64,000 nt of DNA from assembly GCA_009777615.1 (NCBI GenBank), contig WRLM01000004.1, positions 1 to 64,000 of the forward strand, written 5' to 3'. Of this stretch, positions 1-64,000 are shown in pieces. Positions within the stretch are counted from its first letter, which is position 1. Each line of letters opens with the position of its first letter. Source of the stretch: Candidatus Methanoplasma cognatum. Lineage in GTDB: Archaea; Thermoplasmatota; Thermoplasmata; Methanomassiliicoccales; Methanomethylophilaceae. Both the position numbers and the translations under genes were made by a program. The notes beneath the pieces are model-generated. The model did no database searches and was not told the origin of the DNA. It worked only from the letters and a program-made list of their open reading frames with translations.

Positions 1-55
1 ATATCCTCATAGTAGAGTTCTGCTTCCCGGGAAGTGAACTCTACTATGAGGATAT
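1..55. repeat. Perfect 20-bp inverted repeat at the window edge
   Basis: Positions 1-20 are the exact reverse complement of 36-55. Positions 23-34 form a further 12-bp palindrome, so the first 55 bases can fold on themselves almost completely. Positions 21-55 read in frame into the esterase gene that follows (Cys-Phe-Pro-Gly-Ser and on), which matches the equivalent site of the second esterase domain near 852-866. Positions 1-20 do not encode the Gly-Gly-His expected before that site. This suggests a fold-back join at a contig end rather than a biological repeat. Confidence 0.85.
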
Positions 56-2843
56 CGGATACCAGAGCTTCGCTTGCGAAGGTGAGAACTCGTTCCACTG
101 GGGCGAGGAAGTGATGAAGTTCTTCAAGGCACACCCGAAGAATGAGGTGAAGACGACTGGATCTGTGCTCGCAGGCACATCACCCGGACACCATCTCTAC
201 ACCTATGAGGGAATGCTGTTCGATCTGGAGATTCCGGAGCAGATACTTGACCGCCCGGTTGGACTTGTCATAGATCAGCACGGATACACCATGGACGCGG
301 TACAGCAAAACAACGGAACCGACATGCAGAGGCTCGGACGGGAGTACGGATATGCAATACTCCAGCCGTCCATCCCCACAAGGAACGTTACCGTTGACTG
401 GGATGAGCCCATATTCGAAATGGTCACCATCATCATGGAAGGGCTGAACATCGATACGGACCGCATACATGTGACCGGATTCTCTCAGGGAGGAAGGTTC
501 TCATGGAGGTTCATAAGCGACCACTCTGATCTGTTGGCATCGGCAGCACCCGCGGCAAGCGGCATATCCCTCACGAATGCTGTACCCGGATGTAACTTCG
601 TTGAAGGAGACATGCCTGAATTCGAGATACCCATCCTGCACATAGCCGGATACAGGGACAGTCTATACCAGGACTCTCTCCGCCAGATCGCTGCGATAAA
701 GGATGCGTGGAACCTTGGGGATCCATACACTATCTCTGAAGATGACAACTACAAACGCACACGCTACTACAACGACAACGGCATCATAGTTGAGTTCATA
801 GAGCACGACTATTCATCCAGCGCACCGTTCCTTGGCGGATCTGTGGGCGGCCACTGCTTCCCCGGAAGCACAGTGTTTTACGAGGATTATCAATCTCAGA
901 CATTTGCCTGTGAGGACGACGATATTGCGTTCCACTGGGGAGAAGAGGCGATGAAGTTCTTCGTGGCACACCCGAAGGGAACCGTACACGAGCAACCGAC
1001 GTTTGTGGGCATAAACGTGTCTCAGGAACCGGACAAGGTCTCCTATGAAGTAGGCGAGGCTCTTGATCTGACCGGCATGACCGTTACCGCCATATACAGC
1101 GACGGAACCTACAGGATGGTCTCGAACTACTTTACGACCCCGGCAAGCGGCAAGATCTTTGACACTGTCGGAACAGAGACCATACTGGTGGCATATGTTG
1201 AGAACGGAGCACTCTTCGTTACGAACTTCAATGTCACAGTAAGCCTCCCGGCAGTGCTGGAAAGCATAGCCATAAGCGAAAATCCGGATAAGATGTCCTA
1301 CTACCCCGACGAGTCCCTCGACTTGACGGGTATGGTCGTTACCGCCACATACAGCGACGGAAGCACCAAGGCCGTCACGGATTACTTCGCATACCCGGCT
1401 GAGGGAACGGTCTTTGACGCACTCGGAACAGTGATCATATACATCGCATACGCCGAGGATGACATTACCAAAATGACGGCTTTCGAGATCACGGTCGTCC
1501 CTGTCCCCGTATTCGTGGAAGGTATAGTCGTGAGCACGGACCCGGATAAGATGTCATACACTGTTGGCGAGACCCTCGACTTGACGGGTATGGTCGTTTC
1601 CATGACGTACAGTGACGGAAGCGCGGAGGCCATTGTAGGCTACGGATCATTCCCTCAGGACGGATCTGTCCTGGACAGCATCGGATCGGTGCCAATAGTG
1701 ATCATGTATGTCAAAAACGGACTCCCCTATATAACGAGCTTTACCGTCACGGTGAGCCCGCCGGTAGTGCTGGAAAGCATCTCCGTGAGCGGATACCAGA
1801 ATAGGATATACATTGTAGGGGATCAGTTTGACATGACAGGCATAGTCGTTACCGCCAAATACAGTGACGGAAGCACGAAGCCTGTTACCGGCTACATGAC
1901 AAGCCCCGCTCAGGGTACGGTCTTGAACAATGCCGGAACACAGACGATCTACGTTGCATACTCTGAAGGCAGTGCCATGACGTTGGACTTCTTCAACATA
2001 ACTGTAAGTGAGACCTTCCTTCCCGGTACTGCTCCCGGACACTACAACTATGCCTATGGCGGAATGATCTACGATCTGGAGATCCCTGAAGAGATCCTAG
2101 AGAGGCAGGTCGGACTGATCATAGACATGCACGGCGGCGGAATGACTGCACAACAGCAGGATTATGGGTCCAACATGCGCGCCCTAGGTCAGGAATATGG
2201 CTATGTCATACTCCAACCGTCGGCACCGAGAGGGATGATGGGCCTTGAGTGGGACGAACCGGTATGGGCGATGGTCAACGCGGTCATCGATGAACTGAAC
2301 ATCGACGAGAAGCGCATCCATGCGATGGGCTTCTCGGCGGGCGGAGCATGGACATGGCGCACCCTGCGCGACCACTCCGATGTGATCGCATCGCTGGCTC
2401 CTTTGAACAGCGGATATGGGACCGAAGCGATCAGATACGTCCCGAGCGAGGAAGACCCGCCTAAGGCGGAGATCCCGGTCTTTATCTCGTTCGGACTGAA
2501 CGACCCGATAGTGCCGATGGATACCCGCGCGTGGCCAATACTGAACCCCTTGCTGGAGGTATGGGACATGGATGTGAACGCAGGCGTGGTGATCGCCGGA
2601 GATGATACTTACGAACGCGTTCGCTACACGAATGCGAACGGGAACGTCGTGGAAGTGATCTTCCACGAGTATGTCTCAACCGGTACCATGCCGAGTTCAT
2701 CGACAGGCATGGCCGGCGGCCACTGCTTCCCGGGTGCAGATCCGCAATATGCACAGTACACCCCATACGGCTGCGAGGGCGTGAGCTCATTCCACTTAGG
2801 TGAGGAGGTCATTAAGTTCTTCATCGAACACCCGAAGCCCTGA
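21..2843 (+). CDS. Modular secreted esterase (PHB-depolymerase/CE1-like) with four Ig-like repeats, 5' truncated
   Basis: The reading frame is open from the window edge, so the N-terminus is missing. From position 21 the order is: the tail of one esterase domain (CFPGS, then FHWGEEVMKFF), a full alpha/beta-hydrolase domain (about 170-990), four Ig-like repeats of about 80 residues (about 1000-2010; each has LTGM or MTGI, YSDG and a final beta strand resembling bacterial Ig-like group 3), and a further hydrolase domain (about 2020-2840). The nucleophile elbows are GFSQGG (Ser at 483-485) and GFSAGG; a conserved GGHCFPG near 846 and 2710 probably carries the catalytic His. The family includes feruloyl and acetyl-xylan esterases and PHB depolymerases. 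The protein probably acts outside the cell on plant-derived or polymer esters. The substrate is not predictable. The gene ends in TGA. Confidence 0.8.
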   Translation, partial: CFPGSELYYEDIGYQSFACEGENSFHWGEEVMKFFKAHPKNEVKTTGSVLAGTSPGHHLYTYEGMLFDLEIPEQILDRPVGLVIDQHGYTMDAVQQNNGTDMQRLGREYGYAILQPSIPTRNVTVDWDEPIFEMVTIIMEGLNIDTDRIHVTGFSQGGRFSWRFISDHSDLLASAAPAASGISLTNAVPGCNFVEGDMPEFEIPILHIAGYRDSLYQDSLRQIAAIKDAWNLGDPYTISEDDNYKRTRYYNDNGIIVEFIEHDYSSSAPFLGGSVGGHCFPGSTVFYEDYQSQTFACEDDDIAFHWGEEAMKFFVAHPKGTVHEQPTFVGINVSQEPDKVSYEVGEALDLTGMTVTAIYSDGTYRMVSNYFTTPASGKIFDTVGTETILVAYVENGALFVTNFNVTVSLPAVLESIAISENPDKMSYYPDESLDLTGMVVTATYSDGSTKAVTDYFAYPAEGTVFDALGTVIIYIAYAEDDITKMTAFEITVVPVPVFVEGIVVSTDPDKMSYTVGETLDLTGMVVSMTYSDGSAEAIVGYGSFPQDGSVLDSIGSVPIVIMYVKNGLPYITSFTVTVSPPVVLESISVSGYQNRIYIVGDQFDMTGIVVTAKYSDGSTKPVTGYMTSPAQGTVLNNAGTQTIYVAYSEGSAMTLDFFNITVSETFLPGTAPGHYNYAYGGMIYDLEIPEEILERQVGLIIDMHGGGMTAQQQDYGSNMRALGQEYGYVILQPSAPRGMMGLEWDEPVWAMVNAVIDELNIDEKRIHAMGFSAGGAWTWRTLRDHSDVIASLAPLNSGYGTEAIRYVPSEEDPPKAEIPVFISFGLNDPIVPMDTRAWPILNPLLEVWDMDVNAGVVIAGDDTYERVRYTNANGNVVEVIFHEYVSTGTMPSSSTGMAGGHCFPGADPQYAQYTPYGCEGVSSFHLGEEVIKFFIEHPKP

Positions 2844-2870
2844 GATCGAGGAGTACCCCTAACAAACCTC

Positions 2871-2921
2871 TTCCATAAACTTCTTCCATAAACTTCTTAC
2901 AAAAACACTTCCATAAACTTC
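2871..2921 (+). repeat. Short direct repeats ahead of the thioredoxin gene
   Basis: The 13-base unit ttccataaacttc occurs at 2871, 2884 and 2909. The first two copies are tandem. The second and third are followed by ttacaaa, giving a 25-base period. The array lies between the esterase stop and the ribosome binding site of the next gene (aaagaggag near 2926-2934). It may arise from slippage or act as a regulatory leader. Confidence 0.8.
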
Positions 2922-2943
2922 TTACAAAGAGGAGTGAATCATA

Positions 2944-3516
2944 ATGAACAAGAAGGTCATAATAGCCGTCTTAGCAATATTAATTATCGGCGCCGTCTTA
3001 GCGGCGGCCTATTTTGTCCTATCGGACAATGAAAAGAATGAACCCGAGTTCACCGAAGAAGAACTGATCGCTTTCGGTGTCACGGTGTATGACGAAGAAA
3101 TGAGGATCGTTCTTCATGATGTGACCACATTGGAGGGCGTTCCTTTTGACAGCGGCGACATTCCCAAGAAGTACGTCCTGCTGACCTTTTGGGCCACCTG
3201 GTGCCCTGATTGCGATGTGGAGAACCCGTCCTTACAGCGATTATACGACGAACGCGCAGACGATAAGTTCACTGTCCTGACGATCTCCATTGATACGTCT
3301 TTGAGTGCAGTAAAGAACTATCTTGAAGATAATGAGTACGATTTCCCGGTTCTGATCAATCTCAAGAACAACCTCTGGGAGGAGTACTTCCCTACGATAC
3401 CCACAAGCTTTTTGCTAAATCCTGACGGGAAAGTCATCGCGAAGATAGTCGATAGCACAGACTGGGACAGTGAGGAAGCATCGCGGATACTGGACTATCT
3501 GATGAGCTTGTCATGA
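2944..3516 (+). CDS. Membrane-anchored TlpA/ResA-like thioredoxin
   Basis: A 190-residue protein with one N-terminal membrane segment (residues 5-26) that works as signal anchor, so the thioredoxin domain faces outside. The active site is WCPDC (Cys87 and Cys90) within TFWATWCPDC, and the cis-proline loop is TIPTSFLLNPDGK, as in the TlpA/ResA/AhpC-TSA group. It probably reduces or isomerises disulfides of exported proteins; the upstream esterase keeps Cys residues by its catalytic His and is a possible client (inference). A good ribosome binding site (gagg, about 10 nt upstream) supports the ATG at 2944. Confidence 0.85.
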   Translation: MNKKVIIAVLAILIIGAVLAAAYFVLSDNEKNEPEFTEEELIAFGVTVYDEEMRIVLHDVTTLEGVPFDSGDIPKKYVLLTFWATWCPDCDVENPSLQRLYDERADDKFTVLTISIDTSLSAVKNYLEDNEYDFPVLINLKNNLWEEYFPTIPTSFLLNPDGKVIAKIVDSTDWDSEEASRILDYLMSLS

Positions 3517-3560
3517 TGCGGGAGATCTAAGCATATAGAAAAAACGCACAAACGGTCACA

Positions 3561-3593
3561 ATAAGGACGTCGCGTCCAAGAAGGCGTCCTTAT
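3561..3593 (+). terminator. Hairpin downstream of the thioredoxin gene, with an alternative fold
   Basis: A perfect 9-bp stem pairs 3561-3569 with 3585-3593. An overlapping alternative hairpin pairs ggacg (3565-3569) with cgtcc (3573-3577), so the two folds exclude each other. The position 45 bases after the thioredoxin stop suits transcript 3'-end formation or a switch. No long T run follows. Confidence 0.4.
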
Positions 3594-3613
3594 AATCTTA
3601 CTTTAAGTAGTGT

Positions 3614-3685
3614 AGATGATGAACAGTAGGAGGTCCGAACCCCCTGCGGTGAGGTAAGGAGCCCATAGTGTTGTTCATAACAGTT
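3614..3685 (+). ncRNA. Candidate small structured RNA
   Basis: A 7-bp basal stem pairs atgaaca (3619-3625) with tgttcat (3672-3678). Inside it a hairpin pairs 3628-3634 with 3639-3645 (one mismatch, loop CCGA), followed by a purine-rich segment with ggtgagg and aagga that could form a kink-turn. An ACA triplet lies just past the basal stem (3680-3682), which recalls archaeal H/ACA guide RNAs. A box-C-like atgatga is also present at 3616 but I see no matching CUGA box. The rest of the gap up to the ligase gene holds nothing I can name. Confidence 0.25.
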
Positions 3686-3809
3686 AGGGATCATTTCCTA
3701 TAACTTATATCATTGAAACTCCAACTCGCAAGTCGGAAGTATTTGTCTCCGCACGTCCGGACCCGGAGCAATGGCATGGGATCAAGATCGACATTCCTGT
3801 TCCAGGCCG

Positions 3810-5555
3810 TTATCCTTTATCCCCTGTCTGCATCTCATACATGCTCAGGACCTCGTTTGCCGTCATGCACTCTTCCGGACCCTTGTCGTCCCTTACGCGG
3901 CCGGTGAATCTCGGGAACCTGAGGCCGAGGCCCGCATCCTCTTTGACGATGTCCCTTGCCGCCGTATGAATCGGGCTCAGGCTGATCTCCGCGGCGACGA
4001 CCTCAAGCACTATCGTAGGCAGGAACCAGACATCCGGTATCATCTGGGCATCCACCGTATGCGGGCGCCCTTCGCTGAGGTATCCGTCGAGCAGGTCCGG
4101 CAGACCGGCAAGGAACGCGTCGTCGAATCCCGTTCCTAATTTGCATACGGTGCAGTAATGTCCGGTCTCCTCATCGAACACCGCCATCAGAAGAGCGCCG
4201 TATTTCCCCGCTCTTTTACCCCTGCCGTGGAAGGCGCCCACTACCGCAAGGTCGAAGGAATCTGTCAACGCTTCCTCGTAATCCTTTTTGTATTTTATCC
4301 AAAGGAATCCTCTTGACCCAGCCCTGTATTCCGAGGACAGCGACTTTGACATTATCCCCTCGCATTTTTTGCCCAGCGCCCGGTTGAAGAAGTCCTCTCC
4401 CCCTTCCGGGGTGCTGATGATCTCCATCGTTGTGAGCTGCACCTTCTCCGACATGCCGAAGATCTCGGCAAGTCTCGACCTTCTTTCCTCGAACGGCCGG
4501 ATGGTCATATCCTCACCGCCGGCAAGAAGCATGTCGAACATGAACATCTTGACCGGATGGTCCTCCACCGCCTTGTCCATGCCGTGCTTCTTCCTGCGGT
4601 GAGTGACATTCTGGAAAGGAAGCATTCCTCCCTCATTATCCACGGCCACGCACTCCCCTTCCACAATGGCCTCGTCCGCTCTGCATTGTTTTCTTAATTC
4701 CGCGGCGATGTCGGGGAAGTTGGAGGTAAGGTCCTCCATGCGTCTTGAGTATAACTTAACGGAATCTTTGCCGATGTGGGCCTGCACCCTTATTCCGTCG
4801 TATTTGAACTCCATAGCGCACTTTCCGCCCATCCGCTCCAGTATCATGGGTATAGACGGCAGGCGCTCGGCTAGCATGACCTTTATCGGGCTGCCGACGG
4901 CAACCTTCATTTCCCTCACGGCACCGACTCCGCCGACGGCGAGGGTCTCCGCAACGAGACCCAGGTCGCATGTTATGTTGAACGCCCTCTCTATCTCCGG
5001 GCGGTCCTCTTTAGTTCCGAAAGCATCGGCCAGCGCTTCAAGCATGGTCATCGACCCGGCCCCGATCCTCATTCTCCCGGTGACGATCCTGCACAGGTAC
5101 CTTGCCTCGACCGGACCGGAGTCCATCAGAAGGTTCGATAGATATTTCATCTTCTTATCCTGCGAGTCCCGGCCTTCGGCGTTCTCTATGAGCGTCAGAT
5201 TCTTAAGGACCTTCTCAAGGGTCAGAGGCTCTGAGAACAGCGCCGCCTGCTTCCGCTCCTTTATCAGAGCTTCGGCGATCGCTCCCGGGTCCCCCTTCTC
5301 TTTCCAAAGGCCGTCTATCTTTTTCTCCGACGCGCCGGACACGAATGCGATGGATCTCAGGACAAGCTTATCGGCCATGCCGAGCTCCGCGGCGAAGAAG
5401 TCCGGGTGCAGTTTTCCCTGTGAAAGGTACACAGTGTTCCTCAGCGAGGCCGGGTCGAGCTTTTTGAAGAAGTCGGAGAATATAGATGTCATCTCAAGAC
5501 GGCTGCTCGTCCCTTCCAGCCTGTCGAACACATCCGCGATCTCAGAGAACAGCAT
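3810..5555 (-). CDS. lig: ATP-dependent DNA ligase
   Basis: The 581-residue length is normal for the archaeal/eukaryotic ligase I family. The order is an N-terminal DNA-binding domain (1-215), the adenylation domain with motif I EFKYDGIR (adenylated Lys251), the SRRMEDLT and MFDMLL segments, IMSKSL and WIKYKKDY near motifs IV-V, then an OB-fold domain. It seals nicks in replication and repair. The gene lies 26 bases after the helicase gene on the same strand, which suggests a repair operon. It starts ATG and ends TAA. Confidence 0.95.
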   Translation of the reverse strand: MLFSEIADVFDRLEGTSSRLEMTSIFSDFFKKLDPASLRNTVYLSQGKLHPDFFAAELGMADKLVLRSIAFVSGASEKKIDGLWKEKGDPGAIAEALIKERKQAALFSEPLTLEKVLKNLTLIENAEGRDSQDKKMKYLSNLLMDSGPVEARYLCRIVTGRMRIGAGSMTMLEALADAFGTKEDRPEIERAFNITCDLGLVAETLAVGGVGAVREMKVAVGSPIKVMLAERLPSIPMILERMGGKCAMEFKYDGIRVQAHIGKDSVKLYSRRMEDLTSNFPDIAAELRKQCRADEAIVEGECVAVDNEGGMLPFQNVTHRRKKHGMDKAVEDHPVKMFMFDMLLAGGEDMTIRPFEERRSRLAEIFGMSEKVQLTTMEIISTPEGGEDFFNRALGKKCEGIMSKSLSSEYRAGSRGFLWIKYKKDYEEALTDSFDLAVVGAFHGRGKRAGKYGALLMAVFDEETGHYCTVCKLGTGFDDAFLAGLPDLLDGYLSEGRPHTVDAQMIPDVWFLPTIVLEVVAAEISLSPIHTAARDIVKEDAGLGLRFPRFTGRVRDDKGPEECMTANEVLSMYEMQTGDKG

Positions 5556-5581
5556 GGCATCATCCGTATGTTATCGGCCTA

Positions 5582-7135
5582 TTAGAAGTCTCCCAGTTTC
5601 ATCTGGCCTTCTTCCGCTGATAGTGATAATTCTTTATTCAGCTTCTCCAGCCTTGAGCGCATTTGATCTTCCTTCCTCTTGCTGGAGCTTTCGAACACCT
5701 CGTCCATCGTCCCCTTCGCGACGAGGACGAACACTTCCCCGTCATTCTTTCTCCCGGTACGTCCGCGCCTTTGTATGGTCCTGATCTCCGACGGCACTGG
5801 TTCATAGAAGATCACGGCGTTCGTACTTGCGACGTCCAGCCCCTCCTCTCCGACGGAGGTCGCCACTATGACGTTCCTGGCGCCGCTCCTGAATTCTTCC
5901 AGGACTCCCATCTGCTCCTTCTGCCGGAGGCCGCCGTTGGATTGTCCGATAAGCTTCCCTACCTTTGCCCCCCCTATGGATGACAGTTTCTCCACCAGGA
6001 TGTCGCATGTGTCTCGGTACTGAGTGAAGACCATGACCTTGGACGAAGGATCGGAACTCAGTATCTGGCTCACAAGACTCATGAGCTTCGAGACCTTGGG
6101 GTGCTCTGTCTTGCTCCCGGAGACCATGTCCCAGGCGTCAAGATATTCCTTTCTGGCGACAAGTTCCTTTCCGCCTTTGTTCCCCTTCTGCGCTTGCCCC
6201 TCCTCTATCAGTTTCGCCATGTACGACCTAAGCGAGCTCATTCCCTGGGTCTCGGCCAGATTGATCGCATGCAGTATCTTTATGCAGATCGATTGGACAG
6301 TGAGGCCGCGGTACAGGGTGGCGGATCTCTCCCCCCTTCTCAACCTTTTCTGGAGGCTCTCCCCGATCATCAGCATATGCGTTGTGGATGGAGGCCAATT
6401 CTCTTTTGTAAGTCTAAGGTCGGTGAGCTCCAGGAAATAGTGGTCAAGCAGCCTCTTTAAGAGATCGGATATGTCCAAAAGCTCCCTGGGCATGTTTACT
6501 TCTATCTTTTTGACGTATGTGTCGTGTATGTACGGCGCGACGTCCGGGTCCTCCTCGGTCCTGATATCGATCCGAACGAACCCGAGGTTCCTGCAGACTT
6601 CCTCCACCTTCTTGATGTCGCCGCCGGGCGACGCCGTGAGCCCGACGGACCGATTATCTTTGGTGCAGTGTTCCGCGACCGTCACATAGGCGTAGTTCCC
6701 CGTGCCCCTGTGCGCCTCGTCGTATATCACCAGTCCGAAATCCCCCATGTCGTACCTCCCGTTCTCCAGATCGTTGGCTATGCACTGGGGGGTGGATATG
6801 ATCAGATCGTTCTCGTCCGCCATCTTCTTCCTCGTATCGGCTTTCATGAGGCCGTTCATGACGCCGATCTTCGTCTCGGCCAGAAGGTTAGAGAACACGG
6901 ACGCATGCTGATCCACAAGAGGCTTCGTCGGTGCCATCAAAAGGACCTTTTTACCTTCCTGAAGCACCATGGCCGTCACGTAAAGGGCTATGATGGTCTT
7001 TCCGAGGCCGGTGGGGAGGACCACAAGCGTGTTGGCATTCAGGCAGTCCCTCGCCAGGGTCATCTGATACTTTCTTTCTTCCACCGTATCCGGGATTATC
7101 TTCGGATGAGAGATGTAGCCCATACTGAACCGCAT
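5582..7135 (-). CDS. Hef/FANCM-type superfamily 2 helicase without the nuclease domain
   Basis: 517 residues. Walker A is PTGLGKT (41-47), motif II is DEAH (139-142), motif III is TASPGG, and the C-terminal RecA domain ends with GEEGLDVAS and QRRGRTGRK. The order and the insert between the two helicase halves match archaeal Hef and eukaryotic FANCM/Mph1, which remodel stalled forks and branched DNA. Euryarchaeal Hef usually continues into an XPF-type nuclease plus HhH domain. Here the protein stops soon after the helicase core, so a nuclease, if used, must come from another gene. An alternative start is Met5. The ligase gene lies just downstream. Confidence 0.85.
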   Translation of the reverse strand: MRFSMGYISHPKIIPDTVEERKYQMTLARDCLNANTLVVLPTGLGKTIIALYVTAMVLQEGKKVLLMAPTKPLVDQHASVFSNLLAETKIGVMNGLMKADTRKKMADENDLIISTPQCIANDLENGRYDMGDFGLVIYDEAHRGTGNYAYVTVAEHCTKDNRSVGLTASPGGDIKKVEEVCRNLGFVRIDIRTEEDPDVAPYIHDTYVKKIEVNMPRELLDISDLLKRLLDHYFLELTDLRLTKENWPPSTTHMLMIGESLQKRLRRGERSATLYRGLTVQSICIKILHAINLAETQGMSSLRSYMAKLIEEGQAQKGNKGGKELVARKEYLDAWDMVSGSKTEHPKVSKLMSLVSQILSSDPSSKVMVFTQYRDTCDILVEKLSSIGGAKVGKLIGQSNGGLRQKEQMGVLEEFRSGARNVIVATSVGEEGLDVASTNAVIFYEPVPSEIRTIQRRGRTGRKNDGEVFVLVAKGTMDEVFESSSKRKEDQMRSRLEKLNKELSLSAEEGQMKLGDF

Positions 7136-7184
7136 TCGGAATAGAATAATAAAAAGTTGTTTGGGAGGTCGCCGAAAGTGACGC

Positions 7185-7511
7185 TTAACGGCAGCCGCCG
7201 CCGCAGGAGGAGCAGCCGCTGAAATTGGGGTCGCGTATGGTCAGGCCGGTCCCGAAATTGGGGTCGTCCACGAACTCTATGACGCAGCCCTCAAGCGCCT
7301 GCTGGGTGTCGCCGTCGTAGTATATCTCGAAGGCAGAGGCGCTCTTGTCGACGATGTCCCCGTCGGCGGTGCCCTGCTGGAAGGACATCCCGAACTGAGG
7401 CCCGGAGCATGCGATCCCGGAAAGGTAGATCTTGATACCGTATCCGGTTTTCTGGTTTTTCTCCAGGAGATCGGTGATGAACTTCTCCGCATCAGGTGTG
7501 ATTTGTACCAT
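7185..7511 (-). CDS. HesB/IscA-like iron-sulfur protein
   Basis: A 108-residue protein of the HesB/IscA/ErpA fold. The first conserved Cys lies in GIACSGPQF, and the C-terminus is Cys-rich (GCSSCGGGCR). That tail has more Cys than the usual CGC motif of A-type carriers, so it may be a diverged HesB-like member rather than a classic carrier. The ATG at 7511 is chosen because the family homology begins at VQITPDAEKF. The longer reading frame runs into the gene upstream. Probable role: binding or delivering Fe-S clusters in the cytoplasm. Confidence 0.75.
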   Translation of the reverse strand: MVQITPDAEKFITDLLEKNQKTGYGIKIYLSGIACSGPQFGMSFQQGTADGDIVDKSASAFEIYYDGDTQQALEGCVIEFVDDPNFGTGLTIRDPNFSGCSSCGGGCR

Positions 7512-7591
7512 AATGATCGCCACTGAATGGGACACGGGGTATAAATAATCAATCGGGCGGTAATATTTTGAGTAGAATCGACCGGCGGCGG

Positions 7592-7972
7592 TCATTTCTC
7601 GTCTGAAAACATCTCCGCATATTCCCTTAGCGCATACGACTGGGAACGGGTCATTGCCATGTAAGATCCTATGAGGATGCTTTCCAGTATCTCACCCTTC
7701 GTGGCTCCTGCCTGCGCGGCATGATGCATCTGGACCCTTACGCAATGCTGTCCGCCCAAAGCGGCCGCCGCGGAAACAGCGGCAAGATATCTTGTTTTCT
7801 GGTCGAGTTCCCCCCTTCCCTCCAGCACAGCTTTTCCGAGGTTCGCAGCGGGTATGAACATGTCCGGGCGTTCGGACAGGACCTGGTTCACGACCGGTAT
7901 GAAACCGTACTGTTCCTCAATGGCCTTCAGTATCTTCTCGGTGATCTCCTTTTCTTTAAGATCTTCCTGCAT
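7592..7972 (-). CDS. AhpD-like carboxymuconolactone decarboxylase family protein
   Basis: A 126-residue all-helical protein. The core GGQHCVRVQMHHAAQAGAT resembles the AhpD/CMD signature, in which a CxxC pair followed by His does peroxidase-linked redox work. Only the first Cys is present here (CVRV), so the classical disulfide chemistry is doubtful. It lies 53 bases after arsC on the same strand. CMD-like proteins are often found beside arsenic and redox genes, so a stress role is plausible but inferred. Confidence 0.75.
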   Translation of the reverse strand: MQEDLKEKEITEKILKAIEEQYGFIPVVNQVLSERPDMFIPAANLGKAVLEGRGELDQKTRYLAAVSAAAALGGQHCVRVQMHHAAQAGATKGEILESILIGSYMAMTRSQSYALREYAEMFSDEK

Positions 7973-8025
7973 GGTGCTTCATGGTGTTTGGTATTAACAT
8001 ACTTTGTCCGTTTGCTGATGCGCTG

Positions 8026-8463
8026 TTATTGATCAAGGCGCTCTTTCAGATCCATGATCCTTTTTTCTATTTGTCTTATTATTTTGATGAATTCCTCATC
8101 GCTCTTTCCGGCGGGGTCGTCAATTCCCCAATCCTCGCTGTGTTCGCAGGGGAGGAAAGGACATCGGACATCACAGCCCATTCTGACCGCAATATCCACG
8201 GTTGGAATGTCGGTCATCAGTTTCGGACATTGCGTTTTTTCCATATCGATATCGTACATATGTCTCATCAGCCGGACAGCGTCGCGATCGATATGCGGTC
8301 TGATCTCCGTTCCCGCAGAATATGCGTCGATCACACCTCCGGCAAGATGTCCGCAAAGGGCCTCCGCTATCTGAGAACGGCAGGAATTATGCACGCAGAT
8401 GAACGCAACCCTGGTCTTTCTTGGCCTTGTGGCCATAGGGAGTTTTGGCGACTCAATTCCCAT
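8026..8463 (-). CDS. arsC: Arsenate reductase, low-molecular-weight phosphatase type
   Basis: About 145 residues. The phosphatase loop is CVHNSCRSQ (C-x5-R), followed later by the redox pair in CPFLPCEH and by [10 protein letters not shown], as in thioredoxin-coupled ArsC. The protein would reduce arsenate to arsenite, which the neighbouring Acr3 expels. The ATG at 8463 is preceded by gagggg at a good distance and gives an 11-base overlap with acr3. An earlier ATG at 8490 is possible but has a poorer ribosome binding site. Confidence 0.88.
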
Positions 8464-9535
8464 CGGGGACCCCTCTTTGCCTGTTGTCAAAGTACTTGCG
8501 CTTAAAGTACAAAGCGAGAGTGACCAGGGAGATCATCACAGGCACTTCTATCAGCGGACCTATCACCGCCGCGAACGCCTGAGCGGAAGCAATACCGAAA
8601 ACCGCGACAGCTACCGCGATGGCAAGCTCAAAGTTGTTGCTTGCGGCCGTAAATGACAAAGTGACGCTCTGCTCGTAATTTATCCCCTGCCTATACGACA
8701 TGAAGAAGCTGACGAGGAACATGATTGCAAAATAGATCAGCAACGGAATGGCTATCCTCACGACATCTAACGGCAGCTCGATAATGTACTCCCCCTTGAG
8801 CGTGAACATCACTATGATCGTGTACAGTAGCGCGATAAGTGCGATCGGTGAGATCCGAGGTATGAACTTCTCTTCGTACCACTCCTTTGATTTTTTCTTC
8901 ACTATGATGTACCTCGTAAAGAATCCTGCAGCGAAAGGGATGCCTAAGTAGATCAACACGCTCTTCGCAATGCTCCAGATGGAAATGTCCAGCACTTGGC
9001 CGCCCCACGACAGGCCGAGCCATTCCGGGAGCACGGTGATGAAGATGTAGATGTAGACCGAATAGAATATGATCTGGAAAATGGAATTGAGGGCGACCAG
9101 AGCCGCGCAGTACTCATTGTCGCCTTTGGCCAATGTGTTCCATATGATGACCATAGCGATGCATCTAGCCAATCCGATCATGATGAGTCCCACCGCATAA
9201 TCCGGCATATCCGGTAGCAGCAGCACCGCGAGGATGAACATGAGGACCGGACCTATGATCCAGTTCTGGACCAGCGAGAGGCCCAGCACCTTTTTGTTCT
9301 TTGCGACCTTGCCGATCTCCTCGTACTTTATTTTACATAAAGGAGGATACATCATCACGATCAGGCCGACAGCGATCGGCCAAGAGATGGCGTCCGAACT
9401 CATACCTTCCAACGCCTCAGAGAGGCTCGGTATCAAATATCCGAGAAGAACTCCCACACCCATCGCAATAAATATCCATACGGTAAGGAAACGGTCTAAA
9501 AACGACAAGCCTGTTTCGTTCTCTGTACTGTTCAT
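8453..9535 (-). CDS. acr3: Arsenite efflux pump of the ACR3 family
   Basis: About 360 residues with roughly ten membrane helices. The signature [12 protein letters not shown] carries the Cys essential in ACR3 transporters, and the segment near [20 protein letters not shown] matches the second conserved helix pair. It exports arsenite across the cytoplasmic membrane. The ATG at 9535 follows a good ribosome binding site (gaggtg). arsC follows with a short overlap, so the two are coupled. No ArsR gene lies next to it. Confidence 0.93.
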
Positions 9536-10146
9536 TTCAGCACCTCGTAAAGCTGCGGACCTCACAGGCCTCACTTTTGTATAGATCTCTGCGGGACAAA
9601 GTATCTGGTATTATGTGCCCGTTCCTCTCTGAAAAAGTTTTGAAAGATCCTGTACTCTCAATGTATCTGCCACTCAAGCGATATCACAACACATAGATGA
9701 TTGTCTATATGATATATATGTATTTAGGTGCCGATGCTTCCGCGAGCCAGTAGCATCGTGCAGAGGATTAGTGCCGATTTTTAAGTATGGTTTAGATATG
9801 ATTCCTCTTGTTATTCACAACGATAATAGATTGTATTCCAGAAATGATCATCATTAAGCAGGCGGAAACAGCGAATGAGTTCTCTTTCGAAGAGCTACAC
9901 GATATAGTTGCACTAATAGCTATGAAGCACGGGATGCTCGCATATACCTGTGCGGACCCATGGCGCACGGGAACAGCAGGAAAGACAGAGACTATGACTT
10001 CTGCAAACCGCTCCAAGAAATATGGACTGATCAGAACAGGGTCATTCTGCAGTGATCGACTAACTACCTAACTGTACTCTCCGCTTTTTATTGCGAATCT
10101 GTCCCGTCATTCAACCATACGATGGATATCGTTGGGAGAATAAGAG
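9536..10146. other. 611-base intergenic region, possible small reading frame only
   Basis: Between the divergent acr3 and metallopeptidase genes. A plus-strand frame at 9844-10071 (75 residues from an ATG, beginning MIIIKQAETANEF) is open but has no family resemblance and no clear ribosome binding site. It may be a gene remnant. The rest is AT-rich promoter sequence near 9690-9725. I see no RNA gene here. Confidence 0.4.
9693..9708. promoter_or_regulatory. Inverted repeat in an AT-rich stretch upstream of acr3
   Basis: ATAGA-TGATTG-TCTAT, 5-bp arms around a 6-base centre, within the AT-rich tract 9690-9725 that contains TATA-like sequence on both strands. The position, about 160 bases upstream of acr3, would suit an operator for an arsenic-responsive repressor. 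No experimental or motif-database support is available to me. Confidence 0.25.
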
Positions 10147-10824
10147 ATGGAAACAGAAGGTGTCTTAAGGACCAAGTTCAAAGAGATTGGAAAAGAGTAC
10201 GGTTTTGATAAAGTCGAGGCGGAGTTCGTCGCGTTCAAGGAATTCAAGGTAAGGTGGCAGAGGAGCTACAAATGGGCGGACTTCAAGGTCTCAGATTATC
10301 TGGCGGACGCGCCTCCGGAAGTGATCGAAGGGTTGTGCAATTCGCTGTTCTCGAAGATAACAGGAGAGGACGAAGGATATTCCGAGGAAATGTGCAGGTG
10401 GATAACCTCGCCGGAGTTCTCGGAGTATAAGCAGCCGGTGTACCTGAAGAGGAGCAGGAACCTCACGAGGTCCCCGAAGGGGGAGGCCAAGAGCCTTGAT
10501 GCCGCATACGGGAGGCTTATTGAGATGGGGCTGACGGAAAAGGATCCGGCGCTCCATCTTACGTGGACGAAAGAGTCCAACGTAAGGAAGATCGGGCACT
10601 GTTCCGTTCTGATGAAAGTGATCTCGATATCGAGCGTGCTAGACACCGACATGATCCCGGACTTCGTCCTCGATTTCTGCTTGTACCATGAGCTGTGCCA
10701 CATGAAGATAGGGTTCGACCCGTCCGCGAAAAGGCACGGGGAGGAGTTCTCGAAACTGGAGGCGAAGTATCCGAAAAGGGACGAGGCGGAAGAGTGGCTG
10801 AAGAGGCTCTGCCTTTACTTGTGA
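10147..10824 (+). CDS. Predicted metal-dependent peptidase (DUF45/SprT-like, HExxH)
   Basis: 225 residues. The zinc motif HELCH (181-185) is preceded by a hydrophobic stretch (FVLDFCLY) and followed by KRHGEEF, which supplies a probable third ligand. This is the arrangement of the YgjP/DUF45 and SprT-like gluzincins. The N-terminal half, with SRNLTRSPKGEAKSLDAAYGRL, is not one I recognise. No signal peptide is seen, so it probably acts in the cytoplasm; the substrate is unknown. It appears to be a single gene. Confidence 0.7.
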   Translation: METEGVLRTKFKEIGKEYGFDKVEAEFVAFKEFKVRWQRSYKWADFKVSDYLADAPPEVIEGLCNSLFSKITGEDEGYSEEMCRWITSPEFSEYKQPVYLKRSRNLTRSPKGEAKSLDAAYGRLIEMGLTEKDPALHLTWTKESNVRKIGHCSVLMKVISISSVLDTDMIPDFVLDFCLYHELCHMKIGFDPSAKRHGEEFSKLEAKYPKRDEAEEWLKRLCLYL

Positions 10825-10979
10825 GCAGAGTCTGCGGAGGGGGCCGGAGTAAACAGAGCCGATAGCTCATGAACAGGCGTTCCTTCCGAGCCCTATTTTT
10901 TCAGTAATGATCGCGGACAGCAAATAGCGAATGAAGAAACCGCAAGGTGCTCAGAACAAGAAATATCGGATGTGCTACA

Positions 10980-12011
10980 ATGACAAAGGAATCGGATAAA
11001 CATCGTGTCGAAGGTTTCAAAGAGATCTTGGATATAATCGAAAGTGCAAAACTCAACGCATATCGCGCGGTCAACAGAGAGCTTATAAACATGTATCGGG
11101 CGGTCGGCGAATATGTTTCAAAGAAGGTCGAAACAGGCGCATGGGGGAAGGGAATCGTAAATGAAATCGCCGCATACATTCAGCAGAACAACCCCTGTAT
11201 CTCGGGGTTCTCTCCGCAGAATCTTTGGCGGATGAAACAGTTCTATGAGACCTACAAGGATGACGAGATTCTCTCAACACTGTCGAGAGAATTAAGCTGG
11301 ACCGTCAACACAAGGATAATGGCAGGCAAGACCGCCGAGGAGCGCGAATTCTACCTGAGAATGGCGACGAAGAATAATTATTCCTATCGGGAACTGAACA
11401 GGCAGATGAATAGCTGTCTGTATGAGCGCACGGCGCTTTCCAGGAATTCCTTCACAAACGCTTCATTCGTCGACAGGTACGATGGGCTGGCCGCGCTTAG
11501 GGACAGTTACGTTTTGGAATTCCTAGATATGCCGAAGAATTACAAAGAGAAAGATCTGCGGAAAGCAATAGTAGACAACCTCAAAGAATTCATACTGGAA
11601 TTTGGAAGGGATTTCAGCTTTATCGGTGAAGAGTACAGGATTCAAGTAGGCGACAGCGATTTTTACATTGATCTGATATTTTATAACCGTGAGCTCAGCT
11701 GCCTCGTTGCTGTGGAACTGAAGACCGAACCTTTCAGGCCCGAGCAGGTCGGGCAAATGCAGTTTTACCTGGAGGCACTGGACAGAGATGTGAAAAAGAA
11801 CAGCGAGAATCCGAGCGTCGGCCTGATACTTTGTACCGACAAAGACGATATGGTCGTTGAATATACACTTGCGAAAAGTTCAGCCCCAAGTCTGATCGCC
11901 GCGTATGAACTCGCGCTACCAGATAAAAAATTACTTCAGCAGAGGGTAAAGGAACTCACACTTCTCGCAGGGCGCGCAGAGGGCAGCGAAAGATCCGACA
12001 GGGCATATTGA
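10980..12011 (+). CDS. DUF1016/YhcG-type PD-(D/E)XK nuclease family protein
   Basis: About 343 residues. The N-terminal DUF1016_N part (AYRAVNRELINMYRAVGEYVSKK to FYETY and LSWTVNTRIM) is followed by a PD-(D/E)XK core: FYIDLIFYN gives the metal-binding Asp and VAVELKT the E-x-K, then VGQMQFYLEALD. The family is common in mobile gene pools and beside restriction systems; its DNA substrate is not established. The start at 10980 matches the family N-terminus. A homologue on the other strand lies at 14803-15861. Confidence 0.85.
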   Translation: MTKESDKHRVEGFKEILDIIESAKLNAYRAVNRELINMYRAVGEYVSKKVETGAWGKGIVNEIAAYIQQNNPCISGFSPQNLWRMKQFYETYKDDEILSTLSRELSWTVNTRIMAGKTAEEREFYLRMATKNNYSYRELNRQMNSCLYERTALSRNSFTNASFVDRYDGLAALRDSYVLEFLDMPKNYKEKDLRKAIVDNLKEFILEFGRDFSFIGEEYRIQVGDSDFYIDLIFYNRELSCLVAVELKTEPFRPEQVGQMQFYLEALDRDVKKNSENPSVGLILCTDKDDMVVEYTLAKSSAPSLIAAYELALPDKKLLQQRVKELTLLAGRAEGSERSDRAY

Positions 12012-12568
12012 AAAAAATCATGTCGCAGTATAATCCTAGTAAAAACTCTAACCTTCTGATGGCATCCGCGTGCAGGTTGAAAACGGGTGTCTCCCAGCGT
12101 TAACACACTTTTTCACGGTCCGGCGATGACGCCGGTCTCGAAGCACTGACTTACGCTGGGAGTATGTGTCGGACCCTGCGTTGGCTTCCGGTCACGGCCG
12201 CGATGACACATCGCTGCTACCGCAAGAGCCCCTTTTCAGGGACAGGGTCTCTGTAAGCCGTTCCGTGCACATAGCAATCACGAGTTCATGCTCCTACGCC
12301 GTCCCGGCTGCTGATTGGTATTATCTTGATATTCTTATATTTTCCACTCCCAAAATATCTAAAGCGAAGTGCTTATACGTCAATCAACGTACTTTATGGT
12401 ATAAACCTCATACAATATCAAAAAAACATCTGTTTATTGTCGAAAATTTCCGAATTTCGTTAAAAATAAGTGAAAAAATACGAATATCGCAGTCGGATTG
12501 ACGGGAAAATCATAGGCTTTACGAATTCTATGGTTAGCTTTATCTAAGAAGATTTAATATCGGCTCGT
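12012..12568. other. 557-base gap with a structured element and an AT-rich half
   Basis: The first part holds a strong nested structure. ctcccagcgt (12091-12100) pairs with acgctgggag (12153-12162), and inside it CCGGCG-atga-CGCCGG forms a stable hairpin. A CTGA sits downstream of gatgac, but spacing and flanks do not make a convincing box C/D RNA. From about 12310 the sequence becomes strongly AT-rich up to the next gene. I see no supported protein gene. Confidence 0.45.
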
Positions 12569-14659
12569 ATGAAAGCATATTTCAGGCCGGACTCCGTTGC
12601 GATACTCGGCGCATCGGAGGACACGACAAAACTGGGCGGCATGCTTCTTAAGAACATGATTGACGCAGGTTATAAAGGAAAACTCTACCCGATAAACCCC
12701 AAAGGCGGGATTATACAGGGAGTAAAGGCTTACAAATCCATCACAGAGGTCGGCGAGCCGATCGAACTCGCGGTCGTTGCGATAAAGAACGTGCAGGCGG
12801 TCGAAGAGATGAAAGAGCTCGGCGCGGCCGGAGTCAAATATGTTTCGATGCTGACGGCAGGGTTCAAAGAGACGGGGCATGAGGGCGCCGTGCTTGAAGA
12901 GAAACTCATGGCCGAGGCGGAGAAGTACGGGATCAGGATCGCCGGTCCCAACTGTTTCGGCAACATGAACATAAGCCACGGGATGAACTTCACATTCACG
13001 CACATCCTGCCTCCGGTGGGAAACATATCCATGATATCTCAGTCCGGCGCGCTCGGATCGTCCATTCTGGAATGGTCCAAACACATCGACATCGGAATGG
13101 CCAATTTTATGACATTCGGGAACAAGTCAGATGTTGACGAAGCGGCGGTCATAGAGGAATTGGTCAATGACCCCAACACCAAGGTCATAGGCATATACTG
13201 CGAGGGCATATCCAACGGCGACAGGTTCGTCAAAGCGATCGAAGCGGTAAAATCCAAGAAGCCGATCGTAATATTCAAATCGGGGAAGACCGAGGCCGGC
13301 TCGGCAGCGGCATCATCCCACACCGGATCCCTGGCGGGTTCCGATGCCGTGAACGACGTCATTTTCAGCAAGCTCAATCTGCACAGGGCCCAGGACCTGG
13401 ACGAGATGCTTGACGCGCTTTCAGTGTTCAGCACATGCAGTCCCATGAAGAAGGACGGCATAGCCATAATCACGAATGCCGGAGGGCTCGGCGTCATGTC
13501 CGCGGATGCGACGTTCGAAGCACCTTACATAGAGGCGGCGAAGCTGTCCCAGGAAACGCTGGATAATATAACGAAATCGGTACCCAACGTCGCCGGGCTG
13601 ACCAACCCCATCGATGTGAGAGGGGATGCGAAAGCGGAGTACTTCAGAGGCGCCATAGAGGTAGTCATAAAAGATCCGTCTGTGGGCGGCCTGGTAGTTA
13701 TGGGATCGCCCCTTGACACCGCCGACCTCGAAAGCATAGCCAAGATCCTCGTCGAAATGAGGGATGACATCCCCGTTCCGACAACATGCTGCTTCCCAGG
13801 CGGGGACAAATGCGAGAGGGCGAACAAGATCCTCCGGGAAGGGAAGATACCCTGCTACTCCACGCCGGACAGGGCGGTCCGCGCGCTCTCCATACTGAGG
13901 AAATACACAGTGAGGAGCCAGGAGAAGCACGACCCGATGATACAGCCCTCAGTTTCCGGAAAGGCAGTGGCACAGAAGATAATCGCGGACGCGAAAGCCG
14001 AGGGAAGGAAAGCCCTTACCGAAGCGGAGGGAAAGAAGATCTTCGCCGCATACGGTATGCCCACTCCCGGAGAAGCGACCGTTAAGAGCGCCGACGAGGC
14101 GGTAAAGGAATGCAACAGGATCGGGTATCCGGTCGTCATGAAGATCCTCTCCCCCGACATCGCTCACAAGACGGACGTAGGCGGTGTGGTGGTCGGAGTG
14201 AAGAACGCCGACGAAGCGAAAACGGCATATGATAAGATCATGGCAAACTGCAAAGCGGCAAAGCCCAACGCAAGGCTCGACGGCGTATCGATACAGCAGA
14301 TGGTCTTCGGACAGGAGGTCATACTTTCAATGATAAGGGACGTTCAGTTCGGCCCCATCGTGTCCTTCGGGCTCGGAGGCATCTATGTGGAGATACTTGC
14401 GGAGATATCCCAGGCCCATGTTCCCATGAGCGAGCAGCAGCTTGACAAGATGATCACCTCCACCAAAGCATACAAACTGCTGGCCGGAGCGAGAGGCCTT
14501 CCGGTGGCAGACATCGATGCTATGAAGGATATGATCAGAAGGATCGTGATGGTCGCCGTGGAGAACCCCGAGATCTATGAGCTGGAGATAAACCCTGTCA
14601 TAGTGGGAAAGAAAGGCCTCGGCTGCTGGGCGGTCGACGCCCTCTGCACCCTGAAATAA
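12569..14659 (+). CDS. acd: ADP-forming acyl-CoA synthetase (acetate-CoA ligase), alpha-beta fusion
   Basis: 696 residues, the length of fused ADP-forming acetyl-CoA synthetases. The CoA-binding Rossmann domain starts at SVAILGASED. Next comes the succinyl-CoA-ligase-like domain with SQSGALGSS and the phospho-His loop ASSHTGSLAG. The ATP-grasp part (about 470-696) includes GYPVVMKILSPDIAHKTD and the C-terminal LEINPVIV. It converts acyl-CoA, ADP and Pi to acid, CoA and ATP, or runs in reverse to activate acetate for carbon assimilation. It appears monocistronic with its own terminator. Confidence 0.93.
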   Translation: MKAYFRPDSVAILGASEDTTKLGGMLLKNMIDAGYKGKLYPINPKGGIIQGVKAYKSITEVGEPIELAVVAIKNVQAVEEMKELGAAGVKYVSMLTAGFKETGHEGAVLEEKLMAEAEKYGIRIAGPNCFGNMNISHGMNFTFTHILPPVGNISMISQSGALGSSILEWSKHIDIGMANFMTFGNKSDVDEAAVIEELVNDPNTKVIGIYCEGISNGDRFVKAIEAVKSKKPIVIFKSGKTEAGSAAASSHTGSLAGSDAVNDVIFSKLNLHRAQDLDEMLDALSVFSTCSPMKKDGIAIITNAGGLGVMSADATFEAPYIEAAKLSQETLDNITKSVPNVAGLTNPIDVRGDAKAEYFRGAIEVVIKDPSVGGLVVMGSPLDTADLESIAKILVEMRDDIPVPTTCCFPGGDKCERANKILREGKIPCYSTPDRAVRALSILRKYTVRSQEKHDPMIQPSVSGKAVAQKIIADAKAEGRKALTEAEGKKIFAAYGMPTPGEATVKSADEAVKECNRIGYPVVMKILSPDIAHKTDVGGVVVGVKNADEAKTAYDKIMANCKAAKPNARLDGVSIQQMVFGQEVILSMIRDVQFGPIVSFGLGGIYVEILAEISQAHVPMSEQQLDKMITSTKAYKLLAGARGLPVADIDAMKDMIRRIVMVAVENPEIYELEINPVIVGKKGLGCWAVDALCTLK

Positions 14660-14667
14660 ACACAACC

Positions 14668-14692
14668 GCCGGGGCAACCCGGCATATTTTTA
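14668..14692 (+). terminator. GNRA-capped hairpin with T-rich tail after acd
   Basis: GCCGGG-GCAA-CCCGGC (14668-14683), followed by a short spacer and ttttt near 14687-14691. It starts nine bases after the acd stop. Confidence 0.7.
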
Positions 14693-14802
14693 ATTCATTG
14701 GTTCTGAAAAGACGCCTATTCCGCAACCTGAGTGGAAACCGGTGCGCTCTGCCTGCGCCGGGATCGAAATGGGTCCGCCTTCGGCACAGGCTCGGAGCTC
14801 CG

Positions 14803-15861
14803 TCACCCGTTGTTCCCGAACGTTCGCTCACGCATCAGCATATCCCTTTCCGTCGAAAGCTCAAGGGCAAGTTCTTCCTCGGTCGGCAGATGAAGTTTGT
14901 ACTTTGACGCGAATATCTGCTTATTTCCTTCTTCAGGGAATGTATACTTCACGACGCTTTCGTTCTTGTCCGCGCACAGTATTATGCCTATCGGCGGACC
15001 ATCGCCCTCATTCATAAGTTCTCTTGTATGGTAGTTCACATACATCTGCATCTGTCCGATGTCCTGATGCGTAAGCTTACCTGCCTTGATGTCTATCAGG
15101 ACGAAACATCTTAGGATGTAGTTGTAAAAAACAAGGTCTATGTAGAAATGGTCCCCATCGAGCGATATCCGCTTTTGACGCGCTTCGAAGGTGAATCCCT
15201 GTCCTAGTTCCAGCAGGAACTTCTGCATATGGTCGATAAGCCCCTGCTCAAGTTCAGTCTCGTAGTATTTAGTGTTAGGCCGCAGCCCAAGGAACTCCAA
15301 CACATAAGGATCCTTTATGATATCCTCAGTCTTTTTCGGAGGTTCCTTTTGAACGGCCTCCTCGATAACACCGCCATCATCGCGGCCCGCCAGAAGCCTT
15401 TCATAGCAAAGGCTGTTGATCTGCCGCTCCAGTTGCCGGGTACTCCAAATTCCCTTGATGCACTCTTCCAGGTAGTATTCGCGCGCCTGTGGTTTTTCTA
15501 CGCGCATGATCAGGCGGTAATGGGTCCAAGACAATTCGGTACGCAGTGCGTTCCGATTTGGCAATGTTATGTAAAACTGGCGCATGAACCGTAAATTACG
15601 TTCGTCAAACCCCCGTCCGTATTCGGATACAAGATGTTTTGACAGGCTTTTGATCAGGCCGTCCCCATAGGTGGCGCGTTCGGCACCGCCCTGTTTTTCT
15701 ACTATTATTCTCCCGACGTCCCAGTACGCCTCGACCATTGAACTGTTGATAGCGGCGAATGTCTTTTTCCGGGCGTTATCCAACACATTTCGTACGTCGT
15801 TATAAAGCACCATGTCGACTGTTTCGTTCTTGCCCGCCGGTAAAATCTCTTTCTCACTCAT
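14803..15861 (-). CDS. DUF1016/YhcG-type PD-(D/E)XK nuclease family protein, second copy
   Basis: About 352 residues, the same architecture as the protein at 10980-12011: an N-terminal helical domain (AINSSMVEAYWDVGRIIVEK), LSWTHYRLIMRV, and a nuclease core with FYIDLVFYN and VLIDIKAG, where the usual E-x-K is D-x-K, then IGQMQMYVNYH and GIILCADKNESVVKY. The ATG at 15861 follows a Shine-Dalgarno-like ggatgtgatc. The two copies differ at many positions, so they are old paralogues or separate acquisitions, not a recent duplication. Confidence 0.85.
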   Translation of the reverse strand: MSEKEILPAGKNETVDMVLYNDVRNVLDNARKKTFAAINSSMVEAYWDVGRIIVEKQGGAERATYGDGLIKSLSKHLVSEYGRGFDERNLRFMRQFYITLPNRNALRTELSWTHYRLIMRVEKPQAREYYLEECIKGIWSTRQLERQINSLCYERLLAGRDDGGVIEEAVQKEPPKKTEDIIKDPYVLEFLGLRPNTKYYETELEQGLIDHMQKFLLELGQGFTFEARQKRISLDGDHFYIDLVFYNYILRCFVLIDIKAGKLTHQDIGQMQMYVNYHTRELMNEGDGPPIGIILCADKNESVVKYTFPEEGNKQIFASKYKLHLPTEEELALELSTERDMLMRERTFGNNG

Positions 15862-15971
15862 CAGATCACATCCATAAATACAAAACAAATCCTCGTTGTC
15901 ATCTGGGTGATTCAAGTATCGCAGAAGGTAAAAAGTCCGCACACTACATGTATACTACATATTCCTCGGCA

Positions 15972-16041
15972 GGGCATGCAAGCATTGAGCGGATGTCTTC
16001 TGACATTCCGAATTATGCCCGGCCGCATTGTCCTCACGGCC
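15972..16041 (+). other. Possible structured leader upstream of dph5
   Basis: GGGCAT (15972-15977) pairs with ATGCCC (16015-16020) and encloses a hairpin GGATGTC-TTCT-GACATTCC. Directly after it GGCCG (16021-16025) pairs with CGGCC (16037-16041). The element lies 70 bases before the dph5 start. No known RNA family is recognised. Confidence 0.25.
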
Positions 16042-16111
16042 GTAATAAAGAGGCGGAAATCCAGGCTCGGTCTGCATAACCGTTTAATCCGATGATATCC
16101 ATCATTCGCGC

Positions 16112-16915
16112 ATGGTATCGGAGATCGTCTTCGTCGGGCTGGGGCTCAGCGGAACGGACGGGATGACCGTCAAAGGGCTGAACGCTCTGAAAGAATGCGA
16201 TAAGATATACGCAGAGTTCTACACTTCCGCACTGATAGGCGCCGGCATAGGGGATCTAGAGTCCGTCATCGGAAAGAAGATCAGCATAGTGCACAGGTCG
16301 CAGGTGGAGGAAGACGATATCATAATCTCTGACGCGAGAACGATGAGGGTGGGGTTCGTCGCCGCGGGCGACACCATGCTCGCAACGACCCATGTGGACC
16401 TCAGGATACAGGCGGCAGAGGAGGGGATACCCGTCAGATTGGTGCACGGGGTATCCATATTCGGGGCATGTCCCGCATCACTGGGCCTTCAGCCGTACAA
16501 GTTCGGAAGGACAGTGACCCTTCCGTTCCTGGAAGCGGATTATCAGCCAAAGTCCCCCTACGATAACATCAAGCAGAACAAGGACCGGGGACTCCATACG
16601 ATGATCCTTCTTGATATAAGAGCCGACGAACTCAGATACATGACCGCCCACCAGGCCCTGGAGTGGCTGATGGAAGGAGAAAAGAAATGGGCGGAAGGCC
16701 TGATCACCGACAGGACCGTTATCTGCGTCGCATCCAACGTCGGGTCGAAGGATGAGAAAATATTCGCGGGATATCCCCAGGACCTTCTGAAGAAGGACCT
16801 GGGAGCGCCGCTGCAGACACTGGTGATCCCCGGCGACCTGCATTTCATGGAAGCCTATGCGTTAGTGGATTTCGCAGGAGCCCCTAAAGAAATAATCGAC
16901 GAAGAGGACAGATGA
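16112..16915 (+). CDS. dph5: Diphthine synthase
   Basis: 267 residues of the tetrapyrrole-methylase fold. It opens with IVFVGLGLSGTDGMT and contains LVHGVSIF and PYKFGRTVTLPF, as in archaeal DphB/Dph5. The enzyme trimethylates the modified histidine of elongation factor 2 with S-adenosylmethionine in diphthamide synthesis. The stop overlaps the start of trm5 (ATGA), so two translation-related genes are coupled. Confidence 0.95.
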   Translation: MVSEIVFVGLGLSGTDGMTVKGLNALKECDKIYAEFYTSALIGAGIGDLESVIGKKISIVHRSQVEEDDIIISDARTMRVGFVAAGDTMLATTHVDLRIQAAEEGIPVRLVHGVSIFGACPASLGLQPYKFGRTVTLPFLEADYQPKSPYDNIKQNKDRGLHTMILLDIRADELRYMTAHQALEWLMEGEKKWAEGLITDRTVICVASNVGSKDEKIFAGYPQDLLKKDLGAPLQTLVIPGDLHFMEAYALVDFAGAPKEIIDEEDR

Positions 16916-17919
16916 TGACCAGGTGTATCAGGGTCCCAAAGAGAGAAGGGGAGCGCGTGAGAGCGGACCTGCTGTCCGAAGGGATACTGGACACAACAAG
17001 GAAGATAGGTTCCGACGAACTTTTCCTTTTCATTCCCATACTGACAGACAGATACGGCAGCTACGAAGCGGCCGATGTCGATTTGGAGATCATCGAACAA
17101 ACGCCGGCCGACTACAAAGAGGTACTGGACATACCGGAGGAGTTCAGGCGGGAACTGCCCACCTCCTTTGACATCATCGGCGACGTGGCCATAATAAAGA
17201 TCCCGGATGTCCTTGTGCCGTACAAGGACCGGATCGGCGGGGCGATGATGTCCGTAAACTCATCGATAAGGACGGTGATGATGGACTCCGGGGTCAAAGG
17301 GGACCTGAGAATAAGGGAGCTTGAACAGATAGCCGGCGAGGGAAGCTCCGAGACGGTGCACAAGGAATTCGGGGTCAGGATGATAACGGACCCGTCGAAA
17401 GTATACTTCAATCCGAGGCTCGCAACGGAAAGGGCAAGGGTGGCGTCCCTGGTAAAGGACGGGGAGACGATAATTGACATGTTCGCAGGGGTAGCCCCAT
17501 TCGGATTGGTCATAAGCAAAAGAGCCAGACCGAAGATAATATACTCAATTGATATCAATCCCGATGCGGAAAGGTTCGCCAGAAGGAACACCGAGATCAA
17601 CCGCATAGAGAACATAATCTCCATAACAGGCGACGCCGCCGAGGTCATGATCGGACTTCCCGAAGCGGACAGGGTGATCATGAACCTGCCCCAGACAGCC
17701 GACTCCTTTCTCGCGAACGCGCTTTCTAAGACAAGGGTCGGCGGCACGATCCATCTTCACAAAGTGATCGAAAGAGCTGAGCTCGATGATCTTATATCAA
17801 AGATAAAGGAAGGCGCCGGCTCCCTTGGGTTCGGGATATCCGTCGGCTGCATATCGGAACTGAAGACATATTCGCCTACAATGAGCGTCTATGTCCTTGA
17901 TATCAGAAGAGAAGTTTGA
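16912..17919 (+). CDS. trm5: tRNA (guanine-37-N1)-methyltransferase, Trm5 family
   Basis: 335 residues. The N-terminal D1 and D2 domains (RCIRVPKREGERVR; PTSFDIIGDVAIIKIPD) are followed by the class I methyltransferase domain with FNPRLATERAR, DMFAGVAPFG, YSIDINPDA and the catalytic-site NLP (VIMNLPQ). This is the archaeal Trm5 pattern. The product modifies G37 to m1G, which keeps the reading frame. The start ATG at 16912 overlaps the dph5 stop. The gene ends one base before the convergent gene's stop. Confidence 0.92.
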   Translation: MMTRCIRVPKREGERVRADLLSEGILDTTRKIGSDELFLFIPILTDRYGSYEAADVDLEIIEQTPADYKEVLDIPEEFRRELPTSFDIIGDVAIIKIPDVLVPYKDRIGGAMMSVNSSIRTVMMDSGVKGDLRIRELEQIAGEGSSETVHKEFGVRMITDPSKVYFNPRLATERARVASLVKDGETIIDMFAGVAPFGLVISKRARPKIIYSIDINPDAERFARRNTEINRIENIISITGDAAEVMIGLPEADRVIMNLPQTADSFLANALSKTRVGGTIHLHKVIERAELDDLISKIKEGAGSLGFGISVGCISELKTYSPTMSVYVLDIRREV

Positions 17920-17920
17920 A

Positions 17921-18409
17921 TCACTTCTTCACGGGGTCAAGCGTAACGCCGGTCTGCCCCTGATAGTTACCGCTCCTTTGGGCATAGTCTTTTTCCGAAG
18001 CGCCGGTCAGCGTTTCGAATATCATCTGGCAGAACCTTTCTCCTATAGGTATCTCCACGATCTCATCGGTCGCGTTGTACGCACCGAGGGTCAGCGTTCC
18101 TTCGAAGCCCGCGTCTATCTTCCCAAACGCGCCGATGCACCCTTTCCTGATCCATGTGGTCCTCATCCACAGCTGTGCGCAGATGTCCTTGGGCATACGC
18201 ACCCTTTCTATGGTGGAGACGTAGAACATCGTCCTCGGAGGTATCCTGACGACGCCTTCTTTCTTGGTCTCCGGATCTCCCCTTATCGATATCTCCGATA
18301 TCCTGAGGTCGTATCCGTTAGGGGTCAGCCCCCTCTCGTGGTAATCGCTGATCCCCAGGTATCCCGATCTCATTCCGTCAAGTATGTCCTTATCTGAAAG
18401 TATCGCCAT
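17921..18409 (-). CDS. dut: dUTPase/dCTP-deaminase family nucleotide hydrolase
   Basis: 162 residues beginning MAILSDKDILDGM, with PNGYDLRI, LWMRTTWIRKG, GKIDAGFEG, ERFCQMIFE and the C-terminal RSGNYQGQTGVTL. In dCTP deaminases a catalytic Glu follows DAGF-G-LT (ITLEF-like); here the segment is LTLGAYN with Gly in that place. This fits the archaeal dUTP diphosphatase branch of the fold better than a deaminase. Either way the enzyme limits dUTP or makes dUMP for thymidylate. The ATG at 18409 is chosen by family homology. Confidence 0.8.
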   Translation of the reverse strand: MAILSDKDILDGMRSGYLGISDYHERGLTPNGYDLRISEISIRGDPETKKEGVVRIPPRTMFYVSTIERVRMPKDICAQLWMRTTWIRKGCIGAFGKIDAGFEGTLTLGAYNATDEIVEIPIGERFCQMIFETLTGASEKDYAQRSGNYQGQTGVTLDPVKK

Positions 18410-18530
18410 GTTGCTGAATATGTCATGTCGTTTATAATGTTTATAGAACGGGCGGGACGCCTGAATATAGGCCGCAGATATTCTTTGGGCAAAGTTTAAA
18501 AGAAATTGAGATTCATTTGGCATGCATATA

Positions 18531-18541
18531 CTTATATATAT
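18531..18541 (+). promoter_or_regulatory. TATA box of the uptake cluster
   Basis: cttatatatat, a strong archaeal TATA element, lies about 60 bases before the first secreted-protein gene. It predicts a transcript start near 18560 and a short leader carrying the aggtgat ribosome binding site at 18581. Confidence 0.55.
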
Positions 18542-18591
18542 CCCGCTCGACCTTATATTTCTTTAAGGGAAGACCCCTTTAGGTGATGAAA

Positions 18592-19101
18592 ATGGCAAAA
18601 AAGACAGTCGCATTCCCAGCGGTCATCGTTGCCGTCTTTGTTATCTGCGCGGCGACCGGGTATATCGTATGGAGCAATGACAGAAACAGCACGTCCAGTG
18701 TAAATGAATATTGGTTCTATGTGGATTACGGGGGCGAAGCACCGAACGGGTGGATCTCCGCGAAAAGCGACAATGCGTACAGAGGGTTCATCAAAGCCTT
18801 GGATGAAAATGAGATCAAGTGTGACTTCGATGAAGACCACGATAAGTTCATAATCTCTATCAACGGCGTAAGGCCGGACACCGCGGCCGGTAAAAGCTGG
18901 TATGTTTGGGAGTGGACAAAGGTCGGCGGTTCAAATGCGGAATGGCGCGACAAGAACAGGATACTGGAACATTCGACGGAAACAATATTCTATCTGGGCG
19001 TGACTGGGTTCGTCTTCATCGAACATGAGATCAAGTTTGTTGTGCTTCTAGACCCTAATGTGCAGTCGGGGTGGCAGAACGGAGGCCCCTTTGCCTCATA
19101 A
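18592..19101 (+). CDS. Small secreted protein with DUF4430/transcobalamin-C-like domain, copy 1
   Basis: About 169 residues: an N-terminal signal anchor (about 6-28), then one domain of about 130 residues with YWFYVDYGG, NGWIS, NAYRGFIKAL, ISINGV and a C-terminal LDPNVQSGWQNGGPF. The repeated pattern (Y-V-D-Y-G, A-L, I-N-G-V, aromatic W-x-W) resembles the beta-grasp DUF4430 domain related to the C-terminal domain of transcobalamin; this is my judgement from pattern. It sits first in a corrinoid-type ABC cluster, so a ligand-capture role outside the cell is likely. The ATG at 18592 follows aggtgat with the same spacing as copy 2. Confidence 0.65.
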   Translation: MAKKTVAFPAVIVAVFVICAATGYIVWSNDRNSTSSVNEYWFYVDYGGEAPNGWISAKSDNAYRGFIKALDENEIKCDFDEDHDKFIISINGVRPDTAAGKSWYVWEWTKVGGSNAEWRDKNRILEHSTETIFYLGVTGFVFIEHEIKFVVLLDPNVQSGWQNGGPFAS

Positions 19102-19332
19102 ATGACAATGCCTCTTCGGCGTCAGCTTTATTTTTTCTATATAGGGGTAATAACATCGACTAATTGATCATGCAATGCTTAGGTAATAGCCAGATCATAT
19201 GCCGATCTTCCAGGGGTTCAAAAAATACAATAGAAGTTACTATTATGAACTAGAAATGAATTTTTTAACGAGTTCAAAGTTAAATAAACAATTTGGCGTA
19301 CCTACCAAAAACATTGTTGGATATATGGTACA

Positions 19333-19341
19333 AATTATATA
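19333..19341 (+). promoter_or_regulatory. TATA box of the second secreted-protein gene
   Basis: aattatata, 52-60 bases upstream of the ATG at 19393, in an AT-rich gap of 291 bases that otherwise holds nothing I recognise. It suggests that copy 2 has its own promoter. Confidence 0.5.
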
Positions 19342-19392
19342 CCAATTGTGACACTTTTGTCCAGCAGGATAAATTATTCCTAGGTGATAAAC

Positions 19393-19941
19393 ATGGCAGG
19401 AAAAAGCAACATGCTTTTGTTCATTGTTGTAGCTATCGTGGCAGTTGTGGTAGTATGCGCGGCAGCTATTTACTTCCTGAACAAAGATAGTGATGACAAA
19501 GACGGTGATAATGGATCCGAAGTGACCACATATTGGTTATATGTCGATTATGGGGCCAATGAGACAACCACAGTGACCAATGGATGGATGTCCGGAGAGG
19601 GCAGCAATGCGTATGAAGGAGTCTGCGCAGCGCTAGAAGGAAAAGGAATACCATATAACATAACATCAGGCGGAGGCATGGATGGACTTATAGTTGAAAT
19701 CAACGGTGTCGAACCTGATTGGAATGCTACCGGGGAAAGTTGGTCACAGTTCATATGGACAGGAGATACAGACAGTACGATTTCTGACGGTTGGGAAGCG
19801 ATGGGAACAGGTATAACGGGCGTGACAACGTCACAGAATATATTCTACTTTGGCGTGACAACATTTGATCCAGATACTTATGAGCCAGACCTGGACCCGA
19901 ATGCCAAGTCTGGTTGGAAAAATGGAGGGCCGTTCGCTTAA
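19393..19941 (+). CDS. Small secreted protein with DUF4430/transcobalamin-C-like domain, copy 2
   Basis: About 182 residues. Signal anchor (6-29), an Asp/Gly-rich linker (DSDDKDGDNG), then a domain parallel to copy 1: YWLYVDYG, NGWMSGEGSNAYEG, ALEGKGI, VEINGVEP, FIWTG and the tail LDPNAKSGWKNGGPFA. The near-identical tail in both copies suggests a shared binding or sorting element. The ATG at 19393 is preceded by aggtgat. Function inferred from the adjoining binding protein, permease and ATPase: extracellular ligand binding. Confidence 0.65.
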   Translation: MAGKSNMLLFIVVAIVAVVVVCAAAIYFLNKDSDDKDGDNGSEVTTYWLYVDYGANETTTVTNGWMSGEGSNAYEGVCAALEGKGIPYNITSGGGMDGLIVEINGVEPDWNATGESWSQFIWTGDTDSTISDGWEAMGTGITGVTTSQNIFYFGVTTFDPDTYEPDLDPNAKSGWKNGGPFA

Positions 19942-19954
19942 ATAGCATAAAAAC

Positions 19955-19976
19955 AGCCGCTTCGGCGGCTTTTTCT
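19955..19976 (+). terminator. UUCG-capped hairpin followed by T-rich sequence
   Basis: AGCCGC-TTCG-GCGGCT (19955-19970) then ttttctt. It lies 13 bases after the stop of copy 2 and may separate or attenuate expression of the downstream ABC genes. Confidence 0.8.
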
Positions 19977-19995
19977 TAAATATGGAGGGCGGATA

Positions 19996-21357
19996 TTGGA
20001 AGCTATCAGGTTGAAAACAGCACTTTCTCTTCTGATAGTGGCCGTTGGCGTTCTGACCGTCCCCTTTATTACATCAAATACAGAAGCACCTCATCCCCAG
20101 GCATCCGGATTCTTGATCGATTTTGGGGATTGGAATGTAACTTGGACAGAGATGGATATGCAGAAAGATTCTGACCCATACGATGCGCTGAGCACCGCCT
20201 GCGAAAATAATGGTTTTACATACACAGTAGACGGCGGAACAGTTGAAGAGATCAACGGCGTATCGTCGAACTATGCGTATACCTGGAATCTATGGACGAT
20301 ATCTAACCACAGCGTTATGTGGGTAAAGGAACAAGATCCAGAGAGCGTGGACCTCTCCCGTTACACAATAGCCGCATGGGCATATACCGACGAGAACGGA
20401 ACGCCGACGGTAGCCGTAGATGAATCAGGAAGGTCGGTATACGGATATCCGCAGGCGCAGAGGGTCATAACCCTTTCTCCCGCGATGACGGAGATAATGG
20501 GCTCTCTCAGGGCGGTAGACGCCATTGTGGGGACGGATATGTACAGCATATATCCGGACTCGGTCGTTTCAGGTCAGAACAACGGCAAGATAAAGATAGT
20601 GGGGGACTACCTTAACCCAAGCTTTGAGCAGATCGCTGCCCAGAGGCCGGATATTGTGTTCTGTGACGGTTCTCTTTACACTCACCACTTGATTACGGAC
20701 AGGCTTAGGAACATAGGCATCAACGCAGTGCTCATGTACGGCGGTGGCAATGTTCAGGAAATAATGTACAATATTTACATCGCAGGAGTGGCCATCGAGT
20801 ACGACATGCGTGCCGCCGAGGTCATAAACTCCATCGAGTATGCGGTAAGTGAGATGACGGAAATGTTCTCCCTATCGCCGCAGACCAGAGATGTGAATGT
20901 GATGCTCGCACTGGCTCCGGATAAATCTCCATGGGTCTCAGGCTCATACACATATGTCAGCGATCTCACGTCCATCGTAAACGGGAACAACGTCTTTTCA
21001 TCGTTGTCCGGCTGGGCACAGATAAATTCGGAGCAGATAATATCGGCGAACCCTTCTTTCATTGTCCTGCTAACAGTGGACTACATGTCCACATCGCAAG
21101 AATATGATTCGATGATCAGCTCGCTTCCGGCGGAATGGAAGACCACCGATGCATATAAAAATGGGAATATATACCTAGTAAGCGAGGCTGCAGGATATAT
21201 GTCCACTCTTCCCGGGCCAAGGTTCATTCAGCTGATGGAGATAATGGCGCGCATACTGCACCCGAATGTTTTCACGGACCTTGAAATCCCGAAACATATT
21301 GGGAATGATTACGGGGACTTCCTCACCTTTACAAAAGATCTTGACTTTAAACAATAA
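19996..21357 (+). CDS. ABC transporter substrate-binding protein, BtuF/FhuD type, with N-terminal DUF4430-like domain
   Basis: About 453 residues from a TTG start with ggagggcgg just upstream. A signal peptide (about 5-28) is followed by a domain with FLIDFGDW, DPYDALSTACENNG and VEEINGVSSN that parallels the two small secreted proteins. A class III binding protein follows: QRVITLSPAMTEIMGSL, DAIVGTDMYS, IVGDYLNPSFEQIAAQRPDIV, IVNGNNVF, NPSFIVLL, LPGPRFIQLMEIMARILHP. This is the fold used for cobalamin and iron-siderophore capture. The genomic setting favours corrinoids. It is translated just ahead of the permease. Confidence 0.88.
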   Translation: MEAIRLKTALSLLIVAVGVLTVPFITSNTEAPHPQASGFLIDFGDWNVTWTEMDMQKDSDPYDALSTACENNGFTYTVDGGTVEEINGVSSNYAYTWNLWTISNHSVMWVKEQDPESVDLSRYTIAAWAYTDENGTPTVAVDESGRSVYGYPQAQRVITLSPAMTEIMGSLRAVDAIVGTDMYSIYPDSVVSGQNNGKIKIVGDYLNPSFEQIAAQRPDIVFCDGSLYTHHLITDRLRNIGINAVLMYGGGNVQEIMYNIYIAGVAIEYDMRAAEVINSIEYAVSEMTEMFSLSPQTRDVNVMLALAPDKSPWVSGSYTYVSDLTSIVNGNNVFSSLSGWAQINSEQIISANPSFIVLLTVDYMSTSQEYDSMISSLPAEWKTTDAYKNGNIYLVSEAAGYMSTLPGPRFIQLMEIMARILHPNVFTDLEIPKHIGNDYGDFLTFTKDLDFKQ

Positions 21358-21370
21358 CTGGGGGATAAAT

Positions 21371-24331
21371 ATTAGGAACTACGTTCGAAAGACCGCACTG
21401 TTGGCCGCTGCGGCGTTGCTTATGATAACTCCTTTGATGGTCGTCTTTGATGCCAATGCCGACGAACCAAGCAACGAAAAGGTCCTTTTCGACATGGGGA
21501 ACGGAAACACGGTCTGGTCGGACATCAATGCCGGAGGCACAATAGACGACGTGCTCCGTAATGCGGCATCAGGCTGCGGACTCGATTACAGTTCGTCTGC
21601 AAGCAAGATCACGCTGAACGGGGTATCTGAGACAACGATAGGATCGTCATCTACAGGAGGAAGCCTAAGCGCATCTGGCGCTACAGGGGTGAAGGTAACA
21701 TCGAAATGGATCCCATATAAATGGGATGGCGGAAGATGGATAGCGATATCCGACACGTCCTCTCAATACACCGGCGGATATCTCGCTCTCGGATTCTATC
21801 CAAATGGACAGGTGCCCGTTGAGACGCCGGAAAACCCATCCGCTTGGACAATGATAAGAGGCAATTCTCAACAGAGCGGCGCTCAGGATACCGCTGCTCC
21901 TGGAGGAGAGGCGGAATTGAAATGGTCACGTCAGGATGGGGGCGGAGATGCGGGCGTTCAGGCAGGAGTTTTATTGGCACACGGCTACGTTTTTGTAAAG
22001 TACAACTCATCAAAATCTCCAGCGCATGCTACGGTCGCCTGTTATGATATGGAGGGGGCAGAGGTATGGGAGTTTAACTTCATGTACCCCAGCGTGGTGA
22101 ATTTCGATCTGTCTACGCCGGTCATTGTCGGGGATTACATCTACATCCCCGCTTCATACGGATACATATTCAAGGTCCCTCTGAAAGAAGGTCCTGGACC
22201 CGGTAACGCAAACGTAATGACATTCAACAATAAAACATACGGCAGTTTAGACATAGCGAATCGACAGGGGGCGATTCCCAACACGACCGCGTCTCTTGCA
22301 GGAAGTACCTACAACACTGGTCCAGGCTCGCTTATATGTGATTCCGGCGTAATATACTGCGGCTCAACCAATGGAATGATTTACTGTTTCGATCTGGATC
22401 TAAATCTGATATGGTCGAGACAGATGGGAGGATCGGCATATTTCTTCTCTCACACAGTTTACGACGACTACATCTTTGCAGGTGCGTTGAATGGAACGCT
22501 GTATGCGATCAACAAGGTCAACGGGTCAATAATCGACCAGGCGTCTGTGTATACAAGAGTGGTCAACGGAAGAGATTATGGATCCGTTCAGCAGGTATCG
22601 GTGTTCGAAGAGAACGGAGGTTATGTGCTGATTTTCGGCGTGTCTGATGGGAGAGGCCTGAACGCAATGGTCGGAGGTATCGGCATATATACGTTCGACG
22701 GGAGCAAACTTTCGGAAAGGACACTCAATACGGATATGTTCGGCCTGGTTGCAAACTATGTTCTTCCCGTCGATAGCGATGGATTCAAGGGAGTTTATAT
22801 CACGGCAACAAATGGTCTGGCAAGGGTTGATTTGAATGGGAATTATGAGCTGCTTAACACTGAGATTACCAATGTAAAGGCCCCGATGGTGCTGGTCAAT
22901 GGCGACACGATCTACATACAAGGCTATTCCCTTAAGGAGCCTGTTTATGTGGTCTCTCTCGATGGAAATATAAAAGGAACGTTCATGATGCCTGATACGG
23001 CCCCGACGAATTACAGCATGGCTCCGCCGTTGGTGATCGACGGCTGGGTGTACGCAGGGAACGACTCTGGAGTTAATGCTGTGTACGGGAATTTCCCCTC
23101 ATACGGAGGCATCGGAGGGGCGGAGAAACCTCTGATCTACGCTCTGGCTATCATACTTGCAGTGATATTGCTGATACTCGCCGCAGTATATCTGCTGATC
23201 AGGTTCGTTAAAAAAGAGGACAAACCGTTCAATTATATCTCAAAGAGCGTGAGGCATTACCTCGGCGGAGAGGACCTGAGGCATAACAAGCGCAGCAAGA
23301 ACCGTCTTTTGGTAGTGCTGGTTTTTGGCATAACGGTCACGATCGCAGTTTTTATTACATGTCTATGTGTAGGTTATAACGCAACCATGTCCATAGGGGA
23401 GATGTTCTCGTCTTTGTTCTCAGCAATATCGCACGGCGGAGCGGATCCGTCGAACCTCAACGAAATAAGGGTGTTCGAATCCAGGCTACCGAGGACGCTC
23501 GCCGCGCTCGGCGTCGGGATAGGATTATCGGTCGCCGGGAGCATGTACCAGGCAATAATAAGGAACCCTCTCGTAGACCCGTATATAATGGGCGTATCTG
23601 CGGGAGCGGGGACGGCAGCCGTCGCCGTCATAGCATTTGATTTCACATTCTTCGGACTCTTTTCGTCGCATTCGATATATGCGACGGCTATAACGGCAAT
23701 GATCGGAGGCCTGGTCGCGTTTGCAATAACCATGTTCATAGCAGAAAGAGCAGGCAGATCATCGATCAATTACGTTTTAGCCGGCGTGGTGGTCGGTTTA
23801 GCATTCTCCGCCATACAGACGCTGATGCTGTCTATGGCCGGTCAAAGCGTGAGCAACGCCCTGACATGGCTGTTTGGTTCATTTGCGAATGTTTCATGGA
23901 ATCAAGTATGGCTTATTTTGTTGCCTGGGTTCGCAATGTCTCTCGTCCCGCTGATATGGGCGAAAGAGTTCAACCTAGTCTTATTAGGGGAAGATCAGGC
24001 GCAGCAGATGGGCCTCAATGTCCGAAGATTCAACAGACTGATGCTGATAATGGCGTCCGTACTCACGTCACTTTGCGTGGCGTTCGTCGGGATAATTGGA
24101 TTCGTCGGATTAGTGATACCGCATCTCTGCCGCATGATGCTGGGAGGCGACCATAGGCTGGTGCTTCCGGCGTCTATCGCCTTCGGCGGGGCGCTGATGA
24201 TGCTTGCCGACCTTGCATCAAGGACGCTCTATCTGGGCTTGGAACTGCCGGTCGGTGCCATAACAACGATGATCGGTGTGCCGGTCTTCGCATATTTACT
24301 GATAAGAAGGGGGAAGATGTATGAAGGATGA
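21371..24331 (+). CDS. BtuC/FecCD-type permease fused to a secreted beta-propeller and DUF4430-like domain
   Basis: About 986 residues. Order: signal segment (about 5-25); DUF4430-like domain with VLFDMGNG and ITLNGV (about 35-140); a PQQ-type propeller (about 155-580) with blades such as GVIYCGSTNGMIYCFDLD and DYIFAGALNGTLYAINK; a membrane helix (588-611); then a complete FecCD permease (from about 646) with RLPRTLAALGVGIGLSVAGS, RNPLVDPYIMGVSAG, GDHRLVLPAS. The fusion is unusual; permeases of this family normally lack large outside domains. No ATG or GTG is available after the upstream stop: the frame has ATT at 21371 behind ggggga, or a TTG at 21341 inside the upstream gene. The start is therefore uncertain. 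Confidence 0.85.
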   Translation: MRNYVRKTALLAAAALLMITPLMVVFDANADEPSNEKVLFDMGNGNTVWSDINAGGTIDDVLRNAASGCGLDYSSSASKITLNGVSETTIGSSSTGGSLSASGATGVKVTSKWIPYKWDGGRWIAISDTSSQYTGGYLALGFYPNGQVPVETPENPSAWTMIRGNSQQSGAQDTAAPGGEAELKWSRQDGGGDAGVQAGVLLAHGYVFVKYNSSKSPAHATVACYDMEGAEVWEFNFMYPSVVNFDLSTPVIVGDYIYIPASYGYIFKVPLKEGPGPGNANVMTFNNKTYGSLDIANRQGAIPNTTASLAGSTYNTGPGSLICDSGVIYCGSTNGMIYCFDLDLNLIWSRQMGGSAYFFSHTVYDDYIFAGALNGTLYAINKVNGSIIDQASVYTRVVNGRDYGSVQQVSVFEENGGYVLIFGVSDGRGLNAMVGGIGIYTFDGSKLSERTLNTDMFGLVANYVLPVDSDGFKGVYITATNGLARVDLNGNYELLNTEITNVKAPMVLVNGDTIYIQGYSLKEPVYVVSLDGNIKGTFMMPDTAPTNYSMAPPLVIDGWVYAGNDSGVNAVYGNFPSYGGIGGAEKPLIYALAIILAVILLILAAVYLLIRFVKKEDKPFNYISKSVRHYLGGEDLRHNKRSKNRLLVVLVFGITVTIAVFITCLCVGYNATMSIGEMFSSLFSAISHGGADPSNLNEIRVFESRLPRTLAALGVGIGLSVAGSMYQAIIRNPLVDPYIMGVSAGAGTAAVAVIAFDFTFFGLFSSHSIYATAITAMIGGLVAFAITMFIAERAGRSSINYVLAGVVVGLAFSAIQTLMLSMAGQSVSNALTWLFGSFANVSWNQVWLILLPGFAMSLVPLIWAKEFNLVLLGEDQAQQMGLNVRRFNRLMLIMASVLTSLCVAFVGIIGFVGLVIPHLCRMMLGGDHRLVLPASIAFGGALMMLADLASRTLYLGLELPVGAITTMIGVPVFAYLLIRRGKMYEG

Positions 24332-25127
24332 TGCCCCTCTTTTAGAGCTCAAAGACCTGAACAAGGTATATGAGGACGGATTCCACGCGGTGAAGGATGT
24401 TTCATATTGCATAGAGCCGGGCATGCTTGTCGGACTGATAGGTCCGAACGGCTGCGGGAAGACGACGATGATGAGATGCATCAATCATATGCACAAGATA
24501 TCGTCGGGCGATGTGCTTATTGACGGAGAGTCCGTTCTGAGCAAGACCCCGGCGGAGATAGCCCGAAAGGTATCCAATGTTCCAGCCGAGCTGAGGGCAA
24601 GCTTCGGTCTCACCGTCTATGAAACGGTGATGCTGGGACGTTACCCTTATCTGAAGAACGTCTGGTGGGAGACCGACGAGGACGAGACGCTCGTGGAAGA
24701 AGTTATGAAGAAATTCAGCGTATTCCATCTGAGGGACAGGCCCCTGAACATGCTGTCTTCGGGAGAGAGGCAGCGTGCCCTCATCGCCAAAGCCTACGTC
24801 CAGGAGCCTCGGCTTATGCTCGTGGACGAACCCACCTCCCATCTGGACATGAAATACAAGCTGGAAGTGATGGAGTATCTCACGGCCATGGTCAAGAAGG
24901 ACATGTCGGTACTTGTCGCAGAACATGACATATCGCTTATGGCCAGATACTGCGACATGTGCATAATAATGAAACAAGGCAAGGTCTATGCCATAGGGGA
25001 CCCGAAGGAAGTGATCACCGAAGAGCTTCTGCAGGAAGTGTACGAAGTGAGCGCGTCTGTCGGTCTCGACAAGGACGGAGAGCTCTTCGTGCTTCCCAAA
25101 AGGTACGCCGGAAGGTATTATTTCTGA
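24321..25127 (+). CDS. ABC transporter ATPase, BtuD/FecE type
   Basis: 268 residues. Walker A GPNGCGKTT, Q-loop region with LGRYPYLKN, signature LSSGERQRA, Walker B LMLVDEP with TSHLD, and switch His in AEHD. It energises uptake through the permease whose gene it overlaps by 11 bases. The LGRYPY segment is typical of the cobalamin/siderophore importer subfamily. It is the last gene of the cluster. Confidence 0.93.
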   Translation: MKDDAPLLELKDLNKVYEDGFHAVKDVSYCIEPGMLVGLIGPNGCGKTTMMRCINHMHKISSGDVLIDGESVLSKTPAEIARKVSNVPAELRASFGLTVYETVMLGRYPYLKNVWWETDEDETLVEEVMKKFSVFHLRDRPLNMLSSGERQRALIAKAYVQEPRLMLVDEPTSHLDMKYKLEVMEYLTAMVKKDMSVLVAEHDISLMARYCDMCIIMKQGKVYAIGDPKEVITEELLQEVYEVSASVGLDKDGELFVLPKRYAGRYYF

Positions 25128-25167
25128 GTCAGGGCCGCCGACCCAAACTGCCCGATCTCAGAGGAAT

Positions 25168-25178
25168 AAAATATATAA
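25168..25178 (+). promoter_or_regulatory. Strong TATA box ahead of the structured RNA
   Basis: aaatatataac, close to the archaeal consensus, with gaggaa just upstream as a possible BRE. It predicts initiation near 25200, where the structured segment begins. Confidence 0.55.
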
Positions 25179-25199
25179 CACACGGCCAATGTGGATTAA

Positions 25200-25530
25200 G
25201 GAAGGTGCGAGTGACGGCCCCCGAAGGGACCGGGTTCTCAACGTGAACCGCTCGGTTGCCCTTTAAGGAATATCAAGATCGAGAATGATCTCAATATCTC
25301 TGAGGATGACAACGATCCTGATCCGGATCACACCGGACGGACGTCGCATAAATACGCACCTCCTACCGGGTCGGTTCCGGATTCGCCGGGGTAGAAAGGT
25401 CGGCGAATCCGAACTTCCCAACAACCGGTAATCTCAGCAAAACCAAGCTGGCATAATAAACCCTCATGCTACATGTATGCAGTTAGTGCGGCCAGCAGCA
25501 GCCTAAGGCGGGACGGCCGCCGGCACAACC
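25200..25530 (+). ncRNA. Candidate structured non-coding RNA of about 330 nt, family unknown
   Basis: No open frame is supported, but helices are dense. Examples: CGG-C-CCC-CGAA-GGG-A-CCG; GGTTC-TCAACGT-GAACC; AGATC-GAGAAT-GATCT flanked by matching ATAT arms; a 12-bp palindrome tgatccggatca; a perfect 10-bp stem pairing 25378-25387 with 25402-25411 inside an ACCGG/CCGGT helix; and GCGGCC/GGCCGC near the 3' end. A strong TATA box precedes it. I could not match conserved boxes of SRP RNA, RNase P RNA or the cobalamin riboswitch. It might be a diverged housekeeping RNA or a leader of the Sir2 gene. Confidence 0.5.
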
Positions 25531-25540
25531 GGAGATAGAA

Positions 25541-26257
25541 ATGGAGAGCCAGATCTCAGAATTAAGATCCGTCATCAATGATTCAGACAATATCGTATTC
25601 TTCGGCGGTGCGGGCGTTTCCACAGAAAGCGGCATTCCGGACTTCCGCAGCACAGACGGACTGTATAATCAAAAGTATGCATACCCGCCTGAAACCATGC
25701 TGTCGCACAGCTTCTTCATGGAGAATACCGCCGAATTCTATCGTTTTTACCGGGACAAGATGATATATCCGGACGCAAAGCCGAATGCGGCACATTTCAA
25801 GCTGGCCGAGCTGGAGTCGCAGGGAAAACTGAAAGCGGTGGTCACACAGAACATCGACAGTCTGCACCAGACGGCCGGAAGCAGATGCGTTCATGAGCTG
25901 CACGGCTCGGTCCATCGCAACTTTTGTATGACATGCAAAGCGGCACATCCGCTGGAGCATATTTTGGAAAGCGGAGGCGTTCCCCGATGCGTATGCGACG
26001 GGATTGTCAAACCGGACGTGGTCCTGTACGAGGAGCCCCTGGACCAGAACGTGTTGGAGGAGGCCGTCAGCGCGATACGGGACGCCGACGTTCTGATAGT
26101 GGGCGGGACCTCGCTGAACGTGTACCCAGCGGCCGGACTTCTTCAATATTACCGCGGCAATAAACTGATCCTGATCAACAAATCGGAATTGTCCTGCGAG
26201 CGCAATGCCGCGCTTGTCATCCGCGGCAAGATCGGGGAGGTGCTGGAGCGGGTGTGA
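25541..26257 (+). CDS. Sir2-family NAD-dependent protein deacylase
   Basis: 238 residues. NAD-binding loop FFGGAGVSTESGIPDFRS, QNIDSLHQTAG, catalytic His in ELHGS, four zinc Cys (CMTCK and CVCDG), and IVKPDVVLYEE, IVGGTSLNVYPA. A compact sirtuin that removes acyl groups from lysines, for example on Alba or acyl-CoA synthetases. ggag lies 8-11 bases upstream of the ATG. A SUKH-like gene follows after four bases. Confidence 0.93.
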   Translation: MESQISELRSVINDSDNIVFFGGAGVSTESGIPDFRSTDGLYNQKYAYPPETMLSHSFFMENTAEFYRFYRDKMIYPDAKPNAAHFKLAELESQGKLKAVVTQNIDSLHQTAGSRCVHELHGSVHRNFCMTCKAAHPLEHILESGGVPRCVCDGIVKPDVVLYEEPLDQNVLEEAVSAIRDADVLIVGGTSLNVYPAAGLLQYYRGNKLILINKSELSCERNAALVIRGKIGEVLERV

Positions 26258-26261
26258 TCAT

Positions 26262-26681
26262 ATGAGTGTTCAGAAACGCATCAGGGATCTGCTCGAGCCT
26301 CTTTTTATGGAATATGGGAAAGAAATACGCCCTGCGGACAAGACCGCGATCGATATACTCAAACGTCGCACCGCCGAAAGGAACATACCTGCGGAGGTCA
26401 CGGAACAGCTCGTTGAGTTCTACATGATAACGAACGGCGTCCCTTGTCTGGACAGTTTTGAACTTCACGCATGCGACGATGAGATGATCTTCGAGTGGTG
26501 GGAATACGGAGAACTGTGGATAGCCCGGCGTGATATGGATGTTCTGCGGTGGGCGGGCGGCATATTCTGCCTCGGAGACGCAAGCAATGTCAGCTTTGGT
26601 GCGGAATACGAATTCGGGTCATTGGCAGAACTCTTGGAAGCCGCTTTCGTCTATCGATATCACTCCGGCAATGATGATTGA
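26262..26681 (+). CDS. SMI1/KNR4 (SUKH)-like protein
   Basis: 139 residues. The pattern VTEQLVEFYMITNGVP, then W-x-RRDMDVLRW, CLGDASNVSFGAEYEFGSLAELLEA is characteristic of SUKH proteins, many of which are immunity proteins against toxins, though some are general scaffolds. Four bases separate it from the sirtuin stop, so the two are probably co-translated. No toxin gene is recognised nearby. The ATG at 26262 is preceded by ggtgtgatc. Confidence 0.65.
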   Translation: MSVQKRIRDLLEPLFMEYGKEIRPADKTAIDILKRRTAERNIPAEVTEQLVEFYMITNGVPCLDSFELHACDDEMIFEWWEYGELWIARRDMDVLRWAGGIFCLGDASNVSFGAEYEFGSLAELLEAAFVYRYHSGNDD

Positions 26682-26745
26682 AAGGCGGCATTCTCGTTAA
26701 AAAAGATGAGGGATTTTATAGTAAACAATGGAATTATGTAACATA

Positions 26746-26758
26746 GGATTAATAATCC
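26746..26758. promoter_or_regulatory. Short palindrome upstream of the cobalamin operon
   Basis: GGATT-AAT-AATCC, 26 bases before the ATG of the first cobalamin gene and downstream of an AT-rich ggattttatag that may be the TATA region. It is a possible operator. Confidence 0.3.
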
Positions 26759-26783
26759 AACCACGATACAGCAGTGATATCAG

Positions 26784-27893
26784 ATGAGGCGCGGAAGAGA
26801 GGCTCTGGGGGGGATCCCGAAGACCGTCCACGGCGGACAGGCATGGAAGATGGAGGGAATAGAGGATTACAGCCACAATCTGAACCCTTTCGGGCCTCCC
26901 GAATGCCTCCCGGAGATAATCGCGACGGCCATGGATGACATCGGACACTATCCGGATGACAACTGTACCGAGCTGAAGGATGCTCTCTCGAAGATATTCT
27001 CTCTCAAAGAGGAGAACATCGCAATAGGCGCGGGGTCGTCGGAGATCATAAGGAATTTCCCCAACGCATTCATTGAAAGGGGAGAGAGAGCGGTCATCAA
27101 CAGACCGTCGTTCGCGGAATATTCCCAACAGTGCAGAGTAGCAGGCATTGATGTGGTTTACAACGAGCTTGCCGAGGAAGAGGACTTCAGAATGAACGGG
27201 GAGCGCATATCCTCCCTGCTGAAAAGCGGGGCCAGGGCGCTGTACATCTGTAACCCGAACAATCCGACCGGAAGGATCGAGCCGAGGCGGAAGATATTGG
27301 AGATGGTCAAAGAATGCAGTGACGAAGGCGTGCTGGTATTCCTTGACGAGACGCTCCTGGAACTCGTTCCTGACCACGAGGAGATATCATGCATGAAGTA
27401 TGTAAGGGAGTACGACAACCTCGTCGTCGCAGGCTCCCTTACTAAATCCTTCGCAATACCCGGCATAAGGATAGGTTACGGCGCCGCATCCGCTCCCTTG
27501 ATAGAAGAGATGGACAAGATAAGGATGACCTGGAACGTCGGCCAGATAGAGCAGAATGTCGCGAGGATCCTTATGTCTGAACACACAGGATACGTGAGGA
27601 AAGCCGCCGCGGTGATGGCTGAGGAATCAAAAGTGATGAATTCCCGTCTGAACGAGATAGGATTCCCGGCCGGGAAGATATCGGACTCCTTCTTTTACTT
27701 CTGCTCCCTGAAGGAACTGGGGATAAGATGCTCGGAGTTCCAAAAGCTCATGCTGAAAGAGAAAGTAATGGTAAGGGACTGTGCGTCCTTCGGCGGCAGA
27801 TTCGATCATTACGTGAGATTCAGCGTTAAGGACAGGGAGCGCAACGAGATGTTCGTTAAGGCCGTCGGGAATTCCATGAGGCATTTGGAGTGA
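26784..27893 (+). CDS. cobD: L-threonine-O-3-phosphate decarboxylase (aminotransferase fold)
   Basis: 369 residues, PLP-dependent fold type I. Early segment SHNLNPFGPPE, then GAGSSEIIRNFP, YICNPNNPTGR, DETLLELVPD, the PLP lysine in SLTKSFAIPGIRIGYG, and FVRF-like VRFSVKD near the C-terminus. The sequence resembles HisC, but the N-L-N-P-F-G-P start and the operon position identify CobD, which makes aminopropanol phosphate for the corrinoid side chain. It heads a run cobD, cbiB, cbiZ-cobZ, cobS, cobY. Confidence 0.9.
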   Translation: MRRGREALGGIPKTVHGGQAWKMEGIEDYSHNLNPFGPPECLPEIIATAMDDIGHYPDDNCTELKDALSKIFSLKEENIAIGAGSSEIIRNFPNAFIERGERAVINRPSFAEYSQQCRVAGIDVVYNELAEEEDFRMNGERISSLLKSGARALYICNPNNPTGRIEPRRKILEMVKECSDEGVLVFLDETLLELVPDHEEISCMKYVREYDNLVVAGSLTKSFAIPGIRIGYGAASAPLIEEMDKIRMTWNVGQIEQNVARILMSEHTGYVRKAAAVMAEESKVMNSRLNEIGFPAGKISDSFFYFCSLKELGIRCSEFQKLMLKEKVMVRDCASFGGRFDHYVRFSVKDRERNEMFVKAVGNSMRHLE

Positions 27894-27897
27894 GACG

Positions 27898-28932
27898 ATG
27901 GAGCTGTGGCTGTCCGCGGTACTGATAGTCGTCATCGCATTGGTCATCGACAGAGTGGGGGAATTGCCGAACAGGTATCACCTCCTAAGGTGGATAGGCA
28001 ACTTCGTCGGCTTCCTGGATAAGAGGGTGAAGAACAGAACTTCCAAATGGACGAAAGCGAAAGGGTTCTTCTCATACATGCTGGTGTTCTTTGTTTTCTG
28101 GTTTGCCATCATGGTGATATGCAGCCTCGTCCGCAACTGCCTTGACGGATACCAGTGGGAGGCCGTCGGCATAACAGCGACCTTGGGGGAGATCGTTTGG
28201 ATAATCGTCATCGCATTCATGTTCAAGATAACGTTTGCGGTGTTCTCTTTCCGCCACCACTGCGCTCCGATACAGAACGATCTGAGAATGGGAGACATCC
28301 GATCCGCAAGGGAGAAAGTGCAGATGATAGTCAGCAGGGACGCCGGCAGTTTGGATGAGGAGCACATAACCTCCGCATGCTGCGAGACCATATCCGAGAA
28401 CCTGGTGGACAGCGCTATGTCCCCTGCGTTCTATTTCGGATTGTTCGGGATGACCGGAGCGGTCATGTTCAGGTGCGCGAACCTGATGGATGCGATGTGG
28501 GGCTATCTGAATGACAAGTATGGGAACCTTGGATTCTTCGTCGCGAAGTTCGACGATGTCCTCGGATTTCTGACGTCGAGGATATCTCCGGCGTTCGTCG
28601 CGTTGGCAGCCTGGATATTCGGTTATGATCATAAAGGAGTGTTCAAGGCAGCAAAAGAGGAACACTCAAAGACCCCCAGCCCGAACAGCGGATGGCCGAT
28701 GACGGCGGTCGCATGCGCAATGGGGATATCCATGGAAAAAAAGGATGTCTATGTGATGGGAAGCGGGGACCTGCCGTCGATCGACGACGTGACCAGATGT
28801 TATAAACTGGTCGAACGTATTTCCATGCTGTTCATATTGACGGCAACGCTCCTGTTCTTTGTATTCATTGGAATACATATACAGGTGTTCATAGAGGATA
28901 GGATATTTGACCTGCTGAGGATGATAGTATGA
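27898..28932 (+). CDS. cbiB: Adenosylcobinamide-phosphate synthase CbiB
   Basis: 344 residues with about five membrane helices. It opens with a helix and DRVGELPNRYH, and contains CCETISENLVDSAMSPAFYF and the KEEHSKTPSPNSGWPM segment typical of CbiB. It attaches aminopropanol phosphate to adenosylcobyric acid. Spacing to the preceding gene is four bases. Its stop overlaps the next start. Confidence 0.95.
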   Translation: MELWLSAVLIVVIALVIDRVGELPNRYHLLRWIGNFVGFLDKRVKNRTSKWTKAKGFFSYMLVFFVFWFAIMVICSLVRNCLDGYQWEAVGITATLGEIVWIIVIAFMFKITFAVFSFRHHCAPIQNDLRMGDIRSAREKVQMIVSRDAGSLDEEHITSACCETISENLVDSAMSPAFYFGLFGMTGAVMFRCANLMDAMWGYLNDKYGNLGFFVAKFDDVLGFLTSRISPAFVALAAWIFGYDHKGVFKAAKEEHSKTPSPNSGWPMTAVACAMGISMEKKDVYVMGSGDLPSIDDVTRCYKLVERISMLFILTATLLFFVFIGIHIQVFIEDRIFDLLRMIV

Positions 28933-30077
28933 GGTATGTGAAGGATGTAAAGATATTCGAGGACGGGGATATGGCAACGGCAGTCGTATACCTGACGGAA
29001 AGAATGGAGGTTCTGAGCAGTGCGGTAACGAACAGCGGACATACGGTCACCGACACACTTTTCATCATGCAGGTACCGCACCATTATGTTACCGACGATC
29101 CCCTTCCCGACGTAAAGAGGACGATGGAGAAGCATAAGATACCGGAACATGCGGTTGGGTTCATGACAGCCGCCGAGGTGAAGTATGTGTTCTCGACGGT
29201 TGAGACAGATCACGAAGGTTATGAGACGTTTGCGGCGGTGACGGCGGGACTGAGCAACCACGTCGTCGCCGGGGAGCTTCTGGAGAACTGGGAAGAAAGA
29301 TTCAGGATCTCTCAGGAAAGGTACAGGATGCTGGTCGGCGGGACGATAAATATCATAGGGATATCTCCCGTGCCTCTGACGGACGCCGCAAAGGTCAACA
29401 TCATGATGCCCATGATCGAGGCGAAATCCGCTGCGATGGGCATACTCGGGTACAGAGAGACGGGAACCACTTCGGACGCGATCGCGATAGTGTCGCCTGC
29501 AGGCGACGAGAAAGAGAAATATGCCGGCACCGGTGTGCCGCTGGGTATATCGATGGCGAGGTCCGTTAAGGCGGCCGTTATAAGCAATCTTGTGAAGAGA
29601 GGGGACTTCCCGTACATGGGCACGTTCCTGGATGTTCTGAAAGGAAGAGGTATAACGAAAGAGCTTATGTGGGAGGCCGCGCTGGAACTGTACATCCCTA
29701 ACCCAGCGTGGGACACCGACGACCTGGAAAGAAGATTCGGGTCAAAGCTGGACATTCTGTCCAGCGATATCAATATCTCATCGCTCATCCAGGGCGCGGT
29801 CGCTCTGGAGGACATAGGGACCAAGGACTGCATATGCGCGATGCCGAGGGGGATGTTCGCGGAAGACCCCATCCACCTGATAGCCGACGAGATAATCGGC
29901 ATGCAGATAGCCCAGTACATCGCAGGAACGAGAGGCGTATTCGAGTTCCACCGCTTCGACAGACACAAGCCGGGAGTGATATCGAAACTAGGTCCGTTCA
30001 TGGATGACATGCTGTGCGGACTGATAGGCGGCGTGATGTCGTCGGTATATACGGATATGTTCGACGAGCAATTCTGA
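28929..30077 (+). CDS. Adenosylcobinamide amidohydrolase CbiZ fused to alpha-ribazole phosphatase CobZ
   Basis: 382 residues. The N-terminal part (1-215) matches CbiZ: MEVLSSAVTNSGH, AVTAGLSNHV, INIIGISPVPLTDAAKVN, GTTSDAIAIVSP, GTGVPLGISMARSV. CbiZ cuts the nucleotide loop from imported corrinoids. The C-terminal part (about 230-382) has the PgpA-like pattern ADEIIGMQIAQ, FEFHRFDRHKPG, GPFMDDMLCGLIGGV, as in archaeal CobZ, which dephosphorylates alpha-ribazole phosphate. One polypeptide thus joins removal of the old loop with a step in building the new one. The split of domains is by pattern. Confidence 0.82.
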   Translation: MRYVKDVKIFEDGDMATAVVYLTERMEVLSSAVTNSGHTVTDTLFIMQVPHHYVTDDPLPDVKRTMEKHKIPEHAVGFMTAAEVKYVFSTVETDHEGYETFAAVTAGLSNHVVAGELLENWEERFRISQERYRMLVGGTINIIGISPVPLTDAAKVNIMMPMIEAKSAAMGILGYRETGTTSDAIAIVSPAGDEKEKYAGTGVPLGISMARSVKAAVISNLVKRGDFPYMGTFLDVLKGRGITKELMWEAALELYIPNPAWDTDDLERRFGSKLDILSSDINISSLIQGAVALEDIGTKDCICAMPRGMFAEDPIHLIADEIIGMQIAQYIAGTRGVFEFHRFDRHKPGVISKLGPFMDDMLCGLIGGVMSSVYTDMFDEQF

Positions 30078-30082
30078 TGGGA

Positions 30083-30092
30083 GGTATTATAT
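30083..30092 (+). promoter_or_regulatory. Possible TATA box ahead of cobS
   Basis: tattatatta, 29-38 bases upstream of the cobS ATG, in a 43-base gap after the cbiZ-cobZ stop. It may provide an internal promoter. Confidence 0.35.
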
Positions 30093-30120
30093 TATCTCCA
30101 GTCGCTTTACATCTGGTAAT

Positions 30121-31731
30121 ATGCCAGATGAAACTAATGACCAGTTGGGGAACGAAGGCGCCTTCTCGGGCATCTCCGTTCAACATGATGATGGGTCCGA
30201 GGTTCAGAAAAAGACCGAGGATCAAGGGATGGATGGGCAAGTTTCAGCAAAAGATACCGCAGATGCAGCCAATAAGGAGCCGGATGCGGAAGCAGTAACA
30301 CCTCCTGAAGAAGAGCCAGTAGGCGCCAGGAGGGAGCCCAGAGTCTTCAAGAAAATGAGCGCGGCAGATTTTAAGGTAAAGCCGGAGCCAAAACCGGAAC
30401 CTAAACCTGAGCCCAAATCAGAGCCAAAACCGGAACCGAAGCCGGAACCGAAGCCGGAGCCTAAACAGGAAACCAAACCTGAGCCAAAACCGGAACCTAA
30501 ACCTGAGCCAAAGCCAGAGCCAAAACCACCCGCACCGGAGCCGCCGAAACAAGCAGCACCGCAGAGACAGACGCAGCAGGCTCCGGCGCGCGAACCCGCG
30601 GCGGCGCCAGCCCAGCCAAGGCCGGAACCGAAACCCGCGCCAGTACAGCCGTCGAGGCCCCCGCCTCCGCCGGAACCGGTACGCACGGCGCCTCCGCCAG
30701 AGCCCGTACAGAGGCCGGCGTATGAGGAACCGGTGCAGAGGCCCGCACAAGAGCCCGAATACAGGCCCGCATATGAGGAGCCCGAGCAGAGGCCGGCATA
30801 CGAAAGGCCGTCTCCGTTTGAACAGAAACAGGCGAAAGAGCCGCGAAAGCGCGAACCTCAAATGGAAGACGCGCCGGCCGGAGGGCCTTTGGATGCAATA
30901 AAAGGGGTCATATCATTCTTCACGTTGTTCAAATTGAACGTCGGCGGGAAAGAGATCAATGCCATGAACAAGAATCTCTACCTTATTCCGATCGCAGGGC
31001 TCATCATAGGTCTGATCGCCTCTGTCATCGGAGTTGTGTTTGTAGATCTAATACGCGCCGAAGCAATGGTCGCTGTTGCCATTCTGGCAACGATATACAT
31101 CTTATCGAAGTTCCTTCATTTTGACGGACTCGTAGACTTCGGCGATGGGATGGTTGCCAGCGGAGACAAGGAAGACTGTGTCAAAGCCCTCAAGGACACA
31201 AGGATCGGCGCAGGCGGACTTGGCATAGCGCTTATAGTGGTCATTGCGACAATCTCCGCAATAAGTGGGATATGGGCCGCTTTCTTATTAGCTGCGGTTA
31301 TAGTGATCACAGAGGTATTCGTAAAGAATGCCATTGTGGCGGCTGCGGCCTTCGGAGAACCAGGCACAGGAATGGCATCCGAACAGGTAAGGAATGCAAA
31401 TTTCCAGACTCTGCTTATGTCAACCATCGTATCTGCAGGATTCGCATTCGCTGGATATTTGATAATGGGACTGATAGAGTCAAGCGCTGGTGTTAGCGGA
31501 ATGTGGACCTCGGTGCCTATGATATCGGCCGCATTGCTCATAGCAGGGGCTGCTGTGTCCTCGATATTCGTAGGGTGGCTCGTTGCCTATCTATCGAACA
31601 AGAAGTTCGGCTTCGTGAATGGGGATGTCCTAGGCGCCGCCAATGAGATATCGAGAGTGATGATACTCTTCGTAGCACTGCTCATAGTAGGATTCTATAC
31701 ACTGCCGAATTGGCCGGGGTTGCTCTTCTGA
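30121..31731 (+). CDS. cobS: Cobalamin synthase CobS with long Pro/Glu/Lys-rich N-terminal region
   Basis: 536 residues. The C-terminal 280 residues are an ordinary CobS: membrane helices and the signature HFDGLVDFGDGM, then GDKEDCVKALKDTRIGAGG. CobS joins adenosylcobinamide-GDP with alpha-ribazole. The N-terminal 250 residues are an addition: an acidic start, then repeated KPEP units (about residues 87-137), then a Pro/Ala/Arg/Tyr-rich stretch with EEPVQRPA-like units. No other domain is seen there. The region is predicted to be disordered and cytoplasmic, since the first helix follows it. CobS is normally about 250 residues. Confidence 0.9.
   Translation: MPDETNDQLGNEGAFSGISVQHDDGSEVQKKTEDQGMDGQVSAKDTADAANKEPDAEAVTPPEEEPVGARREPRVFKKMSAADFKVKPEPKPEPKPEPKSEPKPEPKPEPKPEPKQETKPEPKPEPKPEPKPEPKPPAPEPPKQAAPQRQTQQAPAREPAAAPAQPRPEPKPAPVQPSRPPPPPEPVRTAPPPEPVQRPAYEEPVQRPAQEPEYRPAYEEPEQRPAYERPSPFEQKQAKEPRKREPQMEDAPAGGPLDAIKGVISFFTLFKLNVGGKEINAMNKNLYLIPIAGLIIGLIASVIGVVFVDLIRAEAMVAVAILATIYILSKFLHFDGLVDFGDGMVASGDKEDCVKALKDTRIGAGGLGIALIVVIATISAISGIWAAFLLAAVIVITEVFVKNAIVAAAAFGEPGTGMASEQVRNANFQTLLMSTIVSAGFAFAGYLIMGLIESSAGVSGMWTSVPMISAALLIAGAAVSSIFVGWLVAYLSNKKFGFVNGDVLGAANEISRVMILFVALLIVGFYTLPNWPGLLF
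30379..30528 (+). repeat. Tandem KPEP-coding repeat in cobS
   Basis: About 150 bases built from 6- to 12-base units coding Lys-Pro-Glu-Pro. Synonymous codons vary between units, so the amino acid pattern is better kept than the DNA. Confidence 0.85.
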
Positions 31732-31737
31732 GGTCAC

Positions 31738-32370
31738 ATGCAGGCATTGATCAACGCTGGAGGGAAAGGCACCCGGATGGGAGCATGCGGCATAGAGAAG
31801 CCCATGCAGATCATCGGGGGCAAGCCTGTCATCAAGAGAGTGATTGATGCGCTTTCAGGCTCCAAGAACATTGACAGGATCTTGGTGTCCGTAAGCGATA
31901 ACACGCTTGAGACAGAGAAGTACCTGAAGGACATATGTGTGGAGACGACGATGACATCCGGAGAGGACTATATGGGGGATCTGCATGATTCCTTCAGGAT
32001 CCTTGAGGGAAAATTCGTCCTCACATGCCCGTCGGACCTTCCCTTCTTCTCAACAGAGGAGCTGGACAGATTCATAGCGGCGTTCGATGCGAAGGATATG
32101 GAATCGCTTATTGCCATCATTGACAAAAGAGCTTTTGAAAAACTCAATATCAAACCTTCTTACACCAGAGACTATTATGGCTCAAGCTGTGTGGTCTCGG
32201 GTGTTTCCATTATGGACAGGGAAAAGACCCTCCGGGGGGTATATCTCCAGGAATCCTTCTATGAGACGGATTGCAAAGAGTTCGCCGTCAATGTGAACAC
32301 TCAGGAAGAGCTCAATCAGGCAAGGAAGATCGTGGACCAAGCTGTACTGAGGTCCGACGTCGGAGCTTAA
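31738..32370 (+). CDS. cobY: Adenosylcobinamide-phosphate guanylyltransferase CobY
   Basis: 210 residues. The nucleotidyltransferase loop INAGGKGTRMG and EKPMQIIGGKPVI open the protein; FVLTCPSDLPFF carries the metal-binding Asp. Archaea use CobY in place of bacterial CobU. It activates adenosylcobinamide phosphate with GTP for CobS, encoded just upstream. gaggtcac precedes the ATG. The TAA overlaps the convergent cobT stop by four bases. Confidence 0.93.
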   Translation: MQALINAGGKGTRMGACGIEKPMQIIGGKPVIKRVIDALSGSKNIDRILVSVSDNTLETEKYLKDICVETTMTSGEDYMGDLHDSFRILEGKFVLTCPSDLPFFSTEELDRFIAAFDAKDMESLIAIIDKRAFEKLNIKPSYTRDYYGSSCVVSGVSIMDREKTLRGVYLQESFYETDCKEFAVNVNTQEELNQARKIVDQAVLRSDVGA

Positions 32371-33479
32371 TCGAAGTTCATTATTTTTCTGTAAATATCA
32401 TGCACCCTGTCCAGCAGGTCCGTGCAGGTGACCTCTCCGGAACTTTGCACAATGGCCGCAACGGATGATCCCCCGCAGCCCACTCCTTCTTTGATATACC
32501 CCCATTCGTATGCCTGAAGTCCCTCGTACGGGCTTGAGGAATAATCCATGTTCACATAGACGATGGGCACGTCCGGAGATATGGAATCCATTATCTTGGA
32601 CATGTTCGAGTTCGGGTCTTCCATCAGCCATCTTGTCGTGCCTTGGAATATGTTCCCCACGATGCTCGGGTCAAGCTTTACCGCAGCGGCGATGACAGCC
32701 GCCATCTGGGTCCCGCCTCCTATGATGACCGGGACGCGCTTGGCCGCTCCCAGTATGATCCCCACGTTCGCGGGCATCATCGGATCCCCCACGAGTTCGA
32801 TCGCTTTCAGAGGGTTGTCCGCAAGATCTCCGACCTCTATGCCGGCGGCCTTCAGGCCTTCCGCGACCGTCTTCATCTTGAGTTCGCGCGGGTTGTTCGG
32901 CGAGCTGCTGCTGACAAGGTTTTCTTTTACGATCCCCATAGCCAGAAGGACTGCGAGCGCGGTCGTTGTCCCTCCGGCGCAGCTTTCGCTCACCACAATG
33001 AAGTCAGAACCGTGGGACAGCATCTCACCGAGGACCTTCCCGTTATCGAAGACTTTCTTGACATCAGAAACAGCCTTTCCGGACGTGACATAGTCGCCGC
33101 ATTCTCCGCCCACCTCTATGCAAGGGAGATTAGGTCTGATCTTGCAGCCGCCGTTGACGATGAAAAAAGGCATGTCGGAGATCTCCAGTGCGGCCTTGGT
33201 AAGGGTTGCGGGAGTAGGTATCCCGCCCGGGTTTATCGGGATGCCCTTCATGCAGATCGTCTTCCCCAATACCAAAAGTTCCGCATCCGCCGCCGGAGTG
33301 AACATCGTCAGCTCCGGCGTATCTCCCGCATCGGATATCCCCGGTATGGTAGATGTCAGCGTGTTGGCGACGGTGCAGGTGAAAACCCCCCTCTTACCCC
33401 ATATTCTGGAGAGTATATCCTTTGCGATCCTTTCGTTACCGTATATGCTAAGCGAGGGCGGCAGTTCCGTTTTCGACAT
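32367..33479 (-). CDS. cobT: Nicotinate-nucleotide:base phosphoribosyltransferase, archaeal CobT family
   Basis: 370 residues, the archaeal (TIGR00303-like) branch. Features: FTCTVANTLTSTIPGISDAG, NPGGIPTPATLTKAAL, ESCAGGTTTALAVL, SSSSPNNPRELK, IIGGGTQMAAVIAAA and EGVGCGGSSVA. It makes alpha-ribazole phosphate from a lower-ligand base. aaggtga precedes the ATG. It is the distal gene of the mtnP-hypF-apgM-like run, and faces cobY. Confidence 0.92.
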   Translation of the reverse strand: MSKTELPPSLSIYGNERIAKDILSRIWGKRGVFTCTVANTLTSTIPGISDAGDTPELTMFTPAADAELLVLGKTICMKGIPINPGGIPTPATLTKAALEISDMPFFIVNGGCKIRPNLPCIEVGGECGDYVTSGKAVSDVKKVFDNGKVLGEMLSHGSDFIVVSESCAGGTTTALAVLLAMGIVKENLVSSSSPNNPRELKMKTVAEGLKAAGIEVGDLADNPLKAIELVGDPMMPANVGIILGAAKRVPVIIGGGTQMAAVIAAAVKLDPSIVGNIFQGTTRWLMEDPNSNMSKIMDSISPDVPIVYVNMDYSSSPYEGLQAYEWGYIKEGVGCGGSSVAAIVQSSGEVTCTDLLDRVHDIYRKIMNFD

Positions 33480-33488
33480 TGGTTCACC

Positions 33489-34481
33489 TTATCTCATCAG
33501 CCGGGGAATGACCTGGTCGAGAGGGACCAACCCTTCTCCGGACATATCCGTCTCAATATTTGTCCAGAAAGGCACATTCATAATTATGTGTTCGCCCGTG
33601 ACGCAGGATGTTCCGTGGTCTACGAAGTACACCACGCGTTCCGCATCATGGAAATATCTTTCCATAAGGCGGTCCGTCCTTTCCAGTATCTCTATCTTTT
33701 TGTAAGGGTCTTTCTGATGACTGTATTCGTCAACCTCGTCGATATGTAGGAAAACATTCCCCTTCTCCAGGGCTTTTTTCGCCACCGGGAATCTGTCCTC
33801 CACCTCATCGATAAGGTGTATCTCATGGCCCAATGACGCCGCCACACCCAGAGCGGTCGGGCTGTCCGATATCGCGGTCATGTTTCCGAGGCATCCGAAG
33901 GGGGGATACTGCTTAGTGAACCTGCCGCACCCCCAGGGGTAATCCGTTATCCCGTTCATATCTTCGGCCACCTTCATAACGAATCTGCCCAGGGCTCCGG
34001 GGACCTCCTTGAACGGGGCGTCCACAGGAGGCGCAGGCAGGTCCGGGATATCGTCGCATTCCATGGTCAGGACCGCCCTGCCGTTCAAGAAGAACTTGAT
34101 CTCCGGATCATATTCGTCCAGTATGTGGAGGTTGTTCATCATCACTGGCATAAGCCTGTCGCAGAAAAGATGAGCATGATATGACCAATGTATCATCCCG
34201 TCCTTTATCTCCGCCGGACTCAGCCTGTATGCCGTCCGGCGGCCGGAGATGTCCATGCCGAGCCCGATCGCTTCCAGCACGGCCCTCGGCAGCTCCGGAG
34301 GGTGGCCGGTGAAGAATTCGTTGAGGAACAGCTGGGTATATCCCCTTCCGGTCGTATAGAACTTATGGCCCGCCTTTTCATACATGAAAGGCATCTTCGC
34401 CACTTCGAACGGCTTTTTTCCGTCGAGAACAGGATTAGGGTCATCCTCCATTCCGTCAAGAAGTACGAATAGGGTGTTCAT
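33489..34481 (-). CDS. Phosphoglycerate-mutase-like (ApgM/alkaline phosphatase superfamily) protein
   Basis: 330 residues. MNTLFVLLDGMEDDP opens the fold; later HIDEVDEYSHQKDPYKKIEILERTD and VYFVDHGTSCVTGEH are the metal-site segments of cofactor-independent and archaeal phosphoglycerate mutases. The length is shorter than the roughly 400 residues of ApgM, and the core motifs differ. The gene is sandwiched between hypF (4-base overlap) and cobT (9-base gap), with MTA phosphorylase at the head. Phosphopentomutase DeoB shares this superfamily, so activity on a ribose phosphate or ribazole phosphate is as likely as glycolysis. Confidence 0.75.
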   Translation of the reverse strand: MNTLFVLLDGMEDDPNPVLDGKKPFEVAKMPFMYEKAGHKFYTTGRGYTQLFLNEFFTGHPPELPRAVLEAIGLGMDISGRRTAYRLSPAEIKDGMIHWSYHAHLFCDRLMPVMMNNLHILDEYDPEIKFFLNGRAVLTMECDDIPDLPAPPVDAPFKEVPGALGRFVMKVAEDMNGITDYPWGCGRFTKQYPPFGCLGNMTAISDSPTALGVAASLGHEIHLIDEVEDRFPVAKKALEKGNVFLHIDEVDEYSHQKDPYKKIEILERTDRLMERYFHDAERVVYFVDHGTSCVTGEHIIMNVPFWTNIETDMSGEGLVPLDQVIPRLMR

Positions 34482-36640
34482 TGTATCCTCTTAAGAGCTA
34501 TCGCGGCTTGTCCGACCGACACTCCGCCGTCACCGTTGGGAACGTTCTGGTGGAATATTAATTCATGTCCGGAATCCTTTGCGATCTCCGAAAACATTCT
34601 GCATACGGACGAATTGTACGAGACCCCGCCGGTTATGCCGAGGGGGCCGATGCCTTCCGAATCGGCGGTGTCGACCGCGCTTTCAGTGAGACATTTCATC
34701 ACGTTGTAGATGATCGAATAGGCAATATCCGCAGGGTCGTCATCCTTCCTGATCCTGGAGAACAGATCGGCCGTCCCCACTTCGCCCGCTTTGACCTCCG
34801 TCTCGAATCCAGGTATCAGTTTCCCGGATGCCAGCAGAGGTTCCAGTTTCATCGCGGGTTCCCCGTCGTACGTCCGGACGGAACATATCCCGAGCGAATA
34901 TGATATCGCGTCCATCAGCCTCCCCATTGACGAGCATTTAACGCTTTTGTTCATCATTTTCATGAGAACATCCGCCTCGTTCTCTGGGAAAGAGTTGTTC
35001 TCTTCGCCGTTCATGGCGTCGATCGCAAACCTTAATCTCCTCAGATCGTACAGGGCTTTTTCAGATCCCAGAAGAGGTATGCCCTCCAGCCTTGCGACCC
35101 TGGAGAACGATGAAAGGTCTGCCGCGAGGACCTCGCCTCCCCACACTGTGCCGTCCGTTCCGTAGCCGCTGCCGTCCAGGGTCAGCGCCGCCACGCCGTT
35201 AATGTCATTGTCAGCCATGAGCGAAGCGGCATGCGCCCAGTGGTGCTGCACCTCGATAAGCTCCGAGCCGTATTCTTCAGAGAGCCTTTTCGCAAGCCCT
35301 CTGCTGACGTATCCAGGATGGAGATCCATGGCGACGATCTCCGGCCGGCACCCCAGCAGCCGGATGTGGGTCCTGATCGCTTCTTCCAAATAATCTGCGA
35401 CCCCCACGCCTTCCCCGTCGCCGATGTGCTGCGTCGGGTGTATCCGCCCGTCGGCGGCTATCGATCCGGTCAGATTCTCCTGCGCCCCGACCGCCACAGC
35501 AGACCCCCTCAGTGCCGTCTGAATACATGAAGGGACATGTCCTCTGGATCTTCTTATGAAGAATGTCCTGTCGCCGAACATCCTGAGCACGCTGTCGTCG
35601 GCCCTGTTCAATATGCGCTGATCATGGATCAGGTACATGTCCGCGCCGAGTTCCATGATCTCATGGTCATCAACTATCATAGGTTCGCCCGGTATGTTCG
35701 CGGACGTCATTATCAAAGCATCGTCCTCCAAGTGCCTGAACAGGAGGTGCTGGGCCCCCGTATACGGAAGGAAGACGCCTATGTTGTCCAGGCCGGGAGA
35801 GAGGAGATCGGCGAGATCGGAGCGCTTCTTTCTTACCAGCACGATCGGCCTGTGGGGGGATCGTATGTTCTCCAATTCCTTATCAGTCGGGCTGCCGTAT
35901 CTTAGAACGGCATCCTCGTCCCTTACCATGACCGCAAAAGGCTTTTGCTTCCTTCCGTACCATTCTCTCAGCCTCGTAATGTTGTTCAAAGCGCAGCATA
36001 TGTGCATGCCGCCCCAGCTTTTCATTATCCCGATCTTTCCCCCGGAGAGCATATCTGCGAACTTTGTTATCGGTTCGCTGCGGATAGCCAGACGGCCCTT
36101 GCCGATCAGCCGGTAGGACGGCCCGCAGCTCGGGCAGCATACGGTCTGGTGATGGAACCTTCTGTCAGCCGGCCCCCCGTATTCCGAGCGGCATTCCGGG
36201 CACGGTTCGAAATCTTTCATTGAAGTGGAGACGCGGTCGTAAGGGAGACCGCCCAGCAGGGTGAACCTCGGTCCGCACTTCGTGCAGGATGTGAAGGGAT
36301 ATCCGGACCTTCTGCCTTTTATCATGTCTTCGAGGCAGTCTCCGCATACGGCGATATCCGAAGGTATGGACATACCGGACGAACCTCTTTGAGAAGCGGA
36401 TATATGAAAGCCGCCCATGCGGGGAGCGGGCGTTTCTATCCTTACTATGTCGTCCAATCGTGCCAGGGGAGGAAGGTTCGGTAAGAACGAATCGAGGAAT
36501 CTCTCTCCGTCATCCACGTCGACAACGGCATCGGAGCCGTCGTTCCACACCTTTCCCGAAAGACCCAGCTTTGAGGCCGTTCTGTAGACGGCCGGCCTGA
36601 ACCCGACCCCTTGAACGATCCCTTTGAAGATTATTCTCAT
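34478..36640 (-). CDS. hypF: Carbamoyltransferase HypF (hydrogenase maturation)
   Basis: About 720 residues. An acylphosphatase domain (KGIVQGVGFRPAVYR), paired zinc fingers (CGDCLEDM with CTKCGPRF; CPECRSE with CCPSCGPSY), a YrdC-like domain, and a Kae1-like domain with EVQHHWAHAASLMADND and ALTLDGSGYGTDG. HypF makes the carbamoyl group for cyanide ligands of [NiFe] hydrogenases. The start at 36640 gives the usual family N-terminus; an ATG at 36664 inside mtnP also has a purine-rich upstream region. It overlaps the next gene by four bases. Confidence 0.95.
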   Translation of the reverse strand: MRIIFKGIVQGVGFRPAVYRTASKLGLSGKVWNDGSDAVVDVDDGERFLDSFLPNLPPLARLDDIVRIETPAPRMGGFHISASQRGSSGMSIPSDIAVCGDCLEDMIKGRRSGYPFTSCTKCGPRFTLLGGLPYDRVSTSMKDFEPCPECRSEYGGPADRRFHHQTVCCPSCGPSYRLIGKGRLAIRSEPITKFADMLSGGKIGIMKSWGGMHICCALNNITRLREWYGRKQKPFAVMVRDEDAVLRYGSPTDKELENIRSPHRPIVLVRKKRSDLADLLSPGLDNIGVFLPYTGAQHLLFRHLEDDALIMTSANIPGEPMIVDDHEIMELGADMYLIHDQRILNRADDSVLRMFGDRTFFIRRSRGHVPSCIQTALRGSAVAVGAQENLTGSIAADGRIHPTQHIGDGEGVGVADYLEEAIRTHIRLLGCRPEIVAMDLHPGYVSRGLAKRLSEEYGSELIEVQHHWAHAASLMADNDINGVAALTLDGSGYGTDGTVWGGEVLAADLSSFSRVARLEGIPLLGSEKALYDLRRLRFAIDAMNGEENNSFPENEADVLMKMMNKSVKCSSMGRLMDAISYSLGICSVRTYDGEPAMKLEPLLASGKLIPGFETEVKAGEVGTADLFSRIRKDDDPADIAYSIIYNVMKCLTESAVDTADSEGIGPLGITGGVSYNSSVCRMFSEIAKDSGHELIFHQNVPNGDGGVSVGQAAIALKRIQ

Positions 36641-36648
36641 GAGTGTTA

Positions 36649-37425
36649 TCAGAGGGCGCCGCATCCTTTGGCGGCCTCAATGCAATCGCAGTCGCTCTCC
36701 CCGATCCTCGGAAGGCCGAGCTCAAGGAGCCTCAGCACCTTCGCAAGGCATTCGTTCATTGTTTTTTTGACCATCTCTATGCTGACGTCTTCCTCATGCC
36801 ATACGTCATAGTCGGTCACGGTCGCAAGGCTGCAGTAGCACATGCCGAGCTCTCTCGCAAGCTGGCACTCCGGAACGAGCGTCATTCCTATGATGTCCCC
36901 GAACTGTCTGAACATCCTGCTTTCTGCCCGGGTGGAGAACCTGGGCCCCTCTATGCATACATATGCTCCGCCAAGGTGGTGGCTGATGCCCATCTCTTCA
37001 GCGGCGGTATCGAATATCCTGTTCAGATAGCCGCAGAACGGGTCCGGCATAGATATGTGGATAACCTTACGGTCAAAGAACGTGTACTCTCTTTTCTTCG
37101 TGAGATCGACGAACTGTGTCGGAATGACAAGGTCTCCGGGTGCATACTCGATCTGGAGCGAACCCACCGCGCAGGCCGATATCACGAATGAACATCCAAG
37201 CTCCCTCAGTGCCCACATGTTCGCTCTGTACGGAACGCTTGACGGAGGATGCTGACCGGACCTCCCGTGGCGGAACAGGAACGCTACCTCGACGCCCGCG
37301 ATCCTTCCGATCATTATCTCGTCGGAAGGCTTGCCGTACGGCGTGTCAGGAAAAACGGTCTTAATCGTCTCGAAGGAATCTGGGTTGTATATGCCGGTAC
37401 CTCCGATTATGGCTATTTTGGGCAT
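36649..37425 (-). CDS. mtnP: S-methyl-5'-thioadenosine phosphorylase
   Basis: 258 residues. IAIIGGTGIYNP, FRHGRSGQHPPSSVPYRANMWAL, SACAVGSL, CIEGPRFSTRAES, and the base-binding TDYDVWHEE typical of MTA rather than guanosine phosphorylases. It recycles methylthioadenosine (and possibly deoxyadenosine from radical SAM chemistry). It is first of the run mtnP, hypF, apgM-like, cobT. A TATA element 25 bases upstream suggests a leaderless transcript. Confidence 0.93.
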   Translation of the reverse strand: MPKIAIIGGTGIYNPDSFETIKTVFPDTPYGKPSDEIMIGRIAGVEVAFLFRHGRSGQHPPSSVPYRANMWALRELGCSFVISACAVGSLQIEYAPGDLVIPTQFVDLTKKREYTFFDRKVIHISMPDPFCGYLNRIFDTAAEEMGISHHLGGAYVCIEGPRFSTRAESRMFRQFGDIIGMTLVPECQLARELGMCYCSLATVTDYDVWHEEDVSIEMVKKTMNECLAKVLRLLELGLPRIGESDCDCIEAAKGCGAL

Positions 37426-37444
37426 GTCCCGGGGATTCTAATAA

Positions 37445-37488
37445 GAATATAAAAGGACGATGTTTTGGCCGATAATGGCCAGAACATC
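37445..37488 (-). promoter_or_regulatory. mtnP promoter with adjoining 30-base palindrome
   Basis: On the minus strand ttttatattc (37454-37445) is a TATA box about 25 bases from the mtnP ATG. Directly upstream is a near-perfect inverted repeat: gatgttttggcc (37459-37470) and ggccagaacatc (37477-37488), 11 of 12 paired. The position suits an activator or repressor site. Confidence 0.5.
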
Positions 37489-37639
37489 AGGCCCCTTCTG
37501 TTTCGACGGTAATGATCCTTACCCGCGAACATACGCTGCCGATGCCAGTTTATATGGCATAACTGATATCCAGACCGCATTTTGGAAAAGCGCAAGACAG
37601 TCAGCGAAGTAAACGTTCCAATATGCAGAAAGTGGAAAT

Positions 37640-38434
37640 ATGACCGAGATAAACAGCGAGGTGGTGAAAGAGTACGGATTGAAAGCGGGGGCTGCCGTGG
37701 TCGGCATAGCCGCTTCCAAAGATTTCATTATGTCGCTGGATGGTTTCAAGCCCTCAGATCATTTAGAAGGGTGCTTGTCTGTGATCGTTTTCGGGGCGCC
37801 GTTCCCGCAGGAAGCTTTGAAGAGCAATGCCGAATATACACTGGCCCGCAAAGAGGTAATAGAAAAAACGAACGGCATAGCAAAAGAAGTGGCAAAACAG
37901 ATAAAAAGCGACGGGTACAAAGCAAAAGATATAAGCGGCTGCGGGGGCAAGTTCATTGATGGCAAGAACTACGGCCACATCTCTCTGAAACATGCGGCGG
38001 AGCTGGCCGGGCTCGGGATCATCGGCCGAAACTATCTGCTCACCAACGACCGATACGGGAACCTCCTCTGGTTCACCGCCGTTCTGACCGATGCGGATCT
38101 GGTTCCGGATGAGAAAGCGCAATACAGGATCTGCGATAACTGCAACATATGCGTCGAGGCGTGCCCGTCGGGAGCATTGGGCGATCATGCTTCATTCGGG
38201 AATAAGAAATGCGACAACGTCTGTTTTAAGATGGTAGATAAAAAATGGGAAATGAGCTGCTTTTTGTGCCGTACGATGTGTCCCTACTGTTTCGGCAAAG
38301 AGACGGAAACATTATCGAAAAAAGAGATGTACGCCATGCTCCTGAAAGAATACGAGGAGTGCAAAGACGAGGGAAGGGAATGTTATCTCGAAGAACTCAT
38401 CGAAGAGCTGAGAAAGGACCTGGAGTCCGGCTGA
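37640..38434 (+). CDS. QueG-like 4Fe-4S protein
   Basis: 264 residues. The N-terminal half has AAVVGIAASKDF, VIVFGAPFP and LAGLGIIGRNYLLTNDRYGN, which match the DUF1730/epoxyqueuosine-reductase fold. Two Cys clusters follow: CDNCNICVEACPSGAL and CFLCRTMCPYC, giving probably one or two 4Fe-4S centres. QueG itself is longer and has a C-terminal HEAT-like part missing here. In anaerobes such short relatives are often reductases of unknown substrate, so epoxyqueuosine is only one option. Confidence 0.7.
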   Translation: MTEINSEVVKEYGLKAGAAVVGIAASKDFIMSLDGFKPSDHLEGCLSVIVFGAPFPQEALKSNAEYTLARKEVIEKTNGIAKEVAKQIKSDGYKAKDISGCGGKFIDGKNYGHISLKHAAELAGLGIIGRNYLLTNDRYGNLLWFTAVLTDADLVPDEKAQYRICDNCNICVEACPSGALGDHASFGNKKCDNVCFKMVDKKWEMSCFLCRTMCPYCFGKETETLSKKEMYAMLLKEYEECKDEGRECYLEELIEELRKDLESG

Positions 38435-38441
38435 CGCGGAC

Positions 38442-39095
38442 TCACTTTATCAGGTGTTTGATCATTTCGTAAGGGGTGTCGTTGAGCGCCTTTCTGATCT
38501 CTTCCTCAGTGAGGCCGGCGCCCATCGCGACTGTCATCGCCATCCTTTCGTCCATGAGATTGCCTACGGTGTGTGCGTCGGAGTTGACCACCAGCTTTGC
38601 GCCGGACATTCTCGCGATGTTCGCGACATGTCCGTTGGTTATGTTATGTCCCGCGCGTCCGGTTATCTCTAGCGCAACGTTATTACCAGCGGCGAACTTG
38701 GCCTCCTCATATGTTATGAGGCCCGGATGTGCCAGTATGTCAACGTTGGGGCTCATTGCCGCTTTCAGGTTGGTCTTCGGAGGCACCGGTTCAACGACGG
38801 TCTCCCCGTGCACGACCACAATCTCAGCACCGAGGGCCTTTGCCCTTTTTGCCATCGTATCTATCTTAGACGGCGGCACGTACGTCAGTTCGACCCCCGG
38901 AATTACGGTGATGTAATCGCTGCTGAGTTCGGCGGCCTTGACCAGGCCGGGGACAACGATATCTATGTTTGTGGCGTCAACGTGGTCAGTAAGCGCGACC
39001 GCAGTGTGCCCGAGTTCCATGGCGCGGCACACGAGTTCGGAAGGCGTCAGCTCCCCGTCGCTGAATATCGTGTGGGTGTGCAGGTCTATTCTCAT
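38442..39095 (-). CDS. PHP-domain phosphoesterase, candidate histidinol phosphatase
   Basis: 217 residues. [31 protein letters not shown] and NSDAHT are the metal-ligand motifs of the PHP superfamily. The gene overlaps hisIE by four bases at the end of a his run. HisB here is only the dehydratase, so a separate histidinol-phosphatase is needed and this is a good candidate. A DNA-polymerase-type PHP exonuclease role is less likely for a lone domain. Confidence 0.82.
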
Positions 39096-39694
39096 TTTTT
39101 CCTCTCCGCAAGTTTTTCGTAAACCTTTTCCATCGGAAGCCCGGATTTCGTCACGGCAACCATCGTGTGGTATATCAGATCCGCCAGTTCCCAGGCCGCA
39201 GCGTCATCGTCCCCGTCCTTGAGTGCCAGCGTGAACTCCCCGGCCTCTTCGATGACCTTCTTGCACATCTTGTTCTCATCCGAGTACAGGAGGCAGGTGT
39301 AGCTTCCTTCCGCAGGGTTCTCCAGCCTGTCGATAAGCACCCTCTTCAATTCCGGGATTATGTTCATTGTTTGGTCCAGCGATCCGTATATTGTTTCAGA
39401 GAAACACGACGGGGAGCCGGTATGACAGGCGGGGCCGGTCTGCTCCACCCTTACAAGCAGAGTGTCCACATCGCAGTCGGTCTGGATCGAGATGATCCTC
39501 TGAACATGTCCGGACTCCTCTCCTTTCATCCAGAGTTTCTGTCTGCTCCTTGACCAGAAGTGCGTGTTGCCCGTGCTTTTCATAAGCTCGAAGGCCTCTC
39601 TGTTAGCCCAAGCCACCATCAGTACTTCGTTGGTCAGGTGGTCCTGGACGACTACCGGTATCAGCCCGTCCTTGTCGAACTTCAGTTCGGCCAT
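39092..39694 (-). CDS. hisIE: Bifunctional phosphoribosyl-AMP cyclohydrolase/ATP pyrophosphohydrolase
   Basis: 200 residues. HisI part: [53 protein letters not shown]. HisE part from about 115: [36 protein letters not shown]. The fused protein does steps 2 and 3 of histidine synthesis. The ATG at 39694 gives the correct family start and overlaps hisF by 13 bases. Confidence 0.95.
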
Positions 39695-40443
39695 CTCACC
39701 GGAACCCCCATATCTTTCAGATATTCCTTCACTTCTCCGATCGTGAACAGTTTGTAGTGGAAAGCCGACGCGGCCAGCGCGGAGGCTACATCCGTCTGCG
39801 AGAACACTTCGTAGAAGTCCTCTATCTTCCCGCACCCTCCGGATGCCGTCACAGGTATGTCCACCTCGTCGGCGACGGCCTTGTTCAGCGGAATATCGTA
39901 TCCGTCCTTCACGCCGTCCGCGTCCACGGACGTCAGCAGGATCTCTCCCGCGCCGAGGTCCTCGACCTTCTTAGCCCACTCCACCACTTCGAGACCGGCG
40001 GATCTTGTGCCTCCGTGGGTAACTACTTCCCAGCGGCCGCCGACCATTTTTGCGTCTATCGCGATCACTATGCGGTGTCTTCCGAACCTTTCCGCCGATT
40101 CCGAGATTATGTCAGGGTTTCCTATCGCGGCGGTGTTGATGGACACCTTGTCCGCGCCGGCGTTAAGGACCTCGCCCACATCGTCTGTGTTCCTTATCCC
40201 GCCGCCGACCGTAAAAGGGACGGACACCCTTTTTGAGGTCTCGGAGACCAGGCGGAGAGTGGTCTGTCTTCCCTCAAGAGAGGCCGCCAGGTCAAGGAAG
40301 GCCACCTCGTCCGCTCCCTGATTGCTGTAGTCCTCCGCCAGCTGCGGAGGGGATCCTATGTCCTTAAGGTCAACGAAATTGACGCCTTTTACGACCCTTC
40401 CGTCCTTCATATCAAGGCACGGGATGATCTTCTTTGCGGCCAT
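39682..40443 (-). CDS. hisF: Imidazole glycerol phosphate synthase cyclase subunit
   Basis: 253 residues, TIM barrel. [35 protein letters not shown] and [15 protein letters not shown] include the two catalytic Asp. HisF uses ammonia supplied by HisH. No hisH is present in this window. The gene starts exactly after the hisB stop. Confidence 0.97.
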
Positions 40444-40992
40444 TCAGCTCACCCTCGGTCTGTCCTTCGTACTGAGTTCCGTTTTTCTCTGTGTAGCGGC
40501 ATTCCTCAGCGCCGTGCCGAGTGCTTTGAAGGTCGCCTCGATGATGTGGTGGTCATCGAATCCTCTCATCTGCACCACGTGCAGCGTTATTCCCGAAGAC
40601 ATCGCAAAGCTCCGCAGGAAGTGGCGGTACAGCTGATCGGGACAGTCGATGTCCGCGAAAGGCCTTTCGATTATATCCACCGACACCATCACCAAAGCAT
40701 CGTCCATCGGGATGACGACGGTCGACATCCTTTCCACCGGTTTATCGTCAAGGGCCTTCTTGAAAGCCGTTCCCAGAGTTATCGCCGCATCCTCAATGAT
40801 GTGGTGGTCGTCATCGCCGGATGCTTTCATGGAGATATCGAAAGAACCGTACCTTGCAAGCGTTTCCACCATGTGCTTAAGGAACTGTATGCCGCATTCG
40901 ACGTCGAACCTGCCGCTGCCGTCGATGTTCAGTTTAACCGAAACGTTCGTTTCCCGCGTGCTGCGCTCCAATTCAGACATCCTTTCTGTCAT
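40444..40992 (-). CDS. hisB: Imidazoleglycerol-phosphate dehydratase
   Basis: 182 residues, monofunctional. RSTRETNVSVKLNIDGSGR, DDHHIIEDAAITLG and a second FDDHHIIEATFKALG supply the paired His/Glu metal sites. ATG at 40992 lies about 27 bases after a TATA element within the upstream gene's end, fitting a leaderless transcript; an internal ATG at 40980 with agaaagg before it is also possible. Confidence 0.95.
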   Translation of the reverse strand: MTERMSELERSTRETNVSVKLNIDGSGRFDVECGIQFLKHMVETLARYGSFDISMKASGDDDHHIIEDAAITLGTAFKKALDDKPVERMSTVVIPMDDALVMVSVDIIERPFADIDCPDQLYRHFLRSFAMSSGITLHVVQMRGFDDHHIIEATFKALGTALRNAATQRKTELSTKDRPRVS

Positions 40993-41013
40993 ATATTGTT
41001 CGAATAGGGGCTG

Positions 41014-41024
41014 TTATATAATAA
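41014..41024 (-). promoter_or_regulatory. TATA box for hisB inside the end of the cyclase-like gene
   Basis: Read on the minus strand, attatataaca lies about 27 bases before the hisB ATG at 40992. It overlaps the stop codon of the upstream gene and would let hisB-hisF-hisIE be transcribed without the island. Confidence 0.45.
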
Positions 41025-41829
41025 TTATCTCTTGGTCTGGTTCTTGGATGTTTATGGTTGTGATTCCGTTTATTTGTTCGGTTCTGAATACGATCAGTTC
41101 TTCCCGTGCACCATGTTCTTCGCACACTCTGTTATGGTTTTTCAAAGAGTGTTCATACATTCCAATATAATTCTTACGTTTTGCAGGATCATCCGGCAGA
41201 ATGCTGTTGTATCGTTCAATCGCTGAAATAAGCGATTCCCTATGGACTTTTAAATCTGGCTTTATAGTTTTCCAAAACCCGAACGGGCATGCCTCCAGAT
41301 AGTTCAGAAAGTGGCGGTCGACAGTAATGTTCTTTGTGAAATTGATAATATCTTGGTTTGTAATGAATTTTTCCTGCGCCACCTCATTAATAAGCTCCAG
41401 AACATTATCCGCAAGGACAATGCATGAATATTGGCAGGCTTGTTCCATGTCGTGGGCGGTTACCATTGCCGACCCCGTGAATCCCTCATCAGTAATGCGC
41501 AGGCGTCCTTTTACGATTGAACCTTTGATAAAAAGTCCATGGCACAGGGCCTCTTTCTGTGTTTTGGCCACGACATCACACAACATAAGAATCAAACCAT
41601 GGTCACAGTCCCCCGTCTTGAAGTATATGTCGATAGTATCTCCATATAATCTGGCCTCAAGCTTGAAATCCTTTTTTCTGGATGCGTTTTGACGTCTGAT
41701 TTCTTCGTTTGAAGTGGACAAAAGCGCTTCTATCGCATCGAAAACGTCATCTGTTCTAGGAACTGATTTTGATAGCGTTGAGAATGCAACGACGTCTATC
41801 CGAGCAAGAATGTATTCGTCGCCGCTCAT
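41014..41829 (-). CDS. Class III nucleotidyl-cyclase-like protein
   Basis: 271 residues. The N-terminal 150 residues follow the cyclase catalytic core: ILARIDVVAFSTLS with Asp12 in the first strand, RLYGDTIDIYF with Asp64 in the beta-hairpin, GLFIKGSIVKGRL, then TGSAMVTAHDMEQA. Both metal-binding Asp positions are occupied, so activity is possible. The remaining 120 residues (FGFWKTIKPDL, NYIGMYEHSLKNHNRVCEEH) are unfamiliar. It follows the phosphoribosyltransferase-like gene by five bases. Base composition is AT-rich compared with the his genes. Pycsar defence systems use cyclases of this class; the link is inference. Confidence 0.65.
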   Translation of the reverse strand: MSGDEYILARIDVVAFSTLSKSVPRTDDVFDAIEALLSTSNEEIRRQNASRKKDFKLEARLYGDTIDIYFKTGDCDHGLILMLCDVVAKTQKEALCHGLFIKGSIVKGRLRITDEGFTGSAMVTAHDMEQACQYSCIVLADNVLELINEVAQEKFITNQDIINFTKNITVDRHFLNYLEACPFGFWKTIKPDLKVHRESLISAIERYNSILPDDPAKRKNYIGMYEHSLKNHNRVCEEHGAREELIVFRTEQINGITTINIQEPDQEIIII

Positions 41830-41834
41830 GAAAT

Positions 41835-42845
41835 TTACCTCAGCTGTGCGTCATTATTGCCTGCAGTGCCGACTATTATATTCTTTTTAACAACGCTGAA
41901 TCCGTTTGTTGTTAGGCTGTTTATTATTTTTCCACAATTGTCTGCGATGAATCTTTCACTAAGGAGGAAGGGCAGGTTCTTAAGATCAATACCATCCACA
42001 TCCTCGCAGATCGGGCAAAACATCGGCGTTACTACAATCTCTGAGTAATTCCCGTAAATCGATGCAGAGATTCTGAGCTTTGATATGTCCGTTTCGTAAG
42101 GGATCTTAAGCTCAGAAAGGTAACGGCATAAGCATTTTCCGTTAATATGTAAAGATACACGCCTCGTGTACATCGTATTGTCTACCTCATATGAACTGTT
42201 TTGACAGCTTTCTTCAATAGCACTAATGATCGAATCAGTCATGCTTTTGAGGTCTTTCGGTAAACCCCCCTCAACTGAAATAGAGAGGCTCTTATAATCC
42301 GGACTATAGTTCACGCTTAGGTTGCTTATATACGGCATCATAAAATAGGCATAATAATATGCCTGGCAGCCAGGAATGAGTTCTCCGTTATCTCCATACT
42401 TGTAATAGTCTTTGAATTTTTCAAGGTACTCAATCTCAATGCCGCATTCCTCTATTTTTTCCAAAGCTTCATCATTTATCGTTATGCACGCAGCACGAAC
42501 ATCATCTGTTTTATTAATTTTAGATAAAACATTAATGACACTTTGCCCACTATGAATAGAATCATCAAAAATAAGAATATTTTTGTCGAGAAGATCGGTC
42601 GAAGGCACTTTTTCAATATTTTCATTTGTGTAGTGTATAACTTTCAGGTTACGTATCTTAATAATGTCATCAATTATCCATGATCCCTTTCGCAGTGTGG
42701 ATATTACCACATCCGTGTCTTTTTTTGTTATAATGTCTGTGAGGAATCTTCGTATTTCTATACATGCAACCGTAACTGCCGCCGGGGATTCTATATCTTC
42801 TATTGATGGAACGGTGTCCATATTCTTTGGCGATAATTTTCTCAT
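41835..42845 (-). CDS. Phosphoribosyltransferase-fold protein with unknown C-terminal domain
   Basis: 336 residues. Residues about 20-135 form a type I PRTase: VVISTLRKGSW and the PRPP loop ILIFDDSIHSGQS (90-102) with the paired Asp and the S-G of the family. From about 190 onward there is an unrelated domain with MYTRRVSLHING, FCPICEDVDG (a CxxC) and IADNCGKIINSL. It is not an obvious salvage enzyme (Apt, Hpt, PyrE, Upp). The ATG overlaps the stop of a small upstream frame. AT-rich codons suggest foreign origin. Confidence 0.7.
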   Translation of the reverse strand: MRKLSPKNMDTVPSIEDIESPAAVTVACIEIRRFLTDIITKKDTDVVISTLRKGSWIIDDIIKIRNLKVIHYTNENIEKVPSTDLLDKNILIFDDSIHSGQSVINVLSKINKTDDVRAACITINDEALEKIEECGIEIEYLEKFKDYYKYGDNGELIPGCQAYYYAYFMMPYISNLSVNYSPDYKSLSISVEGGLPKDLKSMTDSIISAIEESCQNSSYEVDNTMYTRRVSLHINGKCLCRYLSELKIPYETDISKLRISASIYGNYSEIVVTPMFCPICEDVDGIDLKNLPFLLSERFIADNCGKIINSLTTNGFSVVKKNIIVGTAGNNDAQLR

Positions 42846-43027
42846 ACGCGGCCCTCTGTACTGTCAATCACCCTAATATGGAGTATTCTTTTAAAGACTT
42901 CCAAGAGGTACCTGAAAGTGGACTCGTTCTCTTTTCTCCTTTCAGCAGGGATGAACTGCAGAGATAACATCAGCAGAAGGTAGGATATGTTATTAAGATC
43001 GAGTTTGATAACGTTTATTAAAATCAT
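42842..43027 (-). CDS. Possible small protein at the head of the island operon
   Basis: A 61-residue frame (starting MILINVIKLDLNN, ending DSTEGRV). Two observations support it. A TATA element on the minus strand lies about 27 bases upstream of its ATG, as for leaderless archaeal genes. Its TGA overlaps the ATG of the phosphoribosyltransferase-like gene (ATGA). The sequence has a hydrophobic N-terminal stretch and a basic helix (AERRKENEST then FRYLLEVFKRIL). No family is recognised. Confidence 0.4.
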   Translation of the reverse strand: MILINVIKLDLNNISYLLLMLSLQFIPAERRKENESTFRYLLEVFKRILHIRVIDSTEGRV

Positions 43028-43048
43028 AATGCATATTAGAACAAAACT

Positions 43049-43080
43049 AATTATATAAATTTAATAGTGTAATATTATAA
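43049..43080. promoter_or_regulatory. Divergent promoters of the island
   Basis: aattatataaattta (43049-43063) reads as a TATA box on the minus strand for the small frame and phosphoribosyltransferase gene. taatattataac (43069-43080) is a TATA box on the plus strand for the winged-helix gene. The 350-base gap is very AT-rich and otherwise empty apart from the small frame and the palindrome. Confidence 0.5.
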
Positions 43081-43115
43081 CAATCTATTTAATTAGAAAA
43101 CACATAACTAAATAC

Positions 43116-43135
43116 AACGAGTGTATCCACTCGTT
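43116..43135. promoter_or_regulatory. Perfect 20-bp palindrome, likely operator
   Basis: AACGAGTG-TATC-CACTCGTT: 8-bp arms and a 4-base centre. It lies between the divergent promoters and the winged-helix gene, about 35-55 bases downstream of the plus-strand TATA box. Repression by the adjoining regulator is the simplest reading; a leader hairpin is the alternative. Confidence 0.6.
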
Positions 43136-43195
43136 AAACTGTGGATTTTTATGACGTGGCTCTGTTATAATTTCCGCAAAGAAAAGGAGGAAAAA

Positions 43196-43486
43196 ATGGT
43201 ACAGAAAGAACAAGTGTTATCAAATGACTTCCTAGTATGTACAAAAATTTATGAATTCAACAAAAATGGCGAAGACATATGGTTTAGTAAATTAGTGAAA
43301 GCCATGAATGGAAGTCCATCCCAGTCCACGATATCCAAATGCATAGACAGGCTGTTTGACAGAGGAATGATCGACGGCGATTGGAAAAAAGTCGGAGACC
43401 GCTGGACGAGAACTTTCAGAATCACTGGTGAATTCGAGGGTTTCGTCAAAGGATTGTATGACGTGACGGAAGAATGCGAAGAGTGA
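43196..43486 (+). CDS. Winged-helix transcriptional regulator
   Basis: 96 residues. The pattern SNDFLVCTKIYEFN, IWFSKLVKAMNGSPSQSTISKCIDRLFDRGMIDGDWKK, DRWTRTFRITGE is a winged helix-turn-helix with recognition helix near STISKCIDRL and a wing at GDRWTRTF. A strong aaggagg five bases before the ATG fixes the start at 43196. It is transcribed away from the phosphoribosyltransferase-cyclase genes and flanked by a palindrome, so it probably controls the island and itself. Confidence 0.75.
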   Translation: MVQKEQVLSNDFLVCTKIYEFNKNGEDIWFSKLVKAMNGSPSQSTISKCIDRLFDRGMIDGDWKKVGDRWTRTFRITGEFEGFVKGLYDVTEECEE

Positions 43487-43562
43487 TTGAAACCCTTTCC
43501 ACTTTTTGACGATTTTTACACACTTTTGCCAACAGATCAGGCGAGAACCTACATAAGTGCAT

Positions 43563-44279
43563 TTATTCAGCGGACCAAGGATTGTCCCACTCCCACGGCC
43601 TGATTCTTTCTGTGTATAACGCCAGCCCGACGACGGCGCCCGCCGCTCCCAGCTTGCTTAACGTCCTGCAGTCGGCCTCAGCGGTTATACCACCGGAGGC
43701 TATCACTTTGTGAGGGCATTCCGATATGAACCGACCCGCCTGGTCGGCGTCGATGCCTTTCATCTGCCCTTCCACGCTTACGTTCGTGTTGAGGACGCCG
43801 CTGAGAGGCATATCTCCGATGAGGTCGAACATCTTTTCCACGGTGATGTCGGAGGAACCCTGCCATCCGTTCACCGCCAGGGAGCCGCCCTTGGTGTCCA
43901 TGCCTACCATGATCTTTCCCGGATGGTCATCCGAGATCTTTGAAAGCCAATCAGGTTCTTTGATCGCTTTTGTTCCGACTATCACTCTGTCGGCTCCCGA
44001 TGAGATGAGGTCATCCACCAGGGCTTCGGACCTGACGCCTCCGCCTATTTCCACAGGAACTCCGCACTCTTTGATTATTTTTTTGAATATGTCTATGTTG
44101 TTCCCCTTTCCGAACGCACCGTCCAGGTCCACAAGGTGAAGGTACGGCGCCCCCTTCTCGACCCAGGACATCGCCGTGCTCAGGGGGTCCGGCAGCGTTA
44201 TCTTTTGGCTGCCGATCTCCCCGCCCACGAGCTGAACCACCTTATGGTCAAGCACATCTACTGCGGGTATGACCATCAT
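43563..44279 (-). CDS. hisA: Phosphoribosylformimino-AICAR-phosphate isomerase
   Basis: 238 residues. IPAVDVLDHKVVQLVGGE, HLVDLDGAFGKG, EIGGGVRSE, GMDTKGGSLAVNGW, VIASGGITAEADC. TIM-barrel isomerase for step 4 of histidine synthesis. The catalytic Asp of the first strand is present. It is followed by the divergent winged-helix gene of the island rather than by another his gene. Confidence 0.95.
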   Translation of the reverse strand: MMVIPAVDVLDHKVVQLVGGEIGSQKITLPDPLSTAMSWVEKGAPYLHLVDLDGAFGKGNNIDIFKKIIKECGVPVEIGGGVRSEALVDDLISSGADRVIVGTKAIKEPDWLSKISDDHPGKIMVGMDTKGGSLAVNGWQGSSDITVEKMFDLIGDMPLSGVLNTNVSVEGQMKGIDADQAGRFISECPHKVIASGGITAEADCRTLSKLGAAGAVVGLALYTERIRPWEWDNPWSAE

Positions 44280-44307
44280 GCGTTATCCTCCCGTTCCAGC
44301 GCCGCGG

Positions 44308-45360
44308 TCAGCGGCGTTCCTCCAGTACGTCGGCGATTTTATCAAGTAGATCTTTATTCATTCCATCTGTCCCGACAGTGAAACGGACACAGTTCTCCAT
44401 CCTCCTCTTGCTGCCGAAATCCCTTATCAGTATGCCCTTTTCCTTCAGAGCGCTTGTAAGGACGGCATGGTCGATCGGAGATCTCGCAAGGATGAAGTTC
44501 GAATCCGACGGAAAGGGCTCAAACCCGAGCTTCGAAAGGCCGGACGCTAGCTTCGGTCTTTCCGCAAGTACCATCTCTTTGCTTTTTCTTATGAAATCCT
44601 GATCCTTGACTGCCGCGATCGCCGCCCCTTCGCTAAGGCTGTTCAGGGAATACGGGATCTTCACGGAATTCATCATATCGGATATGTCTTTGTTGGCTAT
44701 GGCATACCCTACTCTTAAAGCGGCCATGGCGTAGGCTTTAGAGAATGTTCTGACCACTATCATATTATCGAACTCGTTGACCCAGGGTATCATGGAATTG
44801 TCAGAATATTCTCCGTATGCTTCGTCGATGATGACGATGCCTTTGAACCTTGCCAGCAGGTCCTCTATATCATTCTGTCTGAAAGAATTGCCGGTGGGGT
44901 TGTTGGGGGAGGCTGCGATCACTATCTTCGCTTTCGAGGACACAATGTCATCGACATCGAGCTGAAAATCCTCCGTTAGTTCAGAGTACACCACGCTGCC
45001 GCCGTTCATCTGGGCGAAGTATTCGTACAAGGTGTATGAGGGATAGGGGACAAGGCAGTCGTCCCCCCATTCAGTGAACGTTTTGAAAGCAATGTCGAGT
45101 ATCTCGTCCGACCCGCTGCCCACGACGAAATTCTCTGTTTCCAGGTTGTAAAGGGACGCGAGGGCGCATCTGAGGTTGTCGGAGTACGTGACGGGATAAT
45201 CGTTCAGATCCGTATCCTGCTCTTTCAGGTACTTCATGGCGGCGGGGTTCGAGCCGAGGACATTTGTATTGGTGTCCAGCCTGACCTCGCCTTTGACGCT
45301 GGGACTGTAGTATTTCTTGAAACCTCTGGTAGTGCTTCTCATGATGTCCCTTGAGACCAT
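44308..45360 (-). CDS. hisC: Histidinol-phosphate aminotransferase
   Basis: About 350 residues, PLP fold type I. RLDTNTNVLGSNPAAMKYL, GSGSDEILD, AASPNNPTGN, IIDEAYGEYS, the PLP lysine in RTFSKAYAMAALRVGYA, and NFILAR. It transaminates imidazole acetol phosphate. The ATG at 45360 overlaps the hisG stop by one base (TGATG); a GTG one codon earlier is possible. Confidence 0.95.
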   Translation of the reverse strand: MVSRDIMRSTTRGFKKYYSPSVKGEVRLDTNTNVLGSNPAAMKYLKEQDTDLNDYPVTYSDNLRCALASLYNLETENFVVGSGSDEILDIAFKTFTEWGDDCLVPYPSYTLYEYFAQMNGGSVVYSELTEDFQLDVDDIVSSKAKIVIAASPNNPTGNSFRQNDIEDLLARFKGIVIIDEAYGEYSDNSMIPWVNEFDNMIVVRTFSKAYAMAALRVGYAIANKDISDMMNSVKIPYSLNSLSEGAAIAAVKDQDFIRKSKEMVLAERPKLASGLSKLGFEPFPSDSNFILARSPIDHAVLTSALKEKGILIRDFGSKRRMENCVRFTVGTDGMNKDLLDKIADVLEERR

Positions 45361-46223
45361 CACTCCACCAGCCTGTCTATGGAAACAGAAAGTATGCCCT
45401 TTGCGCCGAGCCTTTTGAGGTCGTTGACCGCTTTGTATACATCTTTGGAGTTGATCACCACGTGCACGGCGACCATCTCGTCGTTGCCCGCGATGCTGAG
45501 GATGGTCGGCCCGCCTATTCCCGGGAACATCCTCTCCACGGCCTCCAGTTTATCCTTCGGGACGTCTGCCATGAGGTACTTCCGATCCTCGGCGGCCATA
45601 ACGCTTCTTATGGAATCGACGACGTCGGCGATCTCTGAGCCTTTATTTTTGAACGAAGCCTCCGACGTGTACACGGCGGCCTGGGAATCCAGTATCTTGG
45701 CGATCTCTCCGAGACGGTTCATTTTCAGCGTCGATCCCGATGCCACAAGGTCCACGATAAGGTCTGATATCCCCAGATAAGGCATGATCTCCGCGGCGCC
45801 TGAGATCTCGATGACCTTCACATCCTTACCCATTGATTCGAAGAATTCTTTTGTGAGCTTTGGGAACGACGTCGCGACCTTCATGCCGTTGGGAACGTCG
45901 TCCATGCTCCTGATGCCGGAGGATTCCGGGGCTGCGACGGAAAGGCGGCAGAACCCGAACTCCAGGTCCATGAGTTTCCTGAGCCAGAATCCAGATTCCG
46001 CAACGATGTCCTCTCCCGTTATCCCCAGGTCTATGGCTCCAGATGCGATGAACGCCGGTATGTCCTGTGCGCGGACGAACATGATCTCCATATCCTGTTC
46101 CTTCGCCTTCACATAAAGCTTCCGCCCCCAGTCCTCTCCCAGGTCTATGCCTGATTTCAGCAGTAGTTCCACAGCCCGTTCATTGAGCCTTCCTTTGTTG
46201 GGGACCGCCATTTTTATTGCCAT
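45360..46223 (-). CDS. hisG: ATP phosphoribosyltransferase, long form
   Basis: 287 residues. MAIKMAVPNKGRL, DLGITGEDIVAESG, GISDLIVDLVASGSTLKMN, and a C-terminal ACT-like regulatory domain (about 215-287; IGGPTILSI, VAVHVVINSKDVYKAVNDLK). The long form is feedback-inhibited by histidine and needs no HisZ. First committed step of the pathway. It lies 53 bases after asd. Confidence 0.95.
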   Translation of the reverse strand: MAIKMAVPNKGRLNERAVELLLKSGIDLGEDWGRKLYVKAKEQDMEIMFVRAQDIPAFIASGAIDLGITGEDIVAESGFWLRKLMDLEFGFCRLSVAAPESSGIRSMDDVPNGMKVATSFPKLTKEFFESMGKDVKVIEISGAAEIMPYLGISDLIVDLVASGSTLKMNRLGEIAKILDSQAAVYTSEASFKNKGSEIADVVDSIRSVMAAEDRKYLMADVPKDKLEAVERMFPGIGGPTILSIAGNDEMVAVHVVINSKDVYKAVNDLKRLGAKGILSVSIDRLVE

Positions 46224-46276
46224 GGGTTGACCTCATCTATTCCAATGTAAAAGTAGTAGATAAGGTTTACACGCCG

Positions 46277-47338
46277 TCACAGCAGCCCTTTGGCTTTGAA
46301 CAGCTCGGCGTTGAGCATTGACCCGCCCGCGCCGCCTCTCAGGGTGTTGTGGGAAAGCGCGAACATCTTGTAATAACCGTTGCTTTCCCTGATCCTTCCG
46401 ACGGTGGACGCCATTCCCTTCGCCCTGTCCGGGCTTCCGGCAAGAGCGTCGTAGGCGGGCTGCGGCCGGTCCTTCTCTTTCCTGACGATGACCGGGACCT
46501 CCGGCGCGGAAGGCAGCTTCAGCGATTGAGGTTCCCCCCGGAACTTGGAAAGGGCCGCAGCTATCTCATCCAATGAAGGAGATGAATCCAGTTTGATGGC
46601 CAGCGCCTCCAGGTGGCCGTCTACCACCGGCACTCTGGCACAGTTGGCGATTACCTTGAAACCCGCGGGCTTGAAACCGTCTCCGGAGTAACCGCCGAGG
46701 ATCTTAGCGAGCTCCGCCTCCATCTTTTCCTCTTCTTTGTCTATGAATGGTACAACGTTCCCGACGGCGTCCAGCGACGGGACCCCTGGGTATCCGGCAC
46801 CGGAAAGGGCCTGGTAAGTGGAAACGAACACTTCGCGGAGTCCGAACGCCTTATTGAGAGCGTGAAGGGGGGTCGCGATACCGGTCGAAGTGCAGTTAGC
46901 GTTGGTCACGATGTAGCCCCCGCTGCCGTAAGTGTCCTGCCGTTCTATCGATGCGGCATGGTCCGGGTTGATCTCGGGTATCATTATCGGAACGTGCCTG
47001 TCCATACGGTGCGATCCAGCGTTGGTGAAGACAGCCACTCCCTTCTCTGCCAGCTCGGACTCGGCGGGCCCCGCGAGATCGGACGGTATCCCGGAGAATG
47101 CGATCCTCGCGTTCTTCGATATGCCGCCGATATCCATGGTCCTGATCTTCATTTCCGCAGTCTCTTCCGAGAACTTGTGATCCCTGACCTTGATGACGTC
47201 GCCGAACCTTTTTCCCTCCGACCTTTCGGATGCGTAGAGCCCCTCTATCTCAAAATACGGGTGGCCCTCAAGCATCTGTACGAATCTCTGGCCTATGGGG
47301 CCGGTAGCTCCTAGAACGGCGACATTGATCTTATTCAT
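46277..47338 (-). CDS. asd: Aspartate-semialdehyde dehydrogenase
   Basis: 353 residues. NADP loop VAVLGATGPIGQRF, the active-site Cys in TNANCTSTGIATPLHAL, and the acceptor segment TYQALSGAGYPGV. The archaeal/fungal type. It reduces aspartyl phosphate toward homoserine and lysine. It lies ahead of hisG on the same strand and has aaaaggaag ahead of its ATG. Confidence 0.95.
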   Translation of the reverse strand: MNKINVAVLGATGPIGQRFVQMLEGHPYFEIEGLYASERSEGKRFGDVIKVRDHKFSEETAEMKIRTMDIGGISKNARIAFSGIPSDLAGPAESELAEKGVAVFTNAGSHRMDRHVPIMIPEINPDHAASIERQDTYGSGGYIVTNANCTSTGIATPLHALNKAFGLREVFVSTYQALSGAGYPGVPSLDAVGNVVPFIDKEEEKMEAELAKILGGYSGDGFKPAGFKVIANCARVPVVDGHLEALAIKLDSSPSLDEIAAALSKFRGEPQSLKLPSAPEVPVIVRKEKDRPQPAYDALAGSPDRAKGMASTVGRIRESNGYYKMFALSHNTLRGGAGGSMLNAELFKAKGLL

Positions 47339-47532
47339 GCGAATTCTTCCTTTTTAAGTGAAGTGGTCAGGTGCCGCATGGTTATTATGTTTTCGGAGGG
47401 TCGGCCGCGATGAGGGACGCCCGCTTAAAGTAACATCAGCGCATTGGGTCTATGGGGTTTGTGAGGAAACGGATTGCGCAGGCCGCTTTCTTATCCGTAT
47501 CCTCCACAGTATGCAAAAGGATAGAACGATGC

Positions 47533-47542
47533 ATATTTTTAT
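47533..47542 (+). promoter_or_regulatory. TATA box of the ACT-domain regulator
   Basis: atatttttat, centred about 27 bases before the ATG at 47565, consistent with a leaderless transcript. Confidence 0.5.
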
Positions 47543-47564
47543 CCTTGGTTGCACATTACTAAGC

Positions 47565-48062
47565 ATGAACCGCGTGAAGGAGGAATTCAGCAAATCGCCG
47601 TCACAGGAGAAGGTCGCGATGCTTCTCCTCAGGCACGGGATCAGGATCGAGAAGGGCATAGCGTACTGCGGCGGCATAGAGCAGTCCGATGCGGCGATAG
47701 CGAGGGCCGCCGGCGTAGACAGGAGGGTGGTGAGGTCCACTCTCGACAAGATATCCGAGAACCCCGAACTGGACAGACTGTTCTCGAAGCTCAGATCGAT
47801 GCTGCTTCTTGCGGACGTTGCGCCGGAGATAGGATGCACAACGCTGGAGATAATCCCCACCGATGCAACGATACCGGGGATAGTCTCGGCGGTGACCGAG
47901 GTCATATACAAAGGCGGCCTCTCCGTCAGGCAGGCGGTGGTGGACGATCCGGGGATAAGGGCCGACTCCCATCTCATAGTGGTGGTGGACGGACAGCTAC
48001 CCCCGAGGCTGCTGCCTGCTATAAAACAGTGCAGGGGAGTATCAAGCGTGATCCTCAGATAA
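47565..48062 (+). CDS. Predicted regulator with helix-turn-helix and ACT domains
   Basis: 165 residues. The N-terminal half (SPSQEKVAMLLLRHGIRIEKG, SDAAIARAAGVDRRVVRSTLDKI) is a helix-turn-helix. The C-terminal half (TTLEIIPTDATIPGIVSAVTEVIYKGGLSVRQAV, then LIVVVDGQLPPRLL) is ACT-like, as in archaeal predicted regulators of amino acid metabolism (COG2150-like). It is divergent from asd and the his genes, so an amino-acid-responsive control of that cluster is plausible. The ATG at 47565 fits both homology and the TATA spacing. Confidence 0.7.
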   Translation: MNRVKEEFSKSPSQEKVAMLLLRHGIRIEKGIAYCGGIEQSDAAIARAAGVDRRVVRSTLDKISENPELDRLFSKLRSMLLLADVAPEIGCTTLEIIPTDATIPGIVSAVTEVIYKGGLSVRQAVVDDPGIRADSHLIVVVDGQLPPRLLPAIKQCRGVSSVILR

Positions 48063-48310
48063 GTGCGGTAACATGATGTTCGCGGCGCAGAGGAGAAATG
48101 GGAACCAAGTCTTTAACAGGGTTCTTTAATATAATCCCACATATACGCGCGCAGGTGCCTTTTTGGCTTAATATTAAATATCTCCACTTGCTACCTACTC
48201 TGTTCATAGGGTGCTATAAGGCACTTGTGGACAAGCCTTTCGCAGCCTGCGAAGAACGTGCCCGTACGTCGTACGGACGATACAGCCGGGGCGGAAACCG
48301 AAGGTAAGGG
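48063..48310 (+). other. Likely long structured leader of the surface-protein operon
   Basis: ttaatattaaatat near 48167-48180 is a probable TATA region. The expected leader after it contains several hairpins: GTGC-tataag-GCAC, CTTGT-gg-ACAAG, TCGCA-gcc-TGCGA and CCGTACG-t-CGTACGG, followed by a purine-rich aaggtaaggg. No protein gene is seen before 48311. Confidence 0.4.
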
Positions 48311-48460
48311 ATGGAAAAAAAGACAGAGGGAGACGGGAAAGCAGAGACGCTGTCCCATCAAACGAAGTTGGAATCCCTTATGAGGTCTGCCTGTCTGCTG
48401 TTTGTTCTGCGGTCGCAGAAAGGCAGGAACAACATACTCAAAGAGGATGATTCCAAATGA
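48311..48460 (+). CDS. Possible 49-residue leader protein coupled to the large surface protein
   Basis: A frame from ATG at 48311 (MEKKTEGDGKAETLSHQ...) whose TGA overlaps the next ATG (ATGA). aaggtaaggg precedes it. It has a hydrophobic core (SACLLFVL) between charged ends, and its last codons contain the gaggatgat that serves as ribosome binding site for the surface gene. It could be a translated leader or a chance frame. Confidence 0.3.
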   Translation: MEKKTEGDGKAETLSHQTKLESLMRSACLLFVLRSQKGRNNILKEDDSK

Positions 48461-51400
48461 ATAAAGAAAAGAAAAAAAACAGTAAAGCGTTCCTCGCACT
48501 GTTTGTTGTCGCAGCTCTCGCAGCGGTATCTTTTGCAGGTATCGCGCTGAGCGATGATTCTGACGCCGCTACCATTCTTAATCCGATGGGCAACGGCGTT
48601 AACAGCACAACGATCATCGAGGATGGTAGCGATCTGAATGCCAGATTCTACCTGAACCTCGGCAGCAGCCAGGCATGGGGCGTACAATATGTAACGATTA
48701 AAGAAGGAATAACGGTTTCCGGAACGATAGCCATCGGCACTGCCGATGATGTCTACGGGAACAACTTCGTAGAGTACGCATCAGTGAAGCTCGAAGCAGT
48801 ATCGGACGCAGTGTTCACGCTGATAATGGCGCCAGAACCGGTCTACGGCTTTAATGGAGTGATTCTGGTCGGAGACGAGGCAAAGGTCGACAGCTCAGCC
48901 GCAACCCCTGATGAAAAGATCACCGGCTATAAACCCGTAAAAGGGTCTATAGAAGTGACAAAAGGTTGGTTGATGGGTGGCGCAATGAGGCCCGGGGCAC
49001 TGACAGAGGCACAGTGGAGCGGTGTTTTGAGCACTGGCCTGCTTAACACTGGCTTCTTCCAGAACTTCGATGCCATGTATGCCGCTGCACTGGATGGGCA
49101 GGTTGCGCCGTTCACCGGAACCTTCAAAGCCGGCACAGCCCAGGTCTCGACCGCATACACTATCGGTCTGGCAGTTGGGTACGCTGACGGAAGGGCAACG
49201 GTGTTCAATCAGGTAGTTGTCGATGAAAGGCACCTCCCATGGATCGAGGATCCCAACGTCCCTCTCTCATACATATGTGAGATTGAAGCATCGGACAGGA
49301 TGGTCACATTTGAGTCCGGTGAGTTCAGCGTCGATTTCCCCGAGAATGTCTCAGGACAGGCTGGTTACACTCACGCCAACTTCGGTGTTGTAAATGTCAA
49401 CATGGTAGTTGAGGAAGGTGCGACTGTCTTGGTCGGAGACAACATGCCGAGGCTTGCAGAGATCGTCATCGAAGTGCCTTTGACATCGGGTGCATTGACG
49501 ACTGATACGTTGTACCTTATCCCTGATAAAGGAGAGGCCATCGAGTCGGACGTCCCCGGAGTCGTTAACGGTACGGTCATGGAGTATACCTTCCAAGGCG
49601 TACTGCTGAATCAGCAGTATAAACTGGCTGGTATCCTGGGCGGCGCGGCCGGCGATGCATTCATCGCAACGTTCTCCGCAGATGGGGCAGGCGTGAACTA
49701 TGCAGTGGCCGTTGGCGGAAATGAGGTTGCTGGAGGCGCAGACACGGTTACGGCTCCTCTTATCTACAATGGTACAGAGATAGAGTTTGACTATAGTGAC
49801 TACAACAACTGCATATACGCCGCAAGCACAAGTTCAGGTGAGCTCAGCATCGATATGAGCGGCAGCGCCGTTGGAAAAATAAAGGTTCCTGAGGGCGAAT
49901 ATGTGGTTCTTATCTTGGTTGACAGTTCTTATGATTATGTCCTATTCATTGGCAGTATGCCTAGTGGCATATATGTGACTCCGTTCACGTTGACCAACGA
50001 TGCCGCTAGCGCAGCAGCCTCGACCGGGGCTTTCGAAGAGACTAAGATAACTCTCGAGAACATGAACAACACATTCTATGTGGCCACCGGATACGGTGAG
50101 ACAGAAGATTTTACTCTCACAGTATATGGTGACATCATTTGCATATATACAAACGCCACTGTACGTGGGTTGTTCGATAACCGCACCGGCACATACGGAG
50201 CATCGACGGGTGTATACACCATCGACTTCGAAGACGCTGGAATGCTTACATATGGAACCACTCCCGCTGCAAGCCCGACCCTGGTTAACCACCCCCTGAG
50301 ACTCGTGGATGGTCTCAACGCCGCGATCTACTTTGAGAACGTAGGCACCAAACCCGACAGCACAACATTCTACTACACATCAATACAAAATGCACTACTG
50401 AACAGCAACAACATAGCGATAAAGGGAAAAGTCATCATTAGAGAGGACACCACCCTTGTAGGACCCAACCCGGATGCTAACACAAACATCCTGATCCTGG
50501 CTCCGGACGGATGGCTCCAGATCGGAGAGAAGGTATATGATTCAGGCGGCAAGCTCATAGATGAGTACTCGCCCAAAGTATCAATACCGGCTAAGACGAT
50601 CGTACAGAGACAGAACGCCACTGTAAAATACTTGGTTGAGAGCGGACAGGCGATCTATGACGTGAAGCCCACGAATGTTCTCCAGATACCCGAATCAGAC
50701 GTATTGCTCGAAGGCGACAAATTCATCTACACAGATCTTTGGACAGCACTTGACATATCTGTCTCCGGACAGAAGATCGTACTGCGTAAGCCTGCTGCGT
50801 TGGACAAAGACGCAACCCTGAAACAGGGCGTGACAATGGAAGACGGCGACACAGCTGGCCTGACTGTCAATGTAGGCATTACCTTCACGGTGAATGGAAC
50901 ACTTACAATCTCCAAAGCTCCTGCGGTGATCAACGGTACGTTGAGAATCGTCGGCGAAGCTGTGTTCACGAATGCTGCAGGAACGTTAATCGGTCCGGAA
51001 GGCGTCATTGATGTAACGACGACCGGAGTACTCACCATCGGCGAAAGTGGTAAGATTACCAGCATGGCCGACGGATTGCCACCCGCAAACACAGGTGTGA
51101 TCAACGTTGCAGGAAAACTCATCGTCGGCAGTGGATCCAATGCCTCTGCAGGCGAAGTGTCTGTGAGCGGTGAGGTCACACTTGATGGTACCCTTACGGC
51201 CACCACTAAGCTGGTGATCGGCGCGGTGCCGACCCTGTCTCCGATGAACGCGGACTACACGAACACAGCAGTGATCAACGATGCCATCACCCTTGGCACG
51301 TCTGCATACGCTTGCGTATATGGAACCTACAACATAACTGGGAAGCTGAGTGTAACTGGAACTCTTGTCAAGACAGAGTACATAGTAGAGGACATGCTCT

Positions 51401-51933
51401 ATGCGACGCTCTACGGGCACACGGCATCCCCTGCGAACCTCGTGATGATCGATGACGATCTGCTGGACATAATCTTCCTGAACTGGTGGGAGAACCGCGA
51501 GTTCAGGGCAGGAGACTGGAATGTTCTGACGGGCAGTGCTACAGCTATCGGCGGTTTCGCTAAGGTCTATGCTGAGTACAAGTGGCGCACATACGAAGTG
51601 ACCTTCTCCTTCCAGAGAGGCATGGAGTGGGTCGTTAACGGCGTTAACATCGGCAGCAGCGGCAAAGATACGTACAACTACGGTACGAAACTGACCGTCA
51701 CAGCCGACGTCGTCCCCGGATATGAGGGAACTCCCGTACTGAGAGTGGATGGTGCTTCGTTCACCAACCCCTATACAGTAACGAAGAACGCCACGTTCAC
51801 GGCGGCCGGTGTAGCGCAGGAAAAATCAGTAGTGGATAACAGTTTGACTCTGATTGAGATACTCTTGATCATCATAGTCATAATCATAGCCGTCATAGCG
51901 ATAATCGTCGCGGTGAGACTACTGAGGTCTTGA
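48457..51933 (+). CDS. Large membrane-anchored surface protein
   Basis: 1158 residues. Signal peptide (about 10-32, ending GIALSDDSDAA), a long beta-rich exterior with few Cys, several repeated beta-helical units around residues 780-960 (patterns such as VNGTLTISKAPAVINGTLRI and GKLIVGSGS), a W-x-V-N-G module near the end (MEWVVNGVNIG), and a C-terminal membrane helix of about 25 Ile/Val-rich residues closing with RLLRS. This is the layout of adhesin-like proteins of host-associated methanogens. The protein at 62441-63727 shares the C-terminal half. Expected location: cell surface, anchored by its tail. Ligand unknown. Confidence 0.8.
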   Translation: MNKEKKKNSKAFLALFVVAALAAVSFAGIALSDDSDAATILNPMGNGVNSTTIIEDGSDLNARFYLNLGSSQAWGVQYVTIKEGITVSGTIAIGTADDVYGNNFVEYASVKLEAVSDAVFTLIMAPEPVYGFNGVILVGDEAKVDSSAATPDEKITGYKPVKGSIEVTKGWLMGGAMRPGALTEAQWSGVLSTGLLNTGFFQNFDAMYAAALDGQVAPFTGTFKAGTAQVSTAYTIGLAVGYADGRATVFNQVVVDERHLPWIEDPNVPLSYICEIEASDRMVTFESGEFSVDFPENVSGQAGYTHANFGVVNVNMVVEEGATVLVGDNMPRLAEIVIEVPLTSGALTTDTLYLIPDKGEAIESDVPGVVNGTVMEYTFQGVLLNQQYKLAGILGGAAGDAFIATFSADGAGVNYAVAVGGNEVAGGADTVTAPLIYNGTEIEFDYSDYNNCIYAASTSSGELSIDMSGSAVGKIKVPEGEYVVLILVDSSYDYVLFIGSMPSGIYVTPFTLTNDAASAAASTGAFEETKITLENMNNTFYVATGYGETEDFTLTVYGDIICIYTNATVRGLFDNRTGTYGASTGVYTIDFEDAGMLTYGTTPAASPTLVNHPLRLVDGLNAAIYFENVGTKPDSTTFYYTSIQNALLNSNNIAIKGKVIIREDTTLVGPNPDANTNILILAPDGWLQIGEKVYDSGGKLIDEYSPKVSIPAKTIVQRQNATVKYLVESGQAIYDVKPTNVLQIPESDVLLEGDKFIYTDLWTALDISVSGQKIVLRKPAALDKDATLKQGVTMEDGDTAGLTVNVGITFTVNGTLTISKAPAVINGTLRIVGEAVFTNAAGTLIGPEGVIDVTTTGVLTIGESGKITSMADGLPPANTGVINVAGKLIVGSGSNASAGEVSVSGEVTLDGTLTATTKLVIGAVPTLSPMNADYTNTAVINDAITLGTSAYACVYGTYNITGKLSVTGTLVKTEYIVEDMLYATLYGHTASPANLVMIDDDLLDIIFLNWWENREFRAGDWNVLTGSATAIGGFAKVYAEYKWRTYEVTFSFQRGMEWVVNGVNIGSSGKDTYNYGTKLTVTADVVPGYEGTPVLRVDGASFTNPYTVTKNATFTAAGVAQEKSVVDNSLTLIEILLIIIVIIIAVIAIIVAVRLLRS

Positions 51934-51982
51934 TCTGGTAAGAAGATAAAAGGAATCATCCTTAACAGAAAAAAATAAAACA

Positions 51983-52010
51983 GGGGAGCGATCCCCGCCT
52001 TAACCTTTTT
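51983..52010 (+). terminator. GNRA-capped hairpin with T run after the surface gene
   Basis: GGGGA-GCGA-TCCCC (51983-51996) followed by a T-rich run (52005-52010), about 50 bases after the stop codon. Confidence 0.65.
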
Positions 52011-52065
52011 TAATCATTTATCGTTCTATGAACATTATAAAATAACTTGATCCCATGCAGAAAGC

Positions 52066-53868
52066 ATGCTTCTGAAAGCCCAGGCCGTCGCGAAATCATT
52101 CGGCCCCGTAAAGGTCCTGACCGACGCAAGCATCCAGATCAACGAGGGGGACAGCATCGGTCTGATCGGAATAAACGGCGCGGGCAAGAGCACTTTTCTG
52201 AAGATCTTATTGGGGGAGCTGAAATGCGACACGGGGGAACTGATAAGATATACGGATGACGTGGGATATCTTGAACAATTTCCCGAGTCATCCCCGCAGT
52301 TCACCGTAAGGGATGTTCTCGGAAGGCCGTATGGCCGCATCGAGAACATAAAGAGGAAGATGCGGGAGATAGAGGAAACAATGGCATCCGGAGGCAACGT
52401 CGACTGGAACAATCTGGCGGCAGAATATTCCCAGCTGGAAAGGGACCTCAAAGAATCAGGCATTCAGGATGAGGGCAAACTTGCCAGATCTCTAAAAAAA
52501 GTAGGTCTGTCCCAAGATATCATGGGGCGCACCATGGATTCCCTGTCGGGCGGCGAAAGGACGAAGGTCATGCTCTCAAGGATACTTGTCCAGGCGGATG
52601 ACTGCGACCTGCTGGTGATGGACGAACCCACCTCACACCTGGATGTCGAGACCGTCGAGTGGCTCGAAGATTACCTTCTGAAGTCTCACTGTTCTCTGCT
52701 GGTGATAAGCCACGACCGCTACTTCCTGGACAAGGTGGCCGTCAGAATGACCGAGATATCGTACGGCAGGACAAGAGAATACAAAGGTAACTATACCGAC
52801 TTTGTAACAAAGAAGATGCTCGATCTCGACCGGATGGAAAAGGAATATAAGAAATATGTAAACAATAAGAAAAGGCAGGAAGAGATAGCCGAACAGTTAC
52901 ACAAAGACCAGTGGTATCTCACCACACACAAAACAAGAGAGAAGCTGATATCGAAACTTGAAGAAAAAGAGAAACCCGAAGAGAACAAGGAGATAACGGT
53001 CAGGATACAATCCGCCCCCAAATCCGGAAAGAACGTTATCACCTGCAAAGGATTATCGGTGGAACTGGGAGGGAGAACGATCCTTGAGGATGTCGAACTC
53101 GACATACACAAAGGGGAGAAGATCGGAGTCTTCGGATCCAACGGGGAAGGCAAATCGACCCTCATCAAAGCTCTGCTGGAGGAGATACCCAGCAAAGGCG
53201 AGCTGTGGGTGGCCCCGGGAGCGAAGATAGGGTATTATTCTCAGAACCACGAAGGACTGGACCTCGGCCTGACGGCCGAGGAACAAATGCTGAAAATCAT
53301 CGGCAAGGAGAGGAGAGGGGACGCGCGTTCGATACTGTCAAGGATGCTCCTCACCGGGGAAGATGTGGACAGACCGGTCAAGACCCTGTCCGGCGGACAA
53401 AGGGCAAGGGTCGCGCTGTGCATGCTTTTATTGGAGGAGACCAACCTCCTTGTTCTGGACGAGCCCACCAACTATTTGGACATTCCCGCAAGGCATGCTG
53501 TCGAAGAGGCGCTGAACGAATACGATGGAACAATAATAGCCATTACCCACGACAGGTATTTTTTGGATACGGTATGCACCAAAGTGGCGGAGGTCAAGGA
53601 CAAGCATGTGAGGATGTTCAACGGCACGTACTCGGAGATGAGGGGCAGGCCGAACACGAAAGAAGTGGTCATGGACGCCGATGAGTACAAGGTGATATCA
53701 CCCTTCACCAACTGGGTGACCGGAAAGAAGTATGCCAAGAACGACAAAGTACTGATAGCTCCGGCGGAGACCCCAGGTTTCCAATGGGCGCTTGACCAGG
53801 GCAAACTGAAAAAGACGGGCGGCCGTCAGAGGAAGAAAGTATCTACGACAAAAGACGAAGAAAAATAA
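52066..53868 (+). CDS. ABC-F family ATPase
   Basis: 600 residues with two ABC modules and no membrane segment. First module: GINGAGKST, LSGGERTKVMLSR, DLLVMDEPTSHLD. Second: GSNGEGKSTL, LSGGQRARVALC, LLVLDEPTNYLD. Between them is a charged linker (MEKEYKKYVNNKKRQEEIAEQ) like the interdomain linker of ABC-F translation factors that act on stalled ribosomes. A TATA-like attataaaata lies at 52034-52044, about 27 bases upstream, giving a leaderless transcript. Confidence 0.9.
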   Translation: MLLKAQAVAKSFGPVKVLTDASIQINEGDSIGLIGINGAGKSTFLKILLGELKCDTGELIRYTDDVGYLEQFPESSPQFTVRDVLGRPYGRIENIKRKMREIEETMASGGNVDWNNLAAEYSQLERDLKESGIQDEGKLARSLKKVGLSQDIMGRTMDSLSGGERTKVMLSRILVQADDCDLLVMDEPTSHLDVETVEWLEDYLLKSHCSLLVISHDRYFLDKVAVRMTEISYGRTREYKGNYTDFVTKKMLDLDRMEKEYKKYVNNKKRQEEIAEQLHKDQWYLTTHKTREKLISKLEEKEKPEENKEITVRIQSAPKSGKNVITCKGLSVELGGRTILEDVELDIHKGEKIGVFGSNGEGKSTLIKALLEEIPSKGELWVAPGAKIGYYSQNHEGLDLGLTAEEQMLKIIGKERRGDARSILSRMLLTGEDVDRPVKTLSGGQRARVALCMLLLEETNLLVLDEPTNYLDIPARHAVEEALNEYDGTIIAITHDRYFLDTVCTKVAEVKDKHVRMFNGTYSEMRGRPNTKEVVMDADEYKVISPFTNWVTGKKYAKNDKVLIAPAETPGFQWALDQGKLKKTGGRQRKKVSTTKDEEK

Positions 53869-53920
53869 CACGAAGCGCCGAATAATTTTTTACTGATAAG
53901 ATTATACGCATCTGGGTGTA

Positions 53921-55654
53921 TTGTTGGAAGAGGTAGCAATTCTTTTGAATATGACGATCCTCCTGCTTGTTGCGGGGATATGTTCAGTCCTATTCATGAA
54001 ATTGAAGATGCCTCCTATCATAGGATATCTCGCCGCCGGCATAATCCTTGCGAACTATTGGGCGGACGGGTCCGAAGAGACCGAGACCATCGTAAGCATC
54101 TTTTCCTCAATAGGACTGGTCCTCCTGATGTTCTGCGTCGGCATGGAACTCAATTTAAAGAAATTGAGGAAATCCGGAGCATTCGCCGTATTGATAGCTC
54201 TGATCCAGCTGCCGCTTATAATAATCGGAGCCTATCTTTTCGGTATTTTCATAGGATGGGATCCGATCCAATCTATCCTCTTCGGAGCCATCATCTCCGG
54301 ATCCAGCACCGCTGTCGTAACAGCCGTTCTCAAAGGCCAGGGGAAACTTTCAAAGGAAGACGTGGAGACCATAATTCTGATCACTGTCATCGAAGACGTC
54401 GCACAAGTGATCATACTGTCCATGGCCTCGCCCCTGCTTGTGGGAAGCGTGATGGAATTGGACTCCATAGTGTGGATGTTCATGATAATCCTGATATTCA
54501 TGGTCTCGGCGGTCTCGATAGGCATACTCTTCATTCCGCGCGCACTCGACTGGATAGCTTCCAAGATGCCGGACGAGATATTGCTGGTCACGGTCGTGGG
54601 CATGTGTTTCGCAATGGCGCTGCTGTCGGTCTGGATAGGAATGTCCATGGCCATCGGCGCATTCCTCATGGGGGTGGTGGTATCTCAGGCCAATTCAAGA
54701 ACCACCATCGAACATGACGTGACGTCGATGAAAGACATCTTCATGGCCATGTTCTTCATTTCGGTCGGCCTGAAGATAGCTATCAGCGACATCGTCGATA
54801 ATATCACCCTGATAATACTGATATTCGTAGTATATGCGGTCCTTAAGTCGTCAAGTCTGCTTCTTGCATACTTCATAGGGAACAAGCCTCTGCGTATAGG
54901 CTTCATGTCCGCCGTAAGCCTTGTGGCCATGGGAGAATTCGCCTTCATAATAGCGAAAGCTGGGTTGGACGCGGGAGTGCTGTCCGATTCTTTCTACGCT
55001 TCCGTGATATGCGCCGCGCTTGTATCGATGGTGGTCCTGCCGATCATGTCGCAAAATTCAGGTAAGATCTGTGACTTTGTATACGGTCATGCTCCGAAAC
55101 CTGTTCTCAGCGCCGTCAGGAGAGCGGAGTCCATAAGGGATGACCACTATGCGAAGATAGCGCTTTCGTCCAAGTCAACCTCATCCAGATTCAAAGAGAG
55201 GGCCACGATCGCATATCTGGATGTCCTTTTGATATTGGCGATAGAGATAGTGTTCCTGGTATTCACGTCAGATATGACGAATTTCCTGCACGGCAATGTG
55301 GAGAATTTGTCTTTCAGTGCGTGTTATACGATAATTTTGGCGGTGAACTTCGTAGCGGTGGCGATCCCTCTGTATAATCTGATCAAAAATCTTAAGTTCG
55401 TAGAGAAGGTCCTTATCGACTCGGAAAGGAAGGCCGAGGCAAAGGGAGAAGGCAACCTTCAGCGCAGATCCATAAGATTCTATAAAGCGTTCGTGAGGAT
55501 AAACAACTGGACGCTTGTGTTCCTCATTGACTTTGTGATATTGATCCTTGTGCCGAACAATGTCGGACTGATCGAACACATATGGGCAATGCTATGCGGA
55601 ATCGGAGTAATAGTGCTGATCTATGCCTACAAACACAGAGCAGGCACAGATTGA
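53921..55654 (+). CDS. CPA2-family cation:proton antiporter with unusual C-terminal membrane region
   Basis: 577 residues from a TTG start (TTG at 53921 or 53924; gggtg lies just upstream). Residues 1-385 match KefB/NapA-type exchangers: PPIIGYLAAGIILANYW, GLVLLMFCVGMELNLKKL, and a paired-Asp region VIEDVAQVIILS in the core. The usual RCK/TrkA-N domain is absent. Instead there is a charged linker and four more membrane helices (about 430-570). The transported ion is unknown; Na+ or K+ is likely. Confidence 0.85.
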   Translation: MLEEVAILLNMTILLLVAGICSVLFMKLKMPPIIGYLAAGIILANYWADGSEETETIVSIFSSIGLVLLMFCVGMELNLKKLRKSGAFAVLIALIQLPLIIIGAYLFGIFIGWDPIQSILFGAIISGSSTAVVTAVLKGQGKLSKEDVETIILITVIEDVAQVIILSMASPLLVGSVMELDSIVWMFMIILIFMVSAVSIGILFIPRALDWIASKMPDEILLVTVVGMCFAMALLSVWIGMSMAIGAFLMGVVVSQANSRTTIEHDVTSMKDIFMAMFFISVGLKIAISDIVDNITLIILIFVVYAVLKSSSLLLAYFIGNKPLRIGFMSAVSLVAMGEFAFIIAKAGLDAGVLSDSFYASVICAALVSMVVLPIMSQNSGKICDFVYGHAPKPVLSAVRRAESIRDDHYAKIALSSKSTSSRFKERATIAYLDVLLILAIEIVFLVFTSDMTNFLHGNVENLSFSACYTIILAVNFVAVAIPLYNLIKNLKFVEKVLIDSERKAEAKGEGNLQRRSIRFYKAFVRINNWTLVFLIDFVILILVPNNVGLIEHIWAMLCGIGVIVLIYAYKHRAGTD

Positions 55655-55666
55655 TCAGCGGTTTTC

Positions 55667-56842
55667 TTAATCGTCGAACGGGTCTTCGCCGGCCAGCATA
55701 TCCTTGTACATTGTGTACAGTTCGTCGGAGGAGATGCTTCTGTGAAGCTTCACGGCGCCTTTCCTCACTCTTTCCAGGAGGTCGATGGCCTCCTGATCGG
55801 AGAGGGTGATCCCCCTGTGCGACAGGTCGGTGACGATGGTATTCCTTCCGGAGTGCTTACCTATCACGATCCTCCTCTCAAGACCTACCTCGCTCGGATC
55901 GTACGGCTCATAGTTCTTGGCATCCTTTATTATGCCGTCAGCGTGGATCCCGGCCTCATGCGCAAAGCAGTTGGCCCCCAGGAATGGTTTGGAGATGCCG
56001 ATCTCCCTTCTGGAGGCCATCGACACGAACTCTGCCAGCGGCTTAAGTTTCAGCGAATCTATGCCGGTGTTTTTGTTGAACAGATGCTTGCATGCCATGA
56101 CGGCCTCTTCGAGAGGCGTGTTGCCCGACCTTTCGCCTATGCCCATGACGGTCGTGCTGAGGAACCTTGCTCCTGCCTTGACCCCCGCTATGCAGTTGGC
56201 GGTCGCCATGCCGAAGTCGTCGTGGGTATGCATCTCAACCTCTATCCCGACCTCTTTGATGATACGCCCCACTCTTTCCGCGCATGTGAACGGGTCCTCC
56301 CTGCCGATCGTATCGCAGTATCTGAACCTGTCCGCGCCGGCGGCCTTGGCGGTCCTCGCGAACTCAAGCAGGAAGTCCATATCCGCCCTGGAGGCATCCT
56401 CCCCGTTGCATGAGATATATAAACCGTGGGATTTAGCGTGTGAAACGCATTTGTCTACCTGTTCAAGGATCCATTCTCTGCTTTTCTTCAGTTTGTGCTC
56501 GATATGGATATCTGAAGAGGACAGTGAGATGGCGACGGAATCGACGTCGCAGTCTATGCTTGTGTTTATATCGTCGATATTAGCGCGGTTCCATCCGAGC
56601 ACCGAAGCATTGAGCTTCATGTGTGCTATGTGCTTGACCGCCCTCTTTTCATCGGCTCCCATCGCGGGAATGCCCGCTTCTATCTGCTGAACGCCCGCTT
56701 CGTCCAAAAGCTGGGCTATCCTGTATTTTTCTACGTTGGAGAATACGATCCCTGCCGCCTGCTCCCCATCTCTGAGCGTGGTGTCGCAGACGCACACGTC
56801 GAATTTCTCAAGTATGTTATTAACTTCTTCTGCCGTTTTCAT
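55667..56842 (-). CDS. aksA: Homocitrate synthase family protein (AksA/NifV type)
   Basis: 391 residues. CDTTLRDGEQAAGIVFSNVEK, QIEAGIPAMGADEK, HTHDDFGMATAN and ERSGNTPLEEAV fit the NifV/AksA branch rather than LeuA. AksA condenses 2-oxoglutarate (and longer oxoacids) with acetyl-CoA in coenzyme B synthesis in methanogens. A role as isopropylmalate or citramalate synthase is less likely from these motifs. The C-terminal regulatory domain of LeuA is absent. The gene faces the antiporter gene, 12 bases apart. Confidence 0.85.
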   Translation of the reverse strand: MKTAEEVNNILEKFDVCVCDTTLRDGEQAAGIVFSNVEKYRIAQLLDEAGVQQIEAGIPAMGADEKRAVKHIAHMKLNASVLGWNRANIDDINTSIDCDVDSVAISLSSSDIHIEHKLKKSREWILEQVDKCVSHAKSHGLYISCNGEDASRADMDFLLEFARTAKAAGADRFRYCDTIGREDPFTCAERVGRIIKEVGIEVEMHTHDDFGMATANCIAGVKAGARFLSTTVMGIGERSGNTPLEEAVMACKHLFNKNTGIDSLKLKPLAEFVSMASRREIGISKPFLGANCFAHEAGIHADGIIKDAKNYEPYDPSEVGLERRIVIGKHSGRNTIVTDLSHRGITLSDQEAIDLLERVRKGAVKLHRSISSDELYTMYKDMLAGEDPFDD

Positions 56843-56982
56843 TTTTCTAATTCCCCCTAGAAACCATCTGGTCAGAAAACATTCGGTTGGTTGATTAGTT
56901 GCTAAGGGTAGAGCGTGCGTATATGATTAAAAACTTTCTGATGCCCCCTCAAAACATGTAGTTGAATTTACAGGAAAAAGGT

Positions 56983-58014
56983 TCAGTATTGCTTATATCT
57001 CAATAATGCGCCCATCCCGCCTAGCGCTGAAAGCACTTTCCCGGAGTCATGCTGTCCGGATACGATCAGGACCCTCCCCTGCTGCGATTCCACAGTCCTT
57101 ATGATATCGTCCATGTCCTGCTCCCTCAGCTTCGAGTCCAGGATGAGCAGGGTTTCCACCGCTCCGGCATTTGCGGCGTCCGCTACCTCGTTCGGGCCGT
57201 ATGTTGCGAGGCCGTCCTTTCCGATCTCCGACATAAGCTTCTCTACCGCCTCCATCTCCATCCCGACCGAGGACTCCCTCAGTATCGCGGCGCCCATTCC
57301 AGTCTTGATAAGTTCGTTGACGCCGGCCATTCCCGACTGGCCGGTGTGGTGCACGTGTATCCCTTTATATCCTTGGCCCTTCAGGTCCTCGGCGAGGGAT
57401 TCCTTTTCAAAACCCGGGCCGAGGAGCACTATCGGCATATCATCCGAAACGAGGGGCTCGATCTTCTGTATGATCTCTTTATGGTAGCCGTCCTCTTTGG
57501 TCTTTTCCTCGTATTGTTTCCCCGACCTCATTGATCTGATGGCGGCGATCTCCTTCAGCCCGAATTGTCTGAGCACGGCTATCACGGCGTCATCCTGGTC
57601 AAGGGAGATGAACAGTATCTTTGGTTTCCTTGATTCTTTTACCGCCCTGTCCAATCTGCCGATCTGCGAATCCTTCCATTTCGTCTTTGTTATCAGAAGG
57701 CTCTCTCCCACTTCGAATATCAGCGTATGATACTGACCTATGTCCTGCGGCCCGGTCTCGATCGTCCCCAGGACCCTGAGCCTGATGTCATCTTCCGAGA
57801 ACTCGATCTTCTCCGTCCTTATGCCGAGGATCATTCTTTTCTTCTCGGACCTCTCCGCCCTCAGTTTGTCCGCCGGCTTATCTTCCCTTCGGGTAGTGGA
57901 GGCGGTGACCAGATCCCCCTTCTCCAGGACGTTGAAAAGGTGCCAGACGTCCTCGTCAGCCTCCAGCATGATGCTTATGCTCCCGTTGTCGGCGTCTTGT
58001 TCGAGGATCCGCAT
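56983..58014 (-). CDS. pelA: Pelota (Dom34) ribosome rescue factor
   Basis: About 343 residues. N-terminal Sm-like domain (SISIMLEADEDVWHLFNVLEKGD, TASTTRRED), central domain (ILFISLDQDDAVIAVLRQFGL) and C-terminal eL30-like domain (YGPNEVADAANAGAVETLLILDSKL). It frees stalled ribosomes together with aEF1A and ABCE1. The ATG at 58014 gives the usual start MRIL; an earlier ATG at 58056 is in frame. Confidence 0.93.
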   Translation of the reverse strand: MRILEQDADNGSISIMLEADEDVWHLFNVLEKGDLVTASTTRREDKPADKLRAERSEKKRMILGIRTEKIEFSEDDIRLRVLGTIETGPQDIGQYHTLIFEVGESLLITKTKWKDSQIGRLDRAVKESRKPKILFISLDQDDAVIAVLRQFGLKEIAAIRSMRSGKQYEEKTKEDGYHKEIIQKIEPLVSDDMPIVLLGPGFEKESLAEDLKGQGYKGIHVHHTGQSGMAGVNELIKTGMGAAILRESSVGMEMEAVEKLMSEIGKDGLATYGPNEVADAANAGAVETLLILDSKLREQDMDDIIRTVESQQGRVLIVSGQHDSGKVLSALGGMGALLRYKQY

Positions 58015-58117
58015 GAATATCCTAAAGAGCTCCCTCTTTATTCCTATTTCGTTCAAAATAAGGTGGTTTGTCGGGTATTGGACAAGAGAGGATTGAGGCT
58101 GTCAGGACCGTTCCCAA

Positions 58118-58128
58118 GATATTAAATA
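58118..58128 (+). promoter_or_regulatory. TATA box of carAB
   Basis: gatattaaata, centred about 32 bases before the carA ATG at 58155. It predicts a nearly leaderless carA transcript. Confidence 0.5.
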
Positions 58129-58154
58129 GGGTCGCCATCACTGGTTTATCCTCG

Positions 58155-59237
58155 ATGGCGAAAAGTTATTTGGTCCTCGAGGACGGCAGCGTATTCGAGG
58201 GAGAGCCCTTCGGGCACAGGGCGCCGGCGGCGGGCGAGGTCGTATTCTCTACCGGCATGTCGGGTTATCAGGAAAGTCTGACAGATCCCGCGTCCAGAGG
58301 TCATATCATTGTCATGACCTATCCTCTGATAGGCAATTACGGGATAAACGATGATTTCTACCGGTCGGAGACCGTGCAGGTAAGAGGCTTGGTGGTTCGC
58401 GAATACTGCAAAGAGCCGTCGCCGATGTACGGCGGCAGGACCTTGGACGAACTTCTCAAGCGCGATAAGGTCCCGGGTATATCCGGAATAGACACAAGAG
58501 AGTTAGTGATAAAGATCAGGACCGCGGGGACGCTCAGAGGAGCCTTCACCGAAGATAAGGACAATATAGAGGATTTGATCAAAGAACTTAAACGCACGCC
58601 TTTCCCATCGGAAAGCGACCTAGCGGGAGAGGCATCATGCAAGCGCATTGAAAGACACAGTTTTGGGAAGGATGCCTGCGTGGGTATTTTGGACCTCGGG
58701 GACGGGAACGGGATAGTTAAGGACCTGGCTCAGAGATTCGACGTCATAACATTCCCTTACGATACCCCGGCGGATGTGATAACCGGCCATAAGGTCAGAG
58801 GCGTAATTATCTCAGGCGGTCCCGGGGACCCGTCGCATCCCGTGATGCTCAGAACGGCGGTCCGGGCGGCCTCGGAACTTTCTTCTCAGATACCTCTGTT
58901 GGGAATATGTCTGGGAGGCCAGGTCGCCGCGGCGGCTCTGGGAGGTAAGACCTATAAAATGAAGTTCGGCCACCACGGAAGCAATCAGCCCGTGAAGTTC
59001 GACGGCAGGGTGTTCATAACCTCTCAGAACCACGGATTCGCGGTTGACGGAAGCAGTCTTGAGAAGGACCTTATAGCCGACCAGATAAACGTCAACGACG
59101 GTACGGTCGAAGGCGTCAGGCACAGGGACCTTCCATTCTTCACGTCGCAGTACCGCCCGGAGGCGTCTCTCGGGCCGGGGGACACATCGTTCCTCCTCAG
59201 CAGATTCACTAAGGCGGTCAAGGAGGGGCGCACATGA
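58155..59237 (+). CDS. carA: Carbamoyl-phosphate synthase small subunit with altered glutaminase site
   Basis: 360 residues. The N-terminal domain (YLVLEDGSVFEGEPFG, GEVVFSTGMSGYQESLTDP) and class I amidotransferase domain (ISGGPGDPS, GICLGGQ) are recognisable, and the nucleophile Cys is present. However, the catalytic His of the family (HPEASPGP in E. coli) is Arg here: SQYRPEASLGPGD, codon CGC. CLGHQ is CLGGQ, and NHPV is NQPV, so several His positions of the site are lost. Glutamine hydrolysis is probably weak or absent, with ammonia used directly. The stop overlaps carB by four bases. Confidence 0.93.
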   Translation: MAKSYLVLEDGSVFEGEPFGHRAPAAGEVVFSTGMSGYQESLTDPASRGHIIVMTYPLIGNYGINDDFYRSETVQVRGLVVREYCKEPSPMYGGRTLDELLKRDKVPGISGIDTRELVIKIRTAGTLRGAFTEDKDNIEDLIKELKRTPFPSESDLAGEASCKRIERHSFGKDACVGILDLGDGNGIVKDLAQRFDVITFPYDTPADVITGHKVRGVIISGGPGDPSHPVMLRTAVRAASELSSQIPLLGICLGGQVAAAALGGKTYKMKFGHHGSNQPVKFDGRVFITSQNHGFAVDGSSLEKDLIADQINVNDGTVEGVRHRDLPFFTSQYRPEASLGPGDTSFLLSRFTKAVKEGRT

Positions 59238-62200
59238 AGAAGGATTACAAGAAGCTAATGGTGATAGGATCCGGCCCCATAGTCATCGGCCAGGCGGCGG
59301 AGTTCGATTTCTCCGGGAGCCAGGCTTGCCGCTCGCTGAAAGAAGAAGGCTACAACACCGTGCTGGTCAATTCCAACCCCGCGACGATACAGACGGACCC
59401 GGAGACGGCCGACAGTGTTTACATAGAGCCGCTCCGGGCGTCAGTGGTCGCAAAGATAATCGAGAAGGAGGGGGTGGACGGCATCCTTTCCGGAATGGGC
59501 GGACAGACCGCCCTGAACATATGTTCGGAGCTTGCGGACAGCGGGGTGCTGGAAAGCCTGGGCGTATCGCTGATAGGGACCCAGCCGGACGCAATCGCGA
59601 TGTCGGAGGACCGTGAGCTTTTCAAGGAGACCATGGAGAGGATAGGGGAACCGGTCCCTCTGAGCAGAAGCGTGAACACCATCCAGGAAGCCATCGAGGC
59701 CGCGAATTTCATAGGGAAATACCCTCTGCTGATCAGGCCGGCATATACGCTCGGCGGAACGGGAGGCGGGATAGCGTATGACGAGCAGGAGCTCATAGAG
59801 ATATGTGCCAGAGGGCTTGCTTACTCACGCATACATCAGGTGCTGATAGAGGAGAGCGTCCTCGGATGGAAAGAGTACGAGTACGAAGTGATGAGAGACT
59901 CCAAGGACAACTGCATCATCGTATGCAACATGGAGAACCTGGACGCAATGGGTATACACACGGGGGAGAGCATCGTGTGCGCCCCGTGCCTTACATTATC
60001 GGATAAGGACCACCAGAGGCTGAGGACGGCCTCTCTGAAGGTCATAAAGGCGCTCGGGATAGAGGGAGGATGCAACGTACAGTTCGCTTTCAACCCGGAG
60101 AACGGAGATTACAGGCTGATAGAGGTGAACCCCCGCGTATCAAGATCGTCTGCTTTGGCGTCGAAGGCAACCGGATATCCCATAGCGAGAGTGGCGACGA
60201 AGGTCGCGGTCGGGTACACACTGGATGAGATACAGAACAGGATAACCGGCACGACCTACGCCGCTTTTGAACCGGCCATCGACTATGTCGTTGTAAAGAT
60301 ACCCCGCTGGCCCTTCGACAAGTTCAGAACCGTAGACAGACACCTGGGGACGCAGATGAAGAGTACCGGGGAGATAATGTCCATCGGCCGTACTTTCGAG
60401 GAGGCGCTCCTGAAAGGATTAAGGTCATTGGAGATAGGCGTCAAAGGCCTTGACAGCGTCGATATGACCGATGAGGAGATAGCCGCCGAGCTCACCCACG
60501 CCACAGATAAACGCATATTCGCGATGGGGGAGGCGCTGAGAAAAGGCTGGGACCCTGAAAAGGTCGCCGATATGACAAAGTGGGATATCTTTTTTGTAAG
60601 AAAGCTCGGCAACATAGTCGCAATGGAGAAAAAGATCAAGGACGGGCCGCTCACCCCCGGTATTCTGAAAGAAGCAAAGTATATGGGATTCTCCGACGAG
60701 AAGATATCGGAGCTCACTGGAGCACCGGAGCCAGACGTAAGGAAAAGAAGAACATCTGATGGTCTGACGCCAGTATACAGGATGGTGGACACCTGTGCGG
60801 CCGAATTCGCCGCCGGGACGCCGTACTTCTACTCAACGTACGGAATATCCAGCGAGGTCAAAAGGGACGACAGCAGAAAGAAGGTCCTGATCATCGGCGG
60901 CGGCCCGATAAGGATAGGCCAGGGGATAGAGTTCGATTACTGCTGCGTGCACGGTGTGATGGCCCTTCAGGAAGAGGGCGTCAGAGCGGTAATAATCAAC
61001 AACAACCCCGAGACGGTCTCCACCGATTACGACGTATCCGACTGCCTGTATTTCGACCCAATAACAATGGAGGATGTCCTGAACGTCATAGAGGCGGAAG
61101 ATATCGACGGCGTCATCGTGCAGTACGGAGGGCAGACGAGCGTGAATTTGGCGGTGGATCTGGATGAGGCGCTTGCCGGAACAAAGACCAAAGTGCTCGG
61201 TACCAGTCCGGATAATATGGACGTCGCCGAGGACAGGAGAAGGTTCTCGAAACTGATGGACGATCTGAGAATAAAACAGCCGATGTCCGGCACCGGCTAC
61301 TCCTTCGAAGAGGCAAAGGGTATAGCGGAATCCATAGGATACCCGGTACTGGTAAGGCCGTCCTATGTTCTGGGCGGAAGGGCGATGGAGATCGTGTACT
61401 CAACGGGGGAGCTGCAGACGTATGTGGAGACCGCGGTCAGAGTGTCCAGGAACCACCCGATACTCATTGACAAATACCTCACGGAGGCGATAGAGATCGA
61501 CGTGGATGTGGTCTCCGACGGCAAGGACGTGTACATAGGCGGGATAATGGAGCACATCGAGTATGCGGGCTGTCACTCCGGGGACGCGACGATGGTGCTT
61601 CCTCCTTTCACCCTGTCCAAAGAGATAATCGACGGGATAGTTGAGATAACATACAAAGTGGCTTTGGCGCTGGAGATAAAAGGCCTTATGAACCTTCAGC
61701 TGGCGGTCAAGGACAACGAGATATACATGATCGAAGCGAACCCGAGGGCGTCGCGTACGGTCCCCTTCATATCAAAGGCCACGGGGATCCCGCTGGCTAA
61801 GATAGGAACGAAGATCATGCTCGGAAAGACCCTGAAGGATTTCGGGCTGTCCGGATATAAGGAGATAGATCACTATGCGGTCAAAGCTTCCGTCTTCCCC
61901 TTCCTGAAACTGCCAGGTGTGGACTCCATACTCACGCCGGAGATGAAAAGCACGGGCGAGGTCATGGGCATCGACCAGGACTTTGACATCGCTTACTACA
62001 AGGCCCTGACAGCCGCCGGGAACAAGCTGCCGACGGAAGGCGGGGTCTACGTCACGGTCAATGATTCCGATAAGGAGAGGGTGCTGCCCGTGGCCAGAGA
62101 GCTCTCGGAGATGGGCTTCACCATCTACGCGACCAAAGGCACGTCAACGCATCTCAGGGAGAACGGAGTGGAAACGACGACCGTCTTCAAAATAGACGAT

Positions 62201-62440
62201 AACATGAAACCCAATGCCATCGGGCTGATGAGGGAAGGCAGGATAAATCTCATTATCAACACACCGTCTCAGAAATCCGGGCCGGTAAGGGACGGGCATA
62301 AGATGAGAAGGCTCGCCGTTGAACTGGAGATACCTTTCCTGACGACCATACAGGGCGCGGATGCGGCGGTAGGCGCGATCAAGGTCGCCAAGGATCAGAA
62401 CTTCATGGTAAGATCTATGAAAGAGTTCCACACTCTCTGA
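59234..62440 (+). CDS. carB: Carbamoyl-phosphate synthase large subunit
   Basis: 1068 residues, full length. Two homologous ATP-grasp halves: first from [23 protein letters not shown], with [12 protein letters not shown] and [18 protein letters not shown]; second from [20 protein letters not shown], with [18 protein letters not shown]. The C-terminal MGS-like allosteric domain starts near [10 protein letters not shown]. It makes carbamoyl phosphate for pyrimidines and arginine. The stop abuts the convergent surface-protein stop. Confidence 0.97.
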   Translation: [1068 protein letters not shown]

Positions 62441-63727
62441 TCATTTGGCCTTCTTGCCTTTATTTTTGAGTGCAAAGAAGAACGCAAAGGCAATGAGGAC
62501 CAGTATCACCAGTATGAGCAGGAGCGGAATGAGAATGTTGTCGCTCTGAGCAGAACGACCGCCGGAAGTGGTGAATGATGTTTCTCCCGCAACGTTGAAG
62601 GAGGCCCCGGGTGTGAACTGGACCCCGTTCATGTATATGGTCGGCAGGTCGGAGTATCCGGGCGCCGACCTGATGCTTATTTTGTAAGGTGCGCCGTATA
62701 CGCCGAATTCCTCAAAGGAGCTTCCCTGTTCTATGTCATTTACCACCCACCTTATGCTCTCGTTCTCAGTTGAGAATATCCTGTAGGTGCGAGGGGTCAC
62801 TCCTCCGTAGACGTTGGTGCTTCCGATCTGTATGTCGGAAGTTTCCGTCACCGCCTTGCCGGAAGAATCCGTCCAGCCGGTAAGAATATAGTCCCTCAGG
62901 TCAGAGGTCGAGGGAAGCACAATGTTCCGTTTCCCAGTCTGGTCTTTATATTCTGTGGCGTAGACCTTACCGCCTAAAATGAATTGAGTGGATGTATTTG
63001 CATACCAGATGTTCTTCGAAGCGAAGCTTGATTCTCCGTAGGCCAGGACGTACGCTGCGCTCTCAAGGATCACTCTTCCGGATATCAAGGCGCTGTTCCC
63101 CAATTCTGTTGTGAGGACAGGGGCGTTCCCTATGGTCAGAACATCATGTATCCTGAAAGTGCTCCCTTCGGAGATATCCAGCTTTCCCGTGACAACAGTG
63201 TTATTGGCGTTGACGGCGGAATTCAAAGCACCGCGGCCCACAGTCATTGTCCCCTCGATGAACAGTCTCCCCATCCCTAAGCTTGACAAAGTGCTGATCT
63301 TCCCGGAGCCGATGCTGAAGGTACCCCCTTCCTGTACCGTTAACGAACCCGACACAGAGGCGGTATTCCCTTCGTTGTCTATCGCCATCATACCTTCGCT
63401 GGCCACAACGACGGAGCCTATGACCGTGAGATTCCCTGAGGAGATGAGCGTTCCTTCTACGATCAGCGTTATGTTTGCAGAGATTCTGAGTGGAAAGCCC
63501 GCGTCGTCCAAAATGACGCCGGACCTGATCACGGCGTCTCTTGAGAGCACCGTGTCCTCAGGCAAAGTTACCGTATCTCCTGTGACGGCGTTCTCAAGCG
63601 CCGCAGCAAGGTCGATGGGGGCCGCATCGCTTCTGTCCGCAGCATCATCGCTGAGAGATACGAAGGCTATCGACCCTACCAGTGCGATAAGGCCGAAACA
63701 GATCAGCAGACTTTTTTTCCCGAGCAC
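62441..63727 (-). CDS. Membrane-anchored surface protein, shorter paralogue
   Basis: About 428 residues. Signal peptide (LLICFGLIALVGSIAFV) followed by SLSDDAADRSDAAP, a beta-helical run (GVILDDAG, ILIVEGTLISSGN-like repeats, IGNAPVL), the W-V-V-N-D module (RWVVNDIEQGSSFEEFG), VAGETSFTTSGG, a C-terminal helix (ILIPLLLILVILVLIAFAF) and basic tail NKGKKAK. It parallels the C-terminal half of the protein at 48457-51933. GTG at 63727 is the preferred start because aagggaaggaat precedes it; no in-frame ATG exists. Confidence 0.8.
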   Translation of the reverse strand: MLGKKSLLICFGLIALVGSIAFVSLSDDAADRSDAAPIDLAAALENAVTGDTVTLPEDTVLSRDAVIRSGVILDDAGFPLRISANITLIVEGTLISSGNLTVIGSVVVASEGMMAIDNEGNTASVSGSLTVQEGGTFSIGSGKISTLSSLGMGRLFIEGTMTVGRGALNSAVNANNTVVTGKLDISEGSTFRIHDVLTIGNAPVLTTELGNSALISGRVILESAAYVLAYGESSFASKNIWYANTSTQFILGGKVYATEYKDQTGKRNIVLPSTSDLRDYILTGWTDSSGKAVTETSDIQIGSTNVYGGVTPRTYRIFSTENESIRWVVNDIEQGSSFEEFGVYGAPYKISIRSAPGYSDLPTIYMNGVQFTPGASFNVAGETSFTTSGGRSAQSDNILIPLLLILVILVLIAFAFFFALKNKGKKAK

Positions 63728-63784
63728 ATTCCTTCCCTTAAAGCGGGTATTGCCATGCACATATAAAAATACTTAACGGCGGCC

Positions 63785-64000
63785 TCAAAGCATCTTCAGT
63801 TCGCCAGTTATCTTATCCAGAACGGAGGATGCGGCGGGACCTATCCCGAGGCACGTATATGTCCCAGGCTCCAATTGAGTTCTCCCCGCGTCGCAGACGA
63901 CCGAGTTATTCAGGCCCTGGACGTCGGCCACCGCCTTGAAATCGAAAAGCTCCCTCTCGGAGTCAACCCTCAAGACTATCTTTGTCTGGCCGCTCAGCAT
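63785..64000 (-). CDS. pth2: Peptidyl-tRNA hydrolase Pth2, C-terminal part
   Basis: 71 residues of the C-terminal half run off the window edge. KIVLRVDSERELFDF, VCDAGRTQLEPGTYTCLGIGPA and KITGELKML match the end of archaeal/eukaryotic Pth2, including the T-x-L-x-P-G-T signature. The enzyme releases peptides from peptidyl-tRNA that dropped off ribosomes. The N-terminus lies beyond 64000. Confidence 0.9.
   Translation of the reverse strand: MLSGQTKIVLRVDSERELFDFKAVADVQGLNNSVVCDAGRTQLEPGTYTCLGIGPAASSVLDKITGELKML

Follow-up and report, generated by a model that had tools for sequence, protein, structure and literature searches.

A PRTase-fold and winged-helix gene pair with a cyclase-fold partner forms a candidate conflict module between hisA and hisB of Candidatus Methanoplasma cognatum

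Introduction

What kind of system occupies the gap between hisA (43563-44279) and hisB (40444-40992) in the archaeon Candidatus Methanoplasma cognatum? In the window, which is the whole 64,000-nt stretch analysed here (contig WRLM01000004.1, positions 1 to 64,000, from a genome of 1.62 Mb that is 99% complete), the two genes are separated by a 2.5-kb island of three intact genes, coding for a cyclase-fold protein, a phosphoribosyltransferase (PRTase)-fold protein, and a winged-helix protein (Table 1). A sequence-only reading had proposed that the PRTase-cyclase pair may make or modify a nucleotide signal or a PRPP-derived molecule as a stress or anti-phage module, with the winged helix as the island's own regulator. 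The following analysis indicates that this finding is real and mostly points in the right direction, but that the module was centered on the wrong two genes.

Results

Three genes and their boundaries

The GC content of the island block is 34-45%, compared with 50-60% in the flanking his genes, and the cyclase-like and PRTase-like ORFs, both on the minus strand, are separated by 5 nt, with the winged-helix ORF divergent from them, all as first described. Of the named relatives sharing these genes, the nearest are Candidatus Methanoplasma porotermitis (G057), from the same genus, and G100, a Methanomethylophilaceae MAG; since this set recurs in other genomes, the island genes represent more than a chance assembly. 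On the hisB side, the AT-rich box TATAATAATTAT is found upstream of hisB in island-free relatives, and the last cyclase codons of the window fall inside that box. No recombinase is encoded in the island itself.

Table 1 Features of the hisA-hisB island (positions refer to the window)
Feature	Position	Strand	Size and remarks
Cyclase-fold gene	41014-41829	-	271 aa; class III nucleotide-cyclase fold; profile, Foldseek, column counts
PRTase-fold gene	41835-42845	-	336 aa; candidate effector; Pfam, PADLOC, AF2, Foldseek
Winged-helix gene	43196-43486	+	96 aa; homologues beside PRTase elsewhere; start from homologues and RBS
Divergent promoter region	42846-43195		350 bp, AT-rich; between PRTase-cyclase and winged-helix gene
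Inverted repeat AACGAGTG-TATC-CACTCGTT	43116-43135		Possible operator; not conserved
hisB-side insertion junction	41014-41034		Cyclase 3' end overlaps AT-rich box TATAATAATTAT; sequence comparison

Homologues of the winged-helix protein beside PRTase genes in other genomes are 31-69% identical to it and all begin near its MVQKEQVLSND segment. Because of these N-termini, its start is placed at ATG 43196, behind AAAGGAGG, and not at GTG 43121 as previously read. The divergent layout is also seen in G057, with 322 bp between the genes. What had been called a perfect 20-bp palindrome in this intergenic region consists of two exact 8-bp arms, AACGAGTG and CACTCGTT, around an unpaired 4-nt centre (TATC). 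A comparable repeat arises in about 5% of base-shuffled versions of the same region and none is present in the equivalent region of G057; as a conserved operator, the repeat was therefore rejected. PADLOC has no model that matches the winged helix or the cyclase of the window.

A type I PRTase fold with an intact PRPP loop

The PRTase protein comprises a type I PRTase domain (~residues 20-175) followed by a C-terminal alpha/beta domain (~185-325), and its PRPP loop is ILIFDDSIHSGQ (about residues 90-101), with the motif ILIFDDSIHSG. A profile built from eight homologues has HGPRTs among its matches (E=2e-6), and Foldseek aligns the AlphaFold2 model (pLDDT 81) with HGPRT, UPRT, and OPRT structures; the listed structure matches cover the PRTase part only (~130-190 aligned columns), without the C-terminal domain. 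The PRTase fold proposed from the sequence is thus present, as is the PRPP loop. Matches to families of conflict systems are weak. The Pfam PRTase-CE family (PF24390) is hit at E=1.2e-4 with 22.5 bits, below its gathering score of 27, and this link rests on Pfam names, a search of the open literature for a primary PRTase-CE paper having returned none. The PADLOC PRTase_III-A (retron) models match weakly over 80 residues in the PRPP-loop region (E=5e-5), and relatives of the protein weakly match PADLOC ShosT. The CPIC motif, highlighted earlier as part of a candidate effector domain, does exist at residues 277-280, but it is out of register with the CxxC found across the PRTase family, and the G100 homologue has no such motif at all; a conserved zinc site at CPIC is accordingly not supported.

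The PRTase pairs with the winged helix, and the cyclase is an add-on

Searched as a single sequence against the genome contigs, the PRTase returned no close relatives, while an alignment query returned seven. A phylum-wide search at E<=0.001 gave matches in 236 genomes, mostly of 20-40 bits around the PRPP loop; the weak ones resemble housekeeping PRTases or PRPP synthetases, and the strong matches alone were used. The PRTase occurs in 7 and the winged helix in 10 of 147 genomes of the order (Methanomassiliicoccales), three genomes carrying the winged helix without the PRTase. The two genes are adjacent in every PRTase-bearing genome of the order (7/7, including a split locus in G058 and a decayed one in G048), as well as in all six further archaeal loci (G375, G320, two Methanosarcinaceae, Methanoperedens, and one uncultured archaeon), that is, in 13/13 loci. 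Convergent orientation is the rule, in some loci with an overlap of 11-17 nt, and only the window and G057 have the divergent layout. With such conservation, the winged helix is a component of the system and not merely a private regulator of the island.

Three intact loci (window, G057, and G100) have the cyclase beside the PRTase, with gaps of 1-9 nt. The survey thus bears out that this pair recurs outside his clusters, in G057 and G100, and in decayed form in G048 (L016:3379-4691), where an internal deletion has joined the PRTase N-terminus to the cyclase C-terminus. However, it is the PRTase and the winged helix that form the conserved unit, to which the cyclase is added in a single family of Methanomassiliicoccales. 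In a tree of the PRTases, the three cyclase-bearing proteins form one group (support 84/91), to be read with caution given the long branches, and they have in common a PGCxxYYY insert and lack, at that position, the CxxC region of the other PRTases. The grouping and the insert fit a co-evolution of PRTase and cyclase.

Partners other than the cyclase are found elsewhere. HD-CE genes (PF24391) neighbor the PRTase in G015 (E=5e-20) and G058 (E=1e-12), and N-terminal membrane segments can be recognized by eye at the Methanoperedens locus. In G375 (L087:1868-3932), the pair adjoins a 196-aa protein that has no Pfam match and looks CHAT/caspase-like by eye (HISCHG...LSACE motifs). Viral contigs searched with the PRTase and two cyclases contained no relatives, and therefore give no evidence of viral carriage; plasmids yielded one distant cyclase match (Cupriavidus) and none to a PRTase relative.

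These distributions bear on whether the island is a plain toxin-antitoxin or selfish maintenance module, in which the PRTase would be the toxin, the winged helix an autorepressor or antitoxin, and the cyclase a passenger or inactive stabilizer. Such a module would account for the absence of a cyclase from most PRTase/winged-helix loci, for the weak match of relatives to the PRTase toxin ShosT, and for the decayed G048 copy, which selfish modules would predict. However, the short distance of 1-9 nt between PRTase and cyclase in three diverged loci, together with the retention of both metal-binding Asp residues (see below), suggests that selection acts on the cyclase and the PRTase jointly, and we consider this explanation unlikely.

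A class III cyclase fold with altered catalytic positions

As a single sequence, the cyclase has no match in Pfam, NCBIfam, or PADLOC. Its family profile (16 members) matches class III adenylate cyclases of the PDB over profile positions 10-156 (E=0.002), and the G100 homologue exceeds the cut-off of Pfam Guanylate_cyc (PF00211; 24.2 versus 21.9 bits). The AF2 model of the window protein is poor (pLDDT 56.5), for which reason the Foldseek result counts as supporting evidence; nevertheless, the class III order of elements is present, and all matches of E<=0.001 are class III cyclases. Asp12 and Asp64, which align with the metal-binding Asp residues, are invariant (16/16 homologues). By fold, profile, and these two residues, the window protein belongs to the class III nucleotidyl cyclase superfamily, the cyclase core proposed from the sequence being present, and it carries an extra C-terminal helical part. 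In contrast, the positions of the transition-state Asn and Arg of an active class III cyclase are Val123 and Asp127 in the window protein (aligned to Rv1625c GDAVNVASRMES), and the corresponding columns of the homologues are mostly I/V and E/D/K/N, with N/R absent in nearly all. The protein is thus likely to bind metal and NTP, whereas ordinary cyclase chemistry is not assured and catalysis is doubtful because the transition-state Asn/Arg are missing.

Some homologues of the cyclase outside the cassette have defense genes as neighbors. In G124 (L079:3570-8501), the cyclase-fold gene is divergent from a BREX cluster (brxA, brxB, and brxC), and in G424 a homologue stands beside type I restriction genes. 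A conserved cassette in G089 (L023:3877-6330) and G056 (L024:4513-7032) combines a cyclase-fold protein with proteins of 190 aa and 357-371 aa, the latter, in G056, having no curated Pfam match; an HsdS-domain gene lies near the G089 copy. Three side observations may be recorded. A recombinase-like gene is seen by eye near the G124 locus; in G042 (L022/L012, C83), the reading frame of a cyclase homologue overlaps that of a protein with a CARF-like domain (HFX_2341_N), possibly as a pair of nucleotide maker and reader; and the window's own genome has, on contig C5 (L078:3305-5166), a second cyclase-fold gene overlapping a 275-aa gene that is PIN-like by eye and has no Pfam match.

The Pycsar cyclase PycC has a class III fold and two metal Asp (PMC11224242), features that the window protein shares. 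In a Pycsar-like system, the cyclase would make a cyclic mononucleotide upon infection, and the C-terminal domain of the PRTase would act as the receptor that activates the PRTase. The class III core with invariant metal Asp is in keeping with such signaling, as is the HFX_2341_N domain of G042, which is of a nucleotide-sensor type. However, the canonical Asn/Arg are replaced in the window and nearly all homologues, and the neighbors are his genes and not a CNBD effector. The searches gave no PADLOC match and no PycC structure among the profile hits. Since no cNMP-binding domain (PF00027) is matched anywhere in the 99%-complete genome, we do not regard the island as Pycsar, and signaling of this kind appears improbable.

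The hisA-hisB gap is an insertion hotspot

PRPP is the starting compound of histidine synthesis, and the island lies inside the his cluster and encodes a PRTase that retains its PRPP loop; it could, on these grounds, be a regulator that links histidine or purine supply to PRPP. The comparison of the same gap across the genus speaks against such a metabolic role. In six congeners, the gap measures about 50-250 bp and has no insert. G056 has a 6.3-kb gap (L107:3940-9115) containing IetS and IetA (E=1e-226 and 1e-137), which make up a known defense system, together with an NYN-LOTUS gene, and in G060 the insert is an AAA/DUF4143 ATPase (candidate PDC-S01 in PADLOC); the G067 contig stops within a homologue of the cyclase that lies immediately upstream of hisB. 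Empty in six congeners and filled by IetAS or an AAA ATPase in two others, the hisA-hisB gap is an insertion hotspot of the genus with a defense flavor, and the his context of the island is therefore incidental. Together with the location of homologues elsewhere outside his clusters, the patchy distribution (7/147 genomes of the order), and the low GC, this leaves a metabolic role very improbable. The stress or anti-phage role suggested from the sequence alone fits this context, both through the IetAS system in the same hotspot of a sister species and through the BREX and type I restriction genes beside cyclase homologues.

Comparison with known systems

Type III retrons have, next to the reverse transcriptase (RT), genes for a PRTase and for a winged-helix protein that binds DNA; these two constitute the effector pair, a proposed effector of abortive defense (PMC12548924). 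The sequence-only reading, which knew of no described system of this make-up, was therefore only partly right, the PRTase/winged-helix half being this known pair. The archaeal loci have the same conserved pair as the type III (III-A) retrons, although the homology to the retron genes is itself weak; they differ in that the genes are mostly convergent and that a cyclase-fold, HD-CE, or membrane partner stands in place of the RT. Inspection by eye of the ORFs that surround the PRTase loci revealed no RT. Away from the island, contig C2 of the window's genome (L120:985-3435) has a large ORF with a sub-cut-off RT domain (YVDD), possibly an RT of the abortive-infection type.

A role as suicide effector has been proposed for PRTases both in retrons and alongside DprA (PMC9122126). 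In DprA-PRTase systems and ShosTA, the PRTase is a probable suicide effector released by its partner (PMC9122126), but the island has no DprA-like gene, its partners being the cyclase-fold protein and the winged helix. With PRTase-CE/HD-CE (PF24390 and PF24391), the island shares a superfamily region (E=1e-4), and relatives in G015 and G058 have HD-CE neighbors, whereas the window PRTase stays under the gathering score and the island contains no HD-CE gene. The island is best filed as a variant of the PRTase/winged-helix conflict systems and as a member of neither Pycsar nor the retrons.

Discussion

The best explanation of these observations, which we put at about an even chance, is an RT-less conflict module with the PRTase as effector, the winged helix as regulator, and the cyclase-fold protein as trigger; a defense function in the broad sense is quite probable. 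Such a module would be horizontally mobile, probably antiviral, and inserted in the hisA-hisB hotspot, and its core would be the PRTase-fold effector with the small winged helix, akin to the effector part of a type III retron but without the RT. The cyclase-fold protein, whose two-Asp metal site is intact, would take the place of the trigger and bind or convert an NTP upon threat. Once triggered, it would free or activate the PRTase, whether by touching it directly or by way of a nucleotide product, and the active PRTase, as the toxic part, would employ PRPP or a nucleotide to halt cell growth. As the brake, the winged helix may act as a repressor, an antitoxin, or both, keeping the pair off until a threat arises. 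Given the loss of the Asn/Arg pair and a genome without a cNMP-binding domain, a metal- and NTP-dependent contact switch is favored as the moderately probable mode of trigger action, with a diffusible messenger somewhat less so.

A bolder version, possible but somewhat unlikely in our estimate, would make the island an RT-free archaeal counterpart of the type III retrons. Here the RT/msDNA trigger would be replaced by an enzyme of class III cyclase fold whose active site is non-canonical, and which would make or hold a nucleotide signal that switches on the PRTase effector. This would define a new nucleotide-gated class of defense, with exchangeable triggers (RT, DprA, cyclase, and HD-CE) on one PRTase effector.

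The RT-less conflict module suggests that the PRTase and its winged helix serve generally as an effector cartridge that accepts different triggers, and it would supply an archaeal example from methanogens. Being small, free of an RT, and equipped with another partner, it would offer a simple setting for finding the substrate of the PRTase, and the hisA-hisB gap would be a spot in which to search for further systems in the genus.
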